Shown: in pieces, positions 1-64,000 of the stretch
Numbering within the stretch: the first letter of the stretch is position 1
Layout: each line of letters starts with the position of its first letter
NCBI GenBank assembly: GCA_035544955.1
Contig: DASZZN010000007.1
Location: 62,001 to 126,000 of the forward strand
DNA from: Candidatus Dormiibacterota bacterium
GTDB lineage: Bacteria; Chloroflexota; Dormibacteria; CF-121
DNA: 64,000 nucleotides
Reading direction: 5' to 3'
Notes under the pieces: generated by a model
Databases searched by the model: none
What the model was told of the DNA's origin: nothing
Seen by the model: only the letters and a program-made list of their open reading frames with translations
Translations under genes and position numbers: made by a program

Positions 1-599
1 AAATCAAACTTCGGCTGGTAATGCAGGACGAGCTCCCCCTGATGGATGGCTCGGCGAAGTCGATTTGCTGCCTGGGTTTCATCAGGACCCTCTTCAAGCG
101 GGTACCGGCGGACGTCCATGGACCAGGCGATCAACCCGCCAGATCCAACAATCAGCATGAATAGGGCGCCAACCGCGGCGAGCCCAGGGCTCCCGAGTAC
201 GAGCTCCTCCCCGATTCCAAGCACGCATGCGACCGCCAGCACCGGCCAGCTTCGGTAGAGCGCGATGGAGGCCGTCATGACAACGAAATAGGCGAATCGC
301 TGTGGTCCGGTTGACGCATAGGCCGCGAGGCCCGCGCAAGCCATCAAGCCGACCGACACGACGGTGGCGCGAAGCAATCGGGTGCCGCGGATCAATGTCG
401 CGAGCACCGCCAGAGCGGCGACCAGCCCCACCAGGCGGAAGCTTCTTAGGTCCTGACCGTGAAGCAAGACGAGGACGCCGACCGGCGGGATATTCGCCCA
501 GAGGACCAGTCGCAGTATTTGGTGGCGATGCGCCCACAGTCGCGGCGGAAGCACGGGCGGGCTCGCCCAGCGGCGCGCCGCATCCGACGCCCTCACCAC
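1..599 (-). CDS. Membrane-anchored EAL-domain protein, C-terminus cut by window start
   Basis: Reading the minus strand in the frame that passes through position 5 gives an open frame up to the stop at 720-722. It encodes several hydrophobic segments (roughly 90-520) after a motif with RHQILRLVLWANIPP, then a short linker and, at 3-60, an EAL-domain opening (AIHQGELVLHYQPKFD). EAL domains hydrolyse cyclic di-GMP, so this is probably a membrane c-di-GMP phosphodiesterase. The catalytic EAL signature itself lies outside the window, so activity cannot be judged. The start is uncertain: adjacent GTG codons at 597-599 and 594-596, or GTG at 636-638. A minus-strand open frame at 94-648 is only a shadow of this gene. 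Confidence 0.75.
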   Translation of the reverse strand, partial: MVRASDAARRWASPPVLPPRLWAHRHQILRLVLWANIPPVGVLVLLHGQDLRSFRLVGLVAALAVLATLIRGTRLLRATVVSVGLMACAGLAAYASTGPQRFAYFVVMTASIALYRSWPVLAVACVLGIGEELVLGSPGLAAVGALFMLIVGSGGLIAWSMDVRRYPLEEGPDETQAANRLRRAIHQGELVLHYQPKFD

Positions 600-676
600 G
601 CCCTGGCGCCAGCGGGCCGGGCGGGACCGAGCCTCCACATTGGTACATCGGCTGCCGGCCCCGGGACTCGCCGCTC

Positions 677-694
677 CACCTATATATGTAGGTG
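677..694. promoter_or_regulatory. Inverted repeat upstream of the EAL gene
   Basis: CACCTA (677-682), six bases TATATG, then TAGGTG (689-694) form a perfect 6-bp inverted repeat around an AT-rich centre. It lies between the DUF4386 gene stop and the probable EAL gene start, about 80 bp upstream of the latter. It could be an operator or part of the promoter; the binding protein is unknown. Confidence 0.35.
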
Positions 695-719
695 CTAGCC
701 GGTTTCGCGTAGTCGGAAC

Positions 720-1415
720 TTAACCGGCTACGCGCGCGACGCGAAGTCTTTCAATTGCGGTCAAGTTGAATCCCCTAGCGATCAGCCAGATCGGCAGGAG
801 GAGTTCGAACAGGCCTCCCGGAACGAGCCCGACCAGTCCCGCGCCACCCACTGTGTCGACAACGCCGAGCATGTCAAAAACCGCGGCCAGCAGCAAGGCC
901 GGGTAACCGATGAGACCGAGCACCGACAGCCCACGGGGAACGAGCCTGGTCCTGAGCAGCATGTAGCTCAGCATGAAGCCGCCGGTGGCGGTGTAGACGT
1001 AGACGAGCATCAGCGTCCAGTGACGCAGCGCTACGAGAATGGTGCTGAGCGTCTCACTATTCCCTCCGTTTGCGGGCGTTCCACTAAGGGTCACCAGCAA
1101 GAGACCGCCGAGGCCAAACCCGACCGCGGCCACGGCGAGTTCCGCGATCCTCATGCCCGTGTAGCCGAGAGCCAGCGCCGGATGCTGCAGTTTCAGGATC
1201 GGATAGAGTGCGAGCGCGATTCCGACGGTGACCACGCCCTCGATCACCCCGATCAGCGTCGCCGCGATCATGAGCTGTCTGTGGTCGGCGATGGCGGCCA
1301 GGATGTTATGGGAGGCGAGGGGCGGGGTGATCAGCGAATTGCTGGCAATGAATGTCGCGGTCGCGACGAGAAATAGGGCTCCCACCAGTACGGCGGTCCT
1401 TCTGTTCGGGTTCAT
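720..1415 (-). CDS. DUF4386 family membrane protein
   Basis: A 231-residue integral membrane protein with about six hydrophobic helices. The N-terminus (MNPNRRTAVLVGALFLVATA) and the later Tyr-rich TM region fit the DUF4386 family, whose function is unknown. A Shine-Dalgarno-like AAGGAAAT precedes the ATG by a few bases. It lies 28 bp downstream of a second DUF4386 gene on the same strand, so the two are probably one operon facing a TetR regulator. The pairing of two paralogues suggests a hetero-oligomer or a recent duplication, but they are clearly diverged. Confidence 0.8.
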   Translation of the reverse strand: MNPNRRTAVLVGALFLVATATFIASNSLITPPLASHNILAAIADHRQLMIAATLIGVIEGVVTVGIALALYPILKLQHPALALGYTGMRIAELAVAAVGFGLGGLLLVTLSGTPANGGNSETLSTILVALRHWTLMLVYVYTATGGFMLSYMLLRTRLVPRGLSVLGLIGYPALLLAAVFDMLGVVDTVGGAGLVGLVPGGLFELLLPIWLIARGFNLTAIERLRVARVAG

Positions 1416-1443
1416 GATCTGATTTCCTTGGTGATTGAATGGG

Positions 1444-2163
1444 TTACGCCGCGACGGGAATGCGCTCGGGCGACTTTTTGGTCTTCACGCCAATCACGAG
1501 CAGATATCCGACCATCCAGATTTCCGCGATTGCCGACGGGATCGTGACGTAGCCGTGAATCGCTTTGCCAACATCGGGCAGGAGGAGCGCGGCGAGCGTG
1601 TCGACCAGGTAGCCGGCGGCCCCAACGATGAGCCCAATTCCAAGTGTCTTTGGGAACCACCCTGACCTCAAGGCCAGATATCCAAGCGGCACCAGCCAGA
1701 GGCCGAAGAAGATCTGCGCGATGAGCAACACATAATGCTGGGTGTCGACTAGGAGCAGCGCGAGGGAATTCGAACCCGTAGTGCCAAAGGCCCCCAGGTT
1801 CACGGCACCAGTTGCCACCCGCAAGGCCTCAAATTCGAAAACGGCGTTGAGCATCGTGATGCCGGCTCCGATTGCGGCGAGGAGAACCATTGCGCTCGCC
1901 ACCCTCTTGTTCACCTGCTTGATGAGCAGGTAGAGGATCAACGCGAGAAAAACCCAGACCGAGTTGTCCAGCAGGTCGGCGACGACGCCCATCCGTACCA
2001 GTCCGGAATTCGCGATCAGGTTCGCTGCCGTGGTCGCCGCATCGCCGGCGGCGTACACCTTCGGGTACACGAAGCCCTGGGCAAAGCCGCCGAAGATGCC
2101 GACGAGCAGGTAGAGGACGCCGGCGATTCTCGCTAAACGCCTCGGTGAATCCGTCGAAATCAT
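1444..2163 (-). CDS. DUF4386 family membrane protein, first gene of the pair
   Basis: About 239 residues with six predicted membrane helices. RRLARIAGVLYLLVGIFGGF and the central FEFEALRV segment are typical of DUF4386. The ATG at 2161-2163 has AAGGA ten bases upstream and is preferred over an in-frame GTG at 2172 that lies almost on the same SD. It is transcribed away from the TetR gene across an intergenic region rich in GTAAG/CTTAC repeats, so it and the following paralogue are the likely repressor targets. The substrate or role is unknown. Confidence 0.8.
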   Translation of the reverse strand: MISTDSPRRLARIAGVLYLLVGIFGGFAQGFVYPKVYAAGDAATTAANLIANSGLVRMGVVADLLDNSVWVFLALILYLLIKQVNKRVASAMVLLAAIGAGITMLNAVFEFEALRVATGAVNLGAFGTTGSNSLALLLVDTQHYVLLIAQIFFGLWLVPLGYLALRSGWFPKTLGIGLIVGAAGYLVDTLAALLLPDVGKAIHGYVTIPSAIAEIWMVGYLLVIGVKTKKSPERIPVAA

Positions 2164-2199
2164 GGTTCCCACTTCCTTGTTGCCCTGACGGGCTGGTTT

Positions 2200-2264
2200 G
2201 CTTACACCGTAAGCTTGCGAACGTTAGCTTACCACGTACGGCGTAAGTTTGCAAGGGCTTACGC
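2200..2264. promoter_or_regulatory. Candidate TetR operator cluster
   Basis: The gap between the divergent DUF4386 and TetR genes holds a perfect palindrome GCTTACACCGTAAGC (2200-2214). It also holds GCGTAAG (2241-2247) facing CTTACGC (2258-2264) across 10 bases, and a further CTTAC at 2228-2232. Repeated GTAAG half-sites in a divergent TetR promoter are what autoregulated TetR operators look like. This is seen in sequence; the link to this repressor is inference. Confidence 0.6.
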
Positions 2265-2294
2265 TGTAGAATGAGAAACAGCAAAGGGACCAGG

Positions 2295-2969
2295 ATGGCC
2301 ACACCAGCGAAACGAGCCGCAAAGCGGCGCCCGGCCTTGACCCGGGACCGGGTGCTGCGGGCCGCCATCAGGGTCGCCGATCGAGACGGCATCGAATCGC
2401 TCAGCATGCGCAACCTCGGCGGCAAACTCGGGGTTCAGGCGATGTCCCTTTACAACCATGTCCGCAACAAGGAGGACATGCTGGACGGGATGGTCGATGT
2501 CGTTTTCAGCGAAATCGATCTGCCTGCCAGCGAAACTGACTGGCGGACTGCCATGCGAAAGCGGGCGATCTCAGTCCGCCAGGTTCTCCTGCGCCACCCC
2601 TGGGCAAACGGCCTGATGGAATCGCGGACCACACCCGGTCCCGCGAACTTACGACATCACAACGCGGTGCTTGGAAGTCTCCGGGGAGCGGGCTTCTCGG
2701 TCGACATGGCCGCTCACGCATACTCGATCCTGGACAGCTACATCTATGGCTTCACGCTGACAGAGTCGACGTTGCCGTTCCGAAAGCCAGGCGACGTGGC
2801 CGAGGTCGCAGAAAACATCATCGAGGGGTTCCGGCCCGGCGAGTATCCCCTCCTGGCCGAGATGGCCGTCGACCGCGCCATGAAGCCGGGCTACATCTAC
2901 GGCGACGAATTCGAGTACGGGCTCGATCTCATCCTGGCTGGCATCAAACGGGCCCAGGACTCGGCCTGA
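2295..2969 (+). CDS. TetR/AcrR family transcriptional repressor
   Basis: N-terminal TetR helix-turn-helix (LTRDRVLRAAIRVADRDG, then MRNLGGKLGVQAMSLYNHV, with recognition helix ending SLYNHVRNKEDML), followed by an all-helical TetR_C-like ligand domain of about 150 residues. The ATG at 2295 has AAAGGG six bases upstream; an in-frame ATG at 2271 lacks an SD and would add eight residues. It is divergent from the two DUF4386 genes, with operator-like repeats between. It probably represses them and itself; the inducer is unknown. Confidence 0.88.
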   Translation: MATPAKRAAKRRPALTRDRVLRAAIRVADRDGIESLSMRNLGGKLGVQAMSLYNHVRNKEDMLDGMVDVVFSEIDLPASETDWRTAMRKRAISVRQVLLRHPWANGLMESRTTPGPANLRHHNAVLGSLRGAGFSVDMAAHAYSILDSYIYGFTLTESTLPFRKPGDVAEVAENIIEGFRPGEYPLLAEMAVDRAMKPGYIYGDEFEYGLDLILAGIKRAQDSA

Positions 2970-3044
2970 TACCGCCTGCCGTTCGCCGTTTGCAATAAAC
3001 TCGCCGCCCGCGAGGTAGGCAACGGCCTCTGTCATTCTTACCGA

Positions 3045-3695
3045 GTGAATCTGTTTCCGGGGAGCGGGCGCCGCTTTAACGAGTTCGCAGGCACGAACGT
3101 CGACCGCATCGCCGGAATTTCGGACGGCGTTTTCTCGGTTGGCATGACCCTGCTCGTGCTAGGTTTGTCAGTGCCGGCACTGAGCGCCGCCAGAACCGAG
3201 GGCGAGCTCTGGCACGCGCTGCTCGGGCTTGGGCCGAATGTCCTCGTGTACGCCTTGAGCTTCATGACGCTGGGCATCTTCTGGGTTGGCCAGGGCACGC
3301 AGCTCAATCAGCTGGCGCGGAGTAATCGCAACTACTCGTGGCTGCAGCTTTTCTTTCTTTTCGCCGTGACCCTCGTGCCCTTCTCGACGGCGTTGTTGGC
3401 GCGCTTCCCAACCTTTCGTGTGGCGCTCGTAGCGTACTGGCTGAACATCGTGCTCCTTGGCATGACGCTCCTCGCCGGACTCCAATATGGGCTCCGAGCG
3501 GGCCTGTTCAAGGAGACGGAAATGCCCGACGTGACCCCACTCATGCGCGGCCGCATCTTGATCGCCCAGTCGCTGTATGCGATCGCTACGGCCACCTGCC
3601 TCATCTTTCCGACCTGGGTGAGCATCTGGCTAATCTTCCTGGTCCAGCTGAACTACGTGATCGCGCCGCGGGTCCCGATTCTGCACCGCTTCTAA
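3045..3695 (+). CDS. TMEM175/DUF1211 family potassium channel-like protein
   Basis: 216 residues with six hydrophobic helices, GTG start. The first helix has the family signature region RIAGISDGVFSVGMTLLVL. In TMEM175 channels this reads RxxxFSD and the Phe-Ser-Asp lines the K+ pore; here Phe is replaced by Ile (ISD). Later helices (SFMTLGIFWVGQGTQLNQL) also match DUF1211. Bacterial TMEM175 homologues are tetrameric K+-permeable leak channels. Role here is inferred from the family. It stands alone on the plus strand and ends 12 bp from the convergent DNA ligase. Confidence 0.8.
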   Translation: MNLFPGSGRRFNEFAGTNVDRIAGISDGVFSVGMTLLVLGLSVPALSAARTEGELWHALLGLGPNVLVYALSFMTLGIFWVGQGTQLNQLARSNRNYSWLQLFFLFAVTLVPFSTALLARFPTFRVALVAYWLNIVLLGMTLLAGLQYGLRAGLFKETEMPDVTPLMRGRILIAQSLYAIATATCLIFPTWVSIWLIFLVQLNYVIAPRVPILHRF

Positions 3696-3707
3696 CTCGC
3701 TGCGACC

Positions 3708-5441
3708 TCAGGCGGGTTGCTTACGCTGCCGCTGCTGCGCGAACAGCTCGGCGATCTCCTTGACGGTCGTCGCGTCCTCAGGCCTCTTGTCCGCGCTGCG
3801 GAAGGAGACGATTCGCGGAAAACGAAGCGCGAACCCAGGCTCGTCCCCGATCTTGCCGGCGGTGTGCCTCGGGCTCGGCGTGATTTCGTCCGCCATCACT
3901 TCGACCACCACCTCCGGCTTGAGCCACACATCCGGCACCAGGATCGAATCCACCCGCGCCGGCCGCTGATCGACCTGCAGCTTGTCCGCGCGCTCGTGGA
4001 TTTGCCGCCATTCAGCGTCGGATAAGCCGGTCCCAAGCTTGGTGATGCTGGCAAACCGGTCGTTTTCCGCATCGTAGACGCCCCCCAGCAGCGCGCCCAC
4101 TCCAAACTCCGCCCGTTTGCCTTTTCCGAAGTAGTAGCCGATCAGGACCAGGTCGACGGTGTCGTTGAGCTCCCCGCTCGTATGGCGCTTGAGCTTGACC
4201 CAGTTGAAGTTGCGGGCGCCCGCCTGGTATTTCGAATCCGGTCGCTTGACGACGACGCCTTCCAGGCCTTGGCTGATCGAGTCAAGGAGCGTCTTGGTCA
4301 GGACTTCGACCGAGTCGGTCTTGATGATTGGAGCAGGGAGCAGCACGGTCGAGCCGGCGATCACGTCATCGACCAGCGCGAGCCGCTCCTCGTAGGGCAT
4401 CTCGGTCAGGTCGCGGCCGTTGCGGTAGAGGATGTCGAACATGAAGGCGACCAGCGGCAGATCCTGGGCGGCTTGCTCGATGCCGTGCTGCCGCCGCCGG
4501 CTCGCGGTCAACTGGAAGGGCAGGTACTCCTCCAATTCTTTGCTATAGGCGATCGCTTCACCGTCGAGGATGAGCGTCTCGTCCGTCAACTGTTGGGCGG
4601 CCGCGGTGAGCTCGGAGAACATGAGGGTGTAATCCTCGAGGTTGCGCGAGAAGACGCGCACAGCCGAGCTGTTCTTGTGGATCTGCACCCGGATGCCGTC
4701 GTACTTCGGCTGGACGGCGACCAATCCGAGCCGCTTGATGACCGCTTCCGGGTTGGGGAGGCGCTCGGCGAGCTGGCTCCGGATCGGCCGTCCGACCGTG
4801 ATCTTCAGCGCGTTGACCTCGCCTTCGCCACCGGACCAGAAGGTCCTGGCGATCAGGCCAAGGTCGGACACACGGTTGTACGCGCCTTCGAGCACCGGCC
4901 GAAGCGACTTGTCGCCCTTCTTCGCAAACGAGAGCGCATCGAGCACCGTGGGATCGCCGATGCCGAGCCGCAAGCGACCAAGGGCGATCCGCACCAGGTG
5001 CTTGGCGGACGTCGGGTCGACCTGGTTCAGCAAGGCGGCGAAGAGCGAGCGCTTCTTTTCGACCGACCCGGCGCCGGCAGCAACGGCAATTTCCATCAAC
5101 CGGGCGTGCACTTCGGCGACGGGCGGCGAGGCGCTCGACCCGCGCTCCGCGAGCTGGGCCGCCACCAACCCGAGGTCGCCGAGCCGGCCGAAGAGCTTCG
5201 CGACTTCCTCACCGGGCGTCCCGAACGCCTGGGCGATCGCCGCGATCACCAGTTTCTCGCCGAGGCCGATCTCGACCGGCTCGAAGAAGGGAACCAGCCG
5301 CCCCTGGATCAAGTAGGTCAGCGGTTGAATCTCGTCAGGCGAGCTCTTCGTGTACAGCTCAGCCAACGTCTTTACCAGCTCGTTCCTGCTACTGGTCGAC
5401 TCGAGCCGGTCGAGGTAGCCGCTCAGCTCAGCAAACGTCAC
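3708..5441 (-). CDS. lig: ATP-dependent DNA ligase, archaeal/LigB type
   Basis: 577 residues, the usual size for archaeal-type replicative ligases. The first ~220 residues form the helical DNA-binding domain. The adenylation motif KYDGIRVQIH (catalytic Lys near residue 246) follows, then FSRNLEDYT (motif III), LDGEAIAY (motif IV), EGVVVKRP and WVKLKR (motifs IV/V), and the OB-fold. It seals nicks using ATP. No Ku, primase or nuclease genes adjoin, so a classic NHEJ locus is not seen. Its ATG overlaps the stop of the upstream Nudix gene by 4 bp, so the two are translated as an operon. Confidence 0.93.
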   Translation of the reverse strand: MTFAELSGYLDRLESTSSRNELVKTLAELYTKSSPDEIQPLTYLIQGRLVPFFEPVEIGLGEKLVIAAIAQAFGTPGEEVAKLFGRLGDLGLVAAQLAERGSSASPPVAEVHARLMEIAVAAGAGSVEKKRSLFAALLNQVDPTSAKHLVRIALGRLRLGIGDPTVLDALSFAKKGDKSLRPVLEGAYNRVSDLGLIARTFWSGGEGEVNALKITVGRPIRSQLAERLPNPEAVIKRLGLVAVQPKYDGIRVQIHKNSSAVRVFSRNLEDYTLMFSELTAAAQQLTDETLILDGEAIAYSKELEEYLPFQLTASRRRQHGIEQAAQDLPLVAFMFDILYRNGRDLTEMPYEERLALVDDVIAGSTVLLPAPIIKTDSVEVLTKTLLDSISQGLEGVVVKRPDSKYQAGARNFNWVKLKRHTSGELNDTVDLVLIGYYFGKGKRAEFGVGALLGGVYDAENDRFASITKLGTGLSDAEWRQIHERADKLQVDQRPARVDSILVPDVWLKPEVVVEVMADEITPSPRHTAGKIGDEPGFALRFPRIVSFRSADKRPEDATTVKEIAELFAQQRQRKQPA

Positions 5442-5896
5442 AGCTGCTCCTCCAGGCGATCGATGAAAGCGCGCTGGGCGGGTATCAGCTTGCGACGCGC
5501 GGTGTCCAGGTCAAACCATGCGGCCCGATCGACTTCAGGGAACGTCTGCATCTTCGCGGACCGCGGCGGCCACTCCAGCTCGAACGTGTTGCTGGTCGTC
5601 CGGGTGACGTCGAGGTCGCCCAGCACAGCCCAAGCATGGACGATCTTGCCTCCCGCCTGCCGCACGGCGCCGAGCGATGTGATCTGACCTCCAGGTGGGG
5701 GCGCCCCGAGTTCCTCTTGAAATTCGCGCCGGGCCACGTCGAAGGCTGCTTCCTTCTCGGCGAGCTCACCCTTCGGTATCGACCACACACCCTCGTCACG
5801 TTTCTGCCAGAACGGCCCCCCCGGATGGACGAGGAGCACCTCGACTTTCCCGTCGTGTCGGCGATAGAGAACGAGGCCGGCGCTCTGGACGCTCAA
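5438..5896 (-). CDS. Nudix hydrolase
   Basis: 152 residues with a complete Nudix box: GELAEKEAAFDVAR then REFQEELGA, matching GX5EX7REUXEEXGU. It begins VQSAGLVLYRR and ends with a LIPAQRAFIDRLEE-type helix, as in a group of Nudix proteins of about 150 residues acting on nucleoside di- and polyphosphates. Which substrate cannot be told. The 4-bp overlap with the ATP-dependent ligase suggests a nucleotide-sanitising or ligase by-product role, for example on adenylated or diadenosine compounds; this is inference. Confidence 0.88.
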   Translation of the reverse strand: MSVQSAGLVLYRRHDGKVEVLLVHPGGPFWQKRDEGVWSIPKGELAEKEAAFDVARREFQEELGAPPPGGQITSLGAVRQAGGKIVHAWAVLGDLDVTRTTSNTFELEWPPRSAKMQTFPEVDRAAWFDLDTARRKLIPAQRAFIDRLEEQL

Positions 5897-5902
5897 CGGG
5901 TG

Positions 5903-6442
5903 TTAGGACGTAGTGTCATGCCCGCCCGCGAACGTTTTCTCGCCGGCGCGGATCGGGACCTTGAGCCAGTTCTCCGGAGGCGGCACGGGACAGCTCCAGG
6001 ATGGGTCGTATGCGCAGTTGGGGTTGTACGCGTAGTTGAAGTCGATCGTGACGTCGTCGCCGTGGGCGTGCACTTCCAGATAGCGGCCCGCGGGATAAGT
6101 CTCGTGCCCCGATGTGGCGTCCCGGAACGGGATGAAGAGCTCGTCTGAATCATCTGAGGCATACAGGACCAATTGTGCCGGCTGATCGTCCACCTGGAAG
6201 CGCACGAGACCATAGCGACGGTAGACCTGTTCCTCGCCGCCCGTGGTCGCCATGCGCACCTCATCGGGCTCAACATTACGATCAACACTGGCGAGGATGA
6301 CGAGTCGTGGATTCTCGTCGAAATAGGCCAGCCCACCGAACGCGCGCCGTTGCTCGGACGTCAACGGCGAGTGCGGGTCCTTGGCAAACACCTCGTTCTT
6401 CTCCGCACGGAACCGCTGCAACTCCGATGTCTTCATTGGCAC
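5903..6442 (-). CDS. DUF1684 family protein
   Basis: 179 residues. The C-terminal half carries the DUF1684 signature: FRDATSGHETYPAGRYLEV, then DFNYAYNPNCAYDPSWSCP and IRAGEK near the end. Function is unknown; the conserved Asn/Cys/Asp cluster suggests a metal or substrate site. The N-terminus has no signal peptide. It is the most upstream gene of a minus-strand group ending in Nudix and ligase, with a 6-bp gap, so it may be co-transcribed. Confidence 0.85.
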   Translation of the reverse strand: MPMKTSELQRFRAEKNEVFAKDPHSPLTSEQRRAFGGLAYFDENPRLVILASVDRNVEPDEVRMATTGGEEQVYRRYGLVRFQVDDQPAQLVLYASDDSDELFIPFRDATSGHETYPAGRYLEVHAHGDDVTIDFNYAYNPNCAYDPSWSCPVPPPENWLKVPIRAGEKTFAGGHDTTS

Positions 6443-6525
6443 ACAACCGGAAACGCGCGCGGAGCGCCATCTATTCCCATGCCTGCGCTCGCTAGCGATG
6501 CCCTCATCGGGAGAGAATAGTTGAG

Positions 6526-7587
6526 ATGGAGGCGCAGGACTGGGATGAGCGCTATCGAGGCGCGACCCTCCTCTGGACGGAACGACCGAACCAGTTCCTG
6601 GTCGAGGAGATCAGCGGGCTCGAGCCGGGCCGCGCGCTCGACCTGGGCACGGGCGAGGGGCGCAATGCCGTCTGGCTGGCGGAGCAAGGATGGCAGGTCA
6701 CCGCGGTGGACTTCTCGCGGGTGGCCCTCGACCGTGGCGCGGCAATCGCCCAACGCAGCGGCGTGGACGTCGAGTGGGTGCACGCGGACCTGACCCAATA
6801 CCGACCAGCCGTGGCGGCGTTCGATCTTGTCGTCATCCTGTATCTGCACCTCCCGCCCGCTGCCCGGCGCGGCGTCCTCGACCAGGCGGCTGGGGCGCTT
6901 CGCCCCGGTGGACGGCTGCTGATCGTCGGGCACGACCTCGAGAATCGCGCCGCCGGCCACGGCGGTCCCCAGGACCCGAGCGTGCTGTACGCGCCCGACC
7001 GGATCGCGTCCGAGCTGCCCGGGCTGACAATGGCCCGCGCGCAAACCGTAAAACGTCACGTGCAGACGATCGACGGTGTCGCCGCGGCGTTCGACACGCT
7101 AGTGCTCGCCGTGAGGCCAGCCATCCAGCCGGCTAACCTCGCGACGGTCACCGCCCGCTGGTCCGGCACGCCATTCCAGTTCGACATCACGGGTCCTCGC
7201 GGGCAGGTCGTCACGGTCGATGAGGCGCCGCCGCTGGGACAGGGTCGCGGAATGACGCCCTGCGAGGTGCTGCTGGGCTCGCTCGCCACCTGCTCGGCGA
7301 TCAGCGCGGTCTCACTCCTGCAGAAGATGCATCAGCCACTGCGCTCGCTGTTCATCCGTGTGGAAGGGACGCAGCAGCCCGAATGGCCGAAGGCCTTCAC
7401 GGACATCCACCTGCAGTTCGTCGTTGGCGGCGATGGATCCTTCGACGTGGCTTCGGTGAAGAGGGCGATCGATCTCGCAACCACGCGCTACTGCCCCGTC
7501 AGCGCCACCATGGAACTAGGTCAGGGCGGCTGCCGGATCGACGCAGGCTTCACGATCGTGAACGACGCGCCCGCCGGCCTCGAGTGA
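6526..7587 (+). CDS. Fusion of class I methyltransferase and OsmC-like peroxidase domain
   Basis: 353 residues with two domains. Residues 1-195 are a SAM-dependent methyltransferase of TehB-like type: DERYRG, motif I LDLGTGEGRNAVWLA, acidic VTAVDFS, and motif post-I LRPGGRLLIVG. Residues ~200-345 are an OsmC fold with both redox cysteines in context: PCEVLLGSLATCSAISAV and, about 75 residues later, TRYCPVSATM. OsmC/Ohr proteins reduce organic hydroperoxides. The frame is continuous across the join. The fusion suggests coupled detoxification of an electrophile or oxidant, but the substrate is unknown. Confidence 0.88.
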   Translation: MEAQDWDERYRGATLLWTERPNQFLVEEISGLEPGRALDLGTGEGRNAVWLAEQGWQVTAVDFSRVALDRGAAIAQRSGVDVEWVHADLTQYRPAVAAFDLVVILYLHLPPAARRGVLDQAAGALRPGGRLLIVGHDLENRAAGHGGPQDPSVLYAPDRIASELPGLTMARAQTVKRHVQTIDGVAAAFDTLVLAVRPAIQPANLATVTARWSGTPFQFDITGPRGQVVTVDEAPPLGQGRGMTPCEVLLGSLATCSAISAVSLLQKMHQPLRSLFIRVEGTQQPEWPKAFTDIHLQFVVGGDGSFDVASVKRAIDLATTRYCPVSATMELGQGGCRIDAGFTIVNDAPAGLE

Positions 7588-7668
7588 ATCCTCGTCGGCG
7601 CCTCCCTTTCCATTTCCCGATACGATTGATCGATCGCTACCTCCAGGGACAGTGACGCGCGCATTCCC

Positions 7669-8109
7669 ATGACCGCGTTCGGCTTCGAGGCCCTCAAGGC
7701 CGAGCTGGCTGAGCTGCGCGGGCGCCGTCCCGCAATGGTCGAGGAAGTCGCAGCGGCCCGCTCGCAGGGGGATCTGAGCGAGAACTTCGCCTATCACGAC
7801 GCCCGGCAGAACCTGGGGATGCTCGACGGTCGCATCCAGACGATCGAAGCCACCCTCACGCGGGCGCAGGTCGTCGAGGAGAGCGCCGCGAAGGGTGTCG
7901 CCCGGATCGGCTCGACGGTCGTGGTCCGTGACGAGTTCGGCGAATCCACCTATCAGATCGTCGGTCCGAGCGAGGGCAACATGGCGCGCGGGCTGATGTC
8001 GATCGCATCACCGCTGGGCAGCGCCCTGATCGACCACCGGGCTGGCGACACCGTCACATTCCAGACCCCTGGAGGGGAGCGGCAGGCAACGGTCGTCAGC
8101 GTCACCTAA
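7669..8109 (+). CDS. greA: Transcription elongation factor GreA
   Basis: 146 residues. The N-terminal coiled coil contains the conserved loop SQGDLSENFAYHDAR, with the acidic tip residues that enter the RNA polymerase secondary channel and stimulate cleavage of backtracked RNA. The C-terminal FKBP-like domain ends TPGGERQATVVSV. It is slightly short at the N-terminus compared with typical GreA (~158). It may be co-transcribed with the downstream DUF488 gene, in the same reading frame after its stop. Confidence 0.9.
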   Translation: MTAFGFEALKAELAELRGRRPAMVEEVAAARSQGDLSENFAYHDARQNLGMLDGRIQTIEATLTRAQVVEESAAKGVARIGSTVVVRDEFGESTYQIVGPSEGNMARGLMSIASPLGSALIDHRAGDTVTFQTPGGERQATVVSVT

Positions 8110-8139
8110 GAGGGACCTTCTCTGCGGACGATCGCGACG

Positions 8140-8598
8140 GTGGGCGTGTATCAATCGGGCCTCGACGACTTCCTCGATAAGCTCACGCGTCATCGGGTTG
8201 CGATGGTGGTCGATGTCCGGCAGCGGCGGGGCGTCCGCGGCCGCGAGTTTGCCTGGGCCAACTCGCTCCGGCTGCAGGCGGCGCTCGAGCAGGACGGGAT
8301 CGAGTACCGGCATCTACCCGACCTGGCGCCCACCACGGAGTTGCGCCAGCTTCAATACCGAGAAGACGACCGTCTCAAGGTTGGCAAACGCTCGCGCGTT
8401 GAGCTGGCGGAGGACTACCGGCGCCGCTACCTCCGCGAGGTGCTCGACCAGGTCGACCTGCGAGCGTTCCTCGAATCGCTACCTGACGATGCGACGTCCG
8501 CGCTGCTGTGCGTCGAGCGCGACGCCAGGGCCTGTCACCGTTCGCTGATTGCGGGTCGTCTCCAGGCTGAGTACGGCGTGGCTGTTGTCAATCTCTGA
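8140..8598 (+). CDS. DUF488 domain protein
   Basis: 152 residues from GTG 8140. Motifs fit DUF488: VVDVRQRRGVRGREFAW, YRHLPDLAPTTELR, YLREVL and ALLCVERDARACHRSLIA near the C-terminus. The family is uncharacterised; the late Cys/His cluster looks like a catalytic or metal site. Family members open with a TIYTIGYS-type strand. Here RTIATVG lies upstream of GTG 8140, after AAGAGGGA (8108-8115) and a CTG at 8122, so translation may really begin at CTG 8122. It overlaps the convergent membrane-protein gene by 11 bp. Confidence 0.82.
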   Translation: MGVYQSGLDDFLDKLTRHRVAMVVDVRQRRGVRGREFAWANSLRLQAALEQDGIEYRHLPDLAPTTELRQLQYREDDRLKVGKRSRVELAEDYRRRYLREVLDQVDLRAFLESLPDDATSALLCVERDARACHRSLIAGRLQAEYGVAVVNL

Positions 8599-9118
8599 GG
8601 GTGAAGTCTCCAACAGTAACTAACAAGTCCCAGGTATTGCGCAAGGAGACGATCAATAAGACAAGGATGGCCACAACCAGCCAGGTGAACGCCGACGAGG
8701 ATGACGAGAAAAGCAGTCCGCCAGCAACGATGATCGCCACGAAGCTGGCAGCGCTCAATCCGAAACGCAGGATGAGGCGGGCCCGATCGCGCCGCTGCAT
8801 TTGCAGGCTCCGCCCCCCACGTTGAGCTGCGGCAACCAGGCTCGGCGCCGCGATGACGAGGCTCGCCACACCGGACGCGATCAGCGCAAAGGCGGCTGTC
8901 GACTCATCGTCGGGGATCACCATGAAGAGGGTCACGAAGAGAATTGCGCCGAAATTGGCCAGCGTCACGCGGGCGAGGCTGCGCACCTCAGGACTCGCGA
9001 TCACGACCCGCAGGTGCAATGACAGGCCCACGAAGAGGAGGCCCACGAGTGTTGCCGAAGCCGTGCCCGCGAGGGTGTAGAAATCGTGCCAACCGCTGAC
9101 CGCAGCCCGATATGACAC
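8588..9118 (-). CDS. Four-helix membrane protein of unknown function
   Basis: 176 residues with four clear membrane helices: DFYTLAGTASATLVGLLFVG, ANFGAILFVTLFMV, FALIASGVASLVIAAP, and a C-terminal pair around SFVAIIVAGGLLF and FTWLVVAILVLLIVSL. The opening (WHDFYTLAGTASATLVGLLFVGLS) is seen in many actinobacterial and soil-bacterial hypothetical proteins. No catalytic residues stand out. Convergent with DUF488 and divergent from the next small membrane-protein gene. Confidence 0.7.
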   Translation of the reverse strand: MSYRAAVSGWHDFYTLAGTASATLVGLLFVGLSLHLRVVIASPEVRSLARVTLANFGAILFVTLFMVIPDDESTAAFALIASGVASLVIAAPSLVAAAQRGGRSLQMQRRDRARLILRFGLSAASFVAIIVAGGLLFSSSSSAFTWLVVAILVLLIVSLRNTWDLLVTVGDFTLRD

Positions 9119-9173
9119 TAGCGTTTAGTGTGGCAGGTCTACTATGACGGCAAATAACTCGGACGGAGGAAAT

Positions 9174-9608
9174 ATGGCCGCACTCGACACGCTCGTCAAC
9201 CCGCCGTTCGCCAAGAATCCACCGGTCAAGCTCAACCTCGACGCCAAGGTGGTTGGCCTCGTGGTCGCCATCCTCGGCGGCCTCGGCGCGTTATTCGTGT
9301 TCCTGGCACTGCTCGGCTTGCTAGGATTTGGCGCCGCCCTGTCTGCCTTTGTTGGAGTCTTCTTCCTTGCCTTGATCGGCGTTATTCTCAACCTGGTCGC
9401 CGACGTGATGGCCGCGATCGGCGGCTGGCAGATGTACCAGGGGAACGAGAGCGGCAAACGGCTCGCGATCTACGGTTTGGCGATCGCCTTCGTGGCTGAA
9501 ATCATCCAGATGATCGGGTTTTCATCGACCTCGGCGATCGTACCGTTGATCTTGCTGGCGCTGGTCTATTACGCCATCGTCGTAAGCCGCTATCCCGCCA
9601 AGACCTGA
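9174..9608 (+). CDS. Small membrane protein, four hydrophobic segments
   Basis: About 144 residues. The ATG at 9174 is preceded by GGAGGAAAT, a strong Shine-Dalgarno, and is preferred over ATG 9144, which has none. The N-terminus LDTLVNPPFAKNPPVKLNLD is cytosolic-looking, followed by helices at VVGLVVAILGGLGALFVFLA, ALSAFVGVFFLALIGVIL, a GGWQMYQGNESGKRLAIYG turn and two further helices. Unknown function. The GGWQMY segment recurs in bacterial four-helix membrane proteins. Confidence 0.75.
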   Translation: MAALDTLVNPPFAKNPPVKLNLDAKVVGLVVAILGGLGALFVFLALLGLLGFGAALSAFVGVFFLALIGVILNLVADVMAAIGGWQMYQGNESGKRLAIYGLAIAFVAEIIQMIGFSSTSAIVPLILLALVYYAIVVSRYPAKT

Positions 9609-9628
9609 AATAACGCCACAGGCGGCGG

Positions 9629-10180
9629 TCAGTTCTTGGTGCCGGCCGCCACCTTGTCCTCGACCTCGACGAGCTCGCCCTCGATGTTGATCTGGATATC
9701 GTGGCTGACCACGAATTTCCCGTCCAGCATCATGTCGAAGCTCATCCCGAAGTCCTTCCGATTGATCTTGGTCTCTGCCGCGTAGCCAATCCGGTGGCCC
9801 ATCCCCGGATCGTTGAATTCGCCGTACTTGACCACATTGAGGGTCACGGGATGGGTCACGCCCTTGATGGTGAGATCGCCGGTCATCGTGCCCCGGTCCG
9901 GCCCTTTCGGCTCGATCTTGGTGCTCTTGAACGTGATCGTGGGGTACTTTTCGACCTCCAGGAAGTAGGACTGGCGTAGGTCGTTGTCCCGCTGCTCGTT
10001 GTGGGTGCGGATGCTCGCCGTCCGGATGGTGACGTCGATTTTCGAACGCTCCGGGTGGTCGGGGTGGACGTCACCGATCGCCGCCACTTCGGTGAAGTTA
10101 CCTCGAACGGTCATCATTCCCAGGTGTTTTGCCGAGAACTCGACTTGCGTGTGCAGTGGATCAAAGGTCCAGGTTCCCAT
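9629..10180 (-). CDS. YceI family lipid-binding-like protein
   Basis: 183 residues from ATG 10180, which has AGGAGG seven bases upstream; a longer in-frame start at 10216 is unlikely. MGTWTFDPLHTQVEFSAKHLGMMTVRG is the classic YceI opening, and KEFGM-type strand NRKDFGMSFDMM appears near the C-terminus. The YceI fold is a lipocalin-like barrel that binds polyisoprenoid or other amphiphiles. There is no signal peptide, so it is probably cytosolic. It faces a divergent HxlR regulator, a common pairing. Confidence 0.9.
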   Translation of the reverse strand: MGTWTFDPLHTQVEFSAKHLGMMTVRGNFTEVAAIGDVHPDHPERSKIDVTIRTASIRTHNEQRDNDLRQSYFLEVEKYPTITFKSTKIEPKGPDRGTMTGDLTIKGVTHPVTLNVVKYGEFNDPGMGHRIGYAAETKINRKDFGMSFDMMLDGKFVVSHDIQINIEGELVEVEDKVAAGTKN

Positions 10181-10283
10181 CCATCGCCCTCCTATTTGAT
10201 CGGATCGTGGGGGCAACGTAACACCCGGAGCTTACTTTTCGCAAGTTCCTGCAGTAATTGGCGGGCAGCGCTACACTGACCGC

Positions 10284-10697
10284 GTGAATCGCAAGGTGGG
10301 CGCCCAGGCGCTCGAGTGTGATGAGCGCCTGACGCAAGCCTTCACTCTGCTGGGCAAGCGCTGGTCGGGCGTCATCCTCGGCCTGTTGCTCCAGAGTCCG
10401 GCCCGGTTTGCCGTGCTGGCGCGGACGATACCCGGGATCAGCGAACGCATGCTGTCCGACCGTCTCAACGAGCTGGCCAGGGCCGGCTTGATCGACAGGA
10501 CCGTGCTCGATGGGCCGCCGCTTGGCGTCCTCTATGAGCTGACTGAGAGTGGGCGGGCGATTGGCCCCGGCCTCCTCAGGCTGGGCGACTGGGCCGAACG
10601 GTACATGACTCCGGCAAAGCCGCGACGCCATCGGCCATCCGGCGTCGGCGCCGCGACGCGGACGCGCAAAACCCCGGAATCCCACCCAGTGAGGTAG
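10284..10697 (+). CDS. HxlR family winged-helix regulator
   Basis: 137 residues, GTG start. LTQAFTLLGKRWSGVILGLLL, FAVLARTIPGISERMLSDRLNEL and GPPLGVLYELTESGRAI are the HxlR helix-turn-helix and wing. The C-terminus has a basic tail (PRRHRPSG). There is an early cysteine (ECDERL), the position used for redox sensing in some HxlR/YodB proteins. It is divergent from yceI with 103 bp between. TACT (10233-10236) and AGTA (10253-10256) in the gap are a weak candidate operator. Confidence 0.88.
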   Translation: MNRKVGAQALECDERLTQAFTLLGKRWSGVILGLLLQSPARFAVLARTIPGISERMLSDRLNELARAGLIDRTVLDGPPLGVLYELTESGRAIGPGLLRLGDWAERYMTPAKPRRHRPSGVGAATRTRKTPESHPVR

Positions 10698-10741
10698 CGC
10701 CCCCGCTCCTCACCGAGGGCTGGTCTGCGAGACTGGGCCCC

Positions 10742-11944
10742 ATGGCGGATGACCAACGGGTCTTGACCAGGGCCTGGCGCCACCTCGAGCGCCCGGTCCG
10801 GATCCTCGTTTATCTCCTGATCGCGCTCACGGCGGTGATGCTCTATCACCAGAGCGAGTACCTCATCGTCCACCTCTTCAACGTTGTCCTGCTGTTCATC
10901 TTCGCCGGGATCATCGCCTTGTTGCTCACGCCGGTGATCGACCGGATGGAGATGCTAGCCATCTTCAAAAGTCGGCGGCTCGTCGCCGTGCTGGTGCTCT
11001 ACATCGTCATCATCGGTTTGATCGCCGGAGTGATCGCGCTCGTGACACCGGCGCTGATCGGCCAGGCCAAGCAATTACCGGCGCTGGAATCGCGAGCCAT
11101 CGCCTTCATCCGCTACCTGCAGGACGCGATCGATAGCGCGGGCATTCCGCTCAAGCTGAGTCTTCCGAGCGGGGCTGCCGCGATCAGCAGCGCCGTCCTC
11201 GGATCGGTCCTCGGGATCCTGAGCGGGACGCTGGGAACGCTGATCAACATCCTCCTGGTGCTCGTCATCTCAATCTACCTCCTGGTGGAAGGCCGCCAGC
11301 TGATCGCCAGTATGCGCAAGCTCTTTGTCGGGCACGAAGCGGTCTACGACTTCACGCTCCTGGCGGTTGGCACCACGTTCGGCCAGTACGCGCGGGGCCA
11401 GTTGCTCATGTCGCTTGTCATGGGCACGTACACCGGCGTGGCGATGACGGTGGTCGGAGTCCCCTACGCTGTGGTTCTCGGGATCCTGACCTTCTTCCTC
11501 GAGTTCCTCCCGCTGATCGGCGCGCCCGTCGGAATGGGACTGGCGGTGCTCATTGCGCTCGTCTTCAAGGGACCGGTGGTTGGGCTTCTGGCCCTGGTTG
11601 CGGCGGTCGGCGGCCACGCGATCGAGGCGTACATCCTTGGACCCCGCGTGATGGGTTCCGCCACCCGAATTCATCCACTGGTCGCCATGGCGGCTCTCTT
11701 GATCGGGGCCGAGCTTGGGGGCATTCTCGGCGCACTTTTCGGGGTCCCGGTCGCGGGGCTGCTCAACGTCCTCCTCGGTGCCTTCTACCGGGCGCAACGC
11801 GGGGAAGATACGCCACTATCCGCGAGCCCGTCCGGGGAGGTCCACGCGGAGGCTCTCCCGCGCCTGTCCGAGGAGATCAGCGAATCGGCCGGGGAAGGCC
11901 CGATTGAGAACGAGCCGGTGCCTCACACCGCAGGGGAAAAGTAG
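10742..11944 (+). CDS. AI-2E family (UPF0118) membrane transporter
   Basis: 400 residues with eight predicted helices. AI-2E signatures include the long N-terminal hairpin with VVLLFIFAGIIALLLTPVIDRM, SIYLLVEGRQL, and the C-terminal FLEFLPLIGAPVGM, GHAIEAYILGPRVMG and PLVAMAALLIGAELGGILGALFGVPVAG. Family members export autoinducer-2 or act as Na+/H+ antiporters; the substrate here is not determinable. The last ~50 residues are an acidic hydrophilic tail. Confidence 0.88.
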   Translation: MADDQRVLTRAWRHLERPVRILVYLLIALTAVMLYHQSEYLIVHLFNVVLLFIFAGIIALLLTPVIDRMEMLAIFKSRRLVAVLVLYIVIIGLIAGVIALVTPALIGQAKQLPALESRAIAFIRYLQDAIDSAGIPLKLSLPSGAAAISSAVLGSVLGILSGTLGTLINILLVLVISIYLLVEGRQLIASMRKLFVGHEAVYDFTLLAVGTTFGQYARGQLLMSLVMGTYTGVAMTVVGVPYAVVLGILTFFLEFLPLIGAPVGMGLAVLIALVFKGPVVGLLALVAAVGGHAIEAYILGPRVMGSATRIHPLVAMAALLIGAELGGILGALFGVPVAGLLNVLLGAFYRAQRGEDTPLSASPSGEVHAEALPRLSEEISESAGEGPIENEPVPHTAGEK

Positions 11945-12037
11945 CGCGCAGCAGAGGTCCGCCGAGGGCGACGTCCCAGACGAAATATCCGCCGATCTCC
12001 TCGCCTGACCGACTGACGGATTACCTCAAGCGTATCC

Positions 12038-12559
12038 CTATTTTTCACGCCCCTTCTGGGCGAGATCCAGGGTAGGGTGGTCGTAGACGTAGAAGATGTA
12101 GTCCTGAGAAACGGTCTTGACGCCCAGATCGTTCAGCAGCCTGAGCAGTTGTGCTCGATGATCGGTGCCGTGATTGGCGACCTGGAGCAGCACCTGCCAG
12201 GCGACGAGATCCTTGTCCTCCCCCTCTGCGAACGGCTTCTCGAAGAGCGTGTCGTCGCGTAGCTCCGCAAGATACTCGCGCATCCGTTGCTCGACGGCGT
12301 CCCAGTGACGACGAATGCTCTTCCGATCCACAAGGGTGGCCGGGTCGAGCGAGTCTGGGATCTCGACGCCTCGCAATCCGCTGAACCAGGCGTCATCAAC
12401 GCTCATGAGATGCAGGATCTGGTTTCGGACGGATCCGTGCGAGTAGCCCACGTCCTGCGTGAACTGCTCATCGGAGAGCGACGTGACATACGCATCCCAG
12501 ATGTTCCGGTTCTCACTGAAGTGATAGTCGTAGAAATGGCGGAAGACATCGGCCATCAT
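12038..12559 (-). CDS. DinB family metal-dependent protein
   Basis: 173 residues forming the DinB/YfiT four-helix bundle. The metal-binding histidines are visible: SVRNQILHLMSVDDAWF (first His) and NHGTDHRAQLLRLL (last two). The family includes bacillithiol transferases and mycothiol-dependent isomerases. The thiol cofactor here is unknown. It overlaps the stop of the upstream cyclase gene by 4 bp, indicating an operon. Confidence 0.85.
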   Translation of the reverse strand: MMADVFRHFYDYHFSENRNIWDAYVTSLSDEQFTQDVGYSHGSVRNQILHLMSVDDAWFSGLRGVEIPDSLDPATLVDRKSIRRHWDAVEQRMREYLAELRDDTLFEKPFAEGEDKDLVAWQVLLQVANHGTDHRAQLLRLLNDLGVKTVSQDYIFYVYDHPTLDLAQKGREK

Positions 12560-13206
12560 GTCGCGACGATGTATGCCCGCACCGGGAACGTCCCGCCGCC
12601 GACCCAGGCGATTGGGACGGCGTGCAGACGTCCCGCACCTGACGTCAGCGACCCGAGGTTCGTCATGTGCTCACAGATTGGGATGCCGGCTCCGAGCAAG
12701 AGCGTATGGGCTGGTCGCGACATGTCGGAGATGTCATCGATGTTCAATGCGTCGATCCCGACCAGGGCCGGCCGAGCGTCAACGAGCCTCCTGCATGCGG
12801 CGGCTGTCAGATACGGACTGCCACTGAAGTAGCTGTCGGTGCCCCAGTTGCGCGAGAAGTCGGTGCGCACAAGAATGGCCTTGCCGCGCAGGTCGCCGTC
12901 TGGCAGGACGTCAGGGCCGATCGCGCGACCGGCGCCCGTGGCGTCGGCGACGACGACGGGAAGGTCGGCGAGGCGGTCGAGGGGAAGTGCAGCAAGGTCC
13001 GCACCTTCCCGGAACCGATGGCGCGGCGAGTCGACGTATGTCCCCGTGTTGCCGCATAAGTGAAACGAGGCGATCAGGAACTCCGCCTTGCCGTCGTACC
13101 GCGATGCGTCATAGTCGTTCAGCACCTCGACGCGCGGCGTGGGCAACGGCCTGTACGTTTCCATGCCCTCCACCACCGGATGGCTCACATCGATGAATCG
13201 GCTCAC
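12556..13206 (-). CDS. Cyclase family / kynurenine formamidase-like hydrolase
   Basis: 216 residues. MSRFIDVSHPVVEGMETYRP and LPVVVADATGAG fit the cyclase family (Pfam 04199). The metal motif usually reads HxGTHxDxPxH; here it is NTGTYVDSPRHRF, with Tyr in place of the second His, so the metal site may be altered. LVGIDALNIDD and IPICEHMTNL near the end are also family features. These enzymes hydrolyse amides such as N-formylkynurenine. Co-translated with the DinB gene. Confidence 0.83.
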   Translation of the reverse strand: MSRFIDVSHPVVEGMETYRPLPTPRVEVLNDYDASRYDGKAEFLIASFHLCGNTGTYVDSPRHRFREGADLAALPLDRLADLPVVVADATGAGRAIGPDVLPDGDLRGKAILVRTDFSRNWGTDSYFSGSPYLTAAACRRLVDARPALVGIDALNIDDISDMSRPAHTLLLGAGIPICEHMTNLGSLTSGAGRLHAVPIAWVGGGTFPVRAYIVAT

Positions 13207-13215
13207 CTGGGCAGC

Positions 13216-13851
13216 TTAGCGAACAATGCGGTACCTCACGTGCGTGACCGCCGGTGAGGCGATGACGTCCACGGGTTCGAGGGTGGGATCCCCGACGTTC
13301 TCCAGCAGGCGCTCACCAGCACCGAGGATGACCGGCACGATGTGCAGAGAGAGCTCGTCGAGCAAACCAGCTCGCAGGAATTGCTGCACCGTGTGCGCGC
13401 CACCGGCGATGACGATGTCCTTGTCGCCGGCAACCGCCCGGGCCTGTTCGAGCGCCGATTGGGTCCCGTCGGTCACGAACGCGAAGGTGGTGCCGCCCTG
13501 CATCGGTAACGGCGGACGCGGATGGTGCGTCAGGACGAAAACCGGCACATGGTAGGGGGGATCGTCGCCCCACCAGCCGGTCCACGTCTCATCCCATGGC
13601 CCCTCGCCGCCGCCGAACATCTTGCGGCCCATGATGTAGGCGCCGACATTCGTGAAGAGATCGCGGACCACGTCCGAATCGACGCTATCCGCGCCGCCGG
13701 CCTCCCCCTGCTGCTCCCGCCAGCTGGCGGTTTCGAATACCCACCGGTGCAGGCGCAGCCCACCCTCGCCGATCGGGTTCTCCAGCCCCTGGTTCGGCCC
13801 GGCGACGAAGCCGTCGAGCGAGATCGAGATCTGGCACGTGACCGAACTCAT
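13216..13851 (-). CDS. Dihydrofolate reductase / RibD C-terminal family protein
   Basis: 211 residues from ATG 13851, with GGAGGAGG ten bases upstream; a longer frame to 13896 is not needed. CQISISLDGFVAGPN, YIMGRKMFGGGEGPW, PVFVLTHHPR, IVIAGGAHTVQQFLRAGLLDELSLHIVPVILGAGERLL are hallmarks of the RibD_C/DHFR-like fold. Members are NADPH-dependent reductases of pteridine-like compounds, many uncharacterised. It follows the DUF5946 gene by only a few bases. Confidence 0.88.
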   Translation of the reverse strand: MSSVTCQISISLDGFVAGPNQGLENPIGEGGLRLHRWVFETASWREQQGEAGGADSVDSDVVRDLFTNVGAYIMGRKMFGGGEGPWDETWTGWWGDDPPYHVPVFVLTHHPRPPLPMQGGTTFAFVTDGTQSALEQARAVAGDKDIVIAGGAHTVQQFLRAGLLDELSLHIVPVILGAGERLLENVGDPTLEPVDVIASPAVTHVRYRIVR

Positions 13852-13855
13852 GCTC

Positions 13856-14365
13856 TTACGACCTCCTCCCGGCGCCAAAATCATCGGTCGCCGCAACCAT
13901 CTGTCTCACGCGGACATGCTCCGGTGACCAGGCGCTCCAGACGCTGGCGCACCACTCCATCAGTCTCTCGTCTCGACGCGGCCCAGGCTCAACCGCCACC
14001 ACGTCCGCCACCGTCAGCGGCCCGACATGCTCGGGCGGGACGAAGCGGGGCCACTGCTTCGATCTCCGGGCCATCCGCATATGAGCTTTCTGGACCTGGC
14101 GGCCGGTGAACCCCAATTCAACGGCGAGGTAGAGGCCGGCGAGCGCGAACGCCGCCCCGATGGTTGGGTTCGATTGGCGTACGTGCTGGGCCCCGTAGGC
14201 GTCGACCAGGTGCTGGTGGATGAATTTGGGATCGCCGTGGGCGAGTGTGTAGTACGTCATCTCATTCATCACGGCGCGACAATCCCCGGAGGCATTGGCC
14301 TTTCGATCTAGATCCAGGCCAATGCTGGGGCGCTGTAGGCCGCATCCCGGGCAGACGCTTAGCAC
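13856..14365 (-). CDS. DUF5946 family protein
   Basis: 169 residues starting MLSVCPGCGLQRPS, a CxxC knuckle that opens this family, then MNEMTYYTLAHGDPKFIHQHLVDAYGAQH and LTVADVV. The pattern matches DUF5946. Function unknown; the N-terminal CPGC may bind zinc. It is co-directional with the reductase and cyclase genes downstream, gap 4 bp, so all may be one transcript. Confidence 0.75.
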   Translation of the reverse strand: MLSVCPGCGLQRPSIGLDLDRKANASGDCRAVMNEMTYYTLAHGDPKFIHQHLVDAYGAQHVRQSNPTIGAAFALAGLYLAVELGFTGRQVQKAHMRMARRSKQWPRFVPPEHVGPLTVADVVAVEPGPRRDERLMEWCASVWSAWSPEHVRVRQMVAATDDFGAGRRS

Positions 14366-14416
14366 GGATCAGCCTGCGCCACTATCCACGCACTCTAACC
14401 TGACAACATAGTCGCG

Positions 14417-15004
14417 ATGCCTGAGATGTCGGCGCTTGCCAGGAGCTTTTGCACGAGCCCGCCATACCGGGCGTTCGCCCGTTGGGTCCTGCTTCCTTGG
14501 GCCCTACAGGGTTTCTCGCCAAGCGGTGAAGCCCTTGAGATCGGCAGCGGTAGCGGAGCCATGGCGGCGCAACTGCTCCGTAAGTTTCCCGCGCTCCGAC
14601 TGGTCGCCACGGACTACGACCCCGAAATGGTCGCCGTTGCGCAGCGGAGCCTCGCGCGTTTCGGGCCGCGAGCGACGGCGCAACGGGTCGACGCCACGGC
14701 CCTCCCGTTCGCCGATGGCCGCTTCGACGTCGTGCTCTCCTTTGCGATGCTCCACCATGTCGGTGACTGGGCCGGGGCGACGGCCGAAGCCATCCGCGTT
14801 ATCCGCCCGGGCGGCTATTTCGTCGGCTATGACTTGCTCCACGGCGCACCGTTGCACCATGGGCACCATGACGGGCCGCGCAGCACCGGAATGATGGGCC
14901 CCGGACAGCTGGAGGCATTGCTCGGGCGTCTGGCCGTCACCGATGTGCGGACGCGACGCTCTGCCGGTGGCTTTGCGCTGCGGTTCTTCGCTAAACGCAG
15001 ATGA
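14417..15004 (+). CDS. Class I SAM-dependent methyltransferase
   Basis: 195 residues. Motif I is ALEIGSGSGAMAAQLL, motif II region VATDYDPEMVAVA, and FAMLHHVGDWAGATAEAIRVIRPGGYF covers motifs IV-V. The fold is that of small-molecule methyltransferases of the UbiE/ArsM type; substrate unknown. Its stop overlaps the ATG of the ECF sigma gene by 4 bp, so the two are co-translated, and the methyltransferase may belong to the sigma regulon. Confidence 0.85.
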   Translation: MPEMSALARSFCTSPPYRAFARWVLLPWALQGFSPSGEALEIGSGSGAMAAQLLRKFPALRLVATDYDPEMVAVAQRSLARFGPRATAQRVDATALPFADGRFDVVLSFAMLHHVGDWAGATAEAIRVIRPGGYFVGYDLLHGAPLHHGHHDGPRSTGMMGPGQLEALLGRLAVTDVRTRRSAGGFALRFFAKRR

Positions 15005-16032
15005 TTTCAGGCCCTCGTCACCGTCTAAGCCGTAGGATGACCCCGGTGGAGGTTCCGTCTCGTACCATCGCGCCGATCGAGTTGGAGAGCCAGCTCGAGG
15101 CGTACCGTTCCGAGCTGACCGGTTACTGCTACCGGATGCTCGGCTCGCCGTTCGAGGCGGAGGATGCGGTGCAAGAGACGTTACTGCGTGCCTGGCGAGG
15201 CTTCGAGCGCTTCGAGGGGCGGGCGGCCGTGCGGTCATGGATCTACCGGATTGCCACCAATGTCTGCCTCGACATGCTGGACGGGCGCAACCGCCGAGCC
15301 CGTCCGATGGACCTCGGCCCGGCCCAGGCCCCGGTTGTGGAGAACGCCCACTGGCTCCCCGAGGTTGCCTGGCTCGAGCCCATCCCGGACAGCGTCTTCG
15401 CCGAGGCTGGTGATCCGGCCGACCTCGCGGTCACGCGGGAGTCGATCCGTCTCGCCTTCGTGGCGGCGCTCCAGCATCTCCCTGCCCGACAGCGGGCCGT
15501 GCTGATCCTGTGTGAGGTCCTCCGCTGGAAAGCCAAGGAGGTGGCCGAGCTCCTCGACACCAGTGTGGCATCCGTCAACAGCGCTCTGCAACGCGCGCGC
15601 GAGACGCTGGAGGCAAGCGGCGTCAGCTCGAACGATCCCATCCCGGAAATGGACGAGGCTCGGAAGCAGCTCCTCGCGCGTTACGTCCAGGCCTTCGAGC
15701 GTTACGACCTGAGCGCGCTCACGGCACTGATCCAGGAGGACGCCAAGCAGTCGATGCCGCCGTACGACCTCTGGCTGCAGGGCCGAGAGAACATCCTTAC
15801 ATGGTGGTTCGGGCCGGGCATCGGCTGTCGCGGCTCGCGGCTCCTACCCACGACCGGGGCGAACGGCTCGGTGGCCTTCGGACAGTACAAGCCGAGCGAA
15901 TCCGGACTTGGCCGCGATCCCTGGGCTCTCCTGGTGGTCGAGACGGCGAAGGACCGCATCGTCGAGTTCACCTTCTTCCTCGATACCGCGAAGCTGTTTC
16001 CCCTGTTCGGCCTGCCCGATCACATCGACTGA
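15001..16032 (+). CDS. ECF RNA polymerase sigma factor with SnoaL-like C-terminal domain
   Basis: 343 residues. Region 2 is YRSELTGYCYRMLGSPFEAEDAVQE with WIYRIATNVCLDML; region 4 is HLPARQRAVLILCEVLRWKAKEVAELLDTSVASVNSALQRARE. Residues ~225-340 form a SnoaL-like extension (LLARYVQAFERYDLSALTALI). This is the SigG/SigJ-like ECF group whose C-terminal domain replaces an anti-sigma factor. No anti-sigma is adjacent. An in-frame ATG at 15037 could be the true start. It overlaps the convergent STAS gene by 13 bp. Confidence 0.9.
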   Translation: MISGPRHRLSRRMTPVEVPSRTIAPIELESQLEAYRSELTGYCYRMLGSPFEAEDAVQETLLRAWRGFERFEGRAAVRSWIYRIATNVCLDMLDGRNRRARPMDLGPAQAPVVENAHWLPEVAWLEPIPDSVFAEAGDPADLAVTRESIRLAFVAALQHLPARQRAVLILCEVLRWKAKEVAELLDTSVASVNSALQRARETLEASGVSSNDPIPEMDEARKQLLARYVQAFERYDLSALTALIQEDAKQSMPPYDLWLQGRENILTWWFGPGIGCRGSRLLPTTGANGSVAFGQYKPSESGLGRDPWALLVVETAKDRIVEFTFFLDTAKLFPLFGLPDHID

Positions 16033-16241
16033 TCGCGGCAGCAGGGCAGGGTGTCGCGCAACCCCATGAAGGCCACGAGCTCACGGAGCTCGTTCGATGC
16101 GCCCCTCAGCCTGACCTGGCACTGATGGCGGCGGGCAGCCAGCTGCAGCCGTGCAAGCGCGCCCACCGTCACCGCGTCGGCGGCGAACCCCTGGACGTCG
16201 CAGAAGACGACGGTGATCGCGCTGGGTTGTGGCGCTGGCAT
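16020..16241 (-). CDS. STAS-domain protein (anti-sigma-antagonist-like)
   Basis: 73 residues: AITVVFCDVQGFAADAVTVGALARLQLAARR, then VRLRGASNELRELVAFMGLRDTL. The last block is the typical C-terminal helix-strand of STAS domains in soil actinobacteria. The usual phosphorylatable Ser/Thr loop is not obvious. It runs convergently into the sigma-factor gene with 13 bp of overlap. It could take part in partner switching, or act like a lipid-transport STAS protein; no partner kinase is adjacent. Confidence 0.65.
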   Translation of the reverse strand: MPAPQPSAITVVFCDVQGFAADAVTVGALARLQLAARRHQCQVRLRGASNELRELVAFMGLRDTLPCCRDQSM

Positions 16242-16303
16242 CGGGTGTCCAATTGGTTAGACGCCCTGCGCACGGAGAACTCATCGCACAGAAGGAGGCG
16301 ATC

Positions 16304-16345
16304 ATGAGCAAGACTGCTTCAAACGCCAACACTGCCGTCCGCTAG
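16304..16345 (+). CDS. Tiny upstream ORF (13 codons) before the amidase
   Basis: ATG at 16304 follows a near-perfect AAGGAGG with 5-base spacing and reads MSKTASNANTAVR then TAG at 16343-16345. The amidase ATG starts five bases later and has no SD of its own. The arrangement fits a leader peptide or translational-coupling ORF for the amidase. No stem-loop or run of rare codons is obvious. It could also be a chance ORF. Confidence 0.4.
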   Translation: MSKTASNANTAVR

Positions 16346-16350
16346 CCACT

Positions 16351-17754
16351 ATGAAAGCCAAGACACCAGCACCAACGATCACGACCGATAGCGTTTTCTC
16401 CAGTACTACCGAGCTGGCCGGAGCAATTCGGGCAGGTCGGGTTTCGGCCACGGAAGTCCTGAGTGGGCATCTAGCCCAGATCGCAACACACAATCCCGCG
16501 TTGAACGCCGTCATTACGCTCGACGCCGAGCACGCGGCTGAACGCGCGCGGGAAGCGGATGAGGCCCTGGCTCGCGGGGAGAACTGGGGACCGCTCCACG
16601 GCGTGCCCTTCACGCTGAAGGACGCTCATGCGACCGCGGGCCTGCGGACGACCACCGGGTTCCCGCCGCTCGCCAACTACGTACCTCAAGAGGATGGGGC
16701 GGTTGCCGCCCGTCTCAAGGCTGCGGGCGGCCTTCTCATCGGCAAGACGAACGTGCCGGTGATGCTGGCCGATTTTCAAACCATCAATCCGATTTTCGGC
16801 CGCACCAACAACCCATGGGATATCGCGCGCACTCCGGGCGGTTCCAGCGGTGGGGCGGCGGCTGCCCTGGCATCTGGAATGACGCCATTTGAGGTCGGCA
16901 CCGACCTTTCCGCATCGATTCGACTTCCTGCTCACTTCTGCGGCGTATTCGGCCTGAAGACAACCGAGCGGCGCGTCCCCCTCACCGGGCTGATTCCCGG
17001 CCTTCCAGGGCCCAGACCGCTCCGAATAATGTCGACCATCGGACCGATGGCGCGCACCGTCGACGACCTGGCGCTGCTGTACTCGATCATCGCTGGGCCG
17101 GATGGCCTCGATACCGACGTACCCCCGGTGCCGGTCGGCCCCGCGGCCGCGATCGAGCTGGGAGACCTTCGGATCGCCGTTGCCCCAACGTTTGCGGCCA
17201 TCCCGGTCGCGGCAGAAATCCGCGCGGCGATCGCACAGGTGGCCAGCACGCTTGCTCCACTATGTCGGGTGGTTGAGGAAGCCCCACTGCCATCGCTCGA
17301 CTTCAACCAGGAGCTCGCCGGCGGCGGGGCGCTGGTTGGAATGATGATCGGCGCCGTCCAGCCGGGAGGGCAGGAACCACCGGCGACGCTCGCCCAGTAC
17401 GTGGAAGCGCTGGACCGGCGCGACCAGTCCATCATCGCCTGGGAGCAATTCTTCGACCGGTGGGACGTGCTCCTCTGCCCAGCTTCCATGACGACGGCGT
17501 TCCCGCACTGCGATCCTGGATCACCCCTGCAGGTCGACGGCCAGGAGGTCTCGTATTGGACCGTCAGTGCACATGGCGCCCTGTTCAATTACACCGGCCA
17601 CCCGGCCGTGGTGCTGCCGTACACGCTGGACCACGCCGGTCTGCCGATTGGGATTCAGCTGGTAGGAAAACGGTGGGGTGAATCGCGCCTGCTGGCGGTA
17701 GCCGACGCGCTCTCCACGATCACCGGCGGCTTCCGACGACCGCCGGGCTACTAG
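16351..17754 (+). CDS. Amidase-signature family amidase
   Basis: 467 residues of the amidase-signature fold. The catalytic Lys is in GVPFTLKDAHAT, the Gly/Ser loop is TPGGSSGGAAAALASGMTPF, and the nucleophile Ser lies in GTDLSASIRLPAHFCGVFGLK, where SAS replaces the more usual GGS but the Ser is kept. LPYTLDHAGLPIGIQLVG at the C-terminus is typical. It hydrolyses a carboxamide; specificity is unknown. It is close to GatA in architecture but no gatB/gatC adjoins, so a tRNA amidotransferase role is unlikely. Confidence 0.9.
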   Translation: MKAKTPAPTITTDSVFSSTTELAGAIRAGRVSATEVLSGHLAQIATHNPALNAVITLDAEHAAERAREADEALARGENWGPLHGVPFTLKDAHATAGLRTTTGFPPLANYVPQEDGAVAARLKAAGGLLIGKTNVPVMLADFQTINPIFGRTNNPWDIARTPGGSSGGAAAALASGMTPFEVGTDLSASIRLPAHFCGVFGLKTTERRVPLTGLIPGLPGPRPLRIMSTIGPMARTVDDLALLYSIIAGPDGLDTDVPPVPVGPAAAIELGDLRIAVAPTFAAIPVAAEIRAAIAQVASTLAPLCRVVEEAPLPSLDFNQELAGGGALVGMMIGAVQPGGQEPPATLAQYVEALDRRDQSIIAWEQFFDRWDVLLCPASMTTAFPHCDPGSPLQVDGQEVSYWTVSAHGALFNYTGHPAVVLPYTLDHAGLPIGIQLVGKRWGESRLLAVADALSTITGGFRRPPGY

Positions 17755-17782
17755 CTCGAACCGGGCAGACGATCGCGAGGTT

Positions 17783-18022
17783 TTAGGAGGCTGCCGGGCC
17801 GGTCGAGCTGATGGTTACTGCGGTAATGCCCTGACCCGGACGCACGGGTTCCGCAATGCGAATGTCAGGCGCGGACAGCGCTTTGTAGGCGACTTCCATC
17901 GCATGTGCCAGCCGCTTCGATGACGTGAATCGACCTTCGGCGACGACGACGGGATAGAGGCCCATCTCGCGGACCTTATCCATGATCGCGTGGGTGCTTA
18001 TGCTAGCCCGTTCTTGTTCCAT
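17783..18022 (-). CDS. Small protein of unknown function
   Basis: 79 residues, MEQERASISTHAIMDKVREM and PVVVAEGRFTSSKRLAHAMEVAYK. Mixed alpha/beta composition and GC-rich third positions suggest it is real. It has no signal peptide, membrane helix or recognisable motif. It stands between the amidase end and a small zinc-knuckle-like gene on the same strand. Confidence 0.5.
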   Translation of the reverse strand: MEQERASISTHAIMDKVREMGLYPVVVAEGRFTSSKRLAHAMEVAYKALSAPDIRIAEPVRPGQGITAVTISSTGPAAS

Positions 18023-18070
18023 ACTGAGTACAACTCGATTCGGGTCGCGACCCTGTGAAACCGGTGACAG

Positions 18071-18223
18071 CTACGTCGCGTAGTCCTCGATCATCAGGCC
18101 GGTGCAGTCGGCGCAGGCCACCCAGACGTAGTCGGGCTGCCCCGGCACGCTGATCACCGCATGGAACGTGGTGGCCGTCCGCTGCTTGCTACGGCAGCGC
18201 AGGGTTTCACAGTATCTAGGCAT
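18071..18223 (-). CDS. Small cysteine-rich (zinc-ribbon-like) protein
   Basis: About 50 residues from ATG 18223: MPRYCETLRCRSKQRTATTF, then VWVACADCTGLMIEDYAT. Two cysteine pairs (CETLRC and CADC) separated by ~30 residues resemble a zinc ribbon. GGAG lies directly before the ATG. An in-frame upstream ATG at 18370 would extend into the divergent HELTH gene and is unlikely. Unknown function. Confidence 0.45.
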   Translation of the reverse strand: MPRYCETLRCRSKQRTATTFHAVISVPGQPDYVWVACADCTGLMIEDYAT

Positions 18224-18298
18224 CTCCAAGCTCGGGCTGAGCCGCGCGGCCTGGGCAATCGGTAGCTTGCCCGCATTCTCGTCGACTAGGATTCGGCT

Positions 18299-18775
18299 AT
18301 GAGCGAGCCGGAGCGACAACAAGCCGTTGACGCGGGACAGACGAAAACGCCGGAACGAGCTCCGGGGCACCGCGAGCTCAGACCACCCGAATGGTTCGAA
18401 GGGCGGCTCGCGACCTGGGTGCAGCGGATGGGTCTCGCCGCCTGGACCATTCGGACGTCATACAAGCCGAAGCTGCGGGGAGCGGAAGGCTACGCGGAGA
18501 TCAGCCCCACATTCCTCGAAGCGGAACTCCAGTTCCGCCAGGACGTGTTGGTGGAACGCGGCGATGTCGTCATGGTGCACGAGTTGACGCACATCCTGAC
18601 CGATGAGTGGGCCAGGGTCGTGGAGCAGGTGATTCACGACATGGTGCCGAGGCGACTGCAACGCGAAGCGCGAAACACGATCCGCCCGCACGAGGAGTCA
18701 GTCGTCGAAGCGATCGCCCACGCCCTGGTGCGCACCGCTGAACAGGCGGCCTCGAAGCCTGCCCCGAAACCCTGA
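18299..18775 (+). CDS. Putative zinc-metalloprotease-like protein with HELTH motif
   Basis: 158 residues. The centre contains VVMVHELTHILTDEW, a HExxH zinc signature, with a candidate third ligand in RPHEESVVEAIAH (Glu). The N-terminus (WFEGRLATWVQRMGLAAWTIR) resembles SprT/phage-like small metallopeptidases. It has no signal peptide, so it would act in the cytosol. No neighbour suggests a substrate. Confidence 0.6.
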   Translation: MSEPERQQAVDAGQTKTPERAPGHRELRPPEWFEGRLATWVQRMGLAAWTIRTSYKPKLRGAEGYAEISPTFLEAELQFRQDVLVERGDVVMVHELTHILTDEWARVVEQVIHDMVPRRLQREARNTIRPHEESVVEAIAHALVRTAEQAASKPAPKP

Positions 18776-19159
18776 TCAGCGGCTAGCCGGCAACACCATC
18801 CGCGCGATCGCGCCTTCCAGCGACGATGGGTCGAGCCCATGCTCGAGCCAGTTGCCGTAGCGCTCGTTGACCGCGGGTTGGGTGGGCCCGGACCCGGCCT
18901 GGGTCCGTTCGACCGCGACGGCGATCTCCGCCAGGTCCGTGGCATCAAGCGTCAGGTTTCCGGCACTGATCCACCCGTCCACCTGCCGCGGACAGCGGGC
19001 CCCGACGATGGCGCCGCTGACGCCCGGCCAGCTCAGCGTCCAGGCAACGGCGACCGCGGCGACCGACACGCCGTGTCGTTCTGAGAGGGATTTCAACCTC
19101 ACGAGGTTTAGGGAAGCGGTCGGGCGAGCCGGTTTTGGTGGGGGGGGAGGGATATTCAT
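18776..19159 (-). pseudogene. Aldo/keto reductase C-terminal remnant
   Basis: LKSLSERHGVSVAAVAVAW, then GVSGAIVGARCPRQVDGWI and LDATDLAEIAVAVE are the last ~100 residues of an aldo/keto reductase. The first ~210 residues (TIM-barrel core, catalytic Asp-Tyr-Lys-His) are absent: upstream sequence to about 19240 has no matching frame and contains a run of G around 19140. This is a truncated gene. The open frame's first residues are proline-rich and probably not coding. Confidence 0.75.
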
Positions 19160-19399
19160 CGCTGCGATTGGTTCGGATTGCGTCGGGCAGCCGCCCCGAT
19201 TTCACCCTCAACAAGCGGTTGCGGCCTAGAGGTGGGCGATCCGAACCACCCCTTTGCGAGCCAGGCGAGAGTCGGGGTCGGCGGTGGGCTGCTGTGGTGT
19301 GGTAGCGGCAGCCTCAGCCTCGACCTCCTCAGGGGGCTTGGGTTGAAGCTCCCACGCCGGAGGTGCGTCACCGCGCCTCCTCGCGGCTAAGCTGATTCG

Positions 19400-19993
19400 G
19401 TGGCCGACCGACACCAGTGGAATAGTGCCTACGAAGGATCGCCGCCCTGGGACATCGGCCGACCCCAGCCCGAGTTCGTGCGGCTTGCGCAGGCCGGCAA
19501 GCTGATGGGGCGGACCCTCGACGTAGGCTGTGGAACCGGAGAACACGTAATGCTTGCGGCGCAGCATGGTGCTGACGCCATGGGAGTCGACATCGCCGAA
19601 CTTGCGATCGAGCGTGCTCGAGCCAAGGCGAAAGCGCGCGGCATCAGGGCGACCTTGAAGGTCGCGGACGCGCTCCACCTCGAGCAACTCGGGCTGCTTT
19701 TCGACGTGGTTACCGACAGTGGGGTCTTCCACGTCTTCGACGACGAACAACGCCCGATCTTTGTCCAGAGCCTCCGTTCTGCCCTTCGGCCGGGTGGCAT
19801 GTACTACATGATGTGTTTCAGCGATCGCCAGCCCGGCGACTGGGGCCCCCGCCGGGTTTCCAATGCGGAGCTGAGGAGCGCCTTCGCGGTTGGCTGGTCG
19901 ATCGACTCGATCGAACCGGCGTTGTTCGACGTCACGATCGACTCCGACGGGGCTCAGGCGTGGTTGGCAGAGATACGACGCGAGCCTGAGTGA
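19400..19993 (+). CDS. Class I SAM-dependent methyltransferase (TPMT/TehB-like)
   Basis: 197 residues, GTG start. WNSAYEGSPPWDIGRPQPEF is the N-terminal motif of the thiopurine/tellurite-type methyltransferases. Motif I LDVGCGTGEHVMLAAQHG and acidic VDIAELAIERAR follow, then VTDSGVFHVFDDEQR and LRPGGMYYMMCFSD. It probably methylates a small xenobiotic or metalloid; substrate unknown. It has no obvious operon partner. Confidence 0.85.
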   Translation: MADRHQWNSAYEGSPPWDIGRPQPEFVRLAQAGKLMGRTLDVGCGTGEHVMLAAQHGADAMGVDIAELAIERARAKAKARGIRATLKVADALHLEQLGLLFDVVTDSGVFHVFDDEQRPIFVQSLRSALRPGGMYYMMCFSDRQPGDWGPRRVSNAELRSAFAVGWSIDSIEPALFDVTIDSDGAQAWLAEIRREPE

Positions 19994-20116
19994 AGCCTCT
20001 TGGCGGCCGCCGAAACCGAAAACAGTCCAAGTGCGGCTAGACATCGACTCACCGCGTTCAGGCGTGCTCACACCGGAATGCACTCATCCGCGCGCCTGGA
20101 GGATTCGGAATCCTCT

Positions 20117-20488
20117 CTAACACGGGATCGCCCGCTCCTCGGCGACGAAGCTCGCGGTCCGAGTTCCATCGATGAAATTCGCCTCGTCTGCGCTCGAGGC
20201 CTGCCACTCGGGCGAGCGCCGGGCGGCCTCTAGTGCGGCCATATCATCGAACCAGAGCTCGGCCATGCCGTCGAAATCGGGGAAGGCCGTGTCCGCCGGA
20301 TCCGGAACCCGATGGCTCTGGACGAGCCGCCGCAGCCCAGGAATGCGCCGGCCGATTGGACCGTGCACCTCGCGCCAATATCGTGAGAACTCCTCGAGCG
20401 TCATTCCGGGTCGCCGGGTGATGCAGTACACCAGCTTGATCAAAATCGTTGGGTCCCCAAAACGGACAGAATCATTGATCGGCGACAT
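20117..20488 (-). CDS. EthD-domain protein
   Basis: About 123 residues from ATG 20488. ILIKLVYCITRRPGMTLEEF then SRYWREVHGPIGRRIPGLRR is the EthD/dimeric alpha-beta-barrel signature (CxxRRPGMT, YWxxxHGP). The C-terminus WQASSADEANFID is also typical. EthD-like proteins assist ring or ether degradation pathways or act as small cofactor-free enzymes. No degradation genes flank it. Confidence 0.85.
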   Translation of the reverse strand: MSPINDSVRFGDPTILIKLVYCITRRPGMTLEEFSRYWREVHGPIGRRIPGLRRLVQSHRVPDPADTAFPDFDGMAELWFDDMAALEAARRSPEWQASSADEANFIDGTRTASFVAEERAIPC

Positions 20489-20561
20489 AGTGCGCAAAGA
20501 TGTTGCGCGGGGAGTGGTATCAGGATTACGCAATCCACCTAACGGTCAGGGTTGGCGTTGA

Positions 20562-20924
20562 TCAGTCGGCAGGCGGGCTCGAGCTGACGCCTCGGCGACG
20601 GGAAGCCCTTGCAACCATGCGCAACTGCATGATGCGAGCTCCGCCGAAGGCCAGGACGATGGTCGCGCCGAGGATCACGGCGAATAGCAGCGCAACAGCT
20701 AGTGGCAGATGACCGTGGAAGACCAGGAACGAGATCTCGACGCTCTGTAGGTTTTGAAGGATGAAGACGAGGATTAGCACCAGCGCCAGCAATCCAATGA
20801 CGACCGCGGTCCAGGCTCCGCTGAGGCGGGTGTTTTGCTCGCCCGGATAGGGATCCCGGTCAGGCTGCGCGGTTGGCGGCGGCGGATCGTCCGCGCTCAA
20901 CTCTTGCTCCTCAGCGCGCTCCAT
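20562..20924 (-). CDS. LapA-domain (DUF1049) membrane protein
   Basis: 120 residues: an acidic, proline-rich N-terminus, then two membrane helices with the LapA/DUF1049 core FILQNLQSVEISFLVFHGHLPLAVALLFAVILGA, and a basic tail. In proteobacteria LapA acts in LPS assembly; in other phyla the role is unknown. Its start lies inside the 3' end of the KaiC-like gene (28-bp overlap), so it is translationally coupled to it. Confidence 0.82.
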   Translation of the reverse strand: MERAEEQELSADDPPPPTAQPDRDPYPGEQNTRLSGAWTAVVIGLLALVLILVFILQNLQSVEISFLVFHGHLPLAVALLFAVILGATIVLAFGGARIMQLRMVARASRRRGVSSSPPAD

Positions 20925-22339
20925 CCGAGGACGCCGGTGACCCCCTCCAAGCGGTCCTTGATCGTGAGCCCATGCTTGTCGATCACGTACTCGAACACGC
21001 CCTTGTCGTGGTTGCTGGTTCGCATCTTGATGATGTTGATCGCCCGGCGAAGTTCCGAGCCGATTTCCAGGTAGCGGAGCATGATGACGTTGTGGAAAAG
21101 GAATGACAACCCGCCGATCGGCTCCGTCATCGGTCCGAGGGTGGTCGTTTCGCTAGTGATCAGGACCGAGGCGCCGGCGGCGCGGATCCATCCCACCAGG
21201 CTGCGGGAATAGGCGGGGAACCGCTCCGCCTCGCGGGCCGCAAACACCAGCTCCGCAAGACTGTCGACCACGACCCGACGAACCGAGCCTTTGACCAGCT
21301 CCCGGCGGACGGCGGCCGCGATCGTATCGAGATCCAGCTCGCCAACCGGAACGTAATGGATGGAGAGCTGCCCCGATTCCCGGGCTTTCGCCATGTCCCA
21401 GCCGAAGCTGGCGGCCTTCTTGGCGAGCTGGTCGGCTGTTTCCTGGAAGGAGACGTAGAGACAGCGCTCTCCTGCTTCGAGGCCCTCGGCGGCGAAGCGA
21501 AGCCCGAGGATGGTCTTGCCGGCGCCAGACGGTCCGAGGACCACGGTGGCCTGCCCGGCACGGATCCCCCCACCCATCAACTCGTCGAGCCGGGACACGC
21601 CGCTGGCGACGGGCCCATCCGGTTCGACGGTGCCGTTTGGCGCCAGTGTCTCCAGTCGGGGAAACACCTCGAAGCCCTTCTGCCGGATGCGAAACGAATG
21701 TTTGCCGACCAGGTGGTCGCCGCCGCGCAGCTTCACGACGCGCAGCCAGCGGCGGTCCACCGGCTCATGGGGCTCGTAGGCCAGCTGGATAATGCCGTCC
21801 GCGAGGGAGAACTCGACCCCGCCCTCGATCTCCCGCGGCGTGTATTCACCCACCAACAGCAGGACGGCGTCGGTGTGCGCGACGCGGCTCGCCAGGCTAT
21901 AGAGCGCGGTCCGCAGCTCCCGCTCGCTCACGAAGTCGCGCAGTGCCTTGGCGCTGTCGATCACCACAACCGCCGGCCGGGTCTCAAAGCACTTCCGGAC
22001 CACCTCGGACACGACGGGCTCCAGCCCGTCCTGGCCGGCTTCCTGCACCAGCTCGCCTAGATGGATGAAGTCCACGCTGTGGCCGAGCGCCGCCGGCTTG
22101 AAGAACTCGAAGGGCTCCAGGTGCCGGACGAGCTTGGAGTGCGGCTCGGACAGGGTGGTGTAGTAGAGAGCCTTGTGCTCGGGCGTGGCATTGGCGAAGC
22201 AGATCTGCTGGGCCAGGATGGTTTTGCCCGTGCCGGGGGCCCCGGCCACGATGACGAGCGAGCCCGGCTCGAGTCCGCCGCCGAGAATCACATCGAGGTC
22301 CGCAATGCCGGTTTGCAGTCGGGCCATGTCAGCCGCCAT
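20897..22339 (-). CDS. KaiC-like double-RecA ATPase
   Basis: 480 residues with two KaiC/RecA domains. Walker A sites are GAPGTGKT (about residue 34) and GPSGAGKT (about 268); Walker B-like strands are AVVVIDSAK and RVVVDSLAEL. The second domain ends LRRAINIIKMRTSNHDKGVFEYVI, as in KaiC CII. Aligned by eye to cyanobacterial KaiC, the Ser431 site is Ser but the Thr432 site is Phe, so the clock phosphocycle is probably absent. Co-transcribed with a receiver protein (11-bp overlap) and LapA, suggesting a signalling ATPase controlled by phosphorylation. Confidence 0.9.
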   Translation of the reverse strand: MAADMARLQTGIADLDVILGGGLEPGSLVIVAGAPGTGKTILAQQICFANATPEHKALYYTTLSEPHSKLVRHLEPFEFFKPAALGHSVDFIHLGELVQEAGQDGLEPVVSEVVRKCFETRPAVVVIDSAKALRDFVSERELRTALYSLASRVAHTDAVLLLVGEYTPREIEGGVEFSLADGIIQLAYEPHEPVDRRWLRVVKLRGGDHLVGKHSFRIRQKGFEVFPRLETLAPNGTVEPDGPVASGVSRLDELMGGGIRAGQATVVLGPSGAGKTILGLRFAAEGLEAGERCLYVSFQETADQLAKKAASFGWDMAKARESGQLSIHYVPVGELDLDTIAAAVRRELVKGSVRRVVVDSLAELVFAAREAERFPAYSRSLVGWIRAAGASVLITSETTTLGPMTEPIGGLSFLFHNVIMLRYLEIGSELRRAINIIKMRTSNHDKGVFEYVIDKHGLTIKDRLEGVTGVLGWSALRSKS

Positions 22340-22727
22340 TCTCGCGGATAAGGAGGGCCGCGGCGTGCAAGAGAGCCTGTGGGTCGAATGGTTTTCCTAG
22401 ACGGGTGTTGGCCGCAATGGCCAGTTCGGAGTTGCCGCTGACGACCAGGATCGGGATCGCGGCCGTCTCCGGGTCGCCACGCAGGCGCTCGATGAACTCC
22501 AGGCCGTCCATCATTGGCATCATGACATCCGTGGTCACGAGGTCCGGTTGCCTGGCCTTGACCGACTTCAAGCCGGCCACGCCATGGCGGGCCTCGGTGA
22601 CCTGGTAGCCGGCGCTCTCGAAGATCAGCCGCATCAGGTACCGGACGTCAGGTTCGTCATCGACGATCAGAATCCGTGCTATCGGGTCGTCCCCTTGCCC
22701 CTTCCCTTCATCCTCAGCGAATCTCTC
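22329..22727 (-). CDS. Single-domain response regulator (CheY-like)
   Basis: A receiver domain without output: ARILIVDDEPDVRYLM (acidic pair), VTTDVMMPMMDGLEFI (phospho-Asp), VVSGNSE and GKPFDPQ (Lys). The first ATG (22634) would delete the first strand and the acidic pair, so translation must start upstream, either at TTG 22727 or at a non-AUG codon such as ATA 22682, which follows AAGGGGA by seven bases. It overlaps the KaiC-like gene by 11 bp and probably gates it. No kinase adjoins. Confidence 0.82.
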   Translation of the reverse strand, partial: ERFAEDEGKGQGDDPIARILIVDDEPDVRYLMRLIFESAGYQVTEARHGVAGLKSVKARQPDLVTTDVMMPMMDGLEFIERLRGDPETAAIPILVVSGNSELAIAANTRLGKPFDPQALLHAAALLIRENGG

Positions 22728-23160
22728 AATGGGTCGGGCTGAATGTCTGCAAGATCAGGCCCGGCTCAAACGCAACAATTATTGCAAATCTTCCTGGCCA
22801 GTCCCAATCAGTATTTCCGTGCCGAGGAGATCCTTGCCCAAACCTGGGGAATGGGGAACTGACGCTTCGGCGGAGCAACTCCGGACCGACATCACCCGAA
22901 TGCGGCAGAACCTGTCTCCTTTTGCGGCCTGGTGCAACCCGGTCACCGAAAAAGGCCGAGGGTACTGCCTTGTCCTCGTGGGAGCCCCCGACAAAGCATA
23001 GTGTGCTGACGATTCTCACAGCGAGTGAAGCTCGCCTCTGAAGGGTACATACAGGTAGTCAGACGCGCGATGCTGGCGGAGCCTGCAAAATGGCTCCCCG
23101 CATGAGGTCCGCCCGGCGGCTGGGCCAGGAGGTCTTAGAAGGGCTCAAAGGAAATTTCCT
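22728..23160. other. Intergenic region, no gene recognised
   Basis: 433 bp between the divergent receiver gene and the SnoaL gene. It is less GC-rich around 22760-22830 and holds the near-palindrome GCAACAATTATTGC (22772-22785), which could be a promoter or operator element. A plus-strand open frame at 22729-23001 has no family resemblance. The perfect palindrome GGAAATTTCC at 23150-23159 overlaps the SD of the next gene. Confidence 0.4.
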
Positions 23161-23604
23161 ATGGCTATCGTTATGACCGATCCCAAAGTTCTCGCGACGA
23201 CGTTCAATGACACGTTCAACGCGCACAACGAGAGCGCCATCTGGCGCCTGGTTTCACCGCAGATCCGGCTCACTGCCCCGGGCGACGTTCGGTTCGAAGG
23301 CAAGGACCAATTCGCCGGCTATCTCATCGGTTGGATGAAGAGCTTCCCGGATGCGCGCATGACCGTACGTCACGAGATCGTCAGCGGCCCCTGGGTCGTT
23401 CAGCAGTACACCTTCGAGGGTACACACCGTGGCACCCTCCCCGGCCCGTTCGGCGACATCTCCCCGACCAACCGGAAGGTCGTCAACCACGGCGTGCAGC
23501 TCATCAAGTTCGAGAATGATCTCGTCGTTGAATACCGGCTCTACTTCGACCAGGTCGAGACCCTGAACCAGCTCGGCATCATGCCGATCCCGGTCAAGGC
23601 TTAA
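23161..23604 (+). CDS. SnoaL-like ester cyclase family protein
   Basis: 147 residues of the SnoaL/NTF2 fold: FNDTFNAHNESAIWRLVSPQ, WMKSFPDARMTVRHEIVSG, EGTHRGTLPGPFGDISPT and ENDLVVEYRLYFDQVETLNQLG. The conserved Asp and His residues of polyketide cyclases are recognisable in the SFPD and THRG motifs. The substrate is unknown. It is monocistronic, ended by a clear terminator. Confidence 0.85.
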   Translation: MAIVMTDPKVLATTFNDTFNAHNESAIWRLVSPQIRLTAPGDVRFEGKDQFAGYLIGWMKSFPDARMTVRHEIVSGPWVVQQYTFEGTHRGTLPGPFGDISPTNRKVVNHGVQLIKFENDLVVEYRLYFDQVETLNQLGIMPIPVKA

Positions 23605-23621
23605 GCAACCTTCGTGTCGCG

Positions 23622-23651
23622 AGCCCGGGCCTCGAGGCTCGGGCTTTCTTC
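23622..23651 (+). terminator. Rho-independent terminator
   Basis: AGCCCGgGCC (23622-23631) and GGCtCGGGCT (23636-23645) form a strong GC stem with one mismatch, around the loop TCGA, followed by TTCTTCTT. It lies 18 bp after the SnoaL gene stop. Confidence 0.8.
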
Positions 23652-23707
23652 TTGCCCTGCGAACTCCCGGCCGCGCCGCAGGATTCGATCTGCGTAGCAT
23701 TTCTGCT

Positions 23708-24784
23708 GTGGACCGAACGGGGACCTTTCCTTCGCGGCTGATCGCCATTTTCGGCTCCGGCGAGACGAGCCCGACAATGACGTCTGTCCATAAGGAGCTG
23801 ACCGCGCGGGTCGGTAACCCACGACCTACCGCCGTCCTCCTCGACACGCCCTTCGGCTTCCAGCCAAACGCCGATGACCTGGTCGCCCGGATCAGCGACT
23901 ACTTCCGGCAGCACGTGGGCCTCGAAATCAAGCTGGCTTCGCTCCGGCACAGCGGGCGGGCCACGGCGCCGGAGCTCGAGCTATTCCTTGCCCAGCTCAG
24001 CGAGGCGAATTACGTGTTCGCGGGTCCGGGGAGCCCTACCTACGCTCTACGCCACTGGCGCGACACCGGCGTGGGTGAGCGATTGATCGAGAAGCTGGCC
24101 CGGGGCGGATGCGTCGCATTCGCCAGCGCGGCGGCGATCGGACTCGGCGCCTTTGCCCTCCCCGTCTATGAGATCTACAAGGTTGGCGATGACCCCTCGT
24201 GGACGCCAGGCCTCGACGTGCTCGGGCAAATCGGCGTTCGATGCGCCGTCATCCCCCACTACAACAACCAGGAAGGCGGCACGCACGACACGCGATTCTG
24301 CTACATGGGTGAGGCACGGCTGCGTGTGCTCGAATCGATGCTGCCCGACGATATCGTCATTCTTGGGGTCGACGAGTACACCGCCTGCATCATCGATCTC
24401 GACGCGCAATCCGTGACCGTGCGAGGTCGCGGAGGAGTCACGGTTCGACGGCGCGGTTCGGAGCGAGTCTGGAAACGGACCACGTTTTCCTTGAGCGAAT
24501 TGCAGGGTGGTTCGTGCGTCGACGGGCTGGTCCCGACCATCGTCGAGATGGAGCGCGTGCTCCAGGGGCGGTTCGCGGATATTGCCAGTACAGATGCACA
24601 GGAGGTGGAGCAGGTGCGCGGGTCAATCGCACCGCTGGTCGAACTGCTCCTCTCGCTGCGTGACGAGGCGAGGCGTGAGCGTCGCTTCAACGACGCCGAT
24701 CGTATTCGCGCCATCCTGGCCGAGTGCGGTGTCGAGCTACAGGACACCCCATCAGGGACCGCATGGGTCCTGACACACGCGTGA
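23708..24784 (+). CDS. Peptidase-S51/cyanophycinase-like protein with a CysRS-type C-terminal tail
   Basis: 358 residues. The first ~290 form a class-I-glutamine-amidotransferase-like fold as in cyanophycinase and peptidase E: LIAIFGSGETSPTM, LLDTPFGFQPNADD, YVFAGPGSPTYALRHW, and GGCVAFASAAAIGLGAF, where the nucleophile-elbow position is Ser-Ala rather than the usual GxSAG. The last ~45 residues (RRERRFNDADRIRAILAECG, then QDTPSGTAW) match the end of cysteinyl-tRNA synthetase, including the copy in this window. Function unknown. Confidence 0.75.
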   Translation: MDRTGTFPSRLIAIFGSGETSPTMTSVHKELTARVGNPRPTAVLLDTPFGFQPNADDLVARISDYFRQHVGLEIKLASLRHSGRATAPELELFLAQLSEANYVFAGPGSPTYALRHWRDTGVGERLIEKLARGGCVAFASAAAIGLGAFALPVYEIYKVGDDPSWTPGLDVLGQIGVRCAVIPHYNNQEGGTHDTRFCYMGEARLRVLESMLPDDIVILGVDEYTACIIDLDAQSVTVRGRGGVTVRRRGSERVWKRTTFSLSELQGGSCVDGLVPTIVEMERVLQGRFADIASTDAQEVEQVRGSIAPLVELLLSLRDEARRERRFNDADRIRAILAECGVELQDTPSGTAWVLTHA

Positions 24785-24819
24785 AGCCGTACCTGACGTG
24801 CTACGGCGTCAGCAGGCGG

Positions 24820-25155
24820 TTAAGCCGGCGCGGGCGTCGGGGTCGCAGCCGGCTTCTGACTGCGGCTGTATGGCGAGCGCTGCTCAGTCGTCGTCAGCCG
24901 CGCCAGGGCCGCCTCTTCGCCGACGTACTTGCTCAGGCGCGCGACGTGTTCCACCGGGACGAAGACTCGATGGCCCTCGGCGTAGTCGAGCTGAAAATAC
25001 TGGGCAATCGTCCCGTCGGTTGCCTCGACCTCCCGGGTTCCCACGTATCGGCTGAGGCCATGCGTGGTATGGAGCACCAGCTCACCGGGATTGAAGGGGG
25101 AAGCGAACTTCGCTGGCAAGACTTCATGATTGTACCCGCCCTCGGCGCGTCTCAA
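24820..25155 (-). CDS. Stand-alone CarD/TRCF RNA-polymerase-interaction-domain protein
   Basis: 111 residues. FNPGELVLHTTHGLSRYVGT, then YFQLDYAEGHRVFVPVEHV and RLSKYVG match the RNA-polymerase-interacting domain of Mfd (TRCF) more closely than CdnL. The helical CarD C-terminal DNA-binding domain is missing; instead there is a Pro/Ala-rich tail. It probably binds RNA polymerase beta. It may be a free RID module or a remnant of an mfd gene. It follows the EamA gene on the same strand by 9 bp. Confidence 0.7.
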   Translation of the reverse strand: MRRAEGGYNHEVLPAKFASPFNPGELVLHTTHGLSRYVGTREVEATDGTIAQYFQLDYAEGHRVFVPVEHVARLSKYVGEEAALARLTTTEQRSPYSRSQKPAATPTPAPA

Positions 25156-25164
25156 ACTCCGCGA

Positions 25165-26007
25165 TCAGGGGACATCTGTGGCGGCCTGCGGGGGTGCCGT
25201 ACGCGTGGCGCCGGCGCTCGCCACCATCACGAGGGCGATCGCGATCAAATCACGAGGCGAGAGCCGCTGACCCAGAAAGAGAAAGCCCGCCGCGGCTCCC
25301 ATCGCGGGCTCGAGGCTCATCAGGATGCCGAAGACCTGCCTCGATAGGCGGCGAAGCGCCGCGAACTCGAGCGAAAACGGGATAGCTGATGACAAGATGG
25401 CGACAATCAGGCCAAGGGCGAGGTTGCGCAGGTTGAGCAGCCGGTTACCCGCGCCGGCGATGCCGAACGGGAGGAGCGCGAGCCCGCCCACGGCGAGCGC
25501 GAAGGCCAGGCCATCCGGTCCGGGCACCAGCCTCCCCACACGCTGGCTGAGGACAATATAGGATGCCCACCCGGCCGCCGCCCCCAGCGCGAAGAGCAGG
25601 CCGAGCGTCGTCACAGCCCCACCACTGAACGACAGCAGCACGACGCCGGCCGCGGCCATCGCCGCCCAGGCGAAGTCGAGCGCCTTGCGTGAGCTCATGA
25701 TCGCGACCCCGAGCGGGCCGATGAACTCGATGGTGACCGCCACCCCGAGCGGGATGCGCGCGATCGCCTGGTAGAAGCAAAGGTTCATGGCGGCGATGAT
25801 CAACCCGAAGAGGACGATGGCGCGCCACTGCCGAGCGTCGAATCGCGGCCATCGTGGCCGCGCGATGGCCAGCAGGATGCAGGCGCCGAACGCGACGCGG
25901 AGGAAGACCGTCCCGGTGGCGCCAAGAAAGGCGAACAGATGCCGGGCGACGGTCGCCCCAACCTGGACAGACGCGATCGCGCCGAGCGCATACAGGGGCG
26001 CGGGCAC
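25165..26007 (-). CDS. EamA family (DMT) transporter
   Basis: 280 residues with ten predicted helices in two EamA repeats, each about 130 residues. The first repeat has LGAIASVQVGATVARHLFAF and VFLRVAFGACILLAIARPRW; the second has VLLSFSGGAVTTLGLLFALG and LEPAMGAAAGFLFLGQRLS, a canonical EamA ending. It resembles RhtA-type threonine/homoserine exporters. Substrate not certain. Confidence 0.88.
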   Translation of the reverse strand: MPAPLYALGAIASVQVGATVARHLFAFLGATGTVFLRVAFGACILLAIARPRWPRFDARQWRAIVLFGLIIAAMNLCFYQAIARIPLGVAVTIEFIGPLGVAIMSSRKALDFAWAAMAAAGVVLLSFSGGAVTTLGLLFALGAAAGWASYIVLSQRVGRLVPGPDGLAFALAVGGLALLPFGIAGAGNRLLNLRNLALGLIVAILSSAIPFSLEFAALRRLSRQVFGILMSLEPAMGAAAGFLFLGQRLSPRDLIAIALVMVASAGATRTAPPQAATDVP

Positions 26008-26079
26008 GCTGCGGCGAGGCAGTCTCAGCTCAGTTCGCGCGATCCCGTGGATGTTACATCGAGACTTTTGAGGTGGCCG

Positions 26080-27309
26080 TCAAGCCGGCGCCGGCAGCGC
26101 CTGGGGTGAAGGCAGGGTCAACTCGGGAACAGCCGGCAGCCAGAACGCGACGCTGGTGCCGGCGCCGGGGTGCGATTCCAGCTTCCACCAGCCTCCGGCG
26201 ATCTGGGCTCGCTCGCGCATCTCGGTCAGACCGAGATGGCCCGGGGCCGATCCATTGCCGTTTGGAGTAAAGCCCCTGCCGTCGTCATCGATCTGTACGC
26301 GCCAACCCTTATCGGCGTTTTCCAGGCGCACCAGAATTAGGTGGGCTCCGGCATGTTTCTGGACATTCGCCAGTGCCTCAATCGCGATCCGGTAGAGGAT
26401 GACCCGCGTTTCGGGCGGCGGCTCCGCAGTTAAGTGGTTTTCGAGCTCGACGACCACGCTCCCGCCGGATTGGATCTGCTCGAGATGCGCCTGCAAAGCG
26501 GCCGCCAGCCCTGACCGATCGAGCGCGAGCGGGCGCAGGTTGAACATCAGGTGACGCAACCGGCTGATCGCTCCCTGGAACGCGTCTTCCAGCCTGTCGA
26601 GAGCCTCGACCTCAGCGTCGGACCTCAACCGTTTGCGTAATTGCTGGAGGCGCAGGCCGGCAGCCGCCATGGCCTGGATGCTGTCGTCGTGGATATCGGA
26701 GGCGATCCGCAATCGTTCCGTCTCCTGGGCGCGCACGAGGTGGACGAGCAGTTCCTCTCGGTCGTGTCCGGCTTTGCGGACCAACTCGAGCAGCGCCAGC
26801 TCGGTCTTCTTCCGTTCGCTGACATCCGCAAGAAGCGCCCTAAAGCAAGCCGTGGCCAGATCGGTCGGCATGCTGAGCTGCGACCGCGCCGCGCGGTGGA
26901 TGGCTTCAACGATTTCTCGGTCGGCTGCCCCCTTCACCAGGTACCCGGACGCGCCCAACTGCAGCATTTCGGACACGCTTTCCATGTCCTCGCGGGCTGA
27001 GAACGCCAGATACCGTGTTGCCGGGGCGCGCACCGCAATCTCGCGCGCCGCCCTTGGGCCACCGCCTCCTGGCATACGCACGTCAAGTAGAGCCACGCGC
27101 GGTCGCTCGCGAGCAGCGATCTCGATCGCTTCATCCGCCGTCGCCGCCACCTCTACCAGTTTGATGCTGGATTCCTCGGAGAGGAGGTCCGCGAGCGCTT
27201 CGCGGATCGCCGCGTCATCATCGGCGATAAGGACCGATACGGTCCGCTCCATATCCCGCGCGACGGCGCTCACCGAGGGTCCTTGCGAATCTCGGGCGGA
27301 GTTAGGCAC
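26080..27309 (-). CDS. Receiver-histidine kinase hybrid (REC-HisKA_3-HATPase)
   Basis: 409 residues. The N-terminal receiver (about 25-145) has SVLIADDDAAIREAL, LLDVRMPGGGG, LAFSAREDM and YLVKGAADR, all phospho-site residues kept. A short linker leads to a NarL-partner kinase core: ERLRIASDIHDDSIQAMAA (phospho-His), RHLMFNLRPLALD, YRIAIEALANVQKHAG (N-box) and QIDDDGRGFTP (G1). So a receiver controls its own kinase, opposite to the usual order. GTG 27309 or ATG 27252 could be the start. It heads no operon; the dual-receiver gene lies just upstream. Confidence 0.9.
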   Translation of the reverse strand: MPNSARDSQGPSVSAVARDMERTVSVLIADDDAAIREALADLLSEESSIKLVEVAATADEAIEIAARERPRVALLDVRMPGGGGPRAAREIAVRAPATRYLAFSAREDMESVSEMLQLGASGYLVKGAADREIVEAIHRAARSQLSMPTDLATACFRALLADVSERKKTELALLELVRKAGHDREELLVHLVRAQETERLRIASDIHDDSIQAMAAAGLRLQQLRKRLRSDAEVEALDRLEDAFQGAISRLRHLMFNLRPLALDRSGLAAALQAHLEQIQSGGSVVVELENHLTAEPPPETRVILYRIAIEALANVQKHAGAHLILVRLENADKGWRVQIDDDGRGFTPNGNGSAPGHLGLTEMRERAQIAGGWWKLESHPGAGTSVAFWLPAVPELTLPSPQALPAPA

Positions 27310-27315
27310 CTCTGC

Positions 27316-27474
27316 CTACAGGCCGTCGGGTTGGATCTTTCGCCGGATCTGGAATAGCAGGCCGCTGGACCGGCGGCGCCGGAAGCCGGTCATTGTGCGG
27401 TCGCTGGAGATGCTCGCGACGGCTGCAAGACGTTTCTGCAGTACTTCCTCATCACTGGGGTTATCGCCCGGCAT
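27316..27474 (-). CDS. Small basic protein between the signalling genes
   Basis: 52 residues from ATG 27474, with AGGAG ten bases upstream: MPGDNPSDEEVLQKRLAAVA, then GFRRRRSSGLLFQIRRKIQPDGL. It overlaps the dual-receiver stop region only slightly upstream and ends just before the hybrid kinase start. Acidic N-terminal and basic C-terminal halves. No known family. It may be a small adaptor or a chance frame. Confidence 0.4.
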   Translation of the reverse strand: MPGDNPSDEEVLQKRLAAVASISSDRTMTGFRRRRSSGLLFQIRRKIQPDGL

Positions 27475-27491
27475 CGCCGGCGTATCTCCTA

Positions 27492-28427
27492 TCACGCCGC
27501 GGCCCATGGTCCGGATCGCCCGGGACGAGGCCAGGTCGTCAGCGCATGTAGCGCGTCGGCCCCGATCTCGAGGACGGTATGCCCTCTGGCGCACGATCGA
27601 ATGTTGTTGGTCAATTCCTGGCTACCGAAGCCCTTAACGATGTAGCCTGCGGCGCCCCCACGAAGCATGGCGACCACCTCGTCCGGGTCATCGCTCGCCG
27701 AGAAGGCGAGGATGCGTGTGCGCGGGGATACACGCTCCAGCTCGAAGGCAACCCGCTCTCCCCCCCACTCGGGCATCCGAACGTCGACCAGAGCGACGTC
27801 CGGTTGCATCGAAGCCGCCACCGTAGTGGCGTCGTCGAGGTTCGTGGCGGTGCCGACCAATCGCAGACCGGCCTCTTCGCTGATCAGCTCGCCGACTGCT
27901 TGCACAACGGCAAGATCATCGTCGACCGCCATAACACGAACCGGACTCTCGCCCAGCATCGAGCTCAACTCCTTATCGACAACCAGTCCCTGGATGACGT
28001 AGCGTCCTAGCTCAGGAGAAAGCACGGCGCGACCTCGCGTGACCTGGAGGATGCCACTCACGATCCGCGTGGGTCGGGTCCCCTTGAGCAGGTAGCCGCT
28101 CGCCCCGGCGCGCAGCATCGCGAGCACGGCGTCCTTGTCACGACGCACAGAAAAGGCCAGCATGCGGGTCTGCGGACAGGCCACGCGGATCCCATTCGCG
28201 GCTTCGATGCCCCCGCCCGGCATGTTCATGTCGAGCAGCGCCACGTCGGGACGAAACGAGCCGGCCAGTTCGATCGCGGACTCCGCGCTGGTGGCCAGGC
28301 CACTGACCACCATGCCTGGCGAGCTGTTGATGACGTCCGCCAGACCGGATCGGACCACCGGACTATCGTCGGCGACCAGCACGGTTTGCGAATGCCGTCG
28401 CCCTCCGTCTCTGGCGACCCCCAGCAT
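27492..28427 (-). CDS. Dual-receiver response regulator without output domain
   Basis: Two complete receiver domains in tandem. The first has TVLVADDSPVVRSGL, LLDMNMPGGG, AFSVRRD and YLLKGTRP; the second, after a ~45-residue linker, has RVMAVDDDLAVVQAV, LVDVRMPEWGG, AFSASDDP and YIVKGFGSQ. There is no DNA-binding or enzymatic output. ATG 28427 sits just before the first strand; ATG 28532 inside the preceding kinase gene is possible. It is probably a phosphate sink or relay between the adjacent kinases and the separate HTH proteins. Confidence 0.85.
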   Translation of the reverse strand: MLGVARDGGRRHSQTVLVADDSPVVRSGLADVINSSPGMVVSGLATSAESAIELAGSFRPDVALLDMNMPGGGIEAANGIRVACPQTRMLAFSVRRDKDAVLAMLRAGASGYLLKGTRPTRIVSGILQVTRGRAVLSPELGRYVIQGLVVDKELSSMLGESPVRVMAVDDDLAVVQAVGELISEEAGLRLVGTATNLDDATTVAASMQPDVALVDVRMPEWGGERVAFELERVSPRTRILAFSASDDPDEVVAMLRGGAAGYIVKGFGSQELTNNIRSCARGHTVLEIGADALHALTTWPRPGRSGPWAAA

Positions 28428-28503
28428 CAGTCGAGGGTAACGTGGACGCAAACGCCAATCCACTGACGAATGTGGGGACTGCGACCTATCTAATTGCGGG
28501 AGG

Positions 28504-29427
28504 TCAGGTGGCGGCGGACTTGTTCGGCTCACTCAGGGGATCCTCTGGAATCCAGGCCCGCACACGGTGCTGGTCGCCGCTGGAGAGTTCGATCTGTGCC
28601 CAGCCACCGGCGAGACGGGCACGCTCCCGAAGCAGTCCGTTTCCAGCCGTACCGGCGCCATCGTGGACGAGGCGCACCATCCAGCCCTGGTCCTCGTCGT
28701 CGAGGTCCACCCTGATCACGCCAATGCCGTCTGAGCAGGCGGCGCCTTTCACGGCCTCCTCGACGATCCGGTAGAGGAGCATGCGGCGACCGGTCGGCGG
28801 GTCACGCTCGAGCCGCGTTTGGACCTCGAACGCTACGCCAGTCTCGCCTTGGACACCTTCGAGCAGCTCGCGAACCGCGGCCGCGATCCCCGAACCCTCG
28901 AGCGCCGCCGGGCGAAGTTCGAACATCAGCTTCCGCAGACGCACCATCGTCAGGTCGAGGAGCTCCTCCAGGGCGGAGACGATCGCAAGCTGCCCCGGGT
29001 CATGCAGAGTGAGCCGAAGGAGCTGCACCCGGAGGCTGGCGGCGGTAACTGCCTGCAGGCTGTCGTCGTGGATGTCGTCCGCGATTCGTTTACGCTCCTG
29101 TTCCAGCGCTCTGAGGATCCGCTCCTCCGCGTGCCAACGGTCAGTGAGGTCGCGCGCCGCGACGAGCCCGACCGCGCCGTGTGCGGTCTTTAGCGGCGTC
29201 GTGCGGAAGTCAACCGGAAATCGGACGCCATCCTTTCGGCGGCCGACCACTTCGAGGCGCTGCGGCTTGAGCGCGCAGCCCCGCATCCAATCCACGCTCG
29301 GGGTCGCCCCAGGCTGGAGCACCATGACCAGTCCCCGTCCAATACAGTCATCGGCCCCGTAGCCGAATAGATCCAGCCAGGGACCGTTGATGCGGCGCAT
29401 GTTGCCGTCAACATCGGTGATGGCCAT
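28504..29427 (-). CDS. PAS-HisKA_3 histidine kinase with degenerate ATPase domain
   Basis: PAS domain first (AITDVDGNMRRINGPW, GRRKDGVRFPVDFRTTPL), then phospho-His helix ERKRIADDIHDDSLQAVTAA and MVRLRKLMFELRPAALEG. In the ATPase domain the N-box reads RIVEEAVKGAACSDG, where the Mg-binding Asn is Gly, and the G1 box is VHDGAGT. ATP binding is therefore doubtful, while the His is intact. The PAS helix LLADLIETVPDAM lies upstream of ATG 29427 in frame without ATG/GTG/TTG, so the start may be a non-AUG codon (ATC 29469, with GAGGG six bases upstream). Confidence 0.82.
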   Translation of the reverse strand: MAITDVDGNMRRINGPWLDLFGYGADDCIGRGLVMVLQPGATPSVDWMRGCALKPQRLEVVGRRKDGVRFPVDFRTTPLKTAHGAVGLVAARDLTDRWHAEERILRALEQERKRIADDIHDDSLQAVTAASLRVQLLRLTLHDPGQLAIVSALEELLDLTMVRLRKLMFELRPAALEGSGIAAAVRELLEGVQGETGVAFEVQTRLERDPPTGRRMLLYRIVEEAVKGAACSDGIGVIRVDLDDEDQGWMVRLVHDGAGTAGNGLLRERARLAGGWAQIELSSGDQHRVRAWIPEDPLSEPNKSAAT

Positions 29428-29526
29428 CGCGTCGGGGACGGTTTCGATTAGATCGGCAAGTAGCGGGATGTTCGGCCCTCGTCGGCGCGACGCGTGGACC
29501 CAGCGCGTTCTTGCTCACTCTGTTGC

Positions 29527-29582
29527 AAATAGGCACAAATGCGCAGGGCTGAAGGCAACAGGGCGCACAATAAAATAGGCAC
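29527..29582. repeat. Direct repeat in the kinase/LuxR divergent promoter region
   Basis: AAATAGGCAC occurs at 29527-29536 and again at 29573-29582, 46 bp apart, in the AT-richer gap between the PAS kinase and the LuxR-HTH gene. Spacing is close to four helical turns. They may be activator binding sites; the protein is unknown. Confidence 0.4.
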
Positions 29583-29678
29583 TCCTGCCGATGCAGTCGC
29601 GGCGAGTGACTGCGACGCTGTGAGCAGAAAGGAATAATAAGACTGCCTCCACTAATACGGCCATCGGAGGCGCAGGGG

Positions 29679-29957
29679 GTGCAATTCCTGGCCACTGGGC
29701 GTGAATCTGCGCCGCTGTCGGCGCAGTTGGAGCTCGGGCAACCTAGCTCGTCACCGTCTGGCCTCGAACACCTGACGCCGAGACAGATCGAGGTGTTGCA
29801 GCTCGTGGCACGCGGGATGACGAACCAGGAGATCGCTGAGACGCTCTTTCTCAGCCGGCGCACGGTCCACGCCCACCTTCGCTCGATCTTTCACAAACTC
29901 GGCGTCGGGCACCGCAGCGCCGCCACGCGATACGCTGTACAGCACGGACTGCTGTAG
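29679..29957 (+). CDS. LuxR-type HTH protein without receiver
   Basis: 92 residues, GTG start with GGAGG nine bases upstream. After a ~28-residue leader comes a full NarL/LuxR DNA-binding domain: HLTPRQIEVLQLVARGMTNQ, then EIAETLFLSRRTVHAHLRSI and FHKLGVGHRSAATRYAVQHG. There is no receiver or other sensor. It is divergent from the PAS kinase. It may partner with the stand-alone receivers nearby, or act constitutively. Confidence 0.88.
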   Translation: MQFLATGRESAPLSAQLELGQPSSSPSGLEHLTPRQIEVLQLVARGMTNQEIAETLFLSRRTVHAHLRSIFHKLGVGHRSAATRYAVQHGLL

Positions 29958-29970
29958 GCAGCAACCGCCG

Positions 29971-30714
29971 TCAGCTGAGGAAGTAGCCGGGTTCGTACGC
30001 AAACGTGTCGTGATGAAGCTTGAGGCACTCCAGAAGGGTCACCCCGTCAAACTCCCGCGCGTCATAGGCGCAGAGCATCACCATCGGAAACCGTTTTGCC
30101 AGTGCGCCGCATTGGTGCTCGAATCGCAGGAAGGCCTCGATCGACTGCACGGCCGCCACTCCCGCAACAGGCTCCCCCAGGAAGCGGAATGGTCCGGGCC
30201 GCTGACGCGTGATATCGATAAAAAGGCCTTCGAGCCGCGTGATGAATTCCTCGGGTGAGAGGGCGATGACCTTGAGCATCGTCAACAGACCGGTGCGCTC
30301 GGCGGCGTCGACGTCGATGCCCTCTCGCTCTAACGCCCGGGCGTACTGCGCTCGTACGTCCGGCAGCGCGAACAGCACACACGCCTGGCCGGACCGGATG
30401 CCATCGCGCAAGAATGGAAGACCCAGGCGAAGACGGCCGGCATCGGAGCTGTAGAAGCTCCCGAGATGACTTCCGAGGCCGACGAGCATGCCCTGCAGCG
30501 AGATGGCGCGCGTCAGGCCAGTCGTAGCCGCCGTCGGCCCACCCTGGTCCGGCCCCATGAAGCGCAGGAGGTCATCTTCCTTGAAGCGGCGTGCCCGCCG
30601 TCGTCCCACCCGGCTTGCGGGGAGCAACCCGGCATCGGCCCAACGGCGCAGCGACGCCTCGCTCGCCCGCAGGAAGCGGGCGGCCTCGCGCGTGGTAAGC
30701 AGTTTATCGCTCAT
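29971..30714 (-). CDS. HTH-MEDS domain regulator (DcmR-like)
   Basis: 247 residues. The N-terminus is a MerR/excisionase-type HTH: LTTREAARFLRASEASLRRW with RVGRRRARRFKEDDLLRFM. Residues ~75-245 are a MEDS domain (HLGSFYSSDAGRLRLGLPFL, RSGQACVLFALPDVRAQY, FRFLGEPV, FPMVMLCAYDAREFDG). MEDS is the sensory domain of DcmR, the dichloromethane-responsive regulator, and of methanogen signal proteins. It lies between the two LuxR-HTH genes and divergent from the second one. Confidence 0.85.
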   Translation of the reverse strand: MSDKLLTTREAARFLRASEASLRRWADAGLLPASRVGRRRARRFKEDDLLRFMGPDQGGPTAATTGLTRAISLQGMLVGLGSHLGSFYSSDAGRLRLGLPFLRDGIRSGQACVLFALPDVRAQYARALEREGIDVDAAERTGLLTMLKVIALSPEEFITRLEGLFIDITRQRPGPFRFLGEPVAGVAAVQSIEAFLRFEHQCGALAKRFPMVMLCAYDAREFDGVTLLECLKLHHDTFAYEPGYFLS

Positions 30715-30723
30715 TGCGCTCTC

Positions 30724-30745
30724 TGCTTAACTGCTATGATAAGCA
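30724..30745. promoter_or_regulatory. Inverted repeat in the MEDS/LuxR divergent promoter
   Basis: TGCTTA (30724-30729) and TAAGCA (30740-30745) are perfect inverted arms ten bases apart, immediately upstream of the HTH-MEDS start and about 55 bp before the second LuxR-HTH gene. A position right at the promoter suits autoregulation by the HTH-MEDS protein. Inference only. Confidence 0.5.
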
Positions 30746-30797
30746 ACAGTTGTCGTGGTGCCTCAAAGACTCTCACATTATCTAAGCGGACGCAATA

Positions 30798-31010
30798 GTG
30801 CCTAGGCGGTCCAGGACGGACGGGCTGACGTCGCGCGAGGTCGAGATCCTGCGGCGGGTCACAAGCGGCCTCACGAACCGGCAGCTTGCGGAGGAGCTTG
30901 GGGTGAGTACCCGGACCATCGACGCTCACCTTCGATCCGTTTACGCGAAGCTGGGCGTCAAATCGCGAAGCGCCGCGACCCGGTATGCCATCGAGCAACA
31001 AATCGTCTAA
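30798..31010 (+). CDS. LuxR-type HTH protein, minimal
   Basis: 70 residues, GTG start, consisting of only the NarL-type DNA-binding domain: GLTSREVEILRRVTSGLTNR, then QLAEELGVSTRTIDAHLRSV and YAKLGVKSRSAATRYAIEQQ. It is similar to the HTH-only protein at 29679 (both share the KLGVxxRSAATRYA ending), so the two are paralogues. No receiver is present. It is divergent from the HTH-MEDS gene. Confidence 0.87.
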   Translation: MPRRSRTDGLTSREVEILRRVTSGLTNRQLAEELGVSTRTIDAHLRSVYAKLGVKSRSAATRYAIEQQIV

Positions 31011-31026
31011 CCGTAGCGGCCGGCAC

Positions 31027-31686
31027 CTAGCCAATCAGTAGGTCGTGGCGAGCGGCGGTCGCCACCGCCTCGAGCTTCGAGTGGGCATCCAGCTTCTCGA
31101 GGATGTCCTGGACGTAACTGCGGATCGTTGTCACGCGCAGCCCCAGCTCGCGCCCGATCGACTTGTTGTCCAGGCCCTCAGCCATCAGCAGCAGCACCTC
31201 GCGCTCCCGGGGCGTAAACTCCGCGCGCAGCCGAATCCGCTCAGCTTCTTCATGCGAGCGCTCGCGGGCCCGCACCAGCAGGTCGGCCAGCTGGGTAGCC
31301 GGGATCATCATCTCCCCATCCGCCGCCTTGCGGACCGCGGTGACGACGTCGGTCGACGCCCGGGACTTGGGCAGAAATACCGACGCGCCTGCCTGCACCG
31401 AGAGCAGCAGCGCGTCTTCGCTGTCGTCGCCGCTGACGAACACCAGGCTGGGGTGCGGATGCAGCGTACGGATGGTTTCACCGGCCTGGGCGCCGGTCCC
31501 GTCGGGAAGCCGGTAGTCCATCACCACGACGTCCGGGCTATCTGACGCCGACATCGCGACGGCATCTCTTACCGTTCCGGCGACGCCGATCACCTTGATG
31601 TCGGCCTCGCGGTCGAGCAGGGCCTGGATGCCCTCGGCCACCAATTGATGGTCTTCGACGAGCAGCACTCGGATTGGTTGTGGCAT
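31027..31686 (-). CDS. NarL/FixJ family response regulator
   Basis: About 219 residues from ATG 31686 (an in-frame upstream ATG at 31758 adds a non-conserved leader). The receiver has IRVLLVEDHQLVAEGI, VVVMDYRLPDGTGA, FVSGDDSED and FLPKSRAS; the DNA-binding domain has EFTPREREVLLLMAEGLDNK, then GRELGLRVTTIRSYVQDILEKLDAH. It is the only complete regulator in the island and a likely output for the two kinases. It runs convergently toward the small LuxR gene. Confidence 0.9.
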   Translation of the reverse strand: MPQPIRVLLVEDHQLVAEGIQALLDREADIKVIGVAGTVRDAVAMSASDSPDVVVMDYRLPDGTGAQAGETIRTLHPHPSLVFVSGDDSEDALLLSVQAGASVFLPKSRASTDVVTAVRKAADGEMMIPATQLADLLVRARERSHEEAERIRLRAEFTPREREVLLLMAEGLDNKSIGRELGLRVTTIRSYVQDILEKLDAHSKLEAVATAARHDLLIG

Positions 31687-31766
31687 AACTCCCCGTGGCC
31701 CCGCAGTTGGTAACGCTCGAAGCAGCAGCTCCTTGCGAGCGCGGACTCGACCCTGCAAATGTTGGT

Positions 31767-32069
31767 CTACGCGGCTTTCTTGTGCTTTCGCGCTGCGGAC
31801 GGCTTGCGGGCGACCGCCGGACGGGCGCGGCGTTTACGCGGCGTCGCTTTGTGCTCGCCCTCCGGCTGGGCGGTCGGCGTGACGGCATGCTCTTTCTCGA
31901 CATGCTCGAGCCCAGCGCTGAGCTTCTTCAATCCAGCCTGTAGGTCGTCAACCCGGTGACGGAGGATGCCCGCGCTGCCCTTCTTCGCCGCGCGAAACCA
32001 CTTTTCGAGGCTGGCATCGGCGTCGCGCAGCATGGCCTCCATCTTGTCGGAACGCCGTGAGCGAGTCAC
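31767..32069 (-). CDS. Small protein with histone-H1-like basic tail
   Basis: 100 residues. The first 60 are charged and helical (MEAMLRDADASLEKWFRAAK, VDDLQAGLKKLSAGLEHVEK); the last ~35 are Lys/Arg/Ala/Pro-rich (TPRKRRARPAVARKPSAARK), like bacterial histone-like tails. It may bind nucleic acid. No family recognised. Confidence 0.55.
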   Translation of the reverse strand: MTRSRRSDKMEAMLRDADASLEKWFRAAKKGSAGILRHRVDDLQAGLKKLSAGLEHVEKEHAVTPTAQPEGEHKATPRKRRARPAVARKPSAARKHKKAA

Positions 32070-32138
32070 GATAATGAAACGGTCTTCCCGGCGCGAGCTT
32101 GCGGGCGGGTCAAAGCCGAAGCGGGTCAGAATAGTCGG

Positions 32139-32585
32139 GTGGTTGACCCATTGCAGTTCACGGTCCGCTGGCCGGTGCGCGGGTACGAGCTAGACAGCCT
32201 GGGACACGTCAACAATGCCGTCTACCTCAGCTGGGCGGAGGAGGTCGCGACGGCGCACGCTGAGGCCGCGGGGTACGGTCGCGACTGGTCGGCCGGTCGC
32301 GGGGGCGGCTGGATCATCCGCAAAACGGAGATCAGCTACCACCGGCCGGCCGTCTATGGCGATGAGGTCGACCTGACTGTTCGGGTGGAGCTGGTTCGGG
32401 GCGCCCGCGGCGTTCGGCGGACGACGATCCGCCGGGTTAGCGATCGCGAGCTGCTGGCGGAGGTGCTGACCGAGTGGGTCTGGGTGCGCCTGAGCGATGG
32501 CCGGCCGGTGGCGGCACCGCGCGAACTGGTGGAACTGGCGGCGGCCGTTACGGCGTCTACGCTGGCGAAGCGCCGAGCGCGCTGA
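32139..32585 (+). CDS. Hotdog-fold acyl-CoA thioesterase
   Basis: 148 residues. FTVRWPVRGYELDSLGHVNN then AVYLSWAEEVATAHAEAAGY is the 4-hydroxybenzoyl-CoA-thioesterase motif, with Asp in place (YELDSLGHVNNAVY). IIRKTEISYHRPAVYGDEVDL is the second conserved block. It hydrolyses acyl-CoA esters; chain preference is unknown. It overlaps the convergent thioredoxin-like gene by 29 bp. Confidence 0.88.
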   Translation: MVDPLQFTVRWPVRGYELDSLGHVNNAVYLSWAEEVATAHAEAAGYGRDWSAGRGGGWIIRKTEISYHRPAVYGDEVDLTVRVELVRGARGVRRTTIRRVSDRELLAEVLTEWVWVRLSDGRPVAAPRELVELAAAVTASTLAKRRAR

Positions 32586-32991
32586 GCTGTGCCGACAACT
32601 GCTCGGCCGGCGCGAACCCGTGGTTGAAGCTGCCGACCCGCCCATCACCCGTTAAGAGCGCGGTGGATGGGGCGGTCAGGACCTTGAACGCCGCCGCGGC
32701 GGCCGGCTGCCGCGAGAGGTCGACTCGCAGGACCCGAAGCGCGGAGCCGAAGGTCGCCTCGACGCTTTCGACCGCCGGATACTGCGCGGTCCGGCAGACG
32801 GTGCAGCTCGGGGTTGAAAAGACGACGAGCGACGGGCGGCCGTCGGGCGAGGCGCCGAGCGCCGTCCACAGTCCGTCGGCCGGCGCACGGCGCAACCCGG
32901 CCACGGCCCGTCGGGACCACCAGCGAGCCGCGAGAATGATGGCGGAAACCGCCGCCGCGGTTACCGCGAGGATGATCGCGCGCTCGACCAT
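32557..32991 (-). CDS. Membrane-anchored thioredoxin-like protein
   Basis: 144 residues: an N-terminal membrane helix (IILAVTAAAVSAIILAARWW), then a thioredoxin fold with VVFSTPSCTVCRTAQYPAVE (CTVC active site), LRVDLSRQPAAAAAFKVLTAPSTALL (with a cis-Pro-like AP). It is oriented with the redox domain probably outside or at the membrane face. It directly follows a DUF4395 gene, 1 bp apart, a common pairing in actinobacteria. Confidence 0.85.
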   Translation of the reverse strand: MVERAIILAVTAAAVSAIILAARWWSRRAVAGLRRAPADGLWTALGASPDGRPSLVVFSTPSCTVCRTAQYPAVESVEATFGSALRVLRVDLSRQPAAAAAFKVLTAPSTALLTGDGRVGSFNHGFAPAEQLSAQLSALGASPA

Positions 32992-32992
32992 G

Positions 32993-33448
32993 TCAGGCCC
33001 GCCGCAAAATGCCGCGCCGGTTCAGCTGTGCGAGTACGAAGCACAGCGCGCAGAAATCGACGCTGGCATCCAGCGCGACCATGACCGCGATCGGGAGCGT
33101 GAGCACCCACGCCAGGATCGGGTTGTCCGCCAGCAAGGCCGCGGCGGCGATCAGCCAGATGGTGCCGCCCAGGATCCGCGCGATCCGCCGGGTCTCGTGA
33201 TCCTCGTGCACATCGTCACGCTTGAGGATCCCGGCAGGCTCGAGGACACGCCACACGAGTTGCCGGACCACGTCGGCCGGCCACCAGAACCGGCCGGCCA
33301 GCATGATCACGCCGGCGACCGTGAGCAAGATCCCGCCCGGGACTCCTTGCGAGATCAAGCCGGCCACCACCAGCGCGACCATGGTCCATTGGTGCGCCTT
33401 GCGCGCCGTTCGATCGTAGACGGGTGTGTCGGTGGTGGCAGTGGACAT
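32993..33448 (-). CDS. DUF4395 membrane protein
   Basis: 151 residues with four hydrophobic segments. FWWPADVVRQLVWRVLEPAG, ETRRIARILGGTIWLIAAAA and the C-terminal SVDFCALCFVLAQLNRRGIL fit DUF4395, which carries a conserved CxxC (CALC) in the last helix. The CxxC and the adjacent thioredoxin gene suggest an electron-relay pair across the membrane, comparable to CcdA-type systems. That is inference. Confidence 0.87.
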   Translation of the reverse strand: MSTATTDTPVYDRTARKAHQWTMVALVVAGLISQGVPGGILLTVAGVIMLAGRFWWPADVVRQLVWRVLEPAGILKRDDVHEDHETRRIARILGGTIWLIAAAALLADNPILAWVLTLPIAVMVALDASVDFCALCFVLAQLNRRGILRRA

Positions 33449-33538
33449 ACTTGACTGAATCGATCTACAAACTCAACAATCTGAGGTCGCCAGTGTAGGG
33501 GTCAGCTCGCCGTTTGGTCAAGCAAGAGTTCGAATCAG

Positions 33539-33944
33539 CTAGGTAACGGTGATCCCGAGCTGCTCCATGAGGTCGGCCGTCTCGCTCCAGTACTCCGCGA
33601 TCCGCCCATCGACGTAGCGGCAGGTCTCGATGCGGCTGAAGCCGAGGCACCCGTCGGCTGTAGCCTGTCCTGGAACGGCTTTGCCGGTACCGCGCACCGT
33701 CACGGCGGCCCACGTCATGTCGCCGGCCGCCGCCATGTTGTCGATACAGACATGGAGATCGGGCATCGCCAACCGGAGCAATACGATTCGCTCCCGGAGG
33801 GCGTCGGCTCCACCCTGCTGCCTGCACGGCGAATGGTCGGCAAAGTCCGGCGTCAGCACCTCGATCGAGGACGGCCAGGCACCCAACGTTGAAGGCCTCC
33901 TCGATCAAGCGCCGAAAAACACGTTTGTGAACGCCTGGCGACAT
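33539..33944 (-). pseudogene. SnoaL-like protein gene with a frameshift
   Basis: ATG 33944, with AGAGGGG five bases upstream, reads MSPGVHKRVFRRLIEEAFNV GCLAVLD and then leaves the family. The continuation VLTPDFADHSPCRQQGGADA, GFSRIETCRYVDGRI and the SETADLMEQLG ending lie in the next frame. Moving one base at about 33863-33866 (an extra C in CGATCGAGG) rejoins them as AVLD-EVLTPDFADH. So it is a SnoaL gene broken by +1, a sequencing error, or programmed shifting; the site is not a classical slippery sequence. Confidence 0.7.
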
Positions 33945-34007
33945 TGATCCCCTCTGGCCGCCATCCTAATGCCGACTTGCACCGAGTTCAAGGTCTCCTG
34001 ATTGGCT

Positions 34008-34595
34008 TCAGGCCGCCCGCCCCACCAGGATCGTCCCCGGCTGGGCAATCATCGAACCCGCGACGCCACTCATGGCGGCCAACTTGTCGCCCTCGTGGGC
34101 CCGCAGGAACTTGACTACCCGGCCAGCAACCTCGGAGGGATCGCAGGCATACGGGCGCCAGCGGTCCTTCGATTGTCGGTCCATGCTTCCATCGAAGGTG
34201 AACCGGACCAAGTCGCCATGAGCGCGAGGGTCGGCAGACGCGTGAACCACGTGCGAAGGAACGAGAAAGACCGGAACCCGGAACTGCATTTCGGTCAGGT
34301 CCATGAATCCGAAGAAGTACCAGAAGAAAGGATCGGCAACCAGCCGCTCACGTTTCTCATCGAAGCGGATCGAAAGGAGGTCAGCCCTGTTACGACGAAC
34401 CAGGACGTGACGCGCTTTGACCTGGATCGCCAGGCTGAGACGAAACTTTTGCTTCAGGTGGGTCTCGATGTCCCGACGTTCGTCATCGGTCATTGGCACC
34501 ATCACTTCGAGGAGTCCACCGCTACCGAAGGTGAGAATTTTGGCGACTTCGGTTTCCGTAAAGCGACTGAACTGGACATTGCTGAGGGGGCTCAT
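34008..34595 (-). CDS. Uncharacterised protein with a possible PD-(D/E)xK nuclease-like core
   Basis: About 195 residues from ATG 34595 (MSPLSNVQFSRFTETEVAKI); a longer frame reaches 34685. FGSGGLLEV, DDERRDIETHLKQKFRLSLA followed by IQVKARH resembles the E...QxK core of PD-(D/E)xK nucleases. Later blocks are DPFFWYFFGFMDLTEMQFRV, PVFLVPSHVVH and RWRPYACDPSEVAGRVVKFL. I recognise a hypothetical-protein pattern of actinobacteria but no named family. Active-site assignment is tentative. Confidence 0.55.
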   Translation of the reverse strand: MSPLSNVQFSRFTETEVAKILTFGSGGLLEVMVPMTDDERRDIETHLKQKFRLSLAIQVKARHVLVRRNRADLLSIRFDEKRERLVADPFFWYFFGFMDLTEMQFRVPVFLVPSHVVHASADPRAHGDLVRFTFDGSMDRQSKDRWRPYACDPSEVAGRVVKFLRAHEGDKLAAMSGVAGSMIAQPGTILVGRAA

Positions 34596-34639
34596 GGCTG
34601 GAATAACGGGGCTCGGTTGGCCAGTTTGCATAGAAGGAG

Positions 34640-34888
34640 ATGGAATGGACTTTGACTGGCGCTTCGACGTGTTCCCGGGCTGCATTTGCAGCTGCTCGAA
34701 CTCGGGAGCGAGCGCTCTCGCGTTGGCTGATCCCAGTCGGCGGCGGACTGCTGGCGGCCGTCTTGATCGTGATCGGCACGCCCCACGTCGCCTGGTACCT
34801 TCGCCTGGCCCTGGCGCTGGTCACCTTCGTCTACATCGCCGGGCAATCGGCCGCGTATCTGTGGCCGAGCAATCCCGACGACGGCTGA
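34640..34888 (+). CDS. Small two-helix membrane protein
   Basis: 82 residues. After a 28-residue Ala/Arg/Ser N-terminus there are two hydrophobic helices: WLIPVGGGLLAAVLIVIG and LRLALALVTFVYIAGQSAAY, ending LWPSNPDDG. AGAAGGAG lies against the ATG. It is divergent from the nuclease-like gene with a small overlap of leader. Function unknown. Confidence 0.5.
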   Translation: MEWTLTGASTCSRAAFAAARTRERALSRWLIPVGGGLLAAVLIVIGTPHVAWYLRLALALVTFVYIAGQSAAYLWPSNPDDG

Positions 34889-34953
34889 TCCGCCAGGTCC
34901 TACCGGCCGTCGGGGGAATAAGCTAGCAGCGGGACCGGGTTGGTAGCAGGGAT

Positions 34954-35235
34954 ATGAAGGCAGTCTGGAACGGCGCAACCCTGGCGGAGAGCGATCAGAC
35001 GATCATTGTTGAGGGCAACCACTATTTTCCGCCGACCGCCGTCAACCGCGAACTCTTCCAGACGAGCGATACGCACACGATCTGCCACTGGAAGGGCGAG
35101 GCGAGCTACTACACGGTCGCGGTCGACGGCAAGAGCAATCGGGATGCGGCGTGGTTCTACGCAGATCCCAAGCCGGAAGCCGCCCAGATCAAAGACTACG
35201 TCGCGTTCTGGCACGGCGTGACGGTCGAAGCGTAG
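34954..35235 (+). CDS. DUF427 domain protein
   Basis: 93 residues covering one DUF427 unit: MKAVWNGATLAESDQTIIVE, GNHYFPPTAVNRELF, HTICHWKGEASYYTVAVDGK and AWFYADPKPEAAQIKDYVAF. These are signature residues (YFP, CxWKG, YYP/PK). The family has a beta-tent-like fold and no known biochemical activity. It is monocistronic. Confidence 0.9.
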   Translation: MKAVWNGATLAESDQTIIVEGNHYFPPTAVNRELFQTSDTHTICHWKGEASYYTVAVDGKSNRDAAWFYADPKPEAAQIKDYVAFWHGVTVEA

Positions 35236-35254
35236 AGCCTTACCAATCCAACCG

Positions 35255-35686
35255 CTACGCCGGCGCCAGCTCGAAGATCCAGGAGCAATCATTGATGGGG
35301 AACGGCGTCGGGCGTGGTCCCAACCCGCCGCCCCCAAAGTAGGTACTAATCTGCATCGAATAGCGCTGCGCTGGTACTTCTCGGGTCCTGGCAAAGTCCT
35401 TGTAGTTAATGGTGTGAGGATCCAGATCCAACCAGGTTCTGCCATCCTCCCCAACTAACGTAACCCGGTTCGCGCAACCATCCCAATTCTCGTCAATCGT
35501 CAATTCGTACCGCCCAGCGGCCAGATTCCCCAGGTCTGCGCTCGCCCCGCGCCCATGAACGATCAGTGTCTTACCATGGTGCTCGACTCGCGACGCGGAA
35601 GGCCGTTCATTTCGAAGCCACAGAGCGGTTGCCCCAATTGCCAATAGAACCAGTGCGCCTAACGCCACGACCCACGGTTTCATCAC
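35255..35686 (-). CDS. Exported or membrane-anchored protein of unknown function
   Basis: 143 residues. An N-terminal hydrophobic helix (WVVALGALVLLAIGATALWL) acts as a signal anchor, followed by an extracytoplasmic beta-rich domain (LIVHGRGASADLGNLAAGRY, NWDGCANRVTLVGEDGRTWL) and a C-terminal cysteine (INDCSWIFELA). Two cysteines could form a disulphide. No family recognised. It is divergent from the FAD oxidoreductase. Confidence 0.6.
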   Translation of the reverse strand: MMKPWVVALGALVLLAIGATALWLRNERPSASRVEHHGKTLIVHGRGASADLGNLAAGRYELTIDENWDGCANRVTLVGEDGRTWLDLDPHTINYKDFARTREVPAQRYSMQISTYFGGGGLGPRPTPFPINDCSWIFELAPA

Positions 35687-35723
35687 TGCTCCAGACGTGT
35701 ACGACGGAATTGAGCTCGGATAG

Positions 35724-37016
35724 TTGCCGTTGAGGGGCCCGACCCCGCTCGCCCCGAGCTACCGCGAGGAGCCCTACTGGTGGCGCGAAGCCGCGCCCCG
35801 TGCACGACCCGCGACCCCTCTTCCGACGGAGGTCGATGTCGTCGTCGTGGGCGGCGGCTACACCGGAACGATGGCCGCGGCGAGGCTCGCCTGGCGCGGC
35901 CGCTCGGTCGCCCTGCTCGAGAGGAACGAGCTCGGTTGGGGTGCCAGCAGCCGAAACGGCGGCATGGTTCACCCGGGCTTAAAGGTTGGTCCCGGCGCGC
36001 TCCTCAGGCACTATGGTGACCGAGGTCGCCAGCTCTACCGCGCCAGCCTGGACGCGTTCGCCCTGGTCGAGGAAACGATCCGGACCAACCGCATCGACTG
36101 CGACTACGCGCGAACCGGCCACCTTTACCTGGCCCATAAGCCGGGTCACGTCGAAGATCTCGAGGCCGAGGCCGGCGCGCTGAACCGGGAGTTTGGCATC
36201 AGTGCTCCCGTCCTCGACCGGGAGGCGCTGGCCTCCGAGATCGGGTCCACCGTGTACTATGGCGCGCTGCTCTTCGAGCGCAGCGGCGGGCTTCATCCCG
36301 CGAAGTACTACGCCGGGCTCGCTCAGCTGGCCCGTGATCGCGGCGCCCACCTCCACGACCAGACGCCCGCGATTGCCATCGAGCGCCGCGGGCGCGGCGG
36401 GTTCGTCGTCGTGACACCGCGAGGGCGCATCGCCACGCGCGATGTCCTGCTCGCGACCAATGGCTATAGCGATCGACTGTTGCCCGCACTGCGGCGCCGC
36501 ATCATCCCGATTGGCAGCTACATCATCGCCACCGAGCCGCTCGCCGCCGACCGCGCCCAGAGCGCGATTAGGAACCGACGGATGCTGTTCGACTCGAAGA
36601 ACTTCCTCTATTACTGGCGGCTGAGCAGCGACAACCGGATGCTGTTCGGTGGCCGGGCGAGCTTTGCGCCGACGACGATCGCCCGGGCACGCGACTGGCT
36701 GTACGCGGCGATGATCCGGGTCCACCCGCAACTCGAAGGAACCACCGTCGAGCACGCCTGGGGCGGCAACGTCGGGTTCACCTTTGACCGCCTACCCCAC
36801 ATCGGCCGCATCAAGGGCATCACCTATTCGCTCGGTTACTGCGGGACGGGGGTCGCGATGTCGACGTATTTCGGTCAGCTTGCGGCCGATTGGATCGCCG
36901 GCGGCGAGCTGCCCGATTGCTGGAAGGGCGCATTTCCCAGCGTGCCCTTCTATCGCGAGAAACCCTGGTTCTTGCCGGCCGTCGGCTGGTACTACTCGGC
37001 GTTAGACCGCGTCTGA
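35724..37016 (+). CDS. FAD-dependent amine/amino-acid oxidoreductase (DAO family, PuuB-like)
   Basis: 430 residues, non-ATG (TTG) start near 35725. The Rossmann dinucleotide motif is VDVVVVGGGYTGTMAAARLA with VALLERNELGWGASSRNGGM next, as in gamma-glutamylputrescine oxidase and related DAO enzymes. C-terminal FAD-binding region is WGGNVGFTFDRLPHIGRI and GYCGTGVAMSTYFGQLAADW. The N-terminal SYREEPYWW is also PuuB-like. Substrate is probably an amine or D-amino acid. It overlaps the convergent acyl-CoA ligase by 15 bp. Confidence 0.88.
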   Translation: MPLRGPTPLAPSYREEPYWWREAAPRARPATPLPTEVDVVVVGGGYTGTMAAARLAWRGRSVALLERNELGWGASSRNGGMVHPGLKVGPGALLRHYGDRGRQLYRASLDAFALVEETIRTNRIDCDYARTGHLYLAHKPGHVEDLEAEAGALNREFGISAPVLDREALASEIGSTVYYGALLFERSGGLHPAKYYAGLAQLARDRGAHLHDQTPAIAIERRGRGGFVVVTPRGRIATRDVLLATNGYSDRLLPALRRRIIPIGSYIIATEPLAADRAQSAIRNRRMLFDSKNFLYYWRLSSDNRMLFGGRASFAPTTIARARDWLYAAMIRVHPQLEGTTVEHAWGGNVGFTFDRLPHIGRIKGITYSLGYCGTGVAMSTYFGQLAADWIAGGELPDCWKGAFPSVPFYREKPWFLPAVGWYYSALDRV

Positions 37017-38600
37017 GGCGGCCGCCTGGCGCAGCTTGAAGCGCTGCGTCTTGCCGGTCGCCGTCTTCGGCAGCGCCTCGACGAACGCGATCCAACGCGG
37101 CCGCTTGTACTCGGCGATTTTCGAGCGGACGAAGTCTTGCAGCTCGCGAGCGAGCTCCTCCGACCCCTGGCGACCGGCGGCGAGGACCACGTAAGCCATC
37201 GGCTTCTCCAGGTCGTCGGCATCGCGCCGCCCGATCACGCCCGCCTCCTGTACCGCCGGGTGTTCGACCAAGGTGTTCTCGATCTCGACCGGGCTGACCC
37301 AGATGCCCCCCACCTTCAGCATGTCGTCGGCACGGCCCGCATACCAGTAGTAGCCGTCGGCGTCACGGGAGAACTTGTCGCCGGTCCGGATCCAGTGTCC
37401 CTCGATCGTGTCCTTGGTCCGATCATGTTTGTTCCAGTAGTAGGCGCAGATGCTGTCGCCCTTGATCAGCAGATTGCCGACGGTGCCGTCGGCGACGTCA
37501 TCGCCGCCCTCGTCGACGATGCGCGCCTCGTAGCCCGGCACCAGCTCGCCGGCAGAGCCGGGACGGACGCGACCCGACCGGTTGGAGATGAAGATGTGCA
37601 GAATCTCGGTGCTGCCAATACCGTCGAGGATCTCCACGCCAAAGCGATCCTTGAAGCGCTCGTAGAGGGCTTTCGGCAGCGCTTCCCCGGCCGACACCGC
37701 CCGCCGGACGCTGGACAGATCGAAGTCGGCGCCCTCCCGCTTGTGTGCCAGGAGTTGCCCGTAATTAGTGGGAACGGAATAGAAGAGCGTCGGCTTGTGT
37801 CGCTCGATCTGCGCATAGACATTCGGCGGGGTCGGCGGCCCGGGCCAGAGGATGGTGGTGGCGCCGACGGCCAACGGAAAGGTCAGCGCGTTGCCAAGCC
37901 CGTAGGCAAAAAACAGCTTGGCGACCGAGAACGTCCGGTCGTCAGCGGTCATGCCCAGCACCCCTTGGGCGTAGCAGACGACGGTGTGCACAACGTCGTG
38001 ATGGAGATGCACCGCCCCTTTGGGGAAGCCGGTGGTGCCGGAGGAGTACAGCCAGAAGGCGGCATCATCTTTGCTGGTCTTATCCGGCTCGAGCGCCGGC
38101 GCGGCGGCAAGCAGCTGCTCGAACCCGATTGCGTCGGCGGTGGGCCGGCCATCGATAACGAGATGTTGCAGGTGGGGCAGCTCATTCCGCGGGATGGCTG
38201 CCAGCTGCGGTAACAGCGGCTCGCTGACGATCGCGACCGTCGCCCGCGAGTCGTTGAGCATGTAGCGGTAGTCCTGGCTCTTCAGCAGCGTGTTCGTCGG
38301 GATCGGTACCGCGCCGATTTTCTGGGCTCCGAAGAAGCTGTAGGCAAAGGCCGGGGTGTCCAGCAGCAGGAGGAGGACACGCTCCTCACGCCTGACACCC
38401 AGCGAGCGCAGCCCGTTCCCCACTCGGTTCGATCGCTCCGACACCTGCGCATAAGTGACGGACTCGTCTCCGCAGAGGATGGCGGTCCGTCCGCCACGCC
38501 CGTCGCGTACGTGACGGTCGACCAGGTAATCCGCGGCGTTGAACTGGTCCGGCACATTGACGACTGGAGCCGCCGCCTGGCGCTCGATCGTCGTGGCCAC
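37002..38600 (-). CDS. Benzoate-CoA ligase family AMP-forming synthetase
   Basis: 532 residues. DQFNAADYLVDRHVRDGRGG is the family N-terminus. Adenylation motifs are WLYSSGTTGFPKGAVHLHHD (A3), LDGIGSTEILHIFISNRSG (A5), WIRTGDKFSRDADGYYWYAG (A7-A8), and KTATGKTQRFKLR at the end with the catalytic Lys. It activates an aryl or related carboxylate as acyl-AMP then CoA thioester. Substrate cannot be fixed, and no ring-degradation genes adjoin, so the physiological role is open. Confidence 0.9.
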   Translation of the reverse strand: MATTIERQAAAPVVNVPDQFNAADYLVDRHVRDGRGGRTAILCGDESVTYAQVSERSNRVGNGLRSLGVRREERVLLLLLDTPAFAYSFFGAQKIGAVPIPTNTLLKSQDYRYMLNDSRATVAIVSEPLLPQLAAIPRNELPHLQHLVIDGRPTADAIGFEQLLAAAPALEPDKTSKDDAAFWLYSSGTTGFPKGAVHLHHDVVHTVVCYAQGVLGMTADDRTFSVAKLFFAYGLGNALTFPLAVGATTILWPGPPTPPNVYAQIERHKPTLFYSVPTNYGQLLAHKREGADFDLSSVRRAVSAGEALPKALYERFKDRFGVEILDGIGSTEILHIFISNRSGRVRPGSAGELVPGYEARIVDEGGDDVADGTVGNLLIKGDSICAYYWNKHDRTKDTIEGHWIRTGDKFSRDADGYYWYAGRADDMLKVGGIWVSPVEIENTLVEHPAVQEAGVIGRRDADDLEKPMAYVVLAAGRQGSEELARELQDFVRSKIAEYKRPRWIAFVEALPKTATGKTQRFKLRQAAASDAV

Positions 38601-38620
38601 AGGGCCAGTTTATTGCGAAA

Positions 38621-39106
38621 TTAGCGCTCCCCGCCTCGTCGTCCGATTTCCGCCATGTGGCTGCGATTGCGGCTGACGGCCTCGCCACCCTTCTGGCCCG
38701 CCTTCCGGGCCTCCGCCGCCGAGAACTCATGAGCCGTCCCCTGCTGATGGGCCGCCCGTCCGCCTTCGGCGGCGATTTCCCGCTGTCGCTGATCGCTCAT
38801 CCCAGCGAAGCCGCGGCCAGTGCTCGACGCACGCCGCGAGCGGCTCGTCCGAGTCGGCGACTTCGACGACCGGCGCGACTTCGTTACGCGCGCTTTCGCC
38901 GTTTTCGGTCTGCTCGAGCCCGTCCTGGACGATGACTTCTTCGGGCCGGATCGCTGGGCCTTGGTCTCGCCCTTCTCGCGCCGGATCTTGTTCACCGTGC
39001 GGGCCGCTACTTCCTCAGCGCGAGCACCGGACCGTCCGGATTTCTTCGCGCTCTGTTTGATTTTTTCGTACTGTCGCTCCCGCTTCGGACTGGCACCCAT
39101 TGGCAT
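38621..39106 (-). CDS. KGG-motif stress/plasmid-stabilisation-like protein
   Basis: 161 residues. The N-terminus (KRERQYEKIKQSAKKSGRSG and RAEEVAARTVNKIRREKGE) matches the plasmid-stabilisation-like family, followed by a Ser/Arg/Lys-rich linker. The C-terminal half has KGG repeats (FAGMSDQRQREIAAEGGRAA, FSAAEARKAGQKGGEAVSRN, MAEIGRRGGER), typical of general-stress small proteins. GGGAGAG precedes the ATG. Highly basic, so it may bind nucleic acid. Confidence 0.85.
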   Translation of the reverse strand: MPMGASPKRERQYEKIKQSAKKSGRSGARAEEVAARTVNKIRREKGETKAQRSGPKKSSSRTGSSRPKTAKARVTKSRRSSKSPTRTSRSRRASSTGRGFAGMSDQRQREIAAEGGRAAHQQGTAHEFSAAEARKAGQKGGEAVSRNRSHMAEIGRRGGER

Positions 39107-39552
39107 AACTCTCCCTTCCTCGGTGTTAGCATCATCTACCCCTAATTTGATATTACTATTGTATCATGTCCCCTGACGCCGATCGCCCTCGAAGCGTTGA
39201 TCGAAGGCCTCGCCGTAGCCCTTTTCACTCCTTGGCCAGGCCGGCCACCCCAAGCGATTCGCTGGCTTGTTTTCAGCGGCCCCATCGGTCGCCGACGCCA
39301 GCCCCGGGATTACCGTCATTTACGAAACGCACCGAAGACGCAGTTCCATACGCCCTGGGAATGCTGATCGCTGGCGCAGGCATGCTCGTCTACTGCCTGG
39401 TCCGCTTTACCTCATCGAGCGACGCATGCGCTGGTCGGTCGATCGTGGCCTGGCTGGCCTGGCTCGTCGTTGCCGGGGGCCCCGGGTCAGACCCTGCCAC
39501 AGGATCCAGCGCTGTGTACTCATCGGGCGATTATCGGTAAAATCACGCGGTC
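39107..39552. other. Intergenic region upstream of the tRNA pair
   Basis: 446 bp. Near 39140-39170 it is unusually AT-rich and holds TGATA (39148-39152) and TATCA (39162-39166), an inverted repeat nine bases apart, just upstream of the KGG gene; it may be its promoter or operator. A plus-strand open frame at 39166-39540 has one hydrophobic segment (YALGMLIAGAGMLVYCLV) but no family match; I do not call it a gene. Confidence 0.45.
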
Positions 39553-39636
39553 GGGCAGATACCGAAGCGGTCAAACGGGACTGACTGTAGATCAGTTGGC
39601 CTAGCGCCTTCGGGGGTTCGAATCCTCCTCTGCCCA
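39553..39636 (+). tRNA. tRNA-Tyr (GTA)
   Basis: Acceptor GGGCAGA (39553-39559) pairs with TCTGCCC (39629-39635), discriminator A. The anticodon arm ACTGA-CTGTAGA-TCAGT shows anticodon GTA at 39587-39589. A long variable arm (TGGCCTAGCGCCTTC region) and T-arm GGGGGTTCGAATCCTCC confirm a class II tRNA-Tyr. No CCA is encoded. Confidence 0.93.
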
Positions 39637-39644
39637 ATATCAGA

Positions 39645-39717
39645 GCCCACATAGCTCAGGTGGTAGAGCGTCGCCTTGGTAAGGCGAAGGTCTCCGGTTC
39701 AAATCCGGATGTGGGCT
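39645..39717 (+). tRNA. tRNA-Thr (GGT)
   Basis: Acceptor GCCCACA (39645-39651) pairs with TGTGGGC (39710-39716), discriminator T. D-arm GCTC-AGGTGGTA-GAGC, anticodon arm TCGCC-TTGGTAA-GGCGA with anticodon GGT at 39678-39680, and T-arm TCCGG-TTCAAAT-CCGGA are complete. It is eight bases after tRNA-Tyr, so both are one transcript. Confidence 0.95.
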
Positions 39718-39755
39718 AACTCCTTATACGGATAGCTTCACGTACCCTTTGCGGT

Positions 39756-40757
39756 ATGCCAGCGGCACAGAAGGCGCCGAGGAAAGCCCCGAAGAAAGCG
39801 ACCAGCTCACGCCGGCCCGCTGCCGCTCGCGGCCCGGAGCCGCGTGAGAGCGTCATCGACCTGACGGGCAAAGACGTCGCTGACCTGGTCGCGCAGGTGC
39901 AAAAGCACGGCGGCGCCGTCGTCGGCGCTTACCGGGACCCGTTCGCCGGACAGGCGCTCGTTCTCGCGTCGCTCCCCATAAAGAAGGTCGTCGCCACGCC
40001 CTTCCAGCGCGACCTCTCGAAGACCCACGCGACCCGCCTGGCCGAGGCGATCGGCGCGGCCGGCCTGTTCCTTGATCCCGTCATCGCGGTGCCGTCGGAT
40101 GACGGGTTCTGGTCGCCGAACGGGCGGCATCGCCTGGAGGCGGCTCGCCGTCTGGGGATGCGCACGGTGACCGCCTTACTGGTACCCGATGAAAAGCTCG
40201 CCTTCCGGATTCTCGCGCTCAATACCGAGAAAGCGCACAACCTACGCGACCGCAGCCTGGAGGTCATCCGAATGGCGCGGCAGCTCGCCAAAGAACAGCC
40301 TCGCTCGAAGGAGATCGAGCACGCGGTCACCTTCGACTCGCCTGTCTTCCTGACGCTAGGAGGGGCCTACGCGCAGCGATCGCGATTTGCCGGCTCCTCA
40401 TACCAGTCGGTGCTCAACAAAGTCGACCGCTTTCTCGACGGCACCCTTCCCGCTGCCTTGCGACAACGCGAGCAGTGGGCGGTACGCATCATGGACATCG
40501 ACGACCGCGTGGCCGCACATGTGAAGACGATGCAGGCGATGGGGATGAAGAGCCCGTACCTTCGCGCCGTGGTCGTGGCCCGAATCAACCCGGTACGGTT
40601 CGTTCCGCCATCCCGCAAGAAGGATGCCGCGCCGCCGATGTCGATGGCCGAGGCCTTGACCAAGATGGCCGCCAACGTTCGGAAGTTCGACCCGAAGTCG
40701 GTCAGGCCCGGCGACCTCGCGCTGGTGGCTGCGATCGCACCGGCCTCAGCTGACTAG
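39756..40757 (+). CDS. ParB N-terminal-domain protein
   Basis: 333 residues. After a Lys/Pro/Ala-rich leader comes a ParB/Srx-like domain: LPIKKVVATPFQRDLSKTHA, RLAEAIGAAGLFLDPVIAVP, and WSPNGRHRLEAARRLGMRTV, where the GxRRxxA motif is GRHRLEA. A helical domain follows (FRILALNTEKAHNLRDRSLE, YAQRSRFAGSSYQSVL). No ParA partner or parS is visible nearby. Proteins of this shape may be CTPase-type DNA clamps or nucleases; it is not the chromosomal ParB. Confidence 0.8.
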   Translation: MPAAQKAPRKAPKKATSSRRPAAARGPEPRESVIDLTGKDVADLVAQVQKHGGAVVGAYRDPFAGQALVLASLPIKKVVATPFQRDLSKTHATRLAEAIGAAGLFLDPVIAVPSDDGFWSPNGRHRLEAARRLGMRTVTALLVPDEKLAFRILALNTEKAHNLRDRSLEVIRMARQLAKEQPRSKEIEHAVTFDSPVFLTLGGAYAQRSRFAGSSYQSVLNKVDRFLDGTLPAALRQREQWAVRIMDIDDRVAAHVKTMQAMGMKSPYLRAVVVARINPVRFVPPSRKKDAAPPMSMAEALTKMAANVRKFDPKSVRPGDLALVAAIAPASAD

Positions 40758-40813
40758 GGACTGGACTCGATTCGCCCCGCGACTTAACCGGTTCCGAATA
40801 CAGTTGAGCTAAC

Positions 40814-41821
40814 GTGGCGAAGGGAATGATCAGGCGAGGGGCAATCGTGGCCGTTGTTGTCCTGCTGGCGGCGGGCACGTCATCTTACCCCCGCACTCCG
40901 CCCACCCTCGTCACATCCGCGCCGACGGTGGCGTTGGCCGCCGGGAACGATCGCACGGATAATACGCATCTCGAGACCGTCCGACCGGTCAGCGGCAAGA
41001 CGGCGCCCGATCCCCGGGTCATCATGGGCGCGGCGACCACCAGCCGGGTGGTGGCGCTGACCTTCGACCTCGACATGGATCCACAGATGGCCGCCGCGGC
41101 TCGCGCCGGCGCCGTCTGGATCAACAAGGAGGCCCTCTCCTACCTCGAGGCCCACAGCATCCATGCAACCATGTTCATGACCGGAATGTGGGCGGAGATC
41201 TACCCAGGCGTGGCCCGCGAATTGGCGACCAATCCGAACTTCGAGATCGGCGACCACAGCTATTCCCACCCGGCGTTTCACACCCCGTGCTACCGTCTCG
41301 GCGGCGTGAGCCGATCGGAGCAGGCCCGGCAGATTCGGCTGGCGCAGGCGGCGATCCAGCGAACGACGGGGGTGCTACCGAAGTATTTCCGGTTTCCTGG
41401 CGGCTGCTACGACCGGCAATCGCTAGACCTGGTGCATGCCGCTGGGCTCATTCCGGTCCAGTGGAACGTCAACTCGATCGACGCCTTTAACACCTATCCG
41501 CAGCAGATCGTCGCGACGGTGCTCTCGGAGGTCAAACCGGGGTCGATCGTGGTCATGCATCTTCACGGTCGCGCCAATGCGCCGGCGACCGGCCAAGCGC
41601 TGCGGCTGCTCATCCCGGAGCTCGAGAGGCGCGGATACCATTTCGCGACGGTCAGCGAGCTTCTCGCTGCCGGCACGCCGATCGAGCCAGTTGGTACACG
41701 TGAGATTTCGGAGTTCTATCAGCCGCCGCCGCCCCGGCAAGGCACAACTCGAAGCACACCAACGCCCCGCTGGTGCGGCTGGGTAATCGGGCCCCACGGT
41801 CGAGCTTGGGTTTGCCGCTAG
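40814..41821 (+). CDS. Secreted polysaccharide deacetylase (NodB domain)
   Basis: 335 residues, GTG start. A signal peptide (IRRGAIVAVVVLLAAGTSSY) is followed by a linker and a NodB domain. VALTFDLDMDPQM holds the catalytic/metal Asp pair, FEIGDHSYSHPAF the two metal His, and YFRFPGGCYDRQSLDLV and GSIVVMHLHGRAN the remaining motifs. It removes N- or O-acetyl groups from cell-wall or exopolysaccharide chains outside the cell. Confidence 0.9.
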   Translation: MAKGMIRRGAIVAVVVLLAAGTSSYPRTPPTLVTSAPTVALAAGNDRTDNTHLETVRPVSGKTAPDPRVIMGAATTSRVVALTFDLDMDPQMAAAARAGAVWINKEALSYLEAHSIHATMFMTGMWAEIYPGVARELATNPNFEIGDHSYSHPAFHTPCYRLGGVSRSEQARQIRLAQAAIQRTTGVLPKYFRFPGGCYDRQSLDLVHAAGLIPVQWNVNSIDAFNTYPQQIVATVLSEVKPGSIVVMHLHGRANAPATGQALRLLIPELERRGYHFATVSELLAAGTPIEPVGTREISEFYQPPPPRQGTTRSTPTPRWCGWVIGPHGRAWVCR

Positions 41822-41849
41822 GCGCCGCTGCCACGTAGTCTGAAGCTTC

Positions 41850-43346
41850 GTGCACCGCCCCCTCATGCTCCTTGATGACTTCGATCGGTGGCTGTTCGAG
41901 CGCCTGACGCGAAAGGAGCGGCAACTCGCCGACCGCTCCCTCGGGCAACTGAGCAATGCCGCCAACCGATCGATGCTCTGGTTCGCCATCGCCGGCGTGA
42001 TCAGCATGCTCGGCGGCCGCGCGGGTCGGCGGGCCGCACTCCGGGGCATCGTCTCGATCGCGATCACGTCCACGCTCGTAAACCTCCCGTTGAAATACCT
42101 GGCTCGACGCGAGCGGCCGGCCAGCCGCAGGCTCATTCGGCCCCTGCCGGTCACCATGCCGGGCAGCTTCTCGTTCCCATCCGGGCACTCGGCGTCCGCC
42201 TTTGCCTTCGCGACTGGCGTCGGCACGGAGGAGCCGTGGTTGCTCCTGCCAATCCTCCCACTGGTGGCCGGTGTTGCCTACTCACGCGTCCACCTGCGCG
42301 TGCACTATCCGTTCGACGTGCTGGTGGGGGCGGCAATCGGCACGGGGATGGGACTCGCCAGCGGTGTGATCACCCGCATTGCTCGCGAGTGGTGGGATCC
42401 GGTGACTCCCGCGCCCGCGACGGAAAGGGCCGGCACCAACCAGCTGATCCTGGTTGCGAGCCCGCACGCAGGGAACGAACACAAGCTGGCCCGGGCCAAG
42501 CACCTGATGGCCGCCCGCGGGCTCGAGGTGGTCGCTGAGATCGCGGTCGACGACGTTCATCGCCTGCCCGATTTGCTTCGAAGCAACGGCTCACGATCAC
42601 CCATCGTTGTCGCGGCGGGCGGCGATGGAACCGTGGGCGCGGTCGCGAATGCGGTCATAGCGACACCGGCGGTCCTCGGCATCCTCCCCCTCGGTACCTC
42701 GAACGACTTCGCCCGATCGATCAGGATCCCTATCAACCTGGACAAGGCGGTGCGACTCCTTGCGCGCGGCCAGGTTTCGCGCCACGACGCCGGCAAGCTG
42801 ACCCGGGATGGTCAACCGCCTCGGTATTTCGTCCACGCCGCCGCGATGGGCCTGAACGTACAGTTCGCGCGCTTCGCGACGCGAGCCGATCTGCGAGCGC
42901 GATTCGGGCGGCTGACCTACGCGGTCGCGATGGCGATCGCCATGAAGGAACGGCCGGTCTTCCGGTGCGAGGTCGAGGTCGAAGGACGAACCGAGTCCTT
43001 GAGCCTTGTCCATCTCTCGGTGATCAACGCCCCGGTCTTTGGGGGATTTCTCGACCTCAAGCTCCCGGGTGCGAATCCGGACAACCGGGCCCTCGACGTC
43101 ATCATGATCGAGCACCTGCCGATGAGGCGGTTGCTGCGTTCGGCACTCTATCCCATCTTTCACGTACGTCGCCGGATCCGCGGCTTTCGAACGCTCCAAG
43201 TCTCGCGCTTGCGCGTCGGGACCAGGGAGCCGATGGACGTCACCCTGGACGGCGAGATCGCCGGCAAGATTCCGGGGACCTTCGAAATCGTGCCCGGCGG
43301 GCTTCGCGTGGTCGCGCCGGTGAGCTTCAAGGACAAGCATCGATAA
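41850..43346 (+). CDS. Fusion of PAP2 phosphatase and diacylglycerol/lipid kinase
   Basis: 498 residues, GTG start. Residues 1-180 are a PAP2 membrane phosphatase: KYLARRERPASRR, PSGHSASAFAFATG, and SRVHLRVHYPFDVLVGAAIG (motifs C1-C3). Residues ~195-495 are a DAGK/YegS-type kinase: ILVASPHAGNEHK, VVAAGGDGTVGAVANAV, GILPLGTSNDFARSI, and a MDVTLDGEIAG ending. It may interconvert phosphatidate-type lipids and recycle undecaprenyl or diacylglycerol carriers. This domain order is known in actinobacteria. Confidence 0.92.
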   Translation: MHRPLMLLDDFDRWLFERLTRKERQLADRSLGQLSNAANRSMLWFAIAGVISMLGGRAGRRAALRGIVSIAITSTLVNLPLKYLARRERPASRRLIRPLPVTMPGSFSFPSGHSASAFAFATGVGTEEPWLLLPILPLVAGVAYSRVHLRVHYPFDVLVGAAIGTGMGLASGVITRIAREWWDPVTPAPATERAGTNQLILVASPHAGNEHKLARAKHLMAARGLEVVAEIAVDDVHRLPDLLRSNGSRSPIVVAAGGDGTVGAVANAVIATPAVLGILPLGTSNDFARSIRIPINLDKAVRLLARGQVSRHDAGKLTRDGQPPRYFVHAAAMGLNVQFARFATRADLRARFGRLTYAVAMAIAMKERPVFRCEVEVEGRTESLSLVHLSVINAPVFGGFLDLKLPGANPDNRALDVIMIEHLPMRRLLRSALYPIFHVRRRIRGFRTLQVSRLRVGTREPMDVTLDGEIAGKIPGTFEIVPGGLRVVAPVSFKDKHR

Positions 43347-43407
43347 GCGGGCAGCCCTCGTCGCCTTTTCGGTCCGCGTCCTCGGTATCCTGCTAGGACT
43401 GTCGGTC

Positions 43408-44004
43408 GTGACCGCGCTCGCCGGTATCGGCATCAGGGCATGGGCTCCAGGCTTCGACCTTCAGGCCATTCAGGCGATCGCGGGCAGTCGCGACGCAACC
43501 CTAACCTCGATCGCGTGGGTGGTAACCCAGGCGGGCTCGTTCGTCCTTCTGGCGCCGCTTTCGATCGCCTTCCTGCTGCTCCGTCGCTGGAGGCGCCCCG
43601 CGGACGACATTGCCCTGGTGGTGATCGCGGTCGGGAGCGCCGTCTTGCCGCTGGTTGTCAAGGTGATCGTCGCCCGACCGCGGCCAACGATCGAGCATCT
43701 GAGCCAGCTCTCCTCTCTCAGCTTCCCTTCCGAGCACACGACGCAGGCGGCCGCGATCTACCTGACGATCGCGATCATGCTCTCTCAGAGCCTGGCACGC
43801 GGCTGGCGTGAGGCCGCCATTGTTCTCGGCATCGTGATCGCCCTTGCGGTTGCCTGGTCCCGTGTCTACCTGGGCGTCCATTACCCCACCGATGTGACCG
43901 CCGGACTCCTGCTGGGATGGGGCTGGGCCCTGCTCGTCCTCCATTGGGCGCGCCCGAAGCTGATTCAGGATCAGCCGGCCATGGGACGGGTCGCCAGCAA
44001 ATGA
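43408..44004 (+). CDS. PAP2-family membrane phosphatase
   Basis: 198 residues from GTG 43408. Motifs KVIVARPRPTIEHLSQLSSL, SFPSEHTTQAAAIYLT and SRVYLGVHYPTDVTAGLLLG are the PAP2 triad, close to undecaprenyl pyrophosphate phosphatases. The first membrane helix (ALVAFSVRVLGILLGLSVVT) starts upstream of 43408, where the frame is open back to TGA 43321 without ATG/GTG/TTG. An ATC at 43339 has AAGGA five bases upstream and would start IDKRAALVAF. It would then overlap the fusion gene end. Confidence 0.88.
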   Translation: MTALAGIGIRAWAPGFDLQAIQAIAGSRDATLTSIAWVVTQAGSFVLLAPLSIAFLLLRRWRRPADDIALVVIAVGSAVLPLVVKVIVARPRPTIEHLSQLSSLSFPSEHTTQAAAIYLTIAIMLSQSLARGWREAAIVLGIVIALAVAWSRVYLGVHYPTDVTAGLLLGWGWALLVLHWARPKLIQDQPAMGRVASK

Positions 44005-44168
44005 CACGATCTCTTGGTAAGCCCGTGACAGCCGCCAACAGCGCTGCGACCAAGTAACAACGATCGCGGATCGAGCGATGCCATCGGCGCGCACCCTCCG
44101 TTGTATCGACAGCGGACGGGGAGGCAAATACCGCGCAACGCGCGCGATGAAGAGGTGGCATCAGCCCT

Positions 44169-44969
44169 ATGGATCGCGACAGGTTCAGCGTGCGCAAGGC
44201 GTTGTCGGCGGTAATGGGAGCGACGGTGCTCCTGGTAGGGGTTCCGGCACTTTCGGTCAGCGCCGCGGGAGTCGATGACTACCCCTATCGCGGGACCGTC
44301 AACAAACTCGATCCCTGGGGTTTCTACACTGGGTACTGCACCTCGTTCGCCGCGTTCCGGCTGAGCCAGGAAGGGGTCCGTTTGCACGGTGCGTCGCTGC
44401 AAGGCCCGAATGGGAAGAGCGCGTTCTTCGGTAACGGCGGATCGTGGGATGCAGCGGCGGCATCGATCGGCTATGTCGTCGATAGTCATCCGACCGTCGG
44501 CTCGGTGGCCGTCTGGCACGGCGGGGAGGGCGGTGCCTGGTGGGGCGGCCACGTCGCGTACGTTATGGCCGTCGACGCCGCTGGCAACGCGACCGTTGAG
44601 GAGTACAACTGGTCCAACTACCTGCGGTACGGGCAGCGCACGGTGCGGGCACCTCGCTACATCCACTTCGCCGCGCTCGCGGTACGGCCGATCTCCTACC
44701 CGGTGCCGACCCCACCGGCGCAACCGGCCGGACATCCGTATTTCACCATCGACACCGTCCGGCAGCGGTCTGGTCCCGGCACGGGCTATAGCACGCTAGG
44801 CATGCTACCGGCGCGCCATCGGATCATGATCGTTTGCCAGGTCCGCTCCGCCAGCGTCATCAACGGCACCGCCATCTGGGACCGCCTTAGCGACGGCACG
44901 TATGTGACCGACTACTACACGACGACGCCGGCCTTCAACCGCTTCAGTCCCGGCCTTTCGAGCTGCTAG
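44169..44969 (+). CDS. Secreted CHAP-domain hydrolase with SH3b domain
   Basis: 266 residues. A signal peptide (KALSAVMGATVLLVGVPALS) precedes a CHAP domain: GFYTGYCTSFAAFRLSQEGV (catalytic Cys), TVGSVAVWHGGEGGAWWGGHVAYVMAVD (catalytic His) and ATVEEYNWSNY. The C-terminal ~70 residues are SH3b-like (VRQRSGPGTGYSTLGMLPARHRI). It cleaves peptidoglycan at the amide or peptide bonds. The 164 bp upstream holds no recognised riboswitch. Confidence 0.9.
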   Translation: MDRDRFSVRKALSAVMGATVLLVGVPALSVSAAGVDDYPYRGTVNKLDPWGFYTGYCTSFAAFRLSQEGVRLHGASLQGPNGKSAFFGNGGSWDAAAASIGYVVDSHPTVGSVAVWHGGEGGAWWGGHVAYVMAVDAAGNATVEEYNWSNYLRYGQRTVRAPRYIHFAALAVRPISYPVPTPPAQPAGHPYFTIDTVRQRSGPGTGYSTLGMLPARHRIMIVCQVRSASVINGTAIWDRLSDGTYVTDYYTTTPAFNRFSPGLSSC

Positions 44970-44984
44970 GTCCAGCCAGCAGAA

Positions 44985-45013
44985 AAGAGGGCCGCTTCGC
45001 GCGGCCCTCTTTC
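44985..45013. terminator. Bidirectional rho-independent terminator
   Basis: AAAGAGGGCCGC (44985-44996), loop TTCGC, GCGGCCCTCTTT (45002-45013) is a 12-bp perfect stem with A/T tails on both sides. It lies between the convergent CHAP hydrolase and yacP genes and can serve both. Confidence 0.92.
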
Positions 45014-45060
45014 CTATTTCTCCGTAATTAGCCGTCCCCGGCGTGGAAGGGACGGCGTGA

Positions 45061-45582
45061 CTAGGTTGGTTCACCTCGCCGCAGACGGTCGAGACGTTCA
45101 CGGGTTTTCGGGTCGAGGCGATCCTCGAGCCGGCGGGCAATGTCGGAACGTGCACGGTTGTCTCCTATCTGCCGGTCGCGGCTCGCCAGCACGGCATCCA
45201 CCTGGCCCTTGAGGGTCAGCGCCGAGACGGTCTTGATCTGCCGGCCAAGCGCGAGGTCGCGTTGGAGCGCGTCGGAGGTGGCGACCGTAACCTCGTCGCT
45301 CGCTTTTGCTTCGAAGAGCAGCCGCTCGATGACATGATCTGCGCTCGTCTTTCGCCCTGAGTAGACGACTTGCACGCCGCTCACCGTCTGCTCCGATGCC
45401 TCGGCGTCGGGGCGGCGATGCGAGTCGAACACCACCGTGACCTTCTGCCGCGTCATCGCCGCGTAGTCCGCCAGCGTCGCGATCAGGAGCTCACGCGCGT
45501 CCTGCAGGTTCACATCTTTGACCGCGGAGAGCTCGGGCCAGGCAAAGATGATGTTGTAGCCGTCGACGATCAGTCGCTCCAC
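45061..45582 (-). CDS. yacP: NYN-domain ribonuclease-like protein YacP
   Basis: 173 residues. MERLIVDGYNIIFAWPELSA then ARELLIATLADYAAM is the NYN (PIN-like) start; KVTVVFDSHRRPDAE and ADHVIERLLFEAKASDEVTVATSDALQRDL supply the acidic site. In Bacillus the homologue Rae1/YacP cleaves mRNA in the ribosome A site. Here it is the last member of the radA-yacL-ispD-ispF-cysS-rlmB-yacP string, but is separated from rlmB by an inserted permease and LuxR gene. Confidence 0.9.
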   Translation of the reverse strand: MERLIVDGYNIIFAWPELSAVKDVNLQDARELLIATLADYAAMTRQKVTVVFDSHRRPDAEASEQTVSGVQVVYSGRKTSADHVIERLLFEAKASDEVTVATSDALQRDLALGRQIKTVSALTLKGQVDAVLASRDRQIGDNRARSDIARRLEDRLDPKTRERLDRLRRGEPT

Positions 45583-45584
45583 CT

Positions 45585-46199
45585 CTATAAGCCGAGCCGC
45601 GACGCCGAGCGAACGAGCTCGACCTTGGCCTTCAGTCCGAGCTTGCTGCAGACGTTGGCGACGTGCGTCTCGACGGTGCGCTCGCCGATGTGCAGCTGCT
45701 CGCCGATCTCGCGGGCGGTATAGCCCTGCGCGGCGAGCGCCGCGACCTCCCGCTCGCGCCTGGTCAGTGTCTCGACACCGGTGCGACTCGTGAACTCGGT
45801 CCGCTTTCCCGGAGTCTGCCGGGCGAGCAGGTCAGCGAGGCTGCCCGCATAGAGGCGGACCACCAGGCCCAACACGAGATAGGCGGTCGCCTCCGACACG
45901 CCGGTCGCCAGACTCACGCTGCCCAGCGCGGTGGTGAGCACCAGTTGACCGAGCCCGACCACCGCCACCGCCAGGGCGAGCCGGTCGGATAGGAGCCAGA
46001 CGGCAGCCAGCAGGGGGATCAGACCCAGGGCGGTCAGCGCAACCTGGACCGGCGTGAGCAGGTCGCCGGCGAGGACCAACAGGAGCGCCACAATGCAGCC
46101 GGCCGCAACCGCGATTTCCTCTGGCCGGCCGGCCAGGGCAAAGGGACCTGGCAGAACACGAGCCAGGCTCGAACCGCGTTTGCTCTCAGGCGTGGCCAC
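45585..46199 (-). CDS. Membrane-anchored LuxR-type regulator
   Basis: About 204 residues from GTG 46199. Two to four hydrophobic segments (VAAGCIVALLLVLAGDLL, ALTALGLIPLLAAVWLLS, LAVAVVGLGQLVLTTALG, ATAYLVLGLVVRLYAG) precede a cytosolic HTH: LTRREREVAALAAQGYTARE, IGEQLHIGERTVETHVANVC and SKLGLKAKVELVRSA. The sensor could be the membrane part. It is two bases from the yacP start and has a strong cluster of CCGTAC repeats upstream, so it probably regulates itself and the permease. Confidence 0.85.
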   Translation of the reverse strand: MATPESKRGSSLARVLPGPFALAGRPEEIAVAAGCIVALLLVLAGDLLTPVQVALTALGLIPLLAAVWLLSDRLALAVAVVGLGQLVLTTALGSVSLATGVSEATAYLVLGLVVRLYAGSLADLLARQTPGKRTEFTSRTGVETLTRREREVAALAAQGYTAREIGEQLHIGERTVETHVANVCSKLGLKAKVELVRSASRLGL

Positions 46200-46232
46200 A
46201 CAACCCTCCGCGAGCAATCCTACGACGAGTCC

Positions 46233-46305
46233 CCGTACTCGGTGCGGAAGAGGGGGCGAGTACGGATTCGGCCGTTCTCCGTACAACAATCCGTACTGAG
46301 TACGG
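46233..46305. promoter_or_regulatory. Cluster of GTACGG/CCGTAC operator repeats
   Basis: Within 73 bp between the divergent LuxR gene and APC permease gene are CCGTACTCG (46233-46241) facing CGAGTACGG (46257-46265), a perfect 9-bp inverted repeat spaced 15 bases. There is also CCGTAC (46279-46284) and the palindrome CCGTACTGAGTACGG (46291-46305). Five GTAC half-sites in this divergent promoter make a strong operator candidate, most simply for the membrane LuxR protein. Confidence 0.65.
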
Positions 46306-46345
46306 TGAGCCGTCTCGCGATCAGGACCTACGTTGAGAAGCGCCA

Positions 46346-47968
46346 ATGCAGCCACCAGCAGACGGGCACCTCCCAGCGGAAGGAATCTCCGGGAGCGAGC
46401 TCCGGCGCGACGTTTCCGTGTGGGGCTCGTACATGTGGGGCTATGCGGCCGTTGGCGCAGATATCTACACCGCGTTGGGGATCATCACCCTGGCCGCCCT
46501 CGGCCTGGCGCCGCTGGCTTTCCTGGCGGCAGGCCTTGTCTTCGCCCTGGTCGGCCTGTGTTACGCGGAGCTGGCGTCTGCCTATCCGCTGGCGGGCGGC
46601 GGCCAGTACTTCACGCTGCGCGGGCTCGGGGACCTCGCAGGATTGGTGGCCGGCGCTGCCCTGGTGCTCGATTACACGATCGACATCTCACTGTTCACGG
46701 TGGTCGCTTTTGGGTATTTCAACTACTTCCTGCCGTGGGTCACGCTCGGGCGTCACACCACTGATTTCACCGTGACCATCGGGCCGATCAATCTCGCCTG
46801 GTTATGGTTGGTCGAATCGATAGCGGGGATCGCGCTCTTGATCTGGCTCAACGTCCGCGGCATAAAGGTGTCGACGAACTTCAACGAGGTCATCGGGACG
46901 ATCGCGATCATTGCCCAGAGCATCATCGTCCTCGCCGGCTTCGTGTTGGTCTGGCGGCCGGAGATCGTGTCCCACGAGTTTCTCTTCGATCGTCCGTCGC
47001 TGAGCCAATTCGCCTTCGGCTCGTCACTGGCCATCATCGCCTTCGTCGGGCTGGAGACAATCTCCCAAGTTGCCCAGGAAACGCGCCGACCGGCGACGAT
47101 CATCCCGCGCACCTCGATCGGCCTCGTCATCTCGGTCCTGCTGTTCGCCATGGCGTTCTCGGTCCTCGCCATCGGGCTCGTCAAGCCGACGGATTTCTAC
47201 GGCCACGAGGGCGATCCGGTGTCGCTTATCGCCGCCCACATCCCAATCATCGGTGTGGTCGCGGCCCCATTGACCGCCCTCATCGGTTTCCTCATCGTGT
47301 TCATCTCGGCCAACTCGGGCATGGTCAGCTCGTCGCGCCTGAGCTACTCGATGAGCCAATTCGATCTGCTGCCGCATTGGTTTGCCCAGGTCAACAAGCG
47401 ATTCGCCACCCCGGCCCGAGCCGTGATGGTATTCGGCGTGGTCGCGCTCTTGCAGACGGTCTTCGCCTTTTTCACACCGGGACCGTCAGGTAAGAACGCC
47501 GCCATCGATGTCCTGGCCGATCTTTACGCCTTCGGCGCCACCACCGGCTACTTGCTGGTGTTCATCTCCCTATTTGTGCTGCGCCTCAAGGATCCGTTCA
47601 CCCCGCGACCGTACAAGATGCCACTCAACATCCGGATCACCTATCGCGGGAACCCGGTCTGGTTTCCCGTCCTCGGTGTGCTCGGCTTCCTCGGCGTCCT
47701 CTTCTTCCTCGTCATGGTGCTCCTGACCCACCACTACGCGCGCATCATCGGCCCGCTGTGGGTGCTGGCCGCCGTCGTGCTGTTCATCCTCTACCGACGG
47801 AAGCGCGGCCTGCCGATGTTCAAGACGCTCCCGCGTGACTGGGAAACGGCCACCAAGCGGGTGCTGCTCGAGGCCGAAGAGTTCAAGTCCCTCGAGGAAT
47901 ATGAAGCCGCCCTCAACGAGCATCGGGCGCGAACCGGCGGTACGAACCTGCCTGGGGCGCGCCCGTGA
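46346..47968 (+). CDS. APC-superfamily amino acid permease
   Basis: 540 residues with about 12-13 helices. Features are SVWGSYMWGYAAVGADIYTA, LAGLVAGAALVLDYTIDISL, FGSSLAIIAFVGLETISQVA, and RLKDPFTPRPYKMPLNIRI, all usual in APC-family permeases. The C-terminus has a ~60-residue cytosolic tail. Its promoter carries the CCGTAC cluster, so the adjacent LuxR protein may control it. Substrate not determinable. Confidence 0.9.
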   Translation: MQPPADGHLPAEGISGSELRRDVSVWGSYMWGYAAVGADIYTALGIITLAALGLAPLAFLAAGLVFALVGLCYAELASAYPLAGGGQYFTLRGLGDLAGLVAGAALVLDYTIDISLFTVVAFGYFNYFLPWVTLGRHTTDFTVTIGPINLAWLWLVESIAGIALLIWLNVRGIKVSTNFNEVIGTIAIIAQSIIVLAGFVLVWRPEIVSHEFLFDRPSLSQFAFGSSLAIIAFVGLETISQVAQETRRPATIIPRTSIGLVISVLLFAMAFSVLAIGLVKPTDFYGHEGDPVSLIAAHIPIIGVVAAPLTALIGFLIVFISANSGMVSSSRLSYSMSQFDLLPHWFAQVNKRFATPARAVMVFGVVALLQTVFAFFTPGPSGKNAAIDVLADLYAFGATTGYLLVFISLFVLRLKDPFTPRPYKMPLNIRITYRGNPVWFPVLGVLGFLGVLFFLVMVLLTHHYARIIGPLWVLAAVVLFILYRRKRGLPMFKTLPRDWETATKRVLLEAEEFKSLEEYEAALNEHRARTGGTNLPGARP

Positions 47969-48192
47969 GCGATCTAAAGAGCGTCGTCATCGCCGCGGAG
48001 GCGGTGGTCCTGCTCGTGGTCAGCTTCGCCGACGTCGTAAGCGGTCAGTTCCTGGGTGCGGCCATCCTTTTGGGGATCGCCTGGCTGTCTGCCGCGTGCG
48101 CCTGGGCGCTCTGGCCGGCCACGAGCCGAATTATCGGCCTCGCTGGCGAAGCACCTCGTACAGCAGGATCGAGCCGGCGACCGCGGCGTTGA
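47965..48192 (+). CDS. Small two-helix membrane protein after the permease
   Basis: 75 residues, GTG start, 4-bp overlap with the APC permease stop. Two hydrophobic helices (VVIAAEAVVLLVVSFADVVS, LGAAILLGIAWLSAACAWAL) and a basic tail. It may be an accessory subunit of the permease. It overlaps the convergent rlmB gene by 62 bp, so its last residues may be reduced in evolution. Confidence 0.55.
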   Translation: MSDLKSVVIAAEAVVLLVVSFADVVSGQFLGAAILLGIAWLSAACAWALWPATSRIIGLAGEAPRTAGSSRRPRR

Positions 48193-48877
48193 GCGAGCTG
48201 ACTTTGCCGAGCATTGGTAGGCGGACGAGGGCATCGGCCTTTTTGCGCAGCAAATCATGCAGCCCCTCCCCTTCGGCGCCGATCACGAGCACCAGTGGGC
48301 GCCGGTAGTCGAACTCCGTGTAGAGCGTGGGCGCGTCGCCGCTGAGGCCAACGATCCAGAAGCCGAGAGCTTTGAGGGTCTCGGTCGCCTGCGCAAGGTT
48401 CGCGACGCGGGCATAGCGCAGGTGCTCGGCGGCCCCGGCTGATGCCTTCACTACCGATGGCGTCACTTCCGGGGACCGGTTGTGCGAGGTCACGATCCCG
48501 CCCACGCCGGTCGCCTCCGCCGTGCGGCTGATCGTGCCCAGGTTCTGCGGATCCTGCAGGCTGTCGAGCATCAGCAGCACCGCGTCGGGGCGTTCGGCCA
48601 GCGCTTCGCGAGCCATCGGTTCGAGCTCCCAGTACTTTCGCGGACCGACATAGGCGACCACGCCCTGGTGGGCCTCCGAGTGCGCGATGTCGTCCAACTT
48701 TCGGCGGTCGGCGGGCTCGATCGTCACGTGGCGGCCCGCGGCAAGTTGCCGTAGCTCCTTCAGCCTCGGTTCCTCCCGAAGGCCGTCGGCCAGCAGCAGC
48801 CGCTTTACCGGCCGCCCGGCGCGGAATGCCTCGAGCACCGGATTGCGGCCGTAAATGATGTCAGGCGGCCGAGGCAT
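48131..48877 (-). CDS. rlmB: SpoU/TrmH-family 23S rRNA 2'-O-methyltransferase (RlmB-like)
   Basis: 248 residues. N-terminal substrate-binding domain IIYGRNPVLEAFRAGRPVKR; SPOUT core with motif 1 LDSLQDPQNLGTISRTAEAT, motif 2 LVIGAEGEGL and motif 3 GKVSSLNAAVAGSILLYEVL. RlmB methylates a 23S rRNA guanosine (G2251 in E. coli) using SAM; the exact target here is inferred. Three bases downstream of cysS, as in Bacillus. Confidence 0.92.
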   Translation of the reverse strand: MPRPPDIIYGRNPVLEAFRAGRPVKRLLLADGLREEPRLKELRQLAAGRHVTIEPADRRKLDDIAHSEAHQGVVAYVGPRKYWELEPMAREALAERPDAVLLMLDSLQDPQNLGTISRTAEATGVGGIVTSHNRSPEVTPSVVKASAGAAEHLRYARVANLAQATETLKALGFWIVGLSGDAPTLYTEFDYRRPLVLVIGAEGEGLHDLLRKKADALVRLPMLGKVSSLNAAVAGSILLYEVLRQRGR

Positions 48878-48880
48878 GGA

Positions 48881-50257
48881 CTACCGGATCCGTTTCCAGC
48901 GGGTGCCGTCCTTGGTGTCGTCCAGCTGGATTCCCATCGCAAGCAGCTGTTTGCGGATCTCGTCCGAGCGGGCAAAGTCGCGCCGCTCCCTGGCTATCCG
49001 CCGCTCGGCGATTAGCTTGTCGACGTCAGCATCGACGGCCTCGGGGAAGTCGATGACATCGAGGATGCCGTTCGCATGGCGGAGTAGCGCCATCGCGCCG
49101 GCGCGCTCCTCCGACGTCGCCTTTCCCGACTCGAGCCGTGGGTTGAAGGCCTTGATGAATTCGAAGAGATGGCCGACGGCCGCCGGCAGATTGAGGTCGT
49201 CGATGAGAGCCTCATCCCAGCGGCTTCGAATCTCGCCAGTCGGTTCCGCCTCCGCCACGCTCCCAAGCCGCACGGCGAACTCATCCAGGCGCTTGACTGA
49301 ACTGTCCGCCGCCTTGAGCAGCTCGGGCGAAAAGGCCAGCGGGCTCCGATAGTGGGCTCCCGTCAGTAGTGCATATCGGATGGCGCGTGGCGCATATCCC
49401 TCGGCTAGCAGATCGCGAACCGTGGAAAAGTTCTTGAGGCGTTTCGACATCTTTTCGCCGGTCGAGTCCTGCAGGTGTTGCGCGTGCAGCCAGTAGCGTA
49501 CAAACGGCTTTCCGGTGGCGCCCTCGCTCTGCGCGATCTCGTCCTCGTGGTGGGGAAAGATCAGGTCGATCCCGCCGGCGTGAATGTCGAGCGACTCCCC
49601 CAGGTACTGCATGCTCATCGCGGAGCATTCGATGTGCCAGCCGGGCCGTCCCGCGCCCAGCGGCGTTTCCCAGGATTGCTCCCCGGGCTTGCGCGCCTTC
49701 CAGAGGGCGAAGTCCCTGGGATCGTCCTTGCCGTATTCATCGACATCGACCCGCGCACCCGCCTTGAGGCCACTGACATCGAGGTGGGCCAGGGCGCCGT
49801 AGCGAGGAAAGGTCGAAATCCGAAAGTACGTCGACCCGTCGGCGACATACGTGTGGCCGTTCTCGGTGAGGCGTTCGATCAGCGACACCATCTCGAAAAT
49901 GTGCTGCGTCGCGCGCGGGTAGTGCTCGGCCCGCCGGATCCGCAGCGTGTCGAGGTCCTCGAAAAAGGCCTCGATGTACTGCTCAGTGAAATCGTCGATC
50001 GTCTGGCCGCGCTCCGCGGACTTCTTGATGATGCGGTCCTCGACATCGGTCAGGTTCATCACCTGGGTGACCCGGTACCCCTGTTGCAGGAACACGCGGC
50101 GCAGCAGGTCCTCGAAGAGAAAGGTGCGGAAGTTGCCGATGTGTGAGTAGTCGTGGACAGTCGGGCCGCAGGTATACATCCGGACGTGGCCTGGCTCGAT
50201 CGAGACGAACTCTTCCACCTGGCCGCTCATCGTGTTGTGCAGGCGCAGCGGCGTCAT
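48881..50257 (-). CDS. cysS: Cysteinyl-tRNA synthetase
   Basis: 458 residues. TCGPTVHDYSHIGNFRTFLF contains the zinc Cys and the HIGN motif, and GEKMSKRLKNFSTVRDLLAE the KMSKS loop. WHIECSAMSMQYLG and DLIFPHHEDEIAQSE hold further zinc and catalytic residues. The C-terminus is ERRDFARSDEIRKQLLAMGI, ending DGTRWKR, the same tail found on the S51-like protein at 23708. It overlaps the ispF stop by 4 bp. Complete by length. Confidence 0.97.
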   Translation of the reverse strand: MTPLRLHNTMSGQVEEFVSIEPGHVRMYTCGPTVHDYSHIGNFRTFLFEDLLRRVFLQQGYRVTQVMNLTDVEDRIIKKSAERGQTIDDFTEQYIEAFFEDLDTLRIRRAEHYPRATQHIFEMVSLIERLTENGHTYVADGSTYFRISTFPRYGALAHLDVSGLKAGARVDVDEYGKDDPRDFALWKARKPGEQSWETPLGAGRPGWHIECSAMSMQYLGESLDIHAGGIDLIFPHHEDEIAQSEGATGKPFVRYWLHAQHLQDSTGEKMSKRLKNFSTVRDLLAEGYAPRAIRYALLTGAHYRSPLAFSPELLKAADSSVKRLDEFAVRLGSVAEAEPTGEIRSRWDEALIDDLNLPAAVGHLFEFIKAFNPRLESGKATSEERAGAMALLRHANGILDVIDFPEAVDADVDKLIAERRIARERRDFARSDEIRKQLLAMGIQLDDTKDGTRWKRIR

Positions 50258-50730
50258 GGAATCTCTCGAAGCAGCGCCACCGCCTGGGCGGCGAGGGCCT
50301 CGCCCTTGCCGATGGGCCCGACGTGATCGGTCGTGGTCGCCTTGAGGCCGACCGCCGCCGGGTCGATGCCGAGCACACCCGCGAGGTTGTTCCGGATGGC
50401 CTCACGGTATGGCGTGAGCCGGGGGACCTGGGCGAGCAGCGTGACGTCGACGTTCTCCACCTGCCATTTGGCACGCCGGCAGTGATCCGCCACCTCGCGC
50501 AGCAAGTCCAGGCTGCGCGCATCCTTGTATTTCGGGTCGTCGTCGGGAAAGAGGGTGCCAATATCTCCGATGCCTGCGGCCCCGCAGAGGGCATCGATCA
50601 GCGCGTGGCAGATGACATCGGCGTCGCTGTGGCCGGTCAATCCCATATCCCACGGAAGCTCGACACCGCCAAGCACCAACTTGCGACCCACCACCAGCCG
50701 GTGCAGGTCGAAGCCGGTCCCTACACGCAC
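50254..50730 (-). CDS. ispF: 2-C-methyl-D-erythritol 2,4-cyclodiphosphate synthase
   Basis: 158 residues. RVGTGFDLHRL carries the zinc/metal Asp and His, LTGHSDADVICHALIDALCG the conserved HSDAD loop, IGDIGTLFPDDDPKYK the substrate loop, and NVDVTLLAQVPRLTPY and ATTTDHVGPIGKGEAL the remaining binding residues. It is a normal-looking MEP-pathway enzyme. It overlaps the upstream ispD-like gene by 10 bp, and its stop overlaps cysS by 4 bp. Confidence 0.97.
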   Translation of the reverse strand: MRVGTGFDLHRLVVGRKLVLGGVELPWDMGLTGHSDADVICHALIDALCGAAGIGDIGTLFPDDDPKYKDARSLDLLREVADHCRRAKWQVENVDVTLLAQVPRLTPYREAIRNNLAGVLGIDPAAVGLKATTTDHVGPIGKGEALAAQAVALLREIP

Positions 50731-51419
50731 AAGGGGTCGGTGGCCAGCAGCGCCTCCACCATCAGCGCATCCTCCCGGGTCGTGACCTTGAGGTTACGAG
50801 ACGAGCCCGAGAAAACCTTGACGAGCTTACCCAGCTTCTCGATCAATTCCGCGTCGTCCTCGACGACGATCCGCTCGCGCACCGCCTTCTCGTGCGCCTC
50901 CAGGAGCCAGTCGTAGCGGAAGACCTGTGGCGTCTGGACCTGCACCAGGTCGGAGCGCTCAACGGTCCCATGGACGAAGCCGGCGCTGTCGACGTGCTTG
51001 TAAGTGTGATGGACGGGGATGGCCGCGGTTGCCGCCCCATGCTGCCGGGCGGCCTCGAGACCGGCGTGGATCAGCTCATCGCTGACCAGGGGACGGGCGC
51101 CATCGTGGACGATCACGAAATCCGGGGGATCCTGCTTCAGGCTCAACAGGCCGATGCGAACTGAGTCCTGCCGGCGCTCACCGCCAAGGCGGATGTCGAT
51201 TGCCTTGCGCCAGCCGTCGCTCTCGAGTTCGCGCGTCACCTCGAGCAGGTTGCGCTGTGAGATCAAGAGCGTGATGCCGGTGATCTCCGGGCATCGGTCG
51301 AACGCTTCGAGCGTGCGGCGAATCAAGGACCGGCCTCCAACCGGCATCAGCACCCTTGCACTGGACTCCCCCTGGTGAAGCCCGGCCCCAGCTGCCGGGA
51401 TGATGGCCTGTACCTGCAC
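50721..51419 (-). CDS. ispD: IspD-like cytidylyltransferase, nucleotide loop degenerate
   Basis: 232 residues, whole IspD fold. VHDGARPLVSDELI, GGERRQDSVRIGLL, VQTPQVFRYDWLLEAHE, NLKVTTREDALMVE and the substrate-arm Thr139 (IPVHHTYK) and Arg155 (TVERSDL) are in place. The nucleotide loop is not: it reads IIPAAGAGLHQGESSARVLM, so the E. coli Arg20 equivalent is His15 and Lys27 is Arg22. It is directly upstream of ispF as in most genomes, but its catalysis is doubtful by itself. A second copy at 59153 has opposite losses. Confidence 0.88.
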   Translation of the reverse strand: MQVQAIIPAAGAGLHQGESSARVLMPVGGRSLIRRTLEAFDRCPEITGITLLISQRNLLEVTRELESDGWRKAIDIRLGGERRQDSVRIGLLSLKQDPPDFVIVHDGARPLVSDELIHAGLEAARQHGAATAAIPVHHTYKHVDSAGFVHGTVERSDLVQVQTPQVFRYDWLLEAHEKAVRERIVVEDDAELIEKLGKLVKVFSGSSRNLKVTTREDALMVEALLATDPLCV

Positions 51420-51527
51420 AGCTCACCCCTTTTTCGTAGTGGCGGATAGGTGGGTTGAAGTATACGTTCGCCGCGAACACGTCAATTCGACATAAAGTCG
51501 CGACAGGTCCGGCCTAAGCTGCCCATC

Positions 51528-52940
51528 ATGACCGAGGCCGCGCTCAGCCTGCTGCGCGATCGCCAGACGTATCTCCGGATCGTCTACCTGCTGCTGGCCT
51601 TTCCGCTGGCGCTGACCTATTTCGTGCTGATCGTGACCGGAATCTCCGTCGGGCTGGGCCTCGCGGTGATCGGGGTCGGCCTCGCCATCCTGGCGGTGAC
51701 GATGCTCGGTTGGCTGCTGGCCGCGCAGTTCGAGCGCGAACTGGCAATTCGTCTGCTGGGAGCCAAGATTCGGCCGCTATCGGTCCCCGAGCCCAAGCCG
51801 CTGGCACTTTGGCCCCGCCTGCTGAAAACTCTGCGAGAGCCGGTGACCTGGAAGAGCCTCGCCTATCTGCTGATCGAGTTCCCCTTCAGCGTGATCGCCT
51901 TTGCCCTCACGGTCGCCCTCCTGTCGGCGTCCCTGGCGATGGCCGCCGTGCCGGTAGGCTATCTCGTCTCGCTCGCCGACCCAACGATGGCGCGCAACGT
52001 CAGCATCAACATCGGCGTCAGTACGCTCACCCCGGACGGCCATCCCTTCGGCGCCTTTTTCCTCGCCACCCTTCTGATCGGAGCGGTTGGGATCTTGCTG
52101 CTCGTCGCCTCGATCGCGGGCCTCAACGGGATCGGTTGGCTCTGGGCACGCTTCGCGGAAATGATGTTGGGCGTCGACGAGAGCCGCCTGCAATTGGCCG
52201 CCGCCCAAGCCGAGGCCGATTCCCAGCGTGGTCGGGCCGAGCGGGCCGATCAGAGCCGCCGCGAAATGATCGTCAACGCATCGCACGAGCTGCGTACCCC
52301 GGTGGCGAGCATCAGCGCGCATGTCGAGTCGTTGCTCAAGCCGGACCGGCAGATGGACGCGGAAACGCGTCAGTATTTGACGGTGGTCGGCAACGAGACG
52401 GAGCGCCTCAGTTCCTTGGTCGACGACCTCCTCATCCTGGCACGCGCCGACGCCGACGAGCTGCACCTCGATGTACGGCCCACCGACGTAACGGAGGTGG
52501 TCGATCGCGTCTGTGCCGCTCTGGCGCCGCTGGCCCGGCGCGAACGCAACCTCAGCCTTGCCCACGCGAGCGCGTCGGAGCTGCCGCGCGCCCTGGCCGA
52601 TCCGGACCGTCTCGCCCAGGTCCTGGGAAACCTGGTGAGGAACGCGGTCAACAACACGCCCGACGGCGGCCTGATCTCCGTCGATACGCAACTCGACGGT
52701 GACCGCGTCATGATCTCCGTTGCGGACACGGGCATCGGCATCGACGCCAAGGACCTACTACGTGTGTTCGATCGCTTCTACCGTACGGACGAATCCCGCG
52801 CACGCGATTCGGGAGGTTCCGGGCTGGGGCTGGCCATCGTCCGCGACCTGATTACCGCAATGGGTGCGACGATCAGTGCCGACAGCACCCCGGGGCACGG
52901 CAGCGTGTTTCGGATCCGGCTGCAACCTGAGGGCACCTGA
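51528..52940 (+). CDS. Membrane sensor histidine kinase
   Basis: 470 residues. The N-terminal ~215 residues are a four-to-six-helix putative sensor domain with a short outside loop (about 155-175). After a coiled linker come the phospho-His box REMIVNASHELRTPVASISA, NLVRNAVNNTP (N-box), SVADTGIGIDA (G1), FDRFYRTDESRARDSGGSGLGLAI (F/G2). All catalytic residues are kept. It is followed after 3 bp by its response regulator and then the MMPL transporter, so the trio is probably an operon. Confidence 0.92.
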   Translation: MTEAALSLLRDRQTYLRIVYLLLAFPLALTYFVLIVTGISVGLGLAVIGVGLAILAVTMLGWLLAAQFERELAIRLLGAKIRPLSVPEPKPLALWPRLLKTLREPVTWKSLAYLLIEFPFSVIAFALTVALLSASLAMAAVPVGYLVSLADPTMARNVSINIGVSTLTPDGHPFGAFFLATLLIGAVGILLLVASIAGLNGIGWLWARFAEMMLGVDESRLQLAAAQAEADSQRGRAERADQSRREMIVNASHELRTPVASISAHVESLLKPDRQMDAETRQYLTVVGNETERLSSLVDDLLILARADADELHLDVRPTDVTEVVDRVCAALAPLARRERNLSLAHASASELPRALADPDRLAQVLGNLVRNAVNNTPDGGLISVDTQLDGDRVMISVADTGIGIDAKDLLRVFDRFYRTDESRARDSGGSGLGLAIVRDLITAMGATISADSTPGHGSVFRIRLQPEGT

Positions 52941-52943
52941 GCC

Positions 52944-53633
52944 GTGGCATCCATCGTGATCGTCGAAGACGAGGCGGCCCTCAACGACCTGCTCCGCACC
53001 GAGCTCGAGGCGGAGGGCCACGTGGTGCGACAGGCCCGTGATGGGCCGACCGCGCTCCGCTTGGTTGCGGAGGAGGCGCCCCAGCTCCTGATCCTGGATT
53101 GGATGCTCCCCGGCCTCGATGGGCTCAGCGTCTGCCGAGAGCTCAGGAAGCGATACCTGATGCCGATCATCATGCTGACCGCCCGCTCGGAGGAAGTCGA
53201 CCGCGTGCTCGGCCTGGAGGTCGGGGCCGACGACTACCTGGTCAAGCCCTTCAGCATGCGGGAACTGCTGGCGCGCACCCGAGCCGCGCTGCGCCGGGTG
53301 GAGTTGGAGGCGAGGCGGGGTCAGACCGCCGCCACCGGCGAGGAGGTCATTGTCCACGGCGCCCTGCGCGTCGATCCCACCTCCCACCGCGCCAGCATCA
53401 GTGAGACCGAGCTCGCCCTGACGCCAAAGGAGTTCGAGCTCCTGCTGCTGTTCGCGGCGAATCCCGGCCGTGCCTTCAACCGCGAGTTCTTGATCGAGCG
53501 CATCTGGGGCGGTGACTACGACGGATTCGACCGGGCGGTCGACAATCACATCCGCCGGTTGCGCGGCAAGCTGGGCGACGTCGGCGAAAAGATCGTCACC
53601 GTCTGGGGCCTCGGCTACCGCTTCATTCCCTAG
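52944..53633 (+). CDS. OmpR/PhoB-family response regulator
   Basis: 229 residues, GTG start. Receiver: IVIVEDEAALNDLLRTELEA, LILDWMLPGLDGL, MLTARSEEVDR, YLVKPFSMREL. Winged-helix output: LTPKEFELLLLFAANPGRAF, NREFLIERIWGGDYDGFDRA and VDNHIRRLRGKLGD, ending VWGLGYRFIP. It is the cognate partner of the kinase three bases upstream and may activate the MMPL gene 109 bp downstream. Confidence 0.95.
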   Translation: MASIVIVEDEAALNDLLRTELEAEGHVVRQARDGPTALRLVAEEAPQLLILDWMLPGLDGLSVCRELRKRYLMPIIMLTARSEEVDRVLGLEVGADDYLVKPFSMRELLARTRAALRRVELEARRGQTAATGEEVIVHGALRVDPTSHRASISETELALTPKEFELLLLFAANPGRAFNREFLIERIWGGDYDGFDRAVDNHIRRLRGKLGDVGEKIVTVWGLGYRFIP

Positions 53634-53742
53634 CGCCGCGGTTTCGACGCAGAATCGCGGCGGATCTGGCGTCGGCCCGCCATCGGCGGTCCCCAGACTT
53701 GCCCCAGAGCCGGTAACCCGCCGGCGAATAGGAGGATGAACA

Positions 53743-55884
53743 ATGTTCGAGCGCTGGGCGCATGTCGTGTACCGTTTCCGTTGGCCATTCCTGGCCCTTT
53801 CCGTCATCGTGCTCGCCCTCTCGGTCGTTGGCCTCGGCACGAAGGGTAACGTCGACGGCCCGCAGCCCGCGAGTCCGCTCGAATCAGACCGTGCCGCGAG
53901 CCTCGTCAGCGCTCAGCTACCGCACGCCTCCGGCACCGGCAGTTCCTTCCTGCTCCTCTTCAGCAACCATGACCTGACGGTGATGAATCCGAGCTACCAG
54001 ACGGCGCTCGAGCAGGCGGTTGCTCCCCTGCGGCTCGACCCACGGGTCGTCTCGGTGGTGACTCCCTACGGCGGGTCGACTGCCGGGCTCGTTTCAAAAG
54101 ATCAGCATGAGGCGGTCGCCATCGTCAACCTCAGGGATAAGAGCAAAGTGGCCAGCACCTACCTGCCACAGCTGCGCGCCATGGTCCACCCGGGAGCGCT
54201 GACGGTGCTCCTCACCGGGAATGTGCCGCTGAACAACGCGTTCAACACGACGCTCGAGGCCGACCTTCAGCGTGCCGAATTCGTCTCATTGCCGCTCGCC
54301 CTCATCCTGCTCGTCTTGATCTTCCGCAGCGCGCTCGCCGCGTTATTGCCAATCGGCGTCGGGGTGCTGACCATCCTCGGTGGTGTCGTGGGAACCCTGC
54401 TCCTCTCGAATTACACCTACGTTTCGCAGTACGCCTTCAACATCGTGACACTGATCGGGTTGGGTGTCTCGATCGACTACTCGCTGATGTTCGTCTCGCG
54501 GTTCCGTGAGGAGCTGCAAAGCGGCGCGTCGCGAGAAGCGGCGCTGGCCACGACGATGGCCACCGCAGGTCGTGCCATCACCTTCTCCGGGCTCACGGTC
54601 GCCATCGGGCTGTCCTCGCTCCTCTTCTTCAGAGGGACCTTCCTCAGCTCGATGGGGCTGGCCGGCGCGCTCGTCGTCGCGCTTGCCGTCCTCTACGGCC
54701 TGACACTGCTCCCGGCCTTGCTGGCCGTGATGGGCAACGGCGTCAACCGCTTTCGTTTGCCCTGGCAGCGGCAGAGTGGCGGCCGCCGATTCTGGTACGG
54801 CACCGCTACCCGAGTCATGCGCCGGCCCCTTATCGTTCTCGTGCCATGCTTCGCCGTGCTGCTCACGGTTGGGACGCCCTTCCTGCAGCTTCGCCTGGCC
54901 GGCATCGGCGTCGACGGTCTACCGCCCCATAACGAGGCGAGGCAGGGCTACGACAAACTGGTGGCCGACTTCGCGGGCTACGGCAACACGGAGATTCCGG
55001 TCGTGGCCTATTTCCCGAACGCCGATCCGCAGAACGGGACGTCGGCGGCCGCGGTCACCGCGTTGACGCAGCAACTGGGCGCGCTGCCCGGTGTGCTACG
55101 GGTCGATGAGCCACAGTTCGGCTCACACATCGCGCTCCTGACGGCGATCTCGAATCTTGACCCGTCGAGCGACAGCGCTCGCCACCTCGTCACGACCATC
55201 CGCGCCAACTCCCTGCCGGCGGGCGGCCAGCTGCTGGTGGCCGGCCAAACGGCGAGCGATCTGGACGTGATCGCGTTCATCACCGCGAAAATGCCATACG
55301 CGCTCGGCTTCGTCCTGCTGGTGACGTACATCGTCCTGTTCTTGATGACCCGTTCGGTCTTCCTCCCCCTCAAGGCGGTGGTCACGAACCTGCTGTCCAT
55401 CTCGGCCTCGTTCGGGGCGATGGTATGGATCTTCCAGCAAGGTCACCTCAGCAACCTGCTCAACTTCACGGCACAATCGATCGACCCGAGCGTGCCGGTG
55501 ATCTTGTTCGCCCTGGTGTTCGGCCTTTCGATGGATTACGAGGTGCTGCTGATCGCCCGCATCCAGGAGCGTTGGCGGGCGACCGGCGACAACACGCGCG
55601 CCGTCGCGGAGGGACTCGAGCGGAGCGGCCGCCTGATCACGGGCGCGGCCGCGATCATGATCGCGGTGTTTCTCGCGTTTGGCCTTGCCGACGTGGTCCT
55701 GATCAAGTCGATCGGCATCGGCATCGCCATTGCGATCGCGGTCGACGCCACCGTGGTGCGCGCGCTGATGGTGCCGGCCATCATGCGATTGTTGGGACCG
55801 CTCAACTGGTGGGCGCCGCGGTGGTTGGCGACGGTTGGGCGCCGTACCCGCATCAGCGAGGTGGCCGCCGAACCCGCCGCCTGA
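53743..55884 (+). CDS. MMPL/RND-family lipid transporter
   Basis: 713 residues, ATG with AGGAGGATGAAC upstream. Two halves of the MMPL fold: an N-terminal helix (WPFLALSVIVLALSVVGLG), a periplasmic domain, and helices with the SSD-like region ITLIGLGVSIDYSLMFVSRF, repeated in the second half (LVFGLSMDYEVLLIARIQE). The conserved Asp-Tyr motifs that couple to protons are in both. Exports lipids or drugs across the membrane. The upstream two-component pair suggests envelope-stress control. Confidence 0.92.
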   Translation: MFERWAHVVYRFRWPFLALSVIVLALSVVGLGTKGNVDGPQPASPLESDRAASLVSAQLPHASGTGSSFLLLFSNHDLTVMNPSYQTALEQAVAPLRLDPRVVSVVTPYGGSTAGLVSKDQHEAVAIVNLRDKSKVASTYLPQLRAMVHPGALTVLLTGNVPLNNAFNTTLEADLQRAEFVSLPLALILLVLIFRSALAALLPIGVGVLTILGGVVGTLLLSNYTYVSQYAFNIVTLIGLGVSIDYSLMFVSRFREELQSGASREAALATTMATAGRAITFSGLTVAIGLSSLLFFRGTFLSSMGLAGALVVALAVLYGLTLLPALLAVMGNGVNRFRLPWQRQSGGRRFWYGTATRVMRRPLIVLVPCFAVLLTVGTPFLQLRLAGIGVDGLPPHNEARQGYDKLVADFAGYGNTEIPVVAYFPNADPQNGTSAAAVTALTQQLGALPGVLRVDEPQFGSHIALLTAISNLDPSSDSARHLVTTIRANSLPAGGQLLVAGQTASDLDVIAFITAKMPYALGFVLLVTYIVLFLMTRSVFLPLKAVVTNLLSISASFGAMVWIFQQGHLSNLLNFTAQSIDPSVPVILFALVFGLSMDYEVLLIARIQERWRATGDNTRAVAEGLERSGRLITGAAAIMIAVFLAFGLADVVLIKSIGIGIAIAIAVDATVVRALMVPAIMRLLGPLNWWAPRWLATVGRRTRISEVAAEPAA

Positions 55885-55885
55885 T

Positions 55886-56704
55886 TCAGGAGCCCGCCTT
55901 GCGCGCGATGATCGACAGGTATTCGGAGTCGAGGACCAGGCTGCCGTCCGTCGCCGCATTGAGCGCGCGCATCAAGCCTGCGCCCTCGACCCGGAGCTCC
56001 TGATAGCGCTCGGGCGACAGCATCGTCCGGAGGGCGATCAGCGGCGGGTTGGTGCGCTCCCAGAAGTCGAACCCGTCTTCCGGCGAGGAAAACGAAAACC
56101 TGACCGTCTTCCGCTCGACGCGCAGCGACGAGGCCTTGCCATCGAAGCGGCGACGGACCTCTGCCTCGTCGCCCCAGGCAAATGGCGACGGAACATCGAG
56201 CCCGCCCGGGGGCGCGAGCGAGAATCGCGTGAGCAGATCGGTAAAGCTGCCCAGGAATCCGGCCTTCGAGTAGTTGGCCATCGCCACCAGGCCGCCGGGT
56301 TTCACAACGCGGAACAGCTCGGCCGCCACGCGCTCCGGCCGGGGCGCGAACATCGCCCCGAAGACCGAGGCGGCCACATTGAAGCGATCGCTGGCAAAAG
56401 GAAGCTGTTCGGCATCGGCAGCCTGCCATTCGATCGTCAGACCATCGGTCTCGGTGCGAGCACGACCGAGGTCGATCATCTTCGGTGTTAGGTCCGAGGC
56501 GATGACCCGAGCGCCCCGTCGGGCGGCGGCGATCGCGAAGTTGCCGTTGCCGGCCGCGACGTCGGCAACCTCCATTCCCGGCCGGATATCGGCCGCAGCG
56601 GCCAGTTCCTCGGCATGTGGCTGCAGGTAGGGAGCCACCTCGCGATAATCGCCGAGCGCCCACATCCAGCGGGTCGCCTCTTTCATCCGGTCAATCTGAT
56701 CCAC
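55886..56704 (-). CDS. Class I SAM-dependent methyltransferase
   Basis: 272 residues. MDQIDRMKEATRWMWALGDY then EVADVAAGNGNFAIAAARRG (motif I), VIASDLTPKMIDLGRAR, DAEQLPFASDRFNVAASVFG and VVKPGGLVAMANYSKAGFLG are UbiE/SAM_MT_11-like. Substrate unknown, maybe a lipid or metalloid. It ends one base from the MMPL stop and is divergent from the MFS gene. Confidence 0.88.
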   Translation of the reverse strand: MDQIDRMKEATRWMWALGDYREVAPYLQPHAEELAAAADIRPGMEVADVAAGNGNFAIAAARRGARVIASDLTPKMIDLGRARTETDGLTIEWQAADAEQLPFASDRFNVAASVFGAMFAPRPERVAAELFRVVKPGGLVAMANYSKAGFLGSFTDLLTRFSLAPPGGLDVPSPFAWGDEAEVRRRFDGKASSLRVERKTVRFSFSSPEDGFDFWERTNPPLIALRTMLSPERYQELRVEGAGLMRALNAATDGSLVLDSEYLSIIARKAGS

Positions 56705-56734
56705 GATGCCGCCTCTCGTTCTACCATTCGGCGA

Positions 56735-57943
56735 GTGATCGCGCCGAAATCGTCTCGTGCCTCCGGCCGTGTCGCCTGGATCAGCGCCGGGACGCCCCTC
56801 GTGCTGTTCGTGACCTTAGGCCTTCCTGCCGGGGCGCTGGGTGTCGCCTGGCCGTACATGCGCGACTCGCTGCACGCCCCACTGGCAGGCCTTGGTCTAT
56901 TGCTCGCCGCTTTTACGGCGGCATACTTCGTGGCCAGCGCCGTCAGCGGGCCGCTTGGCACCCGTGCTGGAACGCGGGCCTTGCTGATCGCGGGGTGTGG
57001 GCTGGCCGCCATTGGCTTGCTCGGCCTGTCGCTGGCGACCGGATGGTGGATGGTCCCGCTGGTCAGTCTGTTGTCTGGCGCCGGCTCCGGTTTCATCGAC
57101 GCGGCCGCCAATGCTCACACCTCCCTCAACCGGGGCGTGCGCTACATGGGGTGGCTGCACGCCTCCTGGGCCGTGGGCGCCGCCCTCGGCCCAGTGGTCG
57201 TCGTGGCCTCGGTTGGTTTGACCGGGTCCTGGCGAGCGTCCTTCACGGCAATTGCGGTGGCGTTCTTCGCCGTTGGTGTTCTCGTCGCCTACCGCTCTGA
57301 CGACTGGATCGATTCCGCGCCCGAGCTGAATCGACCATCGCAGGACGCCGTCGTGCAGCAATCGAGCCGCCGCAGGGTGCTCATGCTCCTTATCGGCCTC
57401 TTCGTCCTGGGTGCCGGGCTCGAGGGAACCGCGGGGGATTGGTCCTACACGCAGCTGACCGCCGGGCGGTCGCTTTCCGCCGGCCTGGCGAGCCTGGGTG
57501 CCGCCTTGTTCTGGGCTGGTCTGGCTGGGGGACGAGTTGCGCTCGGCCTGCTCGGCAATCGCGCGGCTCCGATGCGCTTGCTGGACATCAGCGTGGGGGT
57601 AGCGACCCTGGCGGCACTCGTCTTCTGGCTTGCGCCGCCGCTGGTGTCGGCATTGATCGCCCTACCAATCCTGGGGGCCGCGGTCTCCGTGATCTTTCCC
57701 CTGCTCCTCTCGATCACGCCGAGCCGGGTCGGAGCCGCGATGACGTCCCACGCGGTCGGCTATGAGCTGGCGGCCGGTACGCTGGGCGGGGGCGGCCTTC
57801 CGGCGCTGACCGGCCTCGTGCTTCAGTCCGCCGGCCTCCTATCGCTGGGTCCGCTCCTTCTGGTGATGGCCGCCGCGCTGACGTTACTGCACATCAGCAG
57901 CCGCGTCGGCACGCCGCCGGCAGGATCAGAGACCGCCCGGTAG
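56735..57943 (+). CDS. Major facilitator superfamily transporter
   Basis: 402 residues from GTG 56735; a longer open frame from 56615 overlaps the divergent methyltransferase and is not needed. Twelve hydrophobic segments, including ISAGTPLVLFVTLGLPAGAL, LAAFTAAYFVASAVSGPLG and the C-terminal LLLSITPSRVGAAMTSHAVG. Sugar- or drug-type MFS proteins look like this; the substrate is unknown. It overlaps the convergent lipoprotein gene by 18 bp. Confidence 0.88.
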   Translation: MIAPKSSRASGRVAWISAGTPLVLFVTLGLPAGALGVAWPYMRDSLHAPLAGLGLLLAAFTAAYFVASAVSGPLGTRAGTRALLIAGCGLAAIGLLGLSLATGWWMVPLVSLLSGAGSGFIDAAANAHTSLNRGVRYMGWLHASWAVGAALGPVVVVASVGLTGSWRASFTAIAVAFFAVGVLVAYRSDDWIDSAPELNRPSQDAVVQQSSRRRVLMLLIGLFVLGAGLEGTAGDWSYTQLTAGRSLSAGLASLGAALFWAGLAGGRVALGLLGNRAAPMRLLDISVGVATLAALVFWLAPPLVSALIALPILGAAVSVIFPLLLSITPSRVGAAMTSHAVGYELAAGTLGGGGLPALTGLVLQSAGLLSLGPLLLVMAAALTLLHISSRVGTPPAGSETAR

Positions 57944-59119
57944 AACGGCCGCGATTTCTCCGGGCAGCCTGACCTGCTCCGTCGTCCCTCTGACAAGATC
58001 TTCGATGGTGTAGCAACCCCCACCCTGGCAGGAAAACGCCGCATGCGTCTCGTCGAGCCACTGGCTCGGGCCGCTGCTGTAGGTTGACTTAATGGTGACC
58101 GATCCGTCGCGCCAGATCCCAGCGCCGGTTCTCGGTCCATAGATCTCACTGAAGATCACAGCGTGGCCGCTGGGCGAGAGGGCCGCCCAGTTCATCTCGC
58201 TCGCGTCGGCGTAGGTGTAGGTCGGGTTCTGCACGCTGGACCAGTCGGCGGCCATGATGCAATGGCAGCGCGCGGCGACACAGGCCGTGCCGGCCCGAGA
58301 CAGGGGCCCCACCACCGGACAGGTCATCCCACCGAGATAGCCGAGGTTCTCACCGCCCGAGGAATTGACGAGTGAATACGCAGTCGCCGCGTTCGGATTC
58401 GGCGCACCAGCGAAGGCGGGCATTCGCGCCACCACGAGGTTGCCGCTGTGCCAGCCGACTGGCCATCCGTAAAGGCTCGCCGTACGCTCGACCTCAACCG
58501 GATGGCCGCCATCCCGCAGGTCCTGAACGGTCACCGTTGAGATCATCGGCCCGACATTCGACCAATCGAAGACACCGATCGCGATCCGCTGGTCATCGGG
58601 GCTGACCGAAAACACCGCGCGCGTTTTGGCCGTGGGGCTTGGCATAGAGGTAGCTAGACCCGTCGATCCGTCCCGTCCCAGGTAGCGCACGGCGGTCGGC
58701 CCATCCGGAAAATAGACCCGCGCGTTCGAGGTGCTGACAGTCGGTAGGAATGCATCGCAGCAAACACCCGCGTTGGGCAGCGCCGACTGGCGCGGATAGG
58801 CAATGAACTGGGTTGTAGGAGCGGCCATACCCGAAGGCGAGCCGCCGGCGGCGGAGCCGGGGAATGGCACAGGCTTCTGATCGCCATTGGCCGCCGTCGC
58901 CTGGGCGACCGTGCGCCCGTCAACGCCAATCAGACTGACGGTGTAATGGGCCGGGTTACTCTGGCTCATGACGACCATCAGCGGCGCGACGCCCGGCGTG
59001 GCGGAGGCGGATGGGGAAGCGGGCGGTGTTGGAGATTGCCCTGTAGCAGCAGGCGGGGCTCCAGCCGTTGCCTGGCAGCCACTCAGGAGAACGACGACGA
59101 ACGGGATGATCCGGCGCAC
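57926..59119 (-). CDS. Lipoprotein of unknown function
   Basis: 397 residues. MRRIIPFVVVLLSGCQA is a lipoprotein signal with lipobox LLSGC, then a Pro/Ser/Thr/Ala linker and an extracytoplasmic beta-rich domain (FSVSPDDQRIAIGVFDWSNV, LSPSGHAVIFSEIYG), resembling a WD40/TolB-like propeller by its SPDD and SPSG repeats. Cysteine-rich (VCCDAFL, CVAARCHCIMA). Family not recognised. It lies just after the yacL-side ispD on the same strand. Confidence 0.7.
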   Translation of the reverse strand: MRRIIPFVVVLLSGCQATAGAPPAATGQSPTPPASPSASATPGVAPLMVVMSQSNPAHYTVSLIGVDGRTVAQATAANGDQKPVPFPGSAAGGSPSGMAAPTTQFIAYPRQSALPNAGVCCDAFLPTVSTSNARVYFPDGPTAVRYLGRDGSTGLATSMPSPTAKTRAVFSVSPDDQRIAIGVFDWSNVGPMISTVTVQDLRDGGHPVEVERTASLYGWPVGWHSGNLVVARMPAFAGAPNPNAATAYSLVNSSGGENLGYLGGMTCPVVGPLSRAGTACVAARCHCIMAADWSSVQNPTYTYADASEMNWAALSPSGHAVIFSEIYGPRTGAGIWRDGSVTIKSTYSSGPSQWLDETHAAFSCQGGGCYTIEDLVRGTTEQVRLPGEIAAVLPGGL

Positions 59120-59152
59120 AAAGCTCCTAACGCCTTTGCGCCCGCGATGGTT

Positions 59153-59866
59153 TCATCCGTCGGAGGCAAACGATCCACGAGGCCGCCGGCGGGCGGCGAT
59201 CGCGCCGGCACGCGCGAGATCCTCGGGCGTCGTTATCTTGATGTTGTCCGGTTCGCCTTCGAGGACGGACACGTCGCCACCGGCCCATTCGACAACCGAG
59301 GCGGTGTCCGTGCCGATGAATCCCTGACGAGCGGCCTTGTTGTGGGCCTCAAGCAGCCAGGTTGCCTGGAAAGCCTGTGGCGTCTGCACTGTCCACAGGT
59401 TAGGCGGGTATCCAGCGATCCATCCATCGGCCACCAGCGCGGTGGCTCGCCCCACCGGAAGTCCCGGGATGCATCCGACTGTATGGGCGACGCCGGCAAT
59501 CAGCCGCTCAACCAGGGCAGGGCTGGCAAAGGGTCGGACGGCGTCATGGACGAGCACGGTGTCGACTTCGCCGGCGTCGATACGCGCCGCGAGCGAGCGA
59601 AGGCCGGCAAATTCGGAACGATGGCGCTGGTCGCCACCCGCCACCACCGCGGTGAGCTTCGTAAAGCGGGCGCGAAGCGACTCGCATCGGGGGAGATCCG
59701 CCTCCCGAGCGACCAGTACGACTTGCCCAACAAGCGCGATGGACTCGAAAAGCCCAAGCGAGTGCTCGAGGATCGATCGCCCGTCGACTTCCATGAACAC
59801 CTTGTTGACGCGAGCCCCCATTCGCGTCCCTTGCCCTCCAGCCACGACGATGGCGGCGGCCGTCAT
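59153..59866 (-). CDS. ispD: IspD-like cytidylyltransferase, substrate arm degenerate
   Basis: 237 residues. The nucleotide loop is canonical: AAIVVAGGQGTRMGARVNKV with Arg15 and Lys22; VLVHDAVRPFASPALV and DNIKITTPEDLARA are in place. But the substrate arm reads LPVGRATALVADGWIAGYPP then NLWTVQTPQAF, so the E. coli Thr140 equivalent is Ala141 and Arg157 is Pro154. IspD makes CDP-methylerythritol; with the arm lost, this copy may need another subunit or act on another sugar phosphate (TarI-like). Its start overlaps the ispD-like fragment stop by 4 bp. Confidence 0.87.
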   Translation of the reverse strand: MTAAAIVVAGGQGTRMGARVNKVFMEVDGRSILEHSLGLFESIALVGQVVLVAREADLPRCESLRARFTKLTAVVAGGDQRHRSEFAGLRSLAARIDAGEVDTVLVHDAVRPFASPALVERLIAGVAHTVGCIPGLPVGRATALVADGWIAGYPPNLWTVQTPQAFQATWLLEAHNKAARQGFIGTDTASVVEWAGGDVSVLEGEPDNIKITTPEDLARAGAIAARRRPRGSFASDG

Positions 59867-60096
59867 GGCGCGGGCAACACACGCACACGGACATGGGCGG
59901 CTTCACACAACCCCATCATGTCGGTAATCGACGTCTCGGCCCCTGCCATGCGGGTCATCGCATCGACGAGCGCCTCTCGATCGAAGACCCAGGGGCCGAT
60001 CACCTGGACGAGCGTTTCCCGAGGCACGGTTCGGCGCACCATCCCGTCGACAACATCTTTGACGGTATCACTCATCGGGATGGTATAAACCCCCAC
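59863..60096 (-). CDS. IspD-like C-terminal-half fragment coupled to ispD
   Basis: 77 residues from GTG 60096. VYTIPMSDTVKDVVDGMVRR, then TVPRETLVQVIGPWVFDREA and TDMMGLCEAAHVRVRVLP align with IspD residues ~130-205: Thr11 and Arg26 occupy the Thr140 and Arg157 positions. The N-terminal nucleotide loop and C-terminal KITTPED are missing. The same frame stays open upstream to TGA at 60397-60399 with no ATG/GTG/TTG (it reads through RILIDTHPTPQTD), so it may be longer, frameshifted from yacL, or a pseudogene. Stop overlaps the next ispD ATG by 4 bp. Confidence 0.6.
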   Translation of the reverse strand: MGVYTIPMSDTVKDVVDGMVRRTVPRETLVQVIGPWVFDREALVDAMTRMAGAETSITDMMGLCEAAHVRVRVLPAP

Positions 60097-60310
60097 CCTG
60101 CCCTCCCCGAACGTCTCAAACGCTCGCCTGGCACTAAAGCGCCGCTCGCGTGGGCCGACGGGCCCGGCAAGCGGGGGAGCGTGGCTAAGGTCCGTCTGGG
60201 GCGTGGGATGCGTGTCGATGAGGATCCGTTGGGCAGCTGGGGCGTCGTGGAGGGCTTCGCCGAGGCGCGCGATGAACCCCGGGCCAGGCTCGACCGTCAG
60301 GACGGTGGTG

Positions 60311-61429
60311 TCAGCGACCGGTTCCGCCGCCGCCCGAGGCTCTCCGCAATGGTTTGGGCCGTCCCATGGTCGACTCGCTGGCCGGGGTGGCGAAGATCAT
60401 GCGCCCAGCCGCGGTCTGCAGCACCGAGGTCACGATCACCCCGATCGTCTGGTTCATGTAGCGGCGGCCGTTCTCGACCACGATCATGGTGCCGTCATCG
60501 AGGTACGCCACGCCCTGGTTCTGCTCCTTCCCTTCCTTGATCACCTGGACGTTCATCTCCTCGCCGGGGATAACAACCGGCTTGAGCGCGTTCGCCAGGT
60601 TGTTCAGGTTGAGGATGCGCACACCCTCGAGCTGGGCCACTCGATTGAGGTTGTAGTCGTTGGTCATGATCGCGGCGTTCCGCTTCGTCGCCAGCTTGAT
60701 CAACTTCATGTCGACCTCGGTCACCTCGGGCACGTCTTCGTCGATGAACTCGATGTCGACCAGTGGCTCCTTCTGCAGCATGTTGAGCACCTCCAGCCCA
60801 CGCCGCCCGCGGTTTCGACGGAGCGCGTCACTGGAGTCGGCAATGTACTGGAGCTCGGCGAGCACGAAGTGCGGGACCAGCATCTTGTCCCGGAGAAAAC
60901 CGGTTTGCGCGATGTCCATGATCCGGCCGTCGATGATGACGCTGGTGTCGAGAAGAACGCCGGAGTCGACCTTGTGGGCGGGGAGCGCACCGGCCGCGCG
61001 CGCCGGACCCAACACGATCGCCATCATCTCGTGGCGTCGGTTGAGGCCGAGGGTCACGCCCCAGTAGCCGAAAACCAGAGCCACGATCAAGGAGATGACA
61101 AAGCCGAGGTACCAGGGCAGCTTGGCCAGGAACAGCCCGACAAGGGCGGCCAGCAGCAGCCCAACCAACAGTCCGACGGTTGCCGCCACCAAATCTGGCA
61201 GCGGCGTCACGTTCAGCTTATTTTCGAGCCAGAAAAAGGGCTTGGTCGTAACGTACGGGAGCCCGAAGAAGCCGAAGAGTGCGCCGGCCAATGCGGTCAG
61301 CATCAGCACGATCGCTCTCAGCGTGTAACCGTCGATTTTGGCTTCCGAGATGATGAATGAGGCGTACTCGACGCCCGCTATAAGTCCAAGCAACAGGCCC
61401 AGCAGCCGGAAGACGCGTTCCACGCGCAT
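60311..61429 (-). CDS. yacL: PIN/TRAM membrane ribonuclease-like protein YacL
   Basis: About 372 residues from ATG 61429, with AAAGGAGG eight bases upstream. Four N-terminal helices (FRLLGLLLGLIAGVEY, LRAIVLMLTALAGALFGFFG, LVAATVGLLVGLLLAALVGL, YLGFVISLIVALVFGYWG) anchor a cytosolic PIN domain: LLDTSVIIDGRIMDIAQTGF, FVLAELQYIADSSD, AAIMTNDYNLNRVA with acidic residues kept, then a TRAM domain (GVAYLDDGTMIVVENG). It is predicted to bind and cleave RNA. It lies between radA and ispD, as in Bacillus. Confidence 0.93.
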   Translation of the reverse strand: MRVERVFRLLGLLLGLIAGVEYASFIISEAKIDGYTLRAIVLMLTALAGALFGFFGLPYVTTKPFFWLENKLNVTPLPDLVAATVGLLVGLLLAALVGLFLAKLPWYLGFVISLIVALVFGYWGVTLGLNRRHEMMAIVLGPARAAGALPAHKVDSGVLLDTSVIIDGRIMDIAQTGFLRDKMLVPHFVLAELQYIADSSDALRRNRGRRGLEVLNMLQKEPLVDIEFIDEDVPEVTEVDMKLIKLATKRNAAIMTNDYNLNRVAQLEGVRILNLNNLANALKPVVIPGEEMNVQVIKEGKEQNQGVAYLDDGTMIVVENGRRYMNQTIGVIVTSVLQTAAGRMIFATPASESTMGRPKPLRRASGGGGTGR

Positions 61430-61596
61430 CGCACTCACCTCCTTTTCTCAGGATGGGCGACGCAATCTCGCGCAAGCGCGCAAAGAGAACCGCCATAGTG
61501 CCCCTAATTAAACCACGAAAATTGCGCGCCCACGGAGGTTTTGGCCGCTGAGTCCATCGGCCATCTCCCACTGTCCTGCCCAGGCTGCTTTAGGTT

Positions 61597-63051
61597 CTAA
61601 CCAAAGCAGCTGTCGAGCGCGTCCGAGATCGTGTCCGCCCGGTAGAGAGTCATGGCGGAAAGCTCGGGATCGCGCAGCTCGGCGGCGGCCGGGATCACGG
61701 CCCGCTTGAAGCCGAGGCGGTGGGATTCCAGGAGGCGGCGCTCCAGCTGGCTCACCCGGCGGACCTCGCCGCTGAGGCCGAGCTCACCGATGGCCACCAG
61801 GTCGGCCCCGGCCGGCCGGTTGCGCTTGTTGGATGCGATCGCCAGCGCGACGGCCAGGTCTGCGGCCGGCTCGGTCAGGCGTACACCGCCCGCGGCGTTG
61901 ACGAAAACGTCGTCCCCGCCGAGGTCGAGGTGGGCGCGCCGCTCGAGCACCGCGATCAGCATGTGGAGCCGGTTGAGGTCGATGCCGTTGACCGACCGGC
62001 GCGGCGCGCCGAACCGGCTGGGCGTGGTCAGGCTCTGCAGCTCGACGAGAAGCGGCCGGCTGCCCTCGAGCGCGACGTGGACGACATTGCCCACCTCGCT
62101 CAGCGAGCGGTCCTGCAGGAACGCCCGACTGGGGTCGCTGACCTCGTGCATCCCGCTGTCGCGCATCTCGAAGACACCAATCTCATCGGTCGAACCAAAG
62201 CGGTTCTTCTGGCTGCGCAAGATACGGAAGCTGTGATGCCGCTCGCCCTCGAGGTAGAGCACGGTGTCGACGATGTGCTCGAGCACGCGGGGGCCGGCGA
62301 TCGCGCCCTCCTTATTGACGTGGCCCACGAGGAAGATCGGGATGTGGCTGCTCTTGGCCAGCAGCATCAGCCGGCCAGCGCACTCGCGCACCTGGCTGAC
62401 GCTGCCGGGCGCCGAGGTGACGCCGCCCAGGAAAACGGTCTGGATCGAGTCGATGACGGCCATCATCGGGCGCGCCTTTTCAAGATGCTCAACGATGCCG
62501 TCGAGGTCATTCTCGGCGAGCACCATCAGGCGGTCGCCCTCGATGCCAAGACGCTGCGCCCGCAGCTTCAGTTGCTGAACCGATTCCTCGCCGGACACGT
62601 AGAGCACCGGGCCGTACGAGCCGGCCACCTCGCTGGCGAGCTGCAGCAGCAGGGTCGACTTGCCAATGCCGGGGTCGCCCCCGACCAGCACCAGGGAGCC
62701 GGGCACGATGCCGCCACCCAGCACCTGGTTGAGCTCTCGCATGGCGAGCCGGAGCCGGTTGGCCTGGGTAAAGCGGACTTGCGCCAGCGGCACGGGCTGG
62801 GCGGTCGAGACGCTGACCCGCCGCGCGCCCGAGTGCGACGCCGGTTCCCCCCGGACCTGTTCCTCGACGTAACTGTTCCAGTTGCCGCACTCCGGACACC
62901 GGCCCACCCATTTCGTCGACTGGTTGCCGCACTCCTGGCAGGCGAAGATGGTACGCGGCCCGGATTTCACGCTCGCCTTTCCACCCCGGGGCTCGCTGAT
63001 GTCATCTTCACGTTCGGCAGTAACTATAGGGTTGGTCTGCGACAGCTGCAT
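61597..63051 (-). CDS. radA: DNA repair protein RadA (Sms)
   Basis: 484 residues. N-terminal C4 zinc finger FACQECGNQSTKWVGRCPEC; Walker A GGDPGIGKSTLLL; the RadA-specific KNRFGSTDEIGVFEM; and a C-terminal Lon-like domain (VNAAGGVRLTEPAADLAVAL, AIGELGLSGEVRRV). It is a DNA branch-migration helicase in recombination and repair. First gene of the radA-yacL-ispD string. Confidence 0.96.
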   Translation of the reverse strand: MQLSQTNPIVTAEREDDISEPRGGKASVKSGPRTIFACQECGNQSTKWVGRCPECGNWNSYVEEQVRGEPASHSGARRVSVSTAQPVPLAQVRFTQANRLRLAMRELNQVLGGGIVPGSLVLVGGDPGIGKSTLLLQLASEVAGSYGPVLYVSGEESVQQLKLRAQRLGIEGDRLMVLAENDLDGIVEHLEKARPMMAVIDSIQTVFLGGVTSAPGSVSQVRECAGRLMLLAKSSHIPIFLVGHVNKEGAIAGPRVLEHIVDTVLYLEGERHHSFRILRSQKNRFGSTDEIGVFEMRDSGMHEVSDPSRAFLQDRSLSEVGNVVHVALEGSRPLLVELQSLTTPSRFGAPRRSVNGIDLNRLHMLIAVLERRAHLDLGGDDVFVNAAGGVRLTEPAADLAVALAIASNKRNRPAGADLVAIGELGLSGEVRRVSQLERRLLESHRLGFKRAVIPAAAELRDPELSAMTLYRADTISDALDSCFG

Positions 63052-63059
63052 GTCGCGTT

Positions 63060-63650
63060 CTAGCTACTGGAGCGCGGCGGGCGGCTGAGCGGTCCGACGG
63101 TCCGGCCATGCTGCGAGTCAGAGATCAGCGTCGCCAGCCGTTTCTGCCGGGTCTCCTCCCGCTTGGCGCTGATCACCCAGTAGATTGCGGTCTTCCTGTA
63201 CGAGGGCGGCTGGCTCTCGAAAAACGCCCACGCCTTCTTGTTGGCGCGAAATGTCCGCTCCGCTTCGGGATCCAGTTTGGAATTCGTCCGCTGTTCGTAG
63301 CTATAGATCGCCGACCGTTCATCGGTCCGCCGCTCGAAGGCCTTGAGGCCGGCCGGTCGCATACGCCCTTGCTTGATCAACTCCCTGGCTCGGGCGATGT
63401 TGATCGCGCTCCACGTGCTGCGCGGCTTGCGAGGGGTTATCCGATTCGAATAACTAACGTCGTCGATGCCCTTGCGGACGCCGTCGATCCACCCGAAGCA
63501 GAGTTCTTCGTCGACGAGCTCCTGCCAGGTGATGCTCGGTTTTCCCGAATCACGCCGGTAGAACCCAACAAACAACTCGGTCGCGGTCGTGTGGTTGTCC
63601 TCGAGCCAGGCGCGGAGCTCAGCAGCGGTGGCGAAGAACCTGGGCTTCAT
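63060..63650 (-). CDS. YdeI/OmpD-associated family protein
   Basis: 196 residues. FFATAAELRAWLEDNHTTAT, YRRDSGKPSITWQELVDEEL, CFGWIDGVRKGIDD, SYSNRITPRKPRSTWSAINI and FFESQPPSYRKTAIYWVISA are the YdeI family hallmarks. Function in the cytosol is unknown; related proteins affect polymyxin or antimicrobial-peptide susceptibility. It lies nine bases upstream of radA, co-directional. Confidence 0.9.
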   Translation of the reverse strand: MKPRFFATAAELRAWLEDNHTTATELFVGFYRRDSGKPSITWQELVDEELCFGWIDGVRKGIDDVSYSNRITPRKPRSTWSAINIARARELIKQGRMRPAGLKAFERRTDERSAIYSYEQRTNSKLDPEAERTFRANKKAWAFFESQPPSYRKTAIYWVISAKREETRQKRLATLISDSQHGRTVGPLSRPPRSSS

Positions 63651-63715
63651 CTCAGCGCCAGAATAGTGGGAGGCTGGCAGAGAGGGCCGGCGATCGCGCC
63701 GGCCCTCCTCAGCGG

Positions 63716-64000
63716 TTAGTCGCCCTGCTGGTTGTTCTGGTCGTTTCCCTGATCGAGCAGGTCTTCGCCTTGCTGGATCAACTGGCGCGCCTGGTGTTCG
63801 TTGATCGCCGTGCCGCCGAAGGCGGCGGCATTGAGCATGGAGATCATCTGGCCCGCGATCGTGTTCCGCTTGCTCGTCAGGGCAATCAAGCTGTTTTCGA
63901 TTCGCGTGTAGGTCGCACCGTTGCCCTCGAGCGCCTTGGTCGATTGCTTCAACGTGGACAGGCCAAGCTCACCCACAGGAGCATTGATCTGCTTGTAGAC
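63716..64000 (-). CDS. C-terminal part of an unidentified protein, cut by window end
   Basis: The frame is open to 64000, reading VYKQINAPVGELGLSTLKQS at the edge and SLIALTSKRNTIAGQMISML, then NEHQARQLIQQGEDLLDQGN to the stop. Helical, Gln/Asn-rich, with no cysteines. It looks like the helical tail of a larger, perhaps secreted, protein; similar tails follow some bacterial phosphoesterases, but I cannot assign it. The real start lies outside the window. Confidence 0.6.
   Translation of the reverse strand, partial: VYKQINAPVGELGLSTLKQSTKALEGNGATYTRIENSLIALTSKRNTIAGQMISMLNAAAFGGTAINEHQARQLIQQGEDLLDQGNDQNNQQGD

Follow-up and report, generated by a model that had tools for sequence, protein, structure and literature searches.

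The open reading frame at positions 23708 to 24784 of the 64,000-nucleotide stretch of DNA analysed here (the window) encodes a protein in which a predicted hydrolase domain of the S51 fold is followed by a C-terminal domain of the type found at the end of cysteinyl-tRNA synthetase (CysRS). A SnoaL-like open reading frame lies upstream of this gene, hereafter S51-CysS_C, on the same strand, and the CysRS gene of the same genome is also located within the window. The features considered in what follows are listed here.

23708..24784, forward strand: S51-CysS_C protein, 358 aa, with a GTG start that matches nearest relatives
23729..24475, forward strand: S51-fold (cyanophycinase/peptidase E-like) hydrolase domain, predicted, residues 8-256
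24125..24127, forward strand: Ser140, nucleophile (predicted) of the A-S-A-A elbow; pairs with the Ser of GCSAGA in 6nqc
24257..24259, forward strand: His184, predicted catalytic histidine (PHxNNxEGG); pairs with the IPHFN His of 6nqc
24374..24376, forward strand: Glu223, predicted third residue of the triad (GVDEYT); pairs with GIDEVT of 6nqc
24476..24613, forward strand: linker, shortened in the window copy
24614..24772, forward strand: CysS_C-type anticodon-binding domain, predicted, residues 303-355
24659..24700, forward strand: R318, R322, F327 and D331, equivalent to R423, R427, W432 and D436 of Escherichia coli CysRS
48881..50257, reverse strand: CysRS of the same genome, the other place with the tail
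48884..49024, reverse strand: C-terminal CysS_C part of this CysRS, used for comparison

The gene is under purifying selection, with dN well below dS in both of its parts: in comparisons with four sibling genes, dN was 0.13-0.15 and dS 0.72-0.96 over residues 1-255, and the corresponding values for the tail were 0.18-0.24 and 0.37-1.7. Elsewhere in the window, a KaiC/RadA-like two-domain ATPase is encoded on the reverse strand (20897-22339) beside a short response regulator (22329-22634), and response-regulator and histidine-kinase-like open reading frames are found near this ATPase at 26080-29427, all of these being assigned by eye.

The S51-like hydrolase domain

An AlphaFold2 model of the window protein, built from a 52-sequence alignment, has a pLDDT of 90 and a pTM of 0.76. 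Its top match in Foldseek is 6nqc (E 1.7e-14), followed by the cyanophycinase 3en0 and the peptidase E 6a4r, in agreement with the cyanophycinase/peptidase-E-like domain proposed for this gene in an earlier note on this DNA. By sequence, the window protein matches 6nqc at E 9e-4, and the model of a relative with a longer linker (L042, see below) superimposes on 6nqc over 234 residues (VIA-align, Z 27.0, rmsd 2.6). Judging from these models, the N-terminal domain is of the S51 fold. Scores against existing sequence profiles are low. With Pfam PF03575, the window copy stays below the cut-off (E 0.0028, 17.8 bits for a gathering threshold of 23.9), which L042 alone passes among 10 relatives scanned (28.8 bits). 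The cyanophycinase model TIGR02069 gives 17 bits for the window copy, its cut-off being 126.6, and NCBIfam cyanophycinase and PepE scores lie far under their cut-offs wherever a match occurs.

All 52 aligned members share the predicted triad S140, H184 and E223, and equally invariant among them are GSGE (16-19), F51, GPGSP (106-110), Y154-E155, Y157-K158, G160, N187, G190, D194-T195, G201, R204, G220 and G240. The pocket motifs typical of the family are GSGET, TPxGFQ/E, GPGSPxY, PVYEIYKVG and NNxEGGxxDT. The nucleophile elbow, which the earlier note had already recognised as altered, reads A-S-A-A, in place of the G[CS]SAGA found in 10 of 10 S51 paralogs of other branches from related genomes, all of which are without VYEIYKVG. 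The GxSAG motif, described as highly conserved in family S51 (PMC11078827), is absent from this elbow, and the domain is for this reason called S51-like here. Since A-S-A-A keeps small residues on either side of the serine, the domain is probably active, with a different substrate. The same genome encodes a further S51 protein (G000:C12:37666-38265, L168), whose elbow reads GTSAGA.

A tail shared with cysteinyl-tRNA synthetase

When the window protein was compared with its own 3.67-Mb genome (E up to 1), two places matched, namely the gene itself and the window CysRS, with 41% identity over residues 311-354 (E 0.012). The first of these frames (23708-24784) contains FNDADRIRAILAECG and DTPSGTAW, the second (48881-50257, reverse strand) FARSDEIRKQLLAMG and DTKDGTRW. 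Residues 293-354 match positions 405-464 of the 466 in the NCBIfam cysS model TIGR00435 (E 2.8e-6), four solved CysRS sequences are matched at E 1e-4 to 0.15, and the best match of the family profile to CysRS chains of the PDB has an E value of 1.2e-12. Alignment of S51-protein tails with CysRS tails by hhalign gave a probability of 99.6 and E 4e-24 for the pair. With Pfam CysS_C, the window copy is under the cut-off (E 0.019, 15.5 of 23 bits), which is passed by 6 of 10 relatives scanned (best E 2.8e-10). The tail had been described in the earlier note as a stretch of about 45 residues matching the end of CysRS, including the copy in this window; the match itself holds and is significant beyond a short helix, and its length is corrected to about 60 residues. 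The class I catalytic domain (tRNA-synt_1e) gave no match, at E 10 for the window copy and at E 1 for 10 relatives.

In the structure of CysRS with tRNACys (PDB 1u0b), the C-terminal domain comprises residues 403-461; Arg427 and Asp436 are described as forming hydrogen bonds with G34 of the tRNA, Trp432 as stacking on it, and Arg423 and Asp436 as touching it via water (PMC12684709). A gapless alignment (offset 105) places R423, R427, W432 and D436 of the E. coli enzyme on R318, R322, F327 and D331 of the window protein. Counted over an 81-row family alignment with gapped rows omitted, R318 and R322 are each found in 78/78 rows, F, W or Y at the position of F327 in 78/78, and D331, R334 and D346 in 76/76 each. 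Every one of the 119 complete S51 tails shows the six-residue pattern, as do 72 of the 73 CysRS tails that are complete; truncated tails, four from S51 proteins and one from CysRS, are not counted. The pattern also occurs in 6 of the 8 remaining complete tails, a set that includes two split S51 genes (L011 and L196). The tails were gathered with the family profile, which biases these counts toward conserved ones. Among 5284 open reading frames without the tail, the pattern occurs once, and its four-residue G34 part alone in 39. Chance similarity of the tail to CysRS was rejected on the strength of the TIGR00435, PDB and hhalign matches together with this pattern.

By profile match and by the G34-contacting residues, the tail of the S51-CysS_C family is, at the level of sequence, a CysS_C anticodon-binding domain. 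Because the pattern is equally strict in CysRS, the needs of folding and of tRNA reading leave the same trace in these counts, which demonstrate retention and not binding. An open reading frame of the window genome that resembles CysRS (G000:C34:112984-114060, L188), and which we take to be MshC-like, is without the anticodon domain; it is 43% identical to residues 4-367 of the window CysRS. Likewise, CysRS* of Desulfobacterales is described as being without the C-terminal domain (PMC9437257). That CysRS-like proteins with another job do without this domain argues for its being retained for the sake of the tRNA.

The earlier note had suggested that the tail may recruit either RNA or a thiol-related substrate. 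The idea of RNA recruitment is supported by the retained G34-contacting residues. The thiol-related substrate finds no support, because the CysRS segment concerned reads the anticodon and not cysteine; moreover, mycothiol or cysteine genes other than cysS do not recur beside the compared loci. cysS itself lies near 3 of 56 (L060, L071 and L073), in flanks that extended to at most 6 kb and less where a contig ended.

Forms, spread and neighbours of the family

Long and short forms can be distinguished among 54 members taken from one contig scan. The S51 domain and the tail are 99-142 residues apart in 34 of these and 39-70 residues apart in 19; the remaining one (L038) is a long form truncated by the contig end. 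The window copy, with 55 aa between the alignment marks as against 99-121 in its six nearest relatives, clusters with long-form genes, much of the linker region having been lost in frame. In its model, block means of pLDDT over residues 271-300 of the linker are 52-68. The model of the long form L042 (pLDDT 90, block means 42-63 over residues 271-290) features three extra helices, after which the tail domain follows with two helices and two strands. In Foldseek, 1u0b_B came first after 20 S51 chains for this model (E 1.5e-3, 129 columns, 26% identity), and was the only CysRS among the 50 matches listed. Superposition of residues 289-413 on CysRS residues 332-461 by VIA-align gave Z 8.1 over 117 residues with an rmsd of 15.8 A, the latter indicating parts that are positioned differently, and a Z under about 13 being also compatible with a common helical-bundle arrangement. 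By sequence, the long-form region without the tail gave no significant match to CysRS (hhalign, probability 6%, E 0.006). On the basis of the model, the long form likely includes the CysRS helical bundle, and the capture may have included the C-terminal half of CysRS.

The spacing bears on where the hydrolase could reach. As only 39-70 residues join the two domains in short forms, the enzyme might act on the anticodon loop itself and free a modified tRNACys base of its acyl or carbamoyl-type group. The CysRS-like helical region of the long form suggests instead a longer reach along the tRNA, and tRNACys is not known to us to carry a modification of this kind. Action on the loop is, in our judgement, highly improbable.

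The contig scan yielded 56 loci, with titles from Chloroflexi, Actinobacteria and deltaproteobacterial groups, among which the labels Rokubacteria, Bifidobacterium and Dormiibacterota are possible binning errors. The family profile was also run against whole genomes. Members were detected in 71 of the 301 genomes examined from the window's phylum (Chloroflexota) and in 15 of 118 from the phylum to which the Desulfobacteraceae genome G186 belongs. For the phylum of the Acidimicrobiaceae genome G185, taken as Actinomycetota, the count is 13 of 198; the matches counted there have E values of 1e-122 or lower, and the one following stands at 4e-19. A tblastn search against plasmids retrieved four further members, all with the tail, from Streptomyces sp. 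NBC_01237, Streptomyces sp. CA-256286, Streptomycetaceae bacterium NBC_01309 and Nonomuraea gerenzanensis. Two annotated Streptomycetaceae records name the family member "hypothetical protein". The fusion is a family found across several bacterial phyla and not a one-off; a recent gene fusion or an assembly artefact was rejected, since the same joint is seen in many genomes of several phyla. No description of an S51-CysS_C fusion was found in the open-licence PMC literature among the matches listed, and the available portions of PMC8762117 and PMC2922099 contain nothing on it. It is a combination of two known domains that is undescribed among these literature matches.

The tail is widespread in the family. 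All 13 matches in the phylum of G185 extend to at least position 408 of the 412 in the profile; 13 of the 15 in the phylum of G186 extend to at least 407, and the remaining two (L056 and L221) proved to be tailed when read. In the window's phylum, the tail is present in 64 of 71 members (20 rows extending to at least profile position 382, the window copy, and others inspected in sets of 13, 15 and 15). The other seven (G601, G559, G608, G615, G624, G547 and G167) have a stop directly after the S51 domain and retain the triad and most of the pocket motifs; an obligatory tail was accordingly dropped as a description of the family. In the best tree, tailless members are found at three places within tailed groups, most simply explained by three losses; these rest on the best tree, the well-supported (starred) branches forcing one change only. 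In the first search of relatives, an apparent lack of the whole tail was due to contig ends (G040, G064, G103), frame changes (G014, G074) or a tail below threshold (G077).

In a tree of the tails (51 columns, poorly resolved, bootstrap not settled), the tail of the window protein clusters with S51 tails and not with the window CysRS, which likewise speaks against a recent fusion or an artefact. Beside two rows of CysRS, one group of this tree contains 66 of 81 S51 tails and a row that carries the label GT2 but is in reality the split S51 gene L011. The other 15 S51 tails, which without exception come from the window's phylum, share a group with 8 CysRS and 6 GT2 tails. Two captures, convergence or poor resolution may each explain this split.

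Related genomes carry other arrangements of the same parts. A CysS_C-type domain precedes a GT2 glycosyltransferase-like domain at six loci of the window's phylum (L148, L149, L150, L152, L154 and L155). Pfam detected both domains in L148, with GT2 just under the cut-off, and in L150, and GT2 only in L154; for L149, L152 and L155 the GT2 part was judged by eye. In all six, the tail was recognised with the family profile. In L156 (by Pfam) and in L158 and L198 (by eye), one reading frame encodes CysRS and, after it, a GT2-like domain. Frames of 780-800 aa with a cysteine synthase-like start, assigned by eye, and a CysRS end are present in G186 and G187 (L171 and L172), and these two genomes also carry a CysRS-sized frame of 490-497 aa with CysS_C and a gene for an S51 protein with the tail. 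Among relatives G000-G060, the roughly 28 whose genomes encode two full CysRS (families f3/f4) seem to lack an S51-tail gene and most with a single CysRS carry one, a contrast that is confounded by kinship.

The commonest neighbour of the gene is an alpha/beta hydrolase. At 17 of 54 loci, spread over several lineages, it is encoded immediately upstream in the same orientation, with a one-base overlap in 10 of these (three of the 57 locus sets were skipped, the filter for open reading frames having dropped the S51-CysS_C gene). These hydrolases are 31-42% identical to that of L058, and the one at L087 is split in two reading frames. An S9 peptidase follows downstream in three related loci (L072, L079 and L082; Pfam was applied to L072 only).

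With such neighbours, hydrolysis of small molecules or peptides fits as well. The S51 domain could cleave a small peptide, amide or ester along with the neighbouring alpha/beta hydrolase; the tail would then be a leftover module for structure, dimer formation or loose RNA binding, without choosing any one tRNA. Indeed, the seven tailless members keep their active site, so that catalysis does not always depend on the tail, and together with the alpha/beta hydrolase neighbour they suggest that the substrate may also be met without tRNA. Nevertheless, the alpha/beta hydrolase gene is not adjacent in 37 of the 54 loci, and retention of the G34-contacting set in 119/119 tails exceeds what a generic module would need. 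We regard this alternative as possible and somewhat unlikely.

No biosynthetic or regulatory neighbours recur in the compared loci, and the neighbourhood yields no pathway. This bears on two further alternatives. According to the first, the enzyme would dock on tRNACys as a guard, cleaving aminoacyl-adenylate-like inhibitors or stray adenylates near CysRS and tRNACys as the S51 enzyme MccG does with a mimic of aspartyl-adenylate (PMC9239234). The absence of a recurring biosynthetic gene, and pocket motifs (VYEIYKVG, NNxEGG) unlike those of the other S51 proteins compared, make such a role improbable. According to the second, binding of uncharged tRNACys to the tail would toggle the hydrolase and so make some degradative or regulatory step depend on the supply of cysteine. 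The conservation of both anticodon domain and triad and the flexible linker of the long model (block means 42-63 over 271-290) would suit a sensor of this kind; nevertheless, charged and uncharged tRNA are not distinguishable by the anticodon domain alone, and the loci have no recurring regulatory or cysteine-metabolism gene, so that there is, in our view, little probability of this either. Finally, neither the window copy nor L042 had a PADLOC match at E 0.1, and a defence system was therefore rejected as a reading.

A possible hydrolase of tRNACys and its known counterparts

The interpretation that we prefer, at a probability of roughly 0.38, is that of an S51-fold serine hydrolase docked on tRNACys via its CysRS-derived domain. 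At the level of sequence, docking is supported by the homology of the tail to CysRS and the conservation of the residues that contact G34. Counting against this interpretation are the seven tailless members, the alpha/beta hydrolase and S9 peptidase neighbours and the occurrence of cysS in the flanks of 3 of 56 loci only. The tail would hold the anticodon loop of tRNACys and read G34 of the GCA anticodon through the same set of two arginines, an aromatic residue and an aspartate as CysRS, and the S51 domain (Ser140-His184-Glu223) would then hydrolyse an acyl bond. The likeliest such bond would be the ester that links an aminoacyl (or modified aminoacyl) group to the 3' end of the tRNA, cleaved as a clean-up or editing step; an acyl-ester substrate is suggested by the precedents of MccG and ThrRS-ed. 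That the protein is an editor or recycler removing an acyl group from tRNACys(GCA), which it would find by the anticodon, is a tentative proposal that we hold to be rather doubtful. Its extension to a dedicated acyl-tRNACys editor or recycler in part of the Chloroflexota, Actinomycetota (Streptomyces included) and Desulfobacterota is offered with the same reserve. We infer tRNA binding, catalysis and the acyl-tRNA substrate alike, and the substrate is the weakest of these steps.

If this interpretation is correct, the family would represent a tRNA quality-control or tRNA-dependent enzyme of a new class. To our knowledge, there is no editor dedicated to tRNACys, and we know of no RNA-guided S51 enzyme. 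With regard to aminoacyl-tRNA editing on tRNACys, the available part of PMC11295145 mentions the unselective in-vitro activity of YbaK alone. The occurrence of members in Streptomycetaceae makes the family testable in a cultured actinomycete. On a wider view, our findings suggest that the anticodon module of CysRS has been reused, both behind a hydrolase domain and, in genomes of the window's phylum, before GT2 glycosyltransferase domains.

Compared with known systems, the tail is homologous to and colinear with the C-terminal domain of CysRS (CysS_C PF23493; residues 403-461 of the E. coli enzyme in 1u0b), of which it keeps the four G34-contacting residues, the aromatic one as F, W or Y. Unlike CysRS, the family is devoid of a class I catalytic domain and has the S51 domain in its place. 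MccG, which cleaves processed microcin C, an aminoacyl-nucleotide, has the S51 fold in common with the family, and no anticodon domain is mentioned for it in the available part of PMC9239234. With S51 peptidases such as peptidase E, cyanophycinase and 6nqc, the family shares the predicted fold and the Ser-His-Glu arrangement, and it differs from them in having A-S-A-A for GxSAG, pocket motifs of its own and the CysRS tail. ThrRS-ed and YbaK possess hydrolase folds other than S51. Archaeal ThrRS-ed, a separate editing enzyme, is drawn with a hydrolytic and an anticodon-binding domain (PMC11295145), and this is also the combination predicted for the S51-CysS_C family. YbaK is described as removing Cys from tRNA, in vitro also from tRNACys, without robust tRNA selectivity (PMC11295145), whereas the S51-CysS_C family would choose tRNACys by its anticodon.
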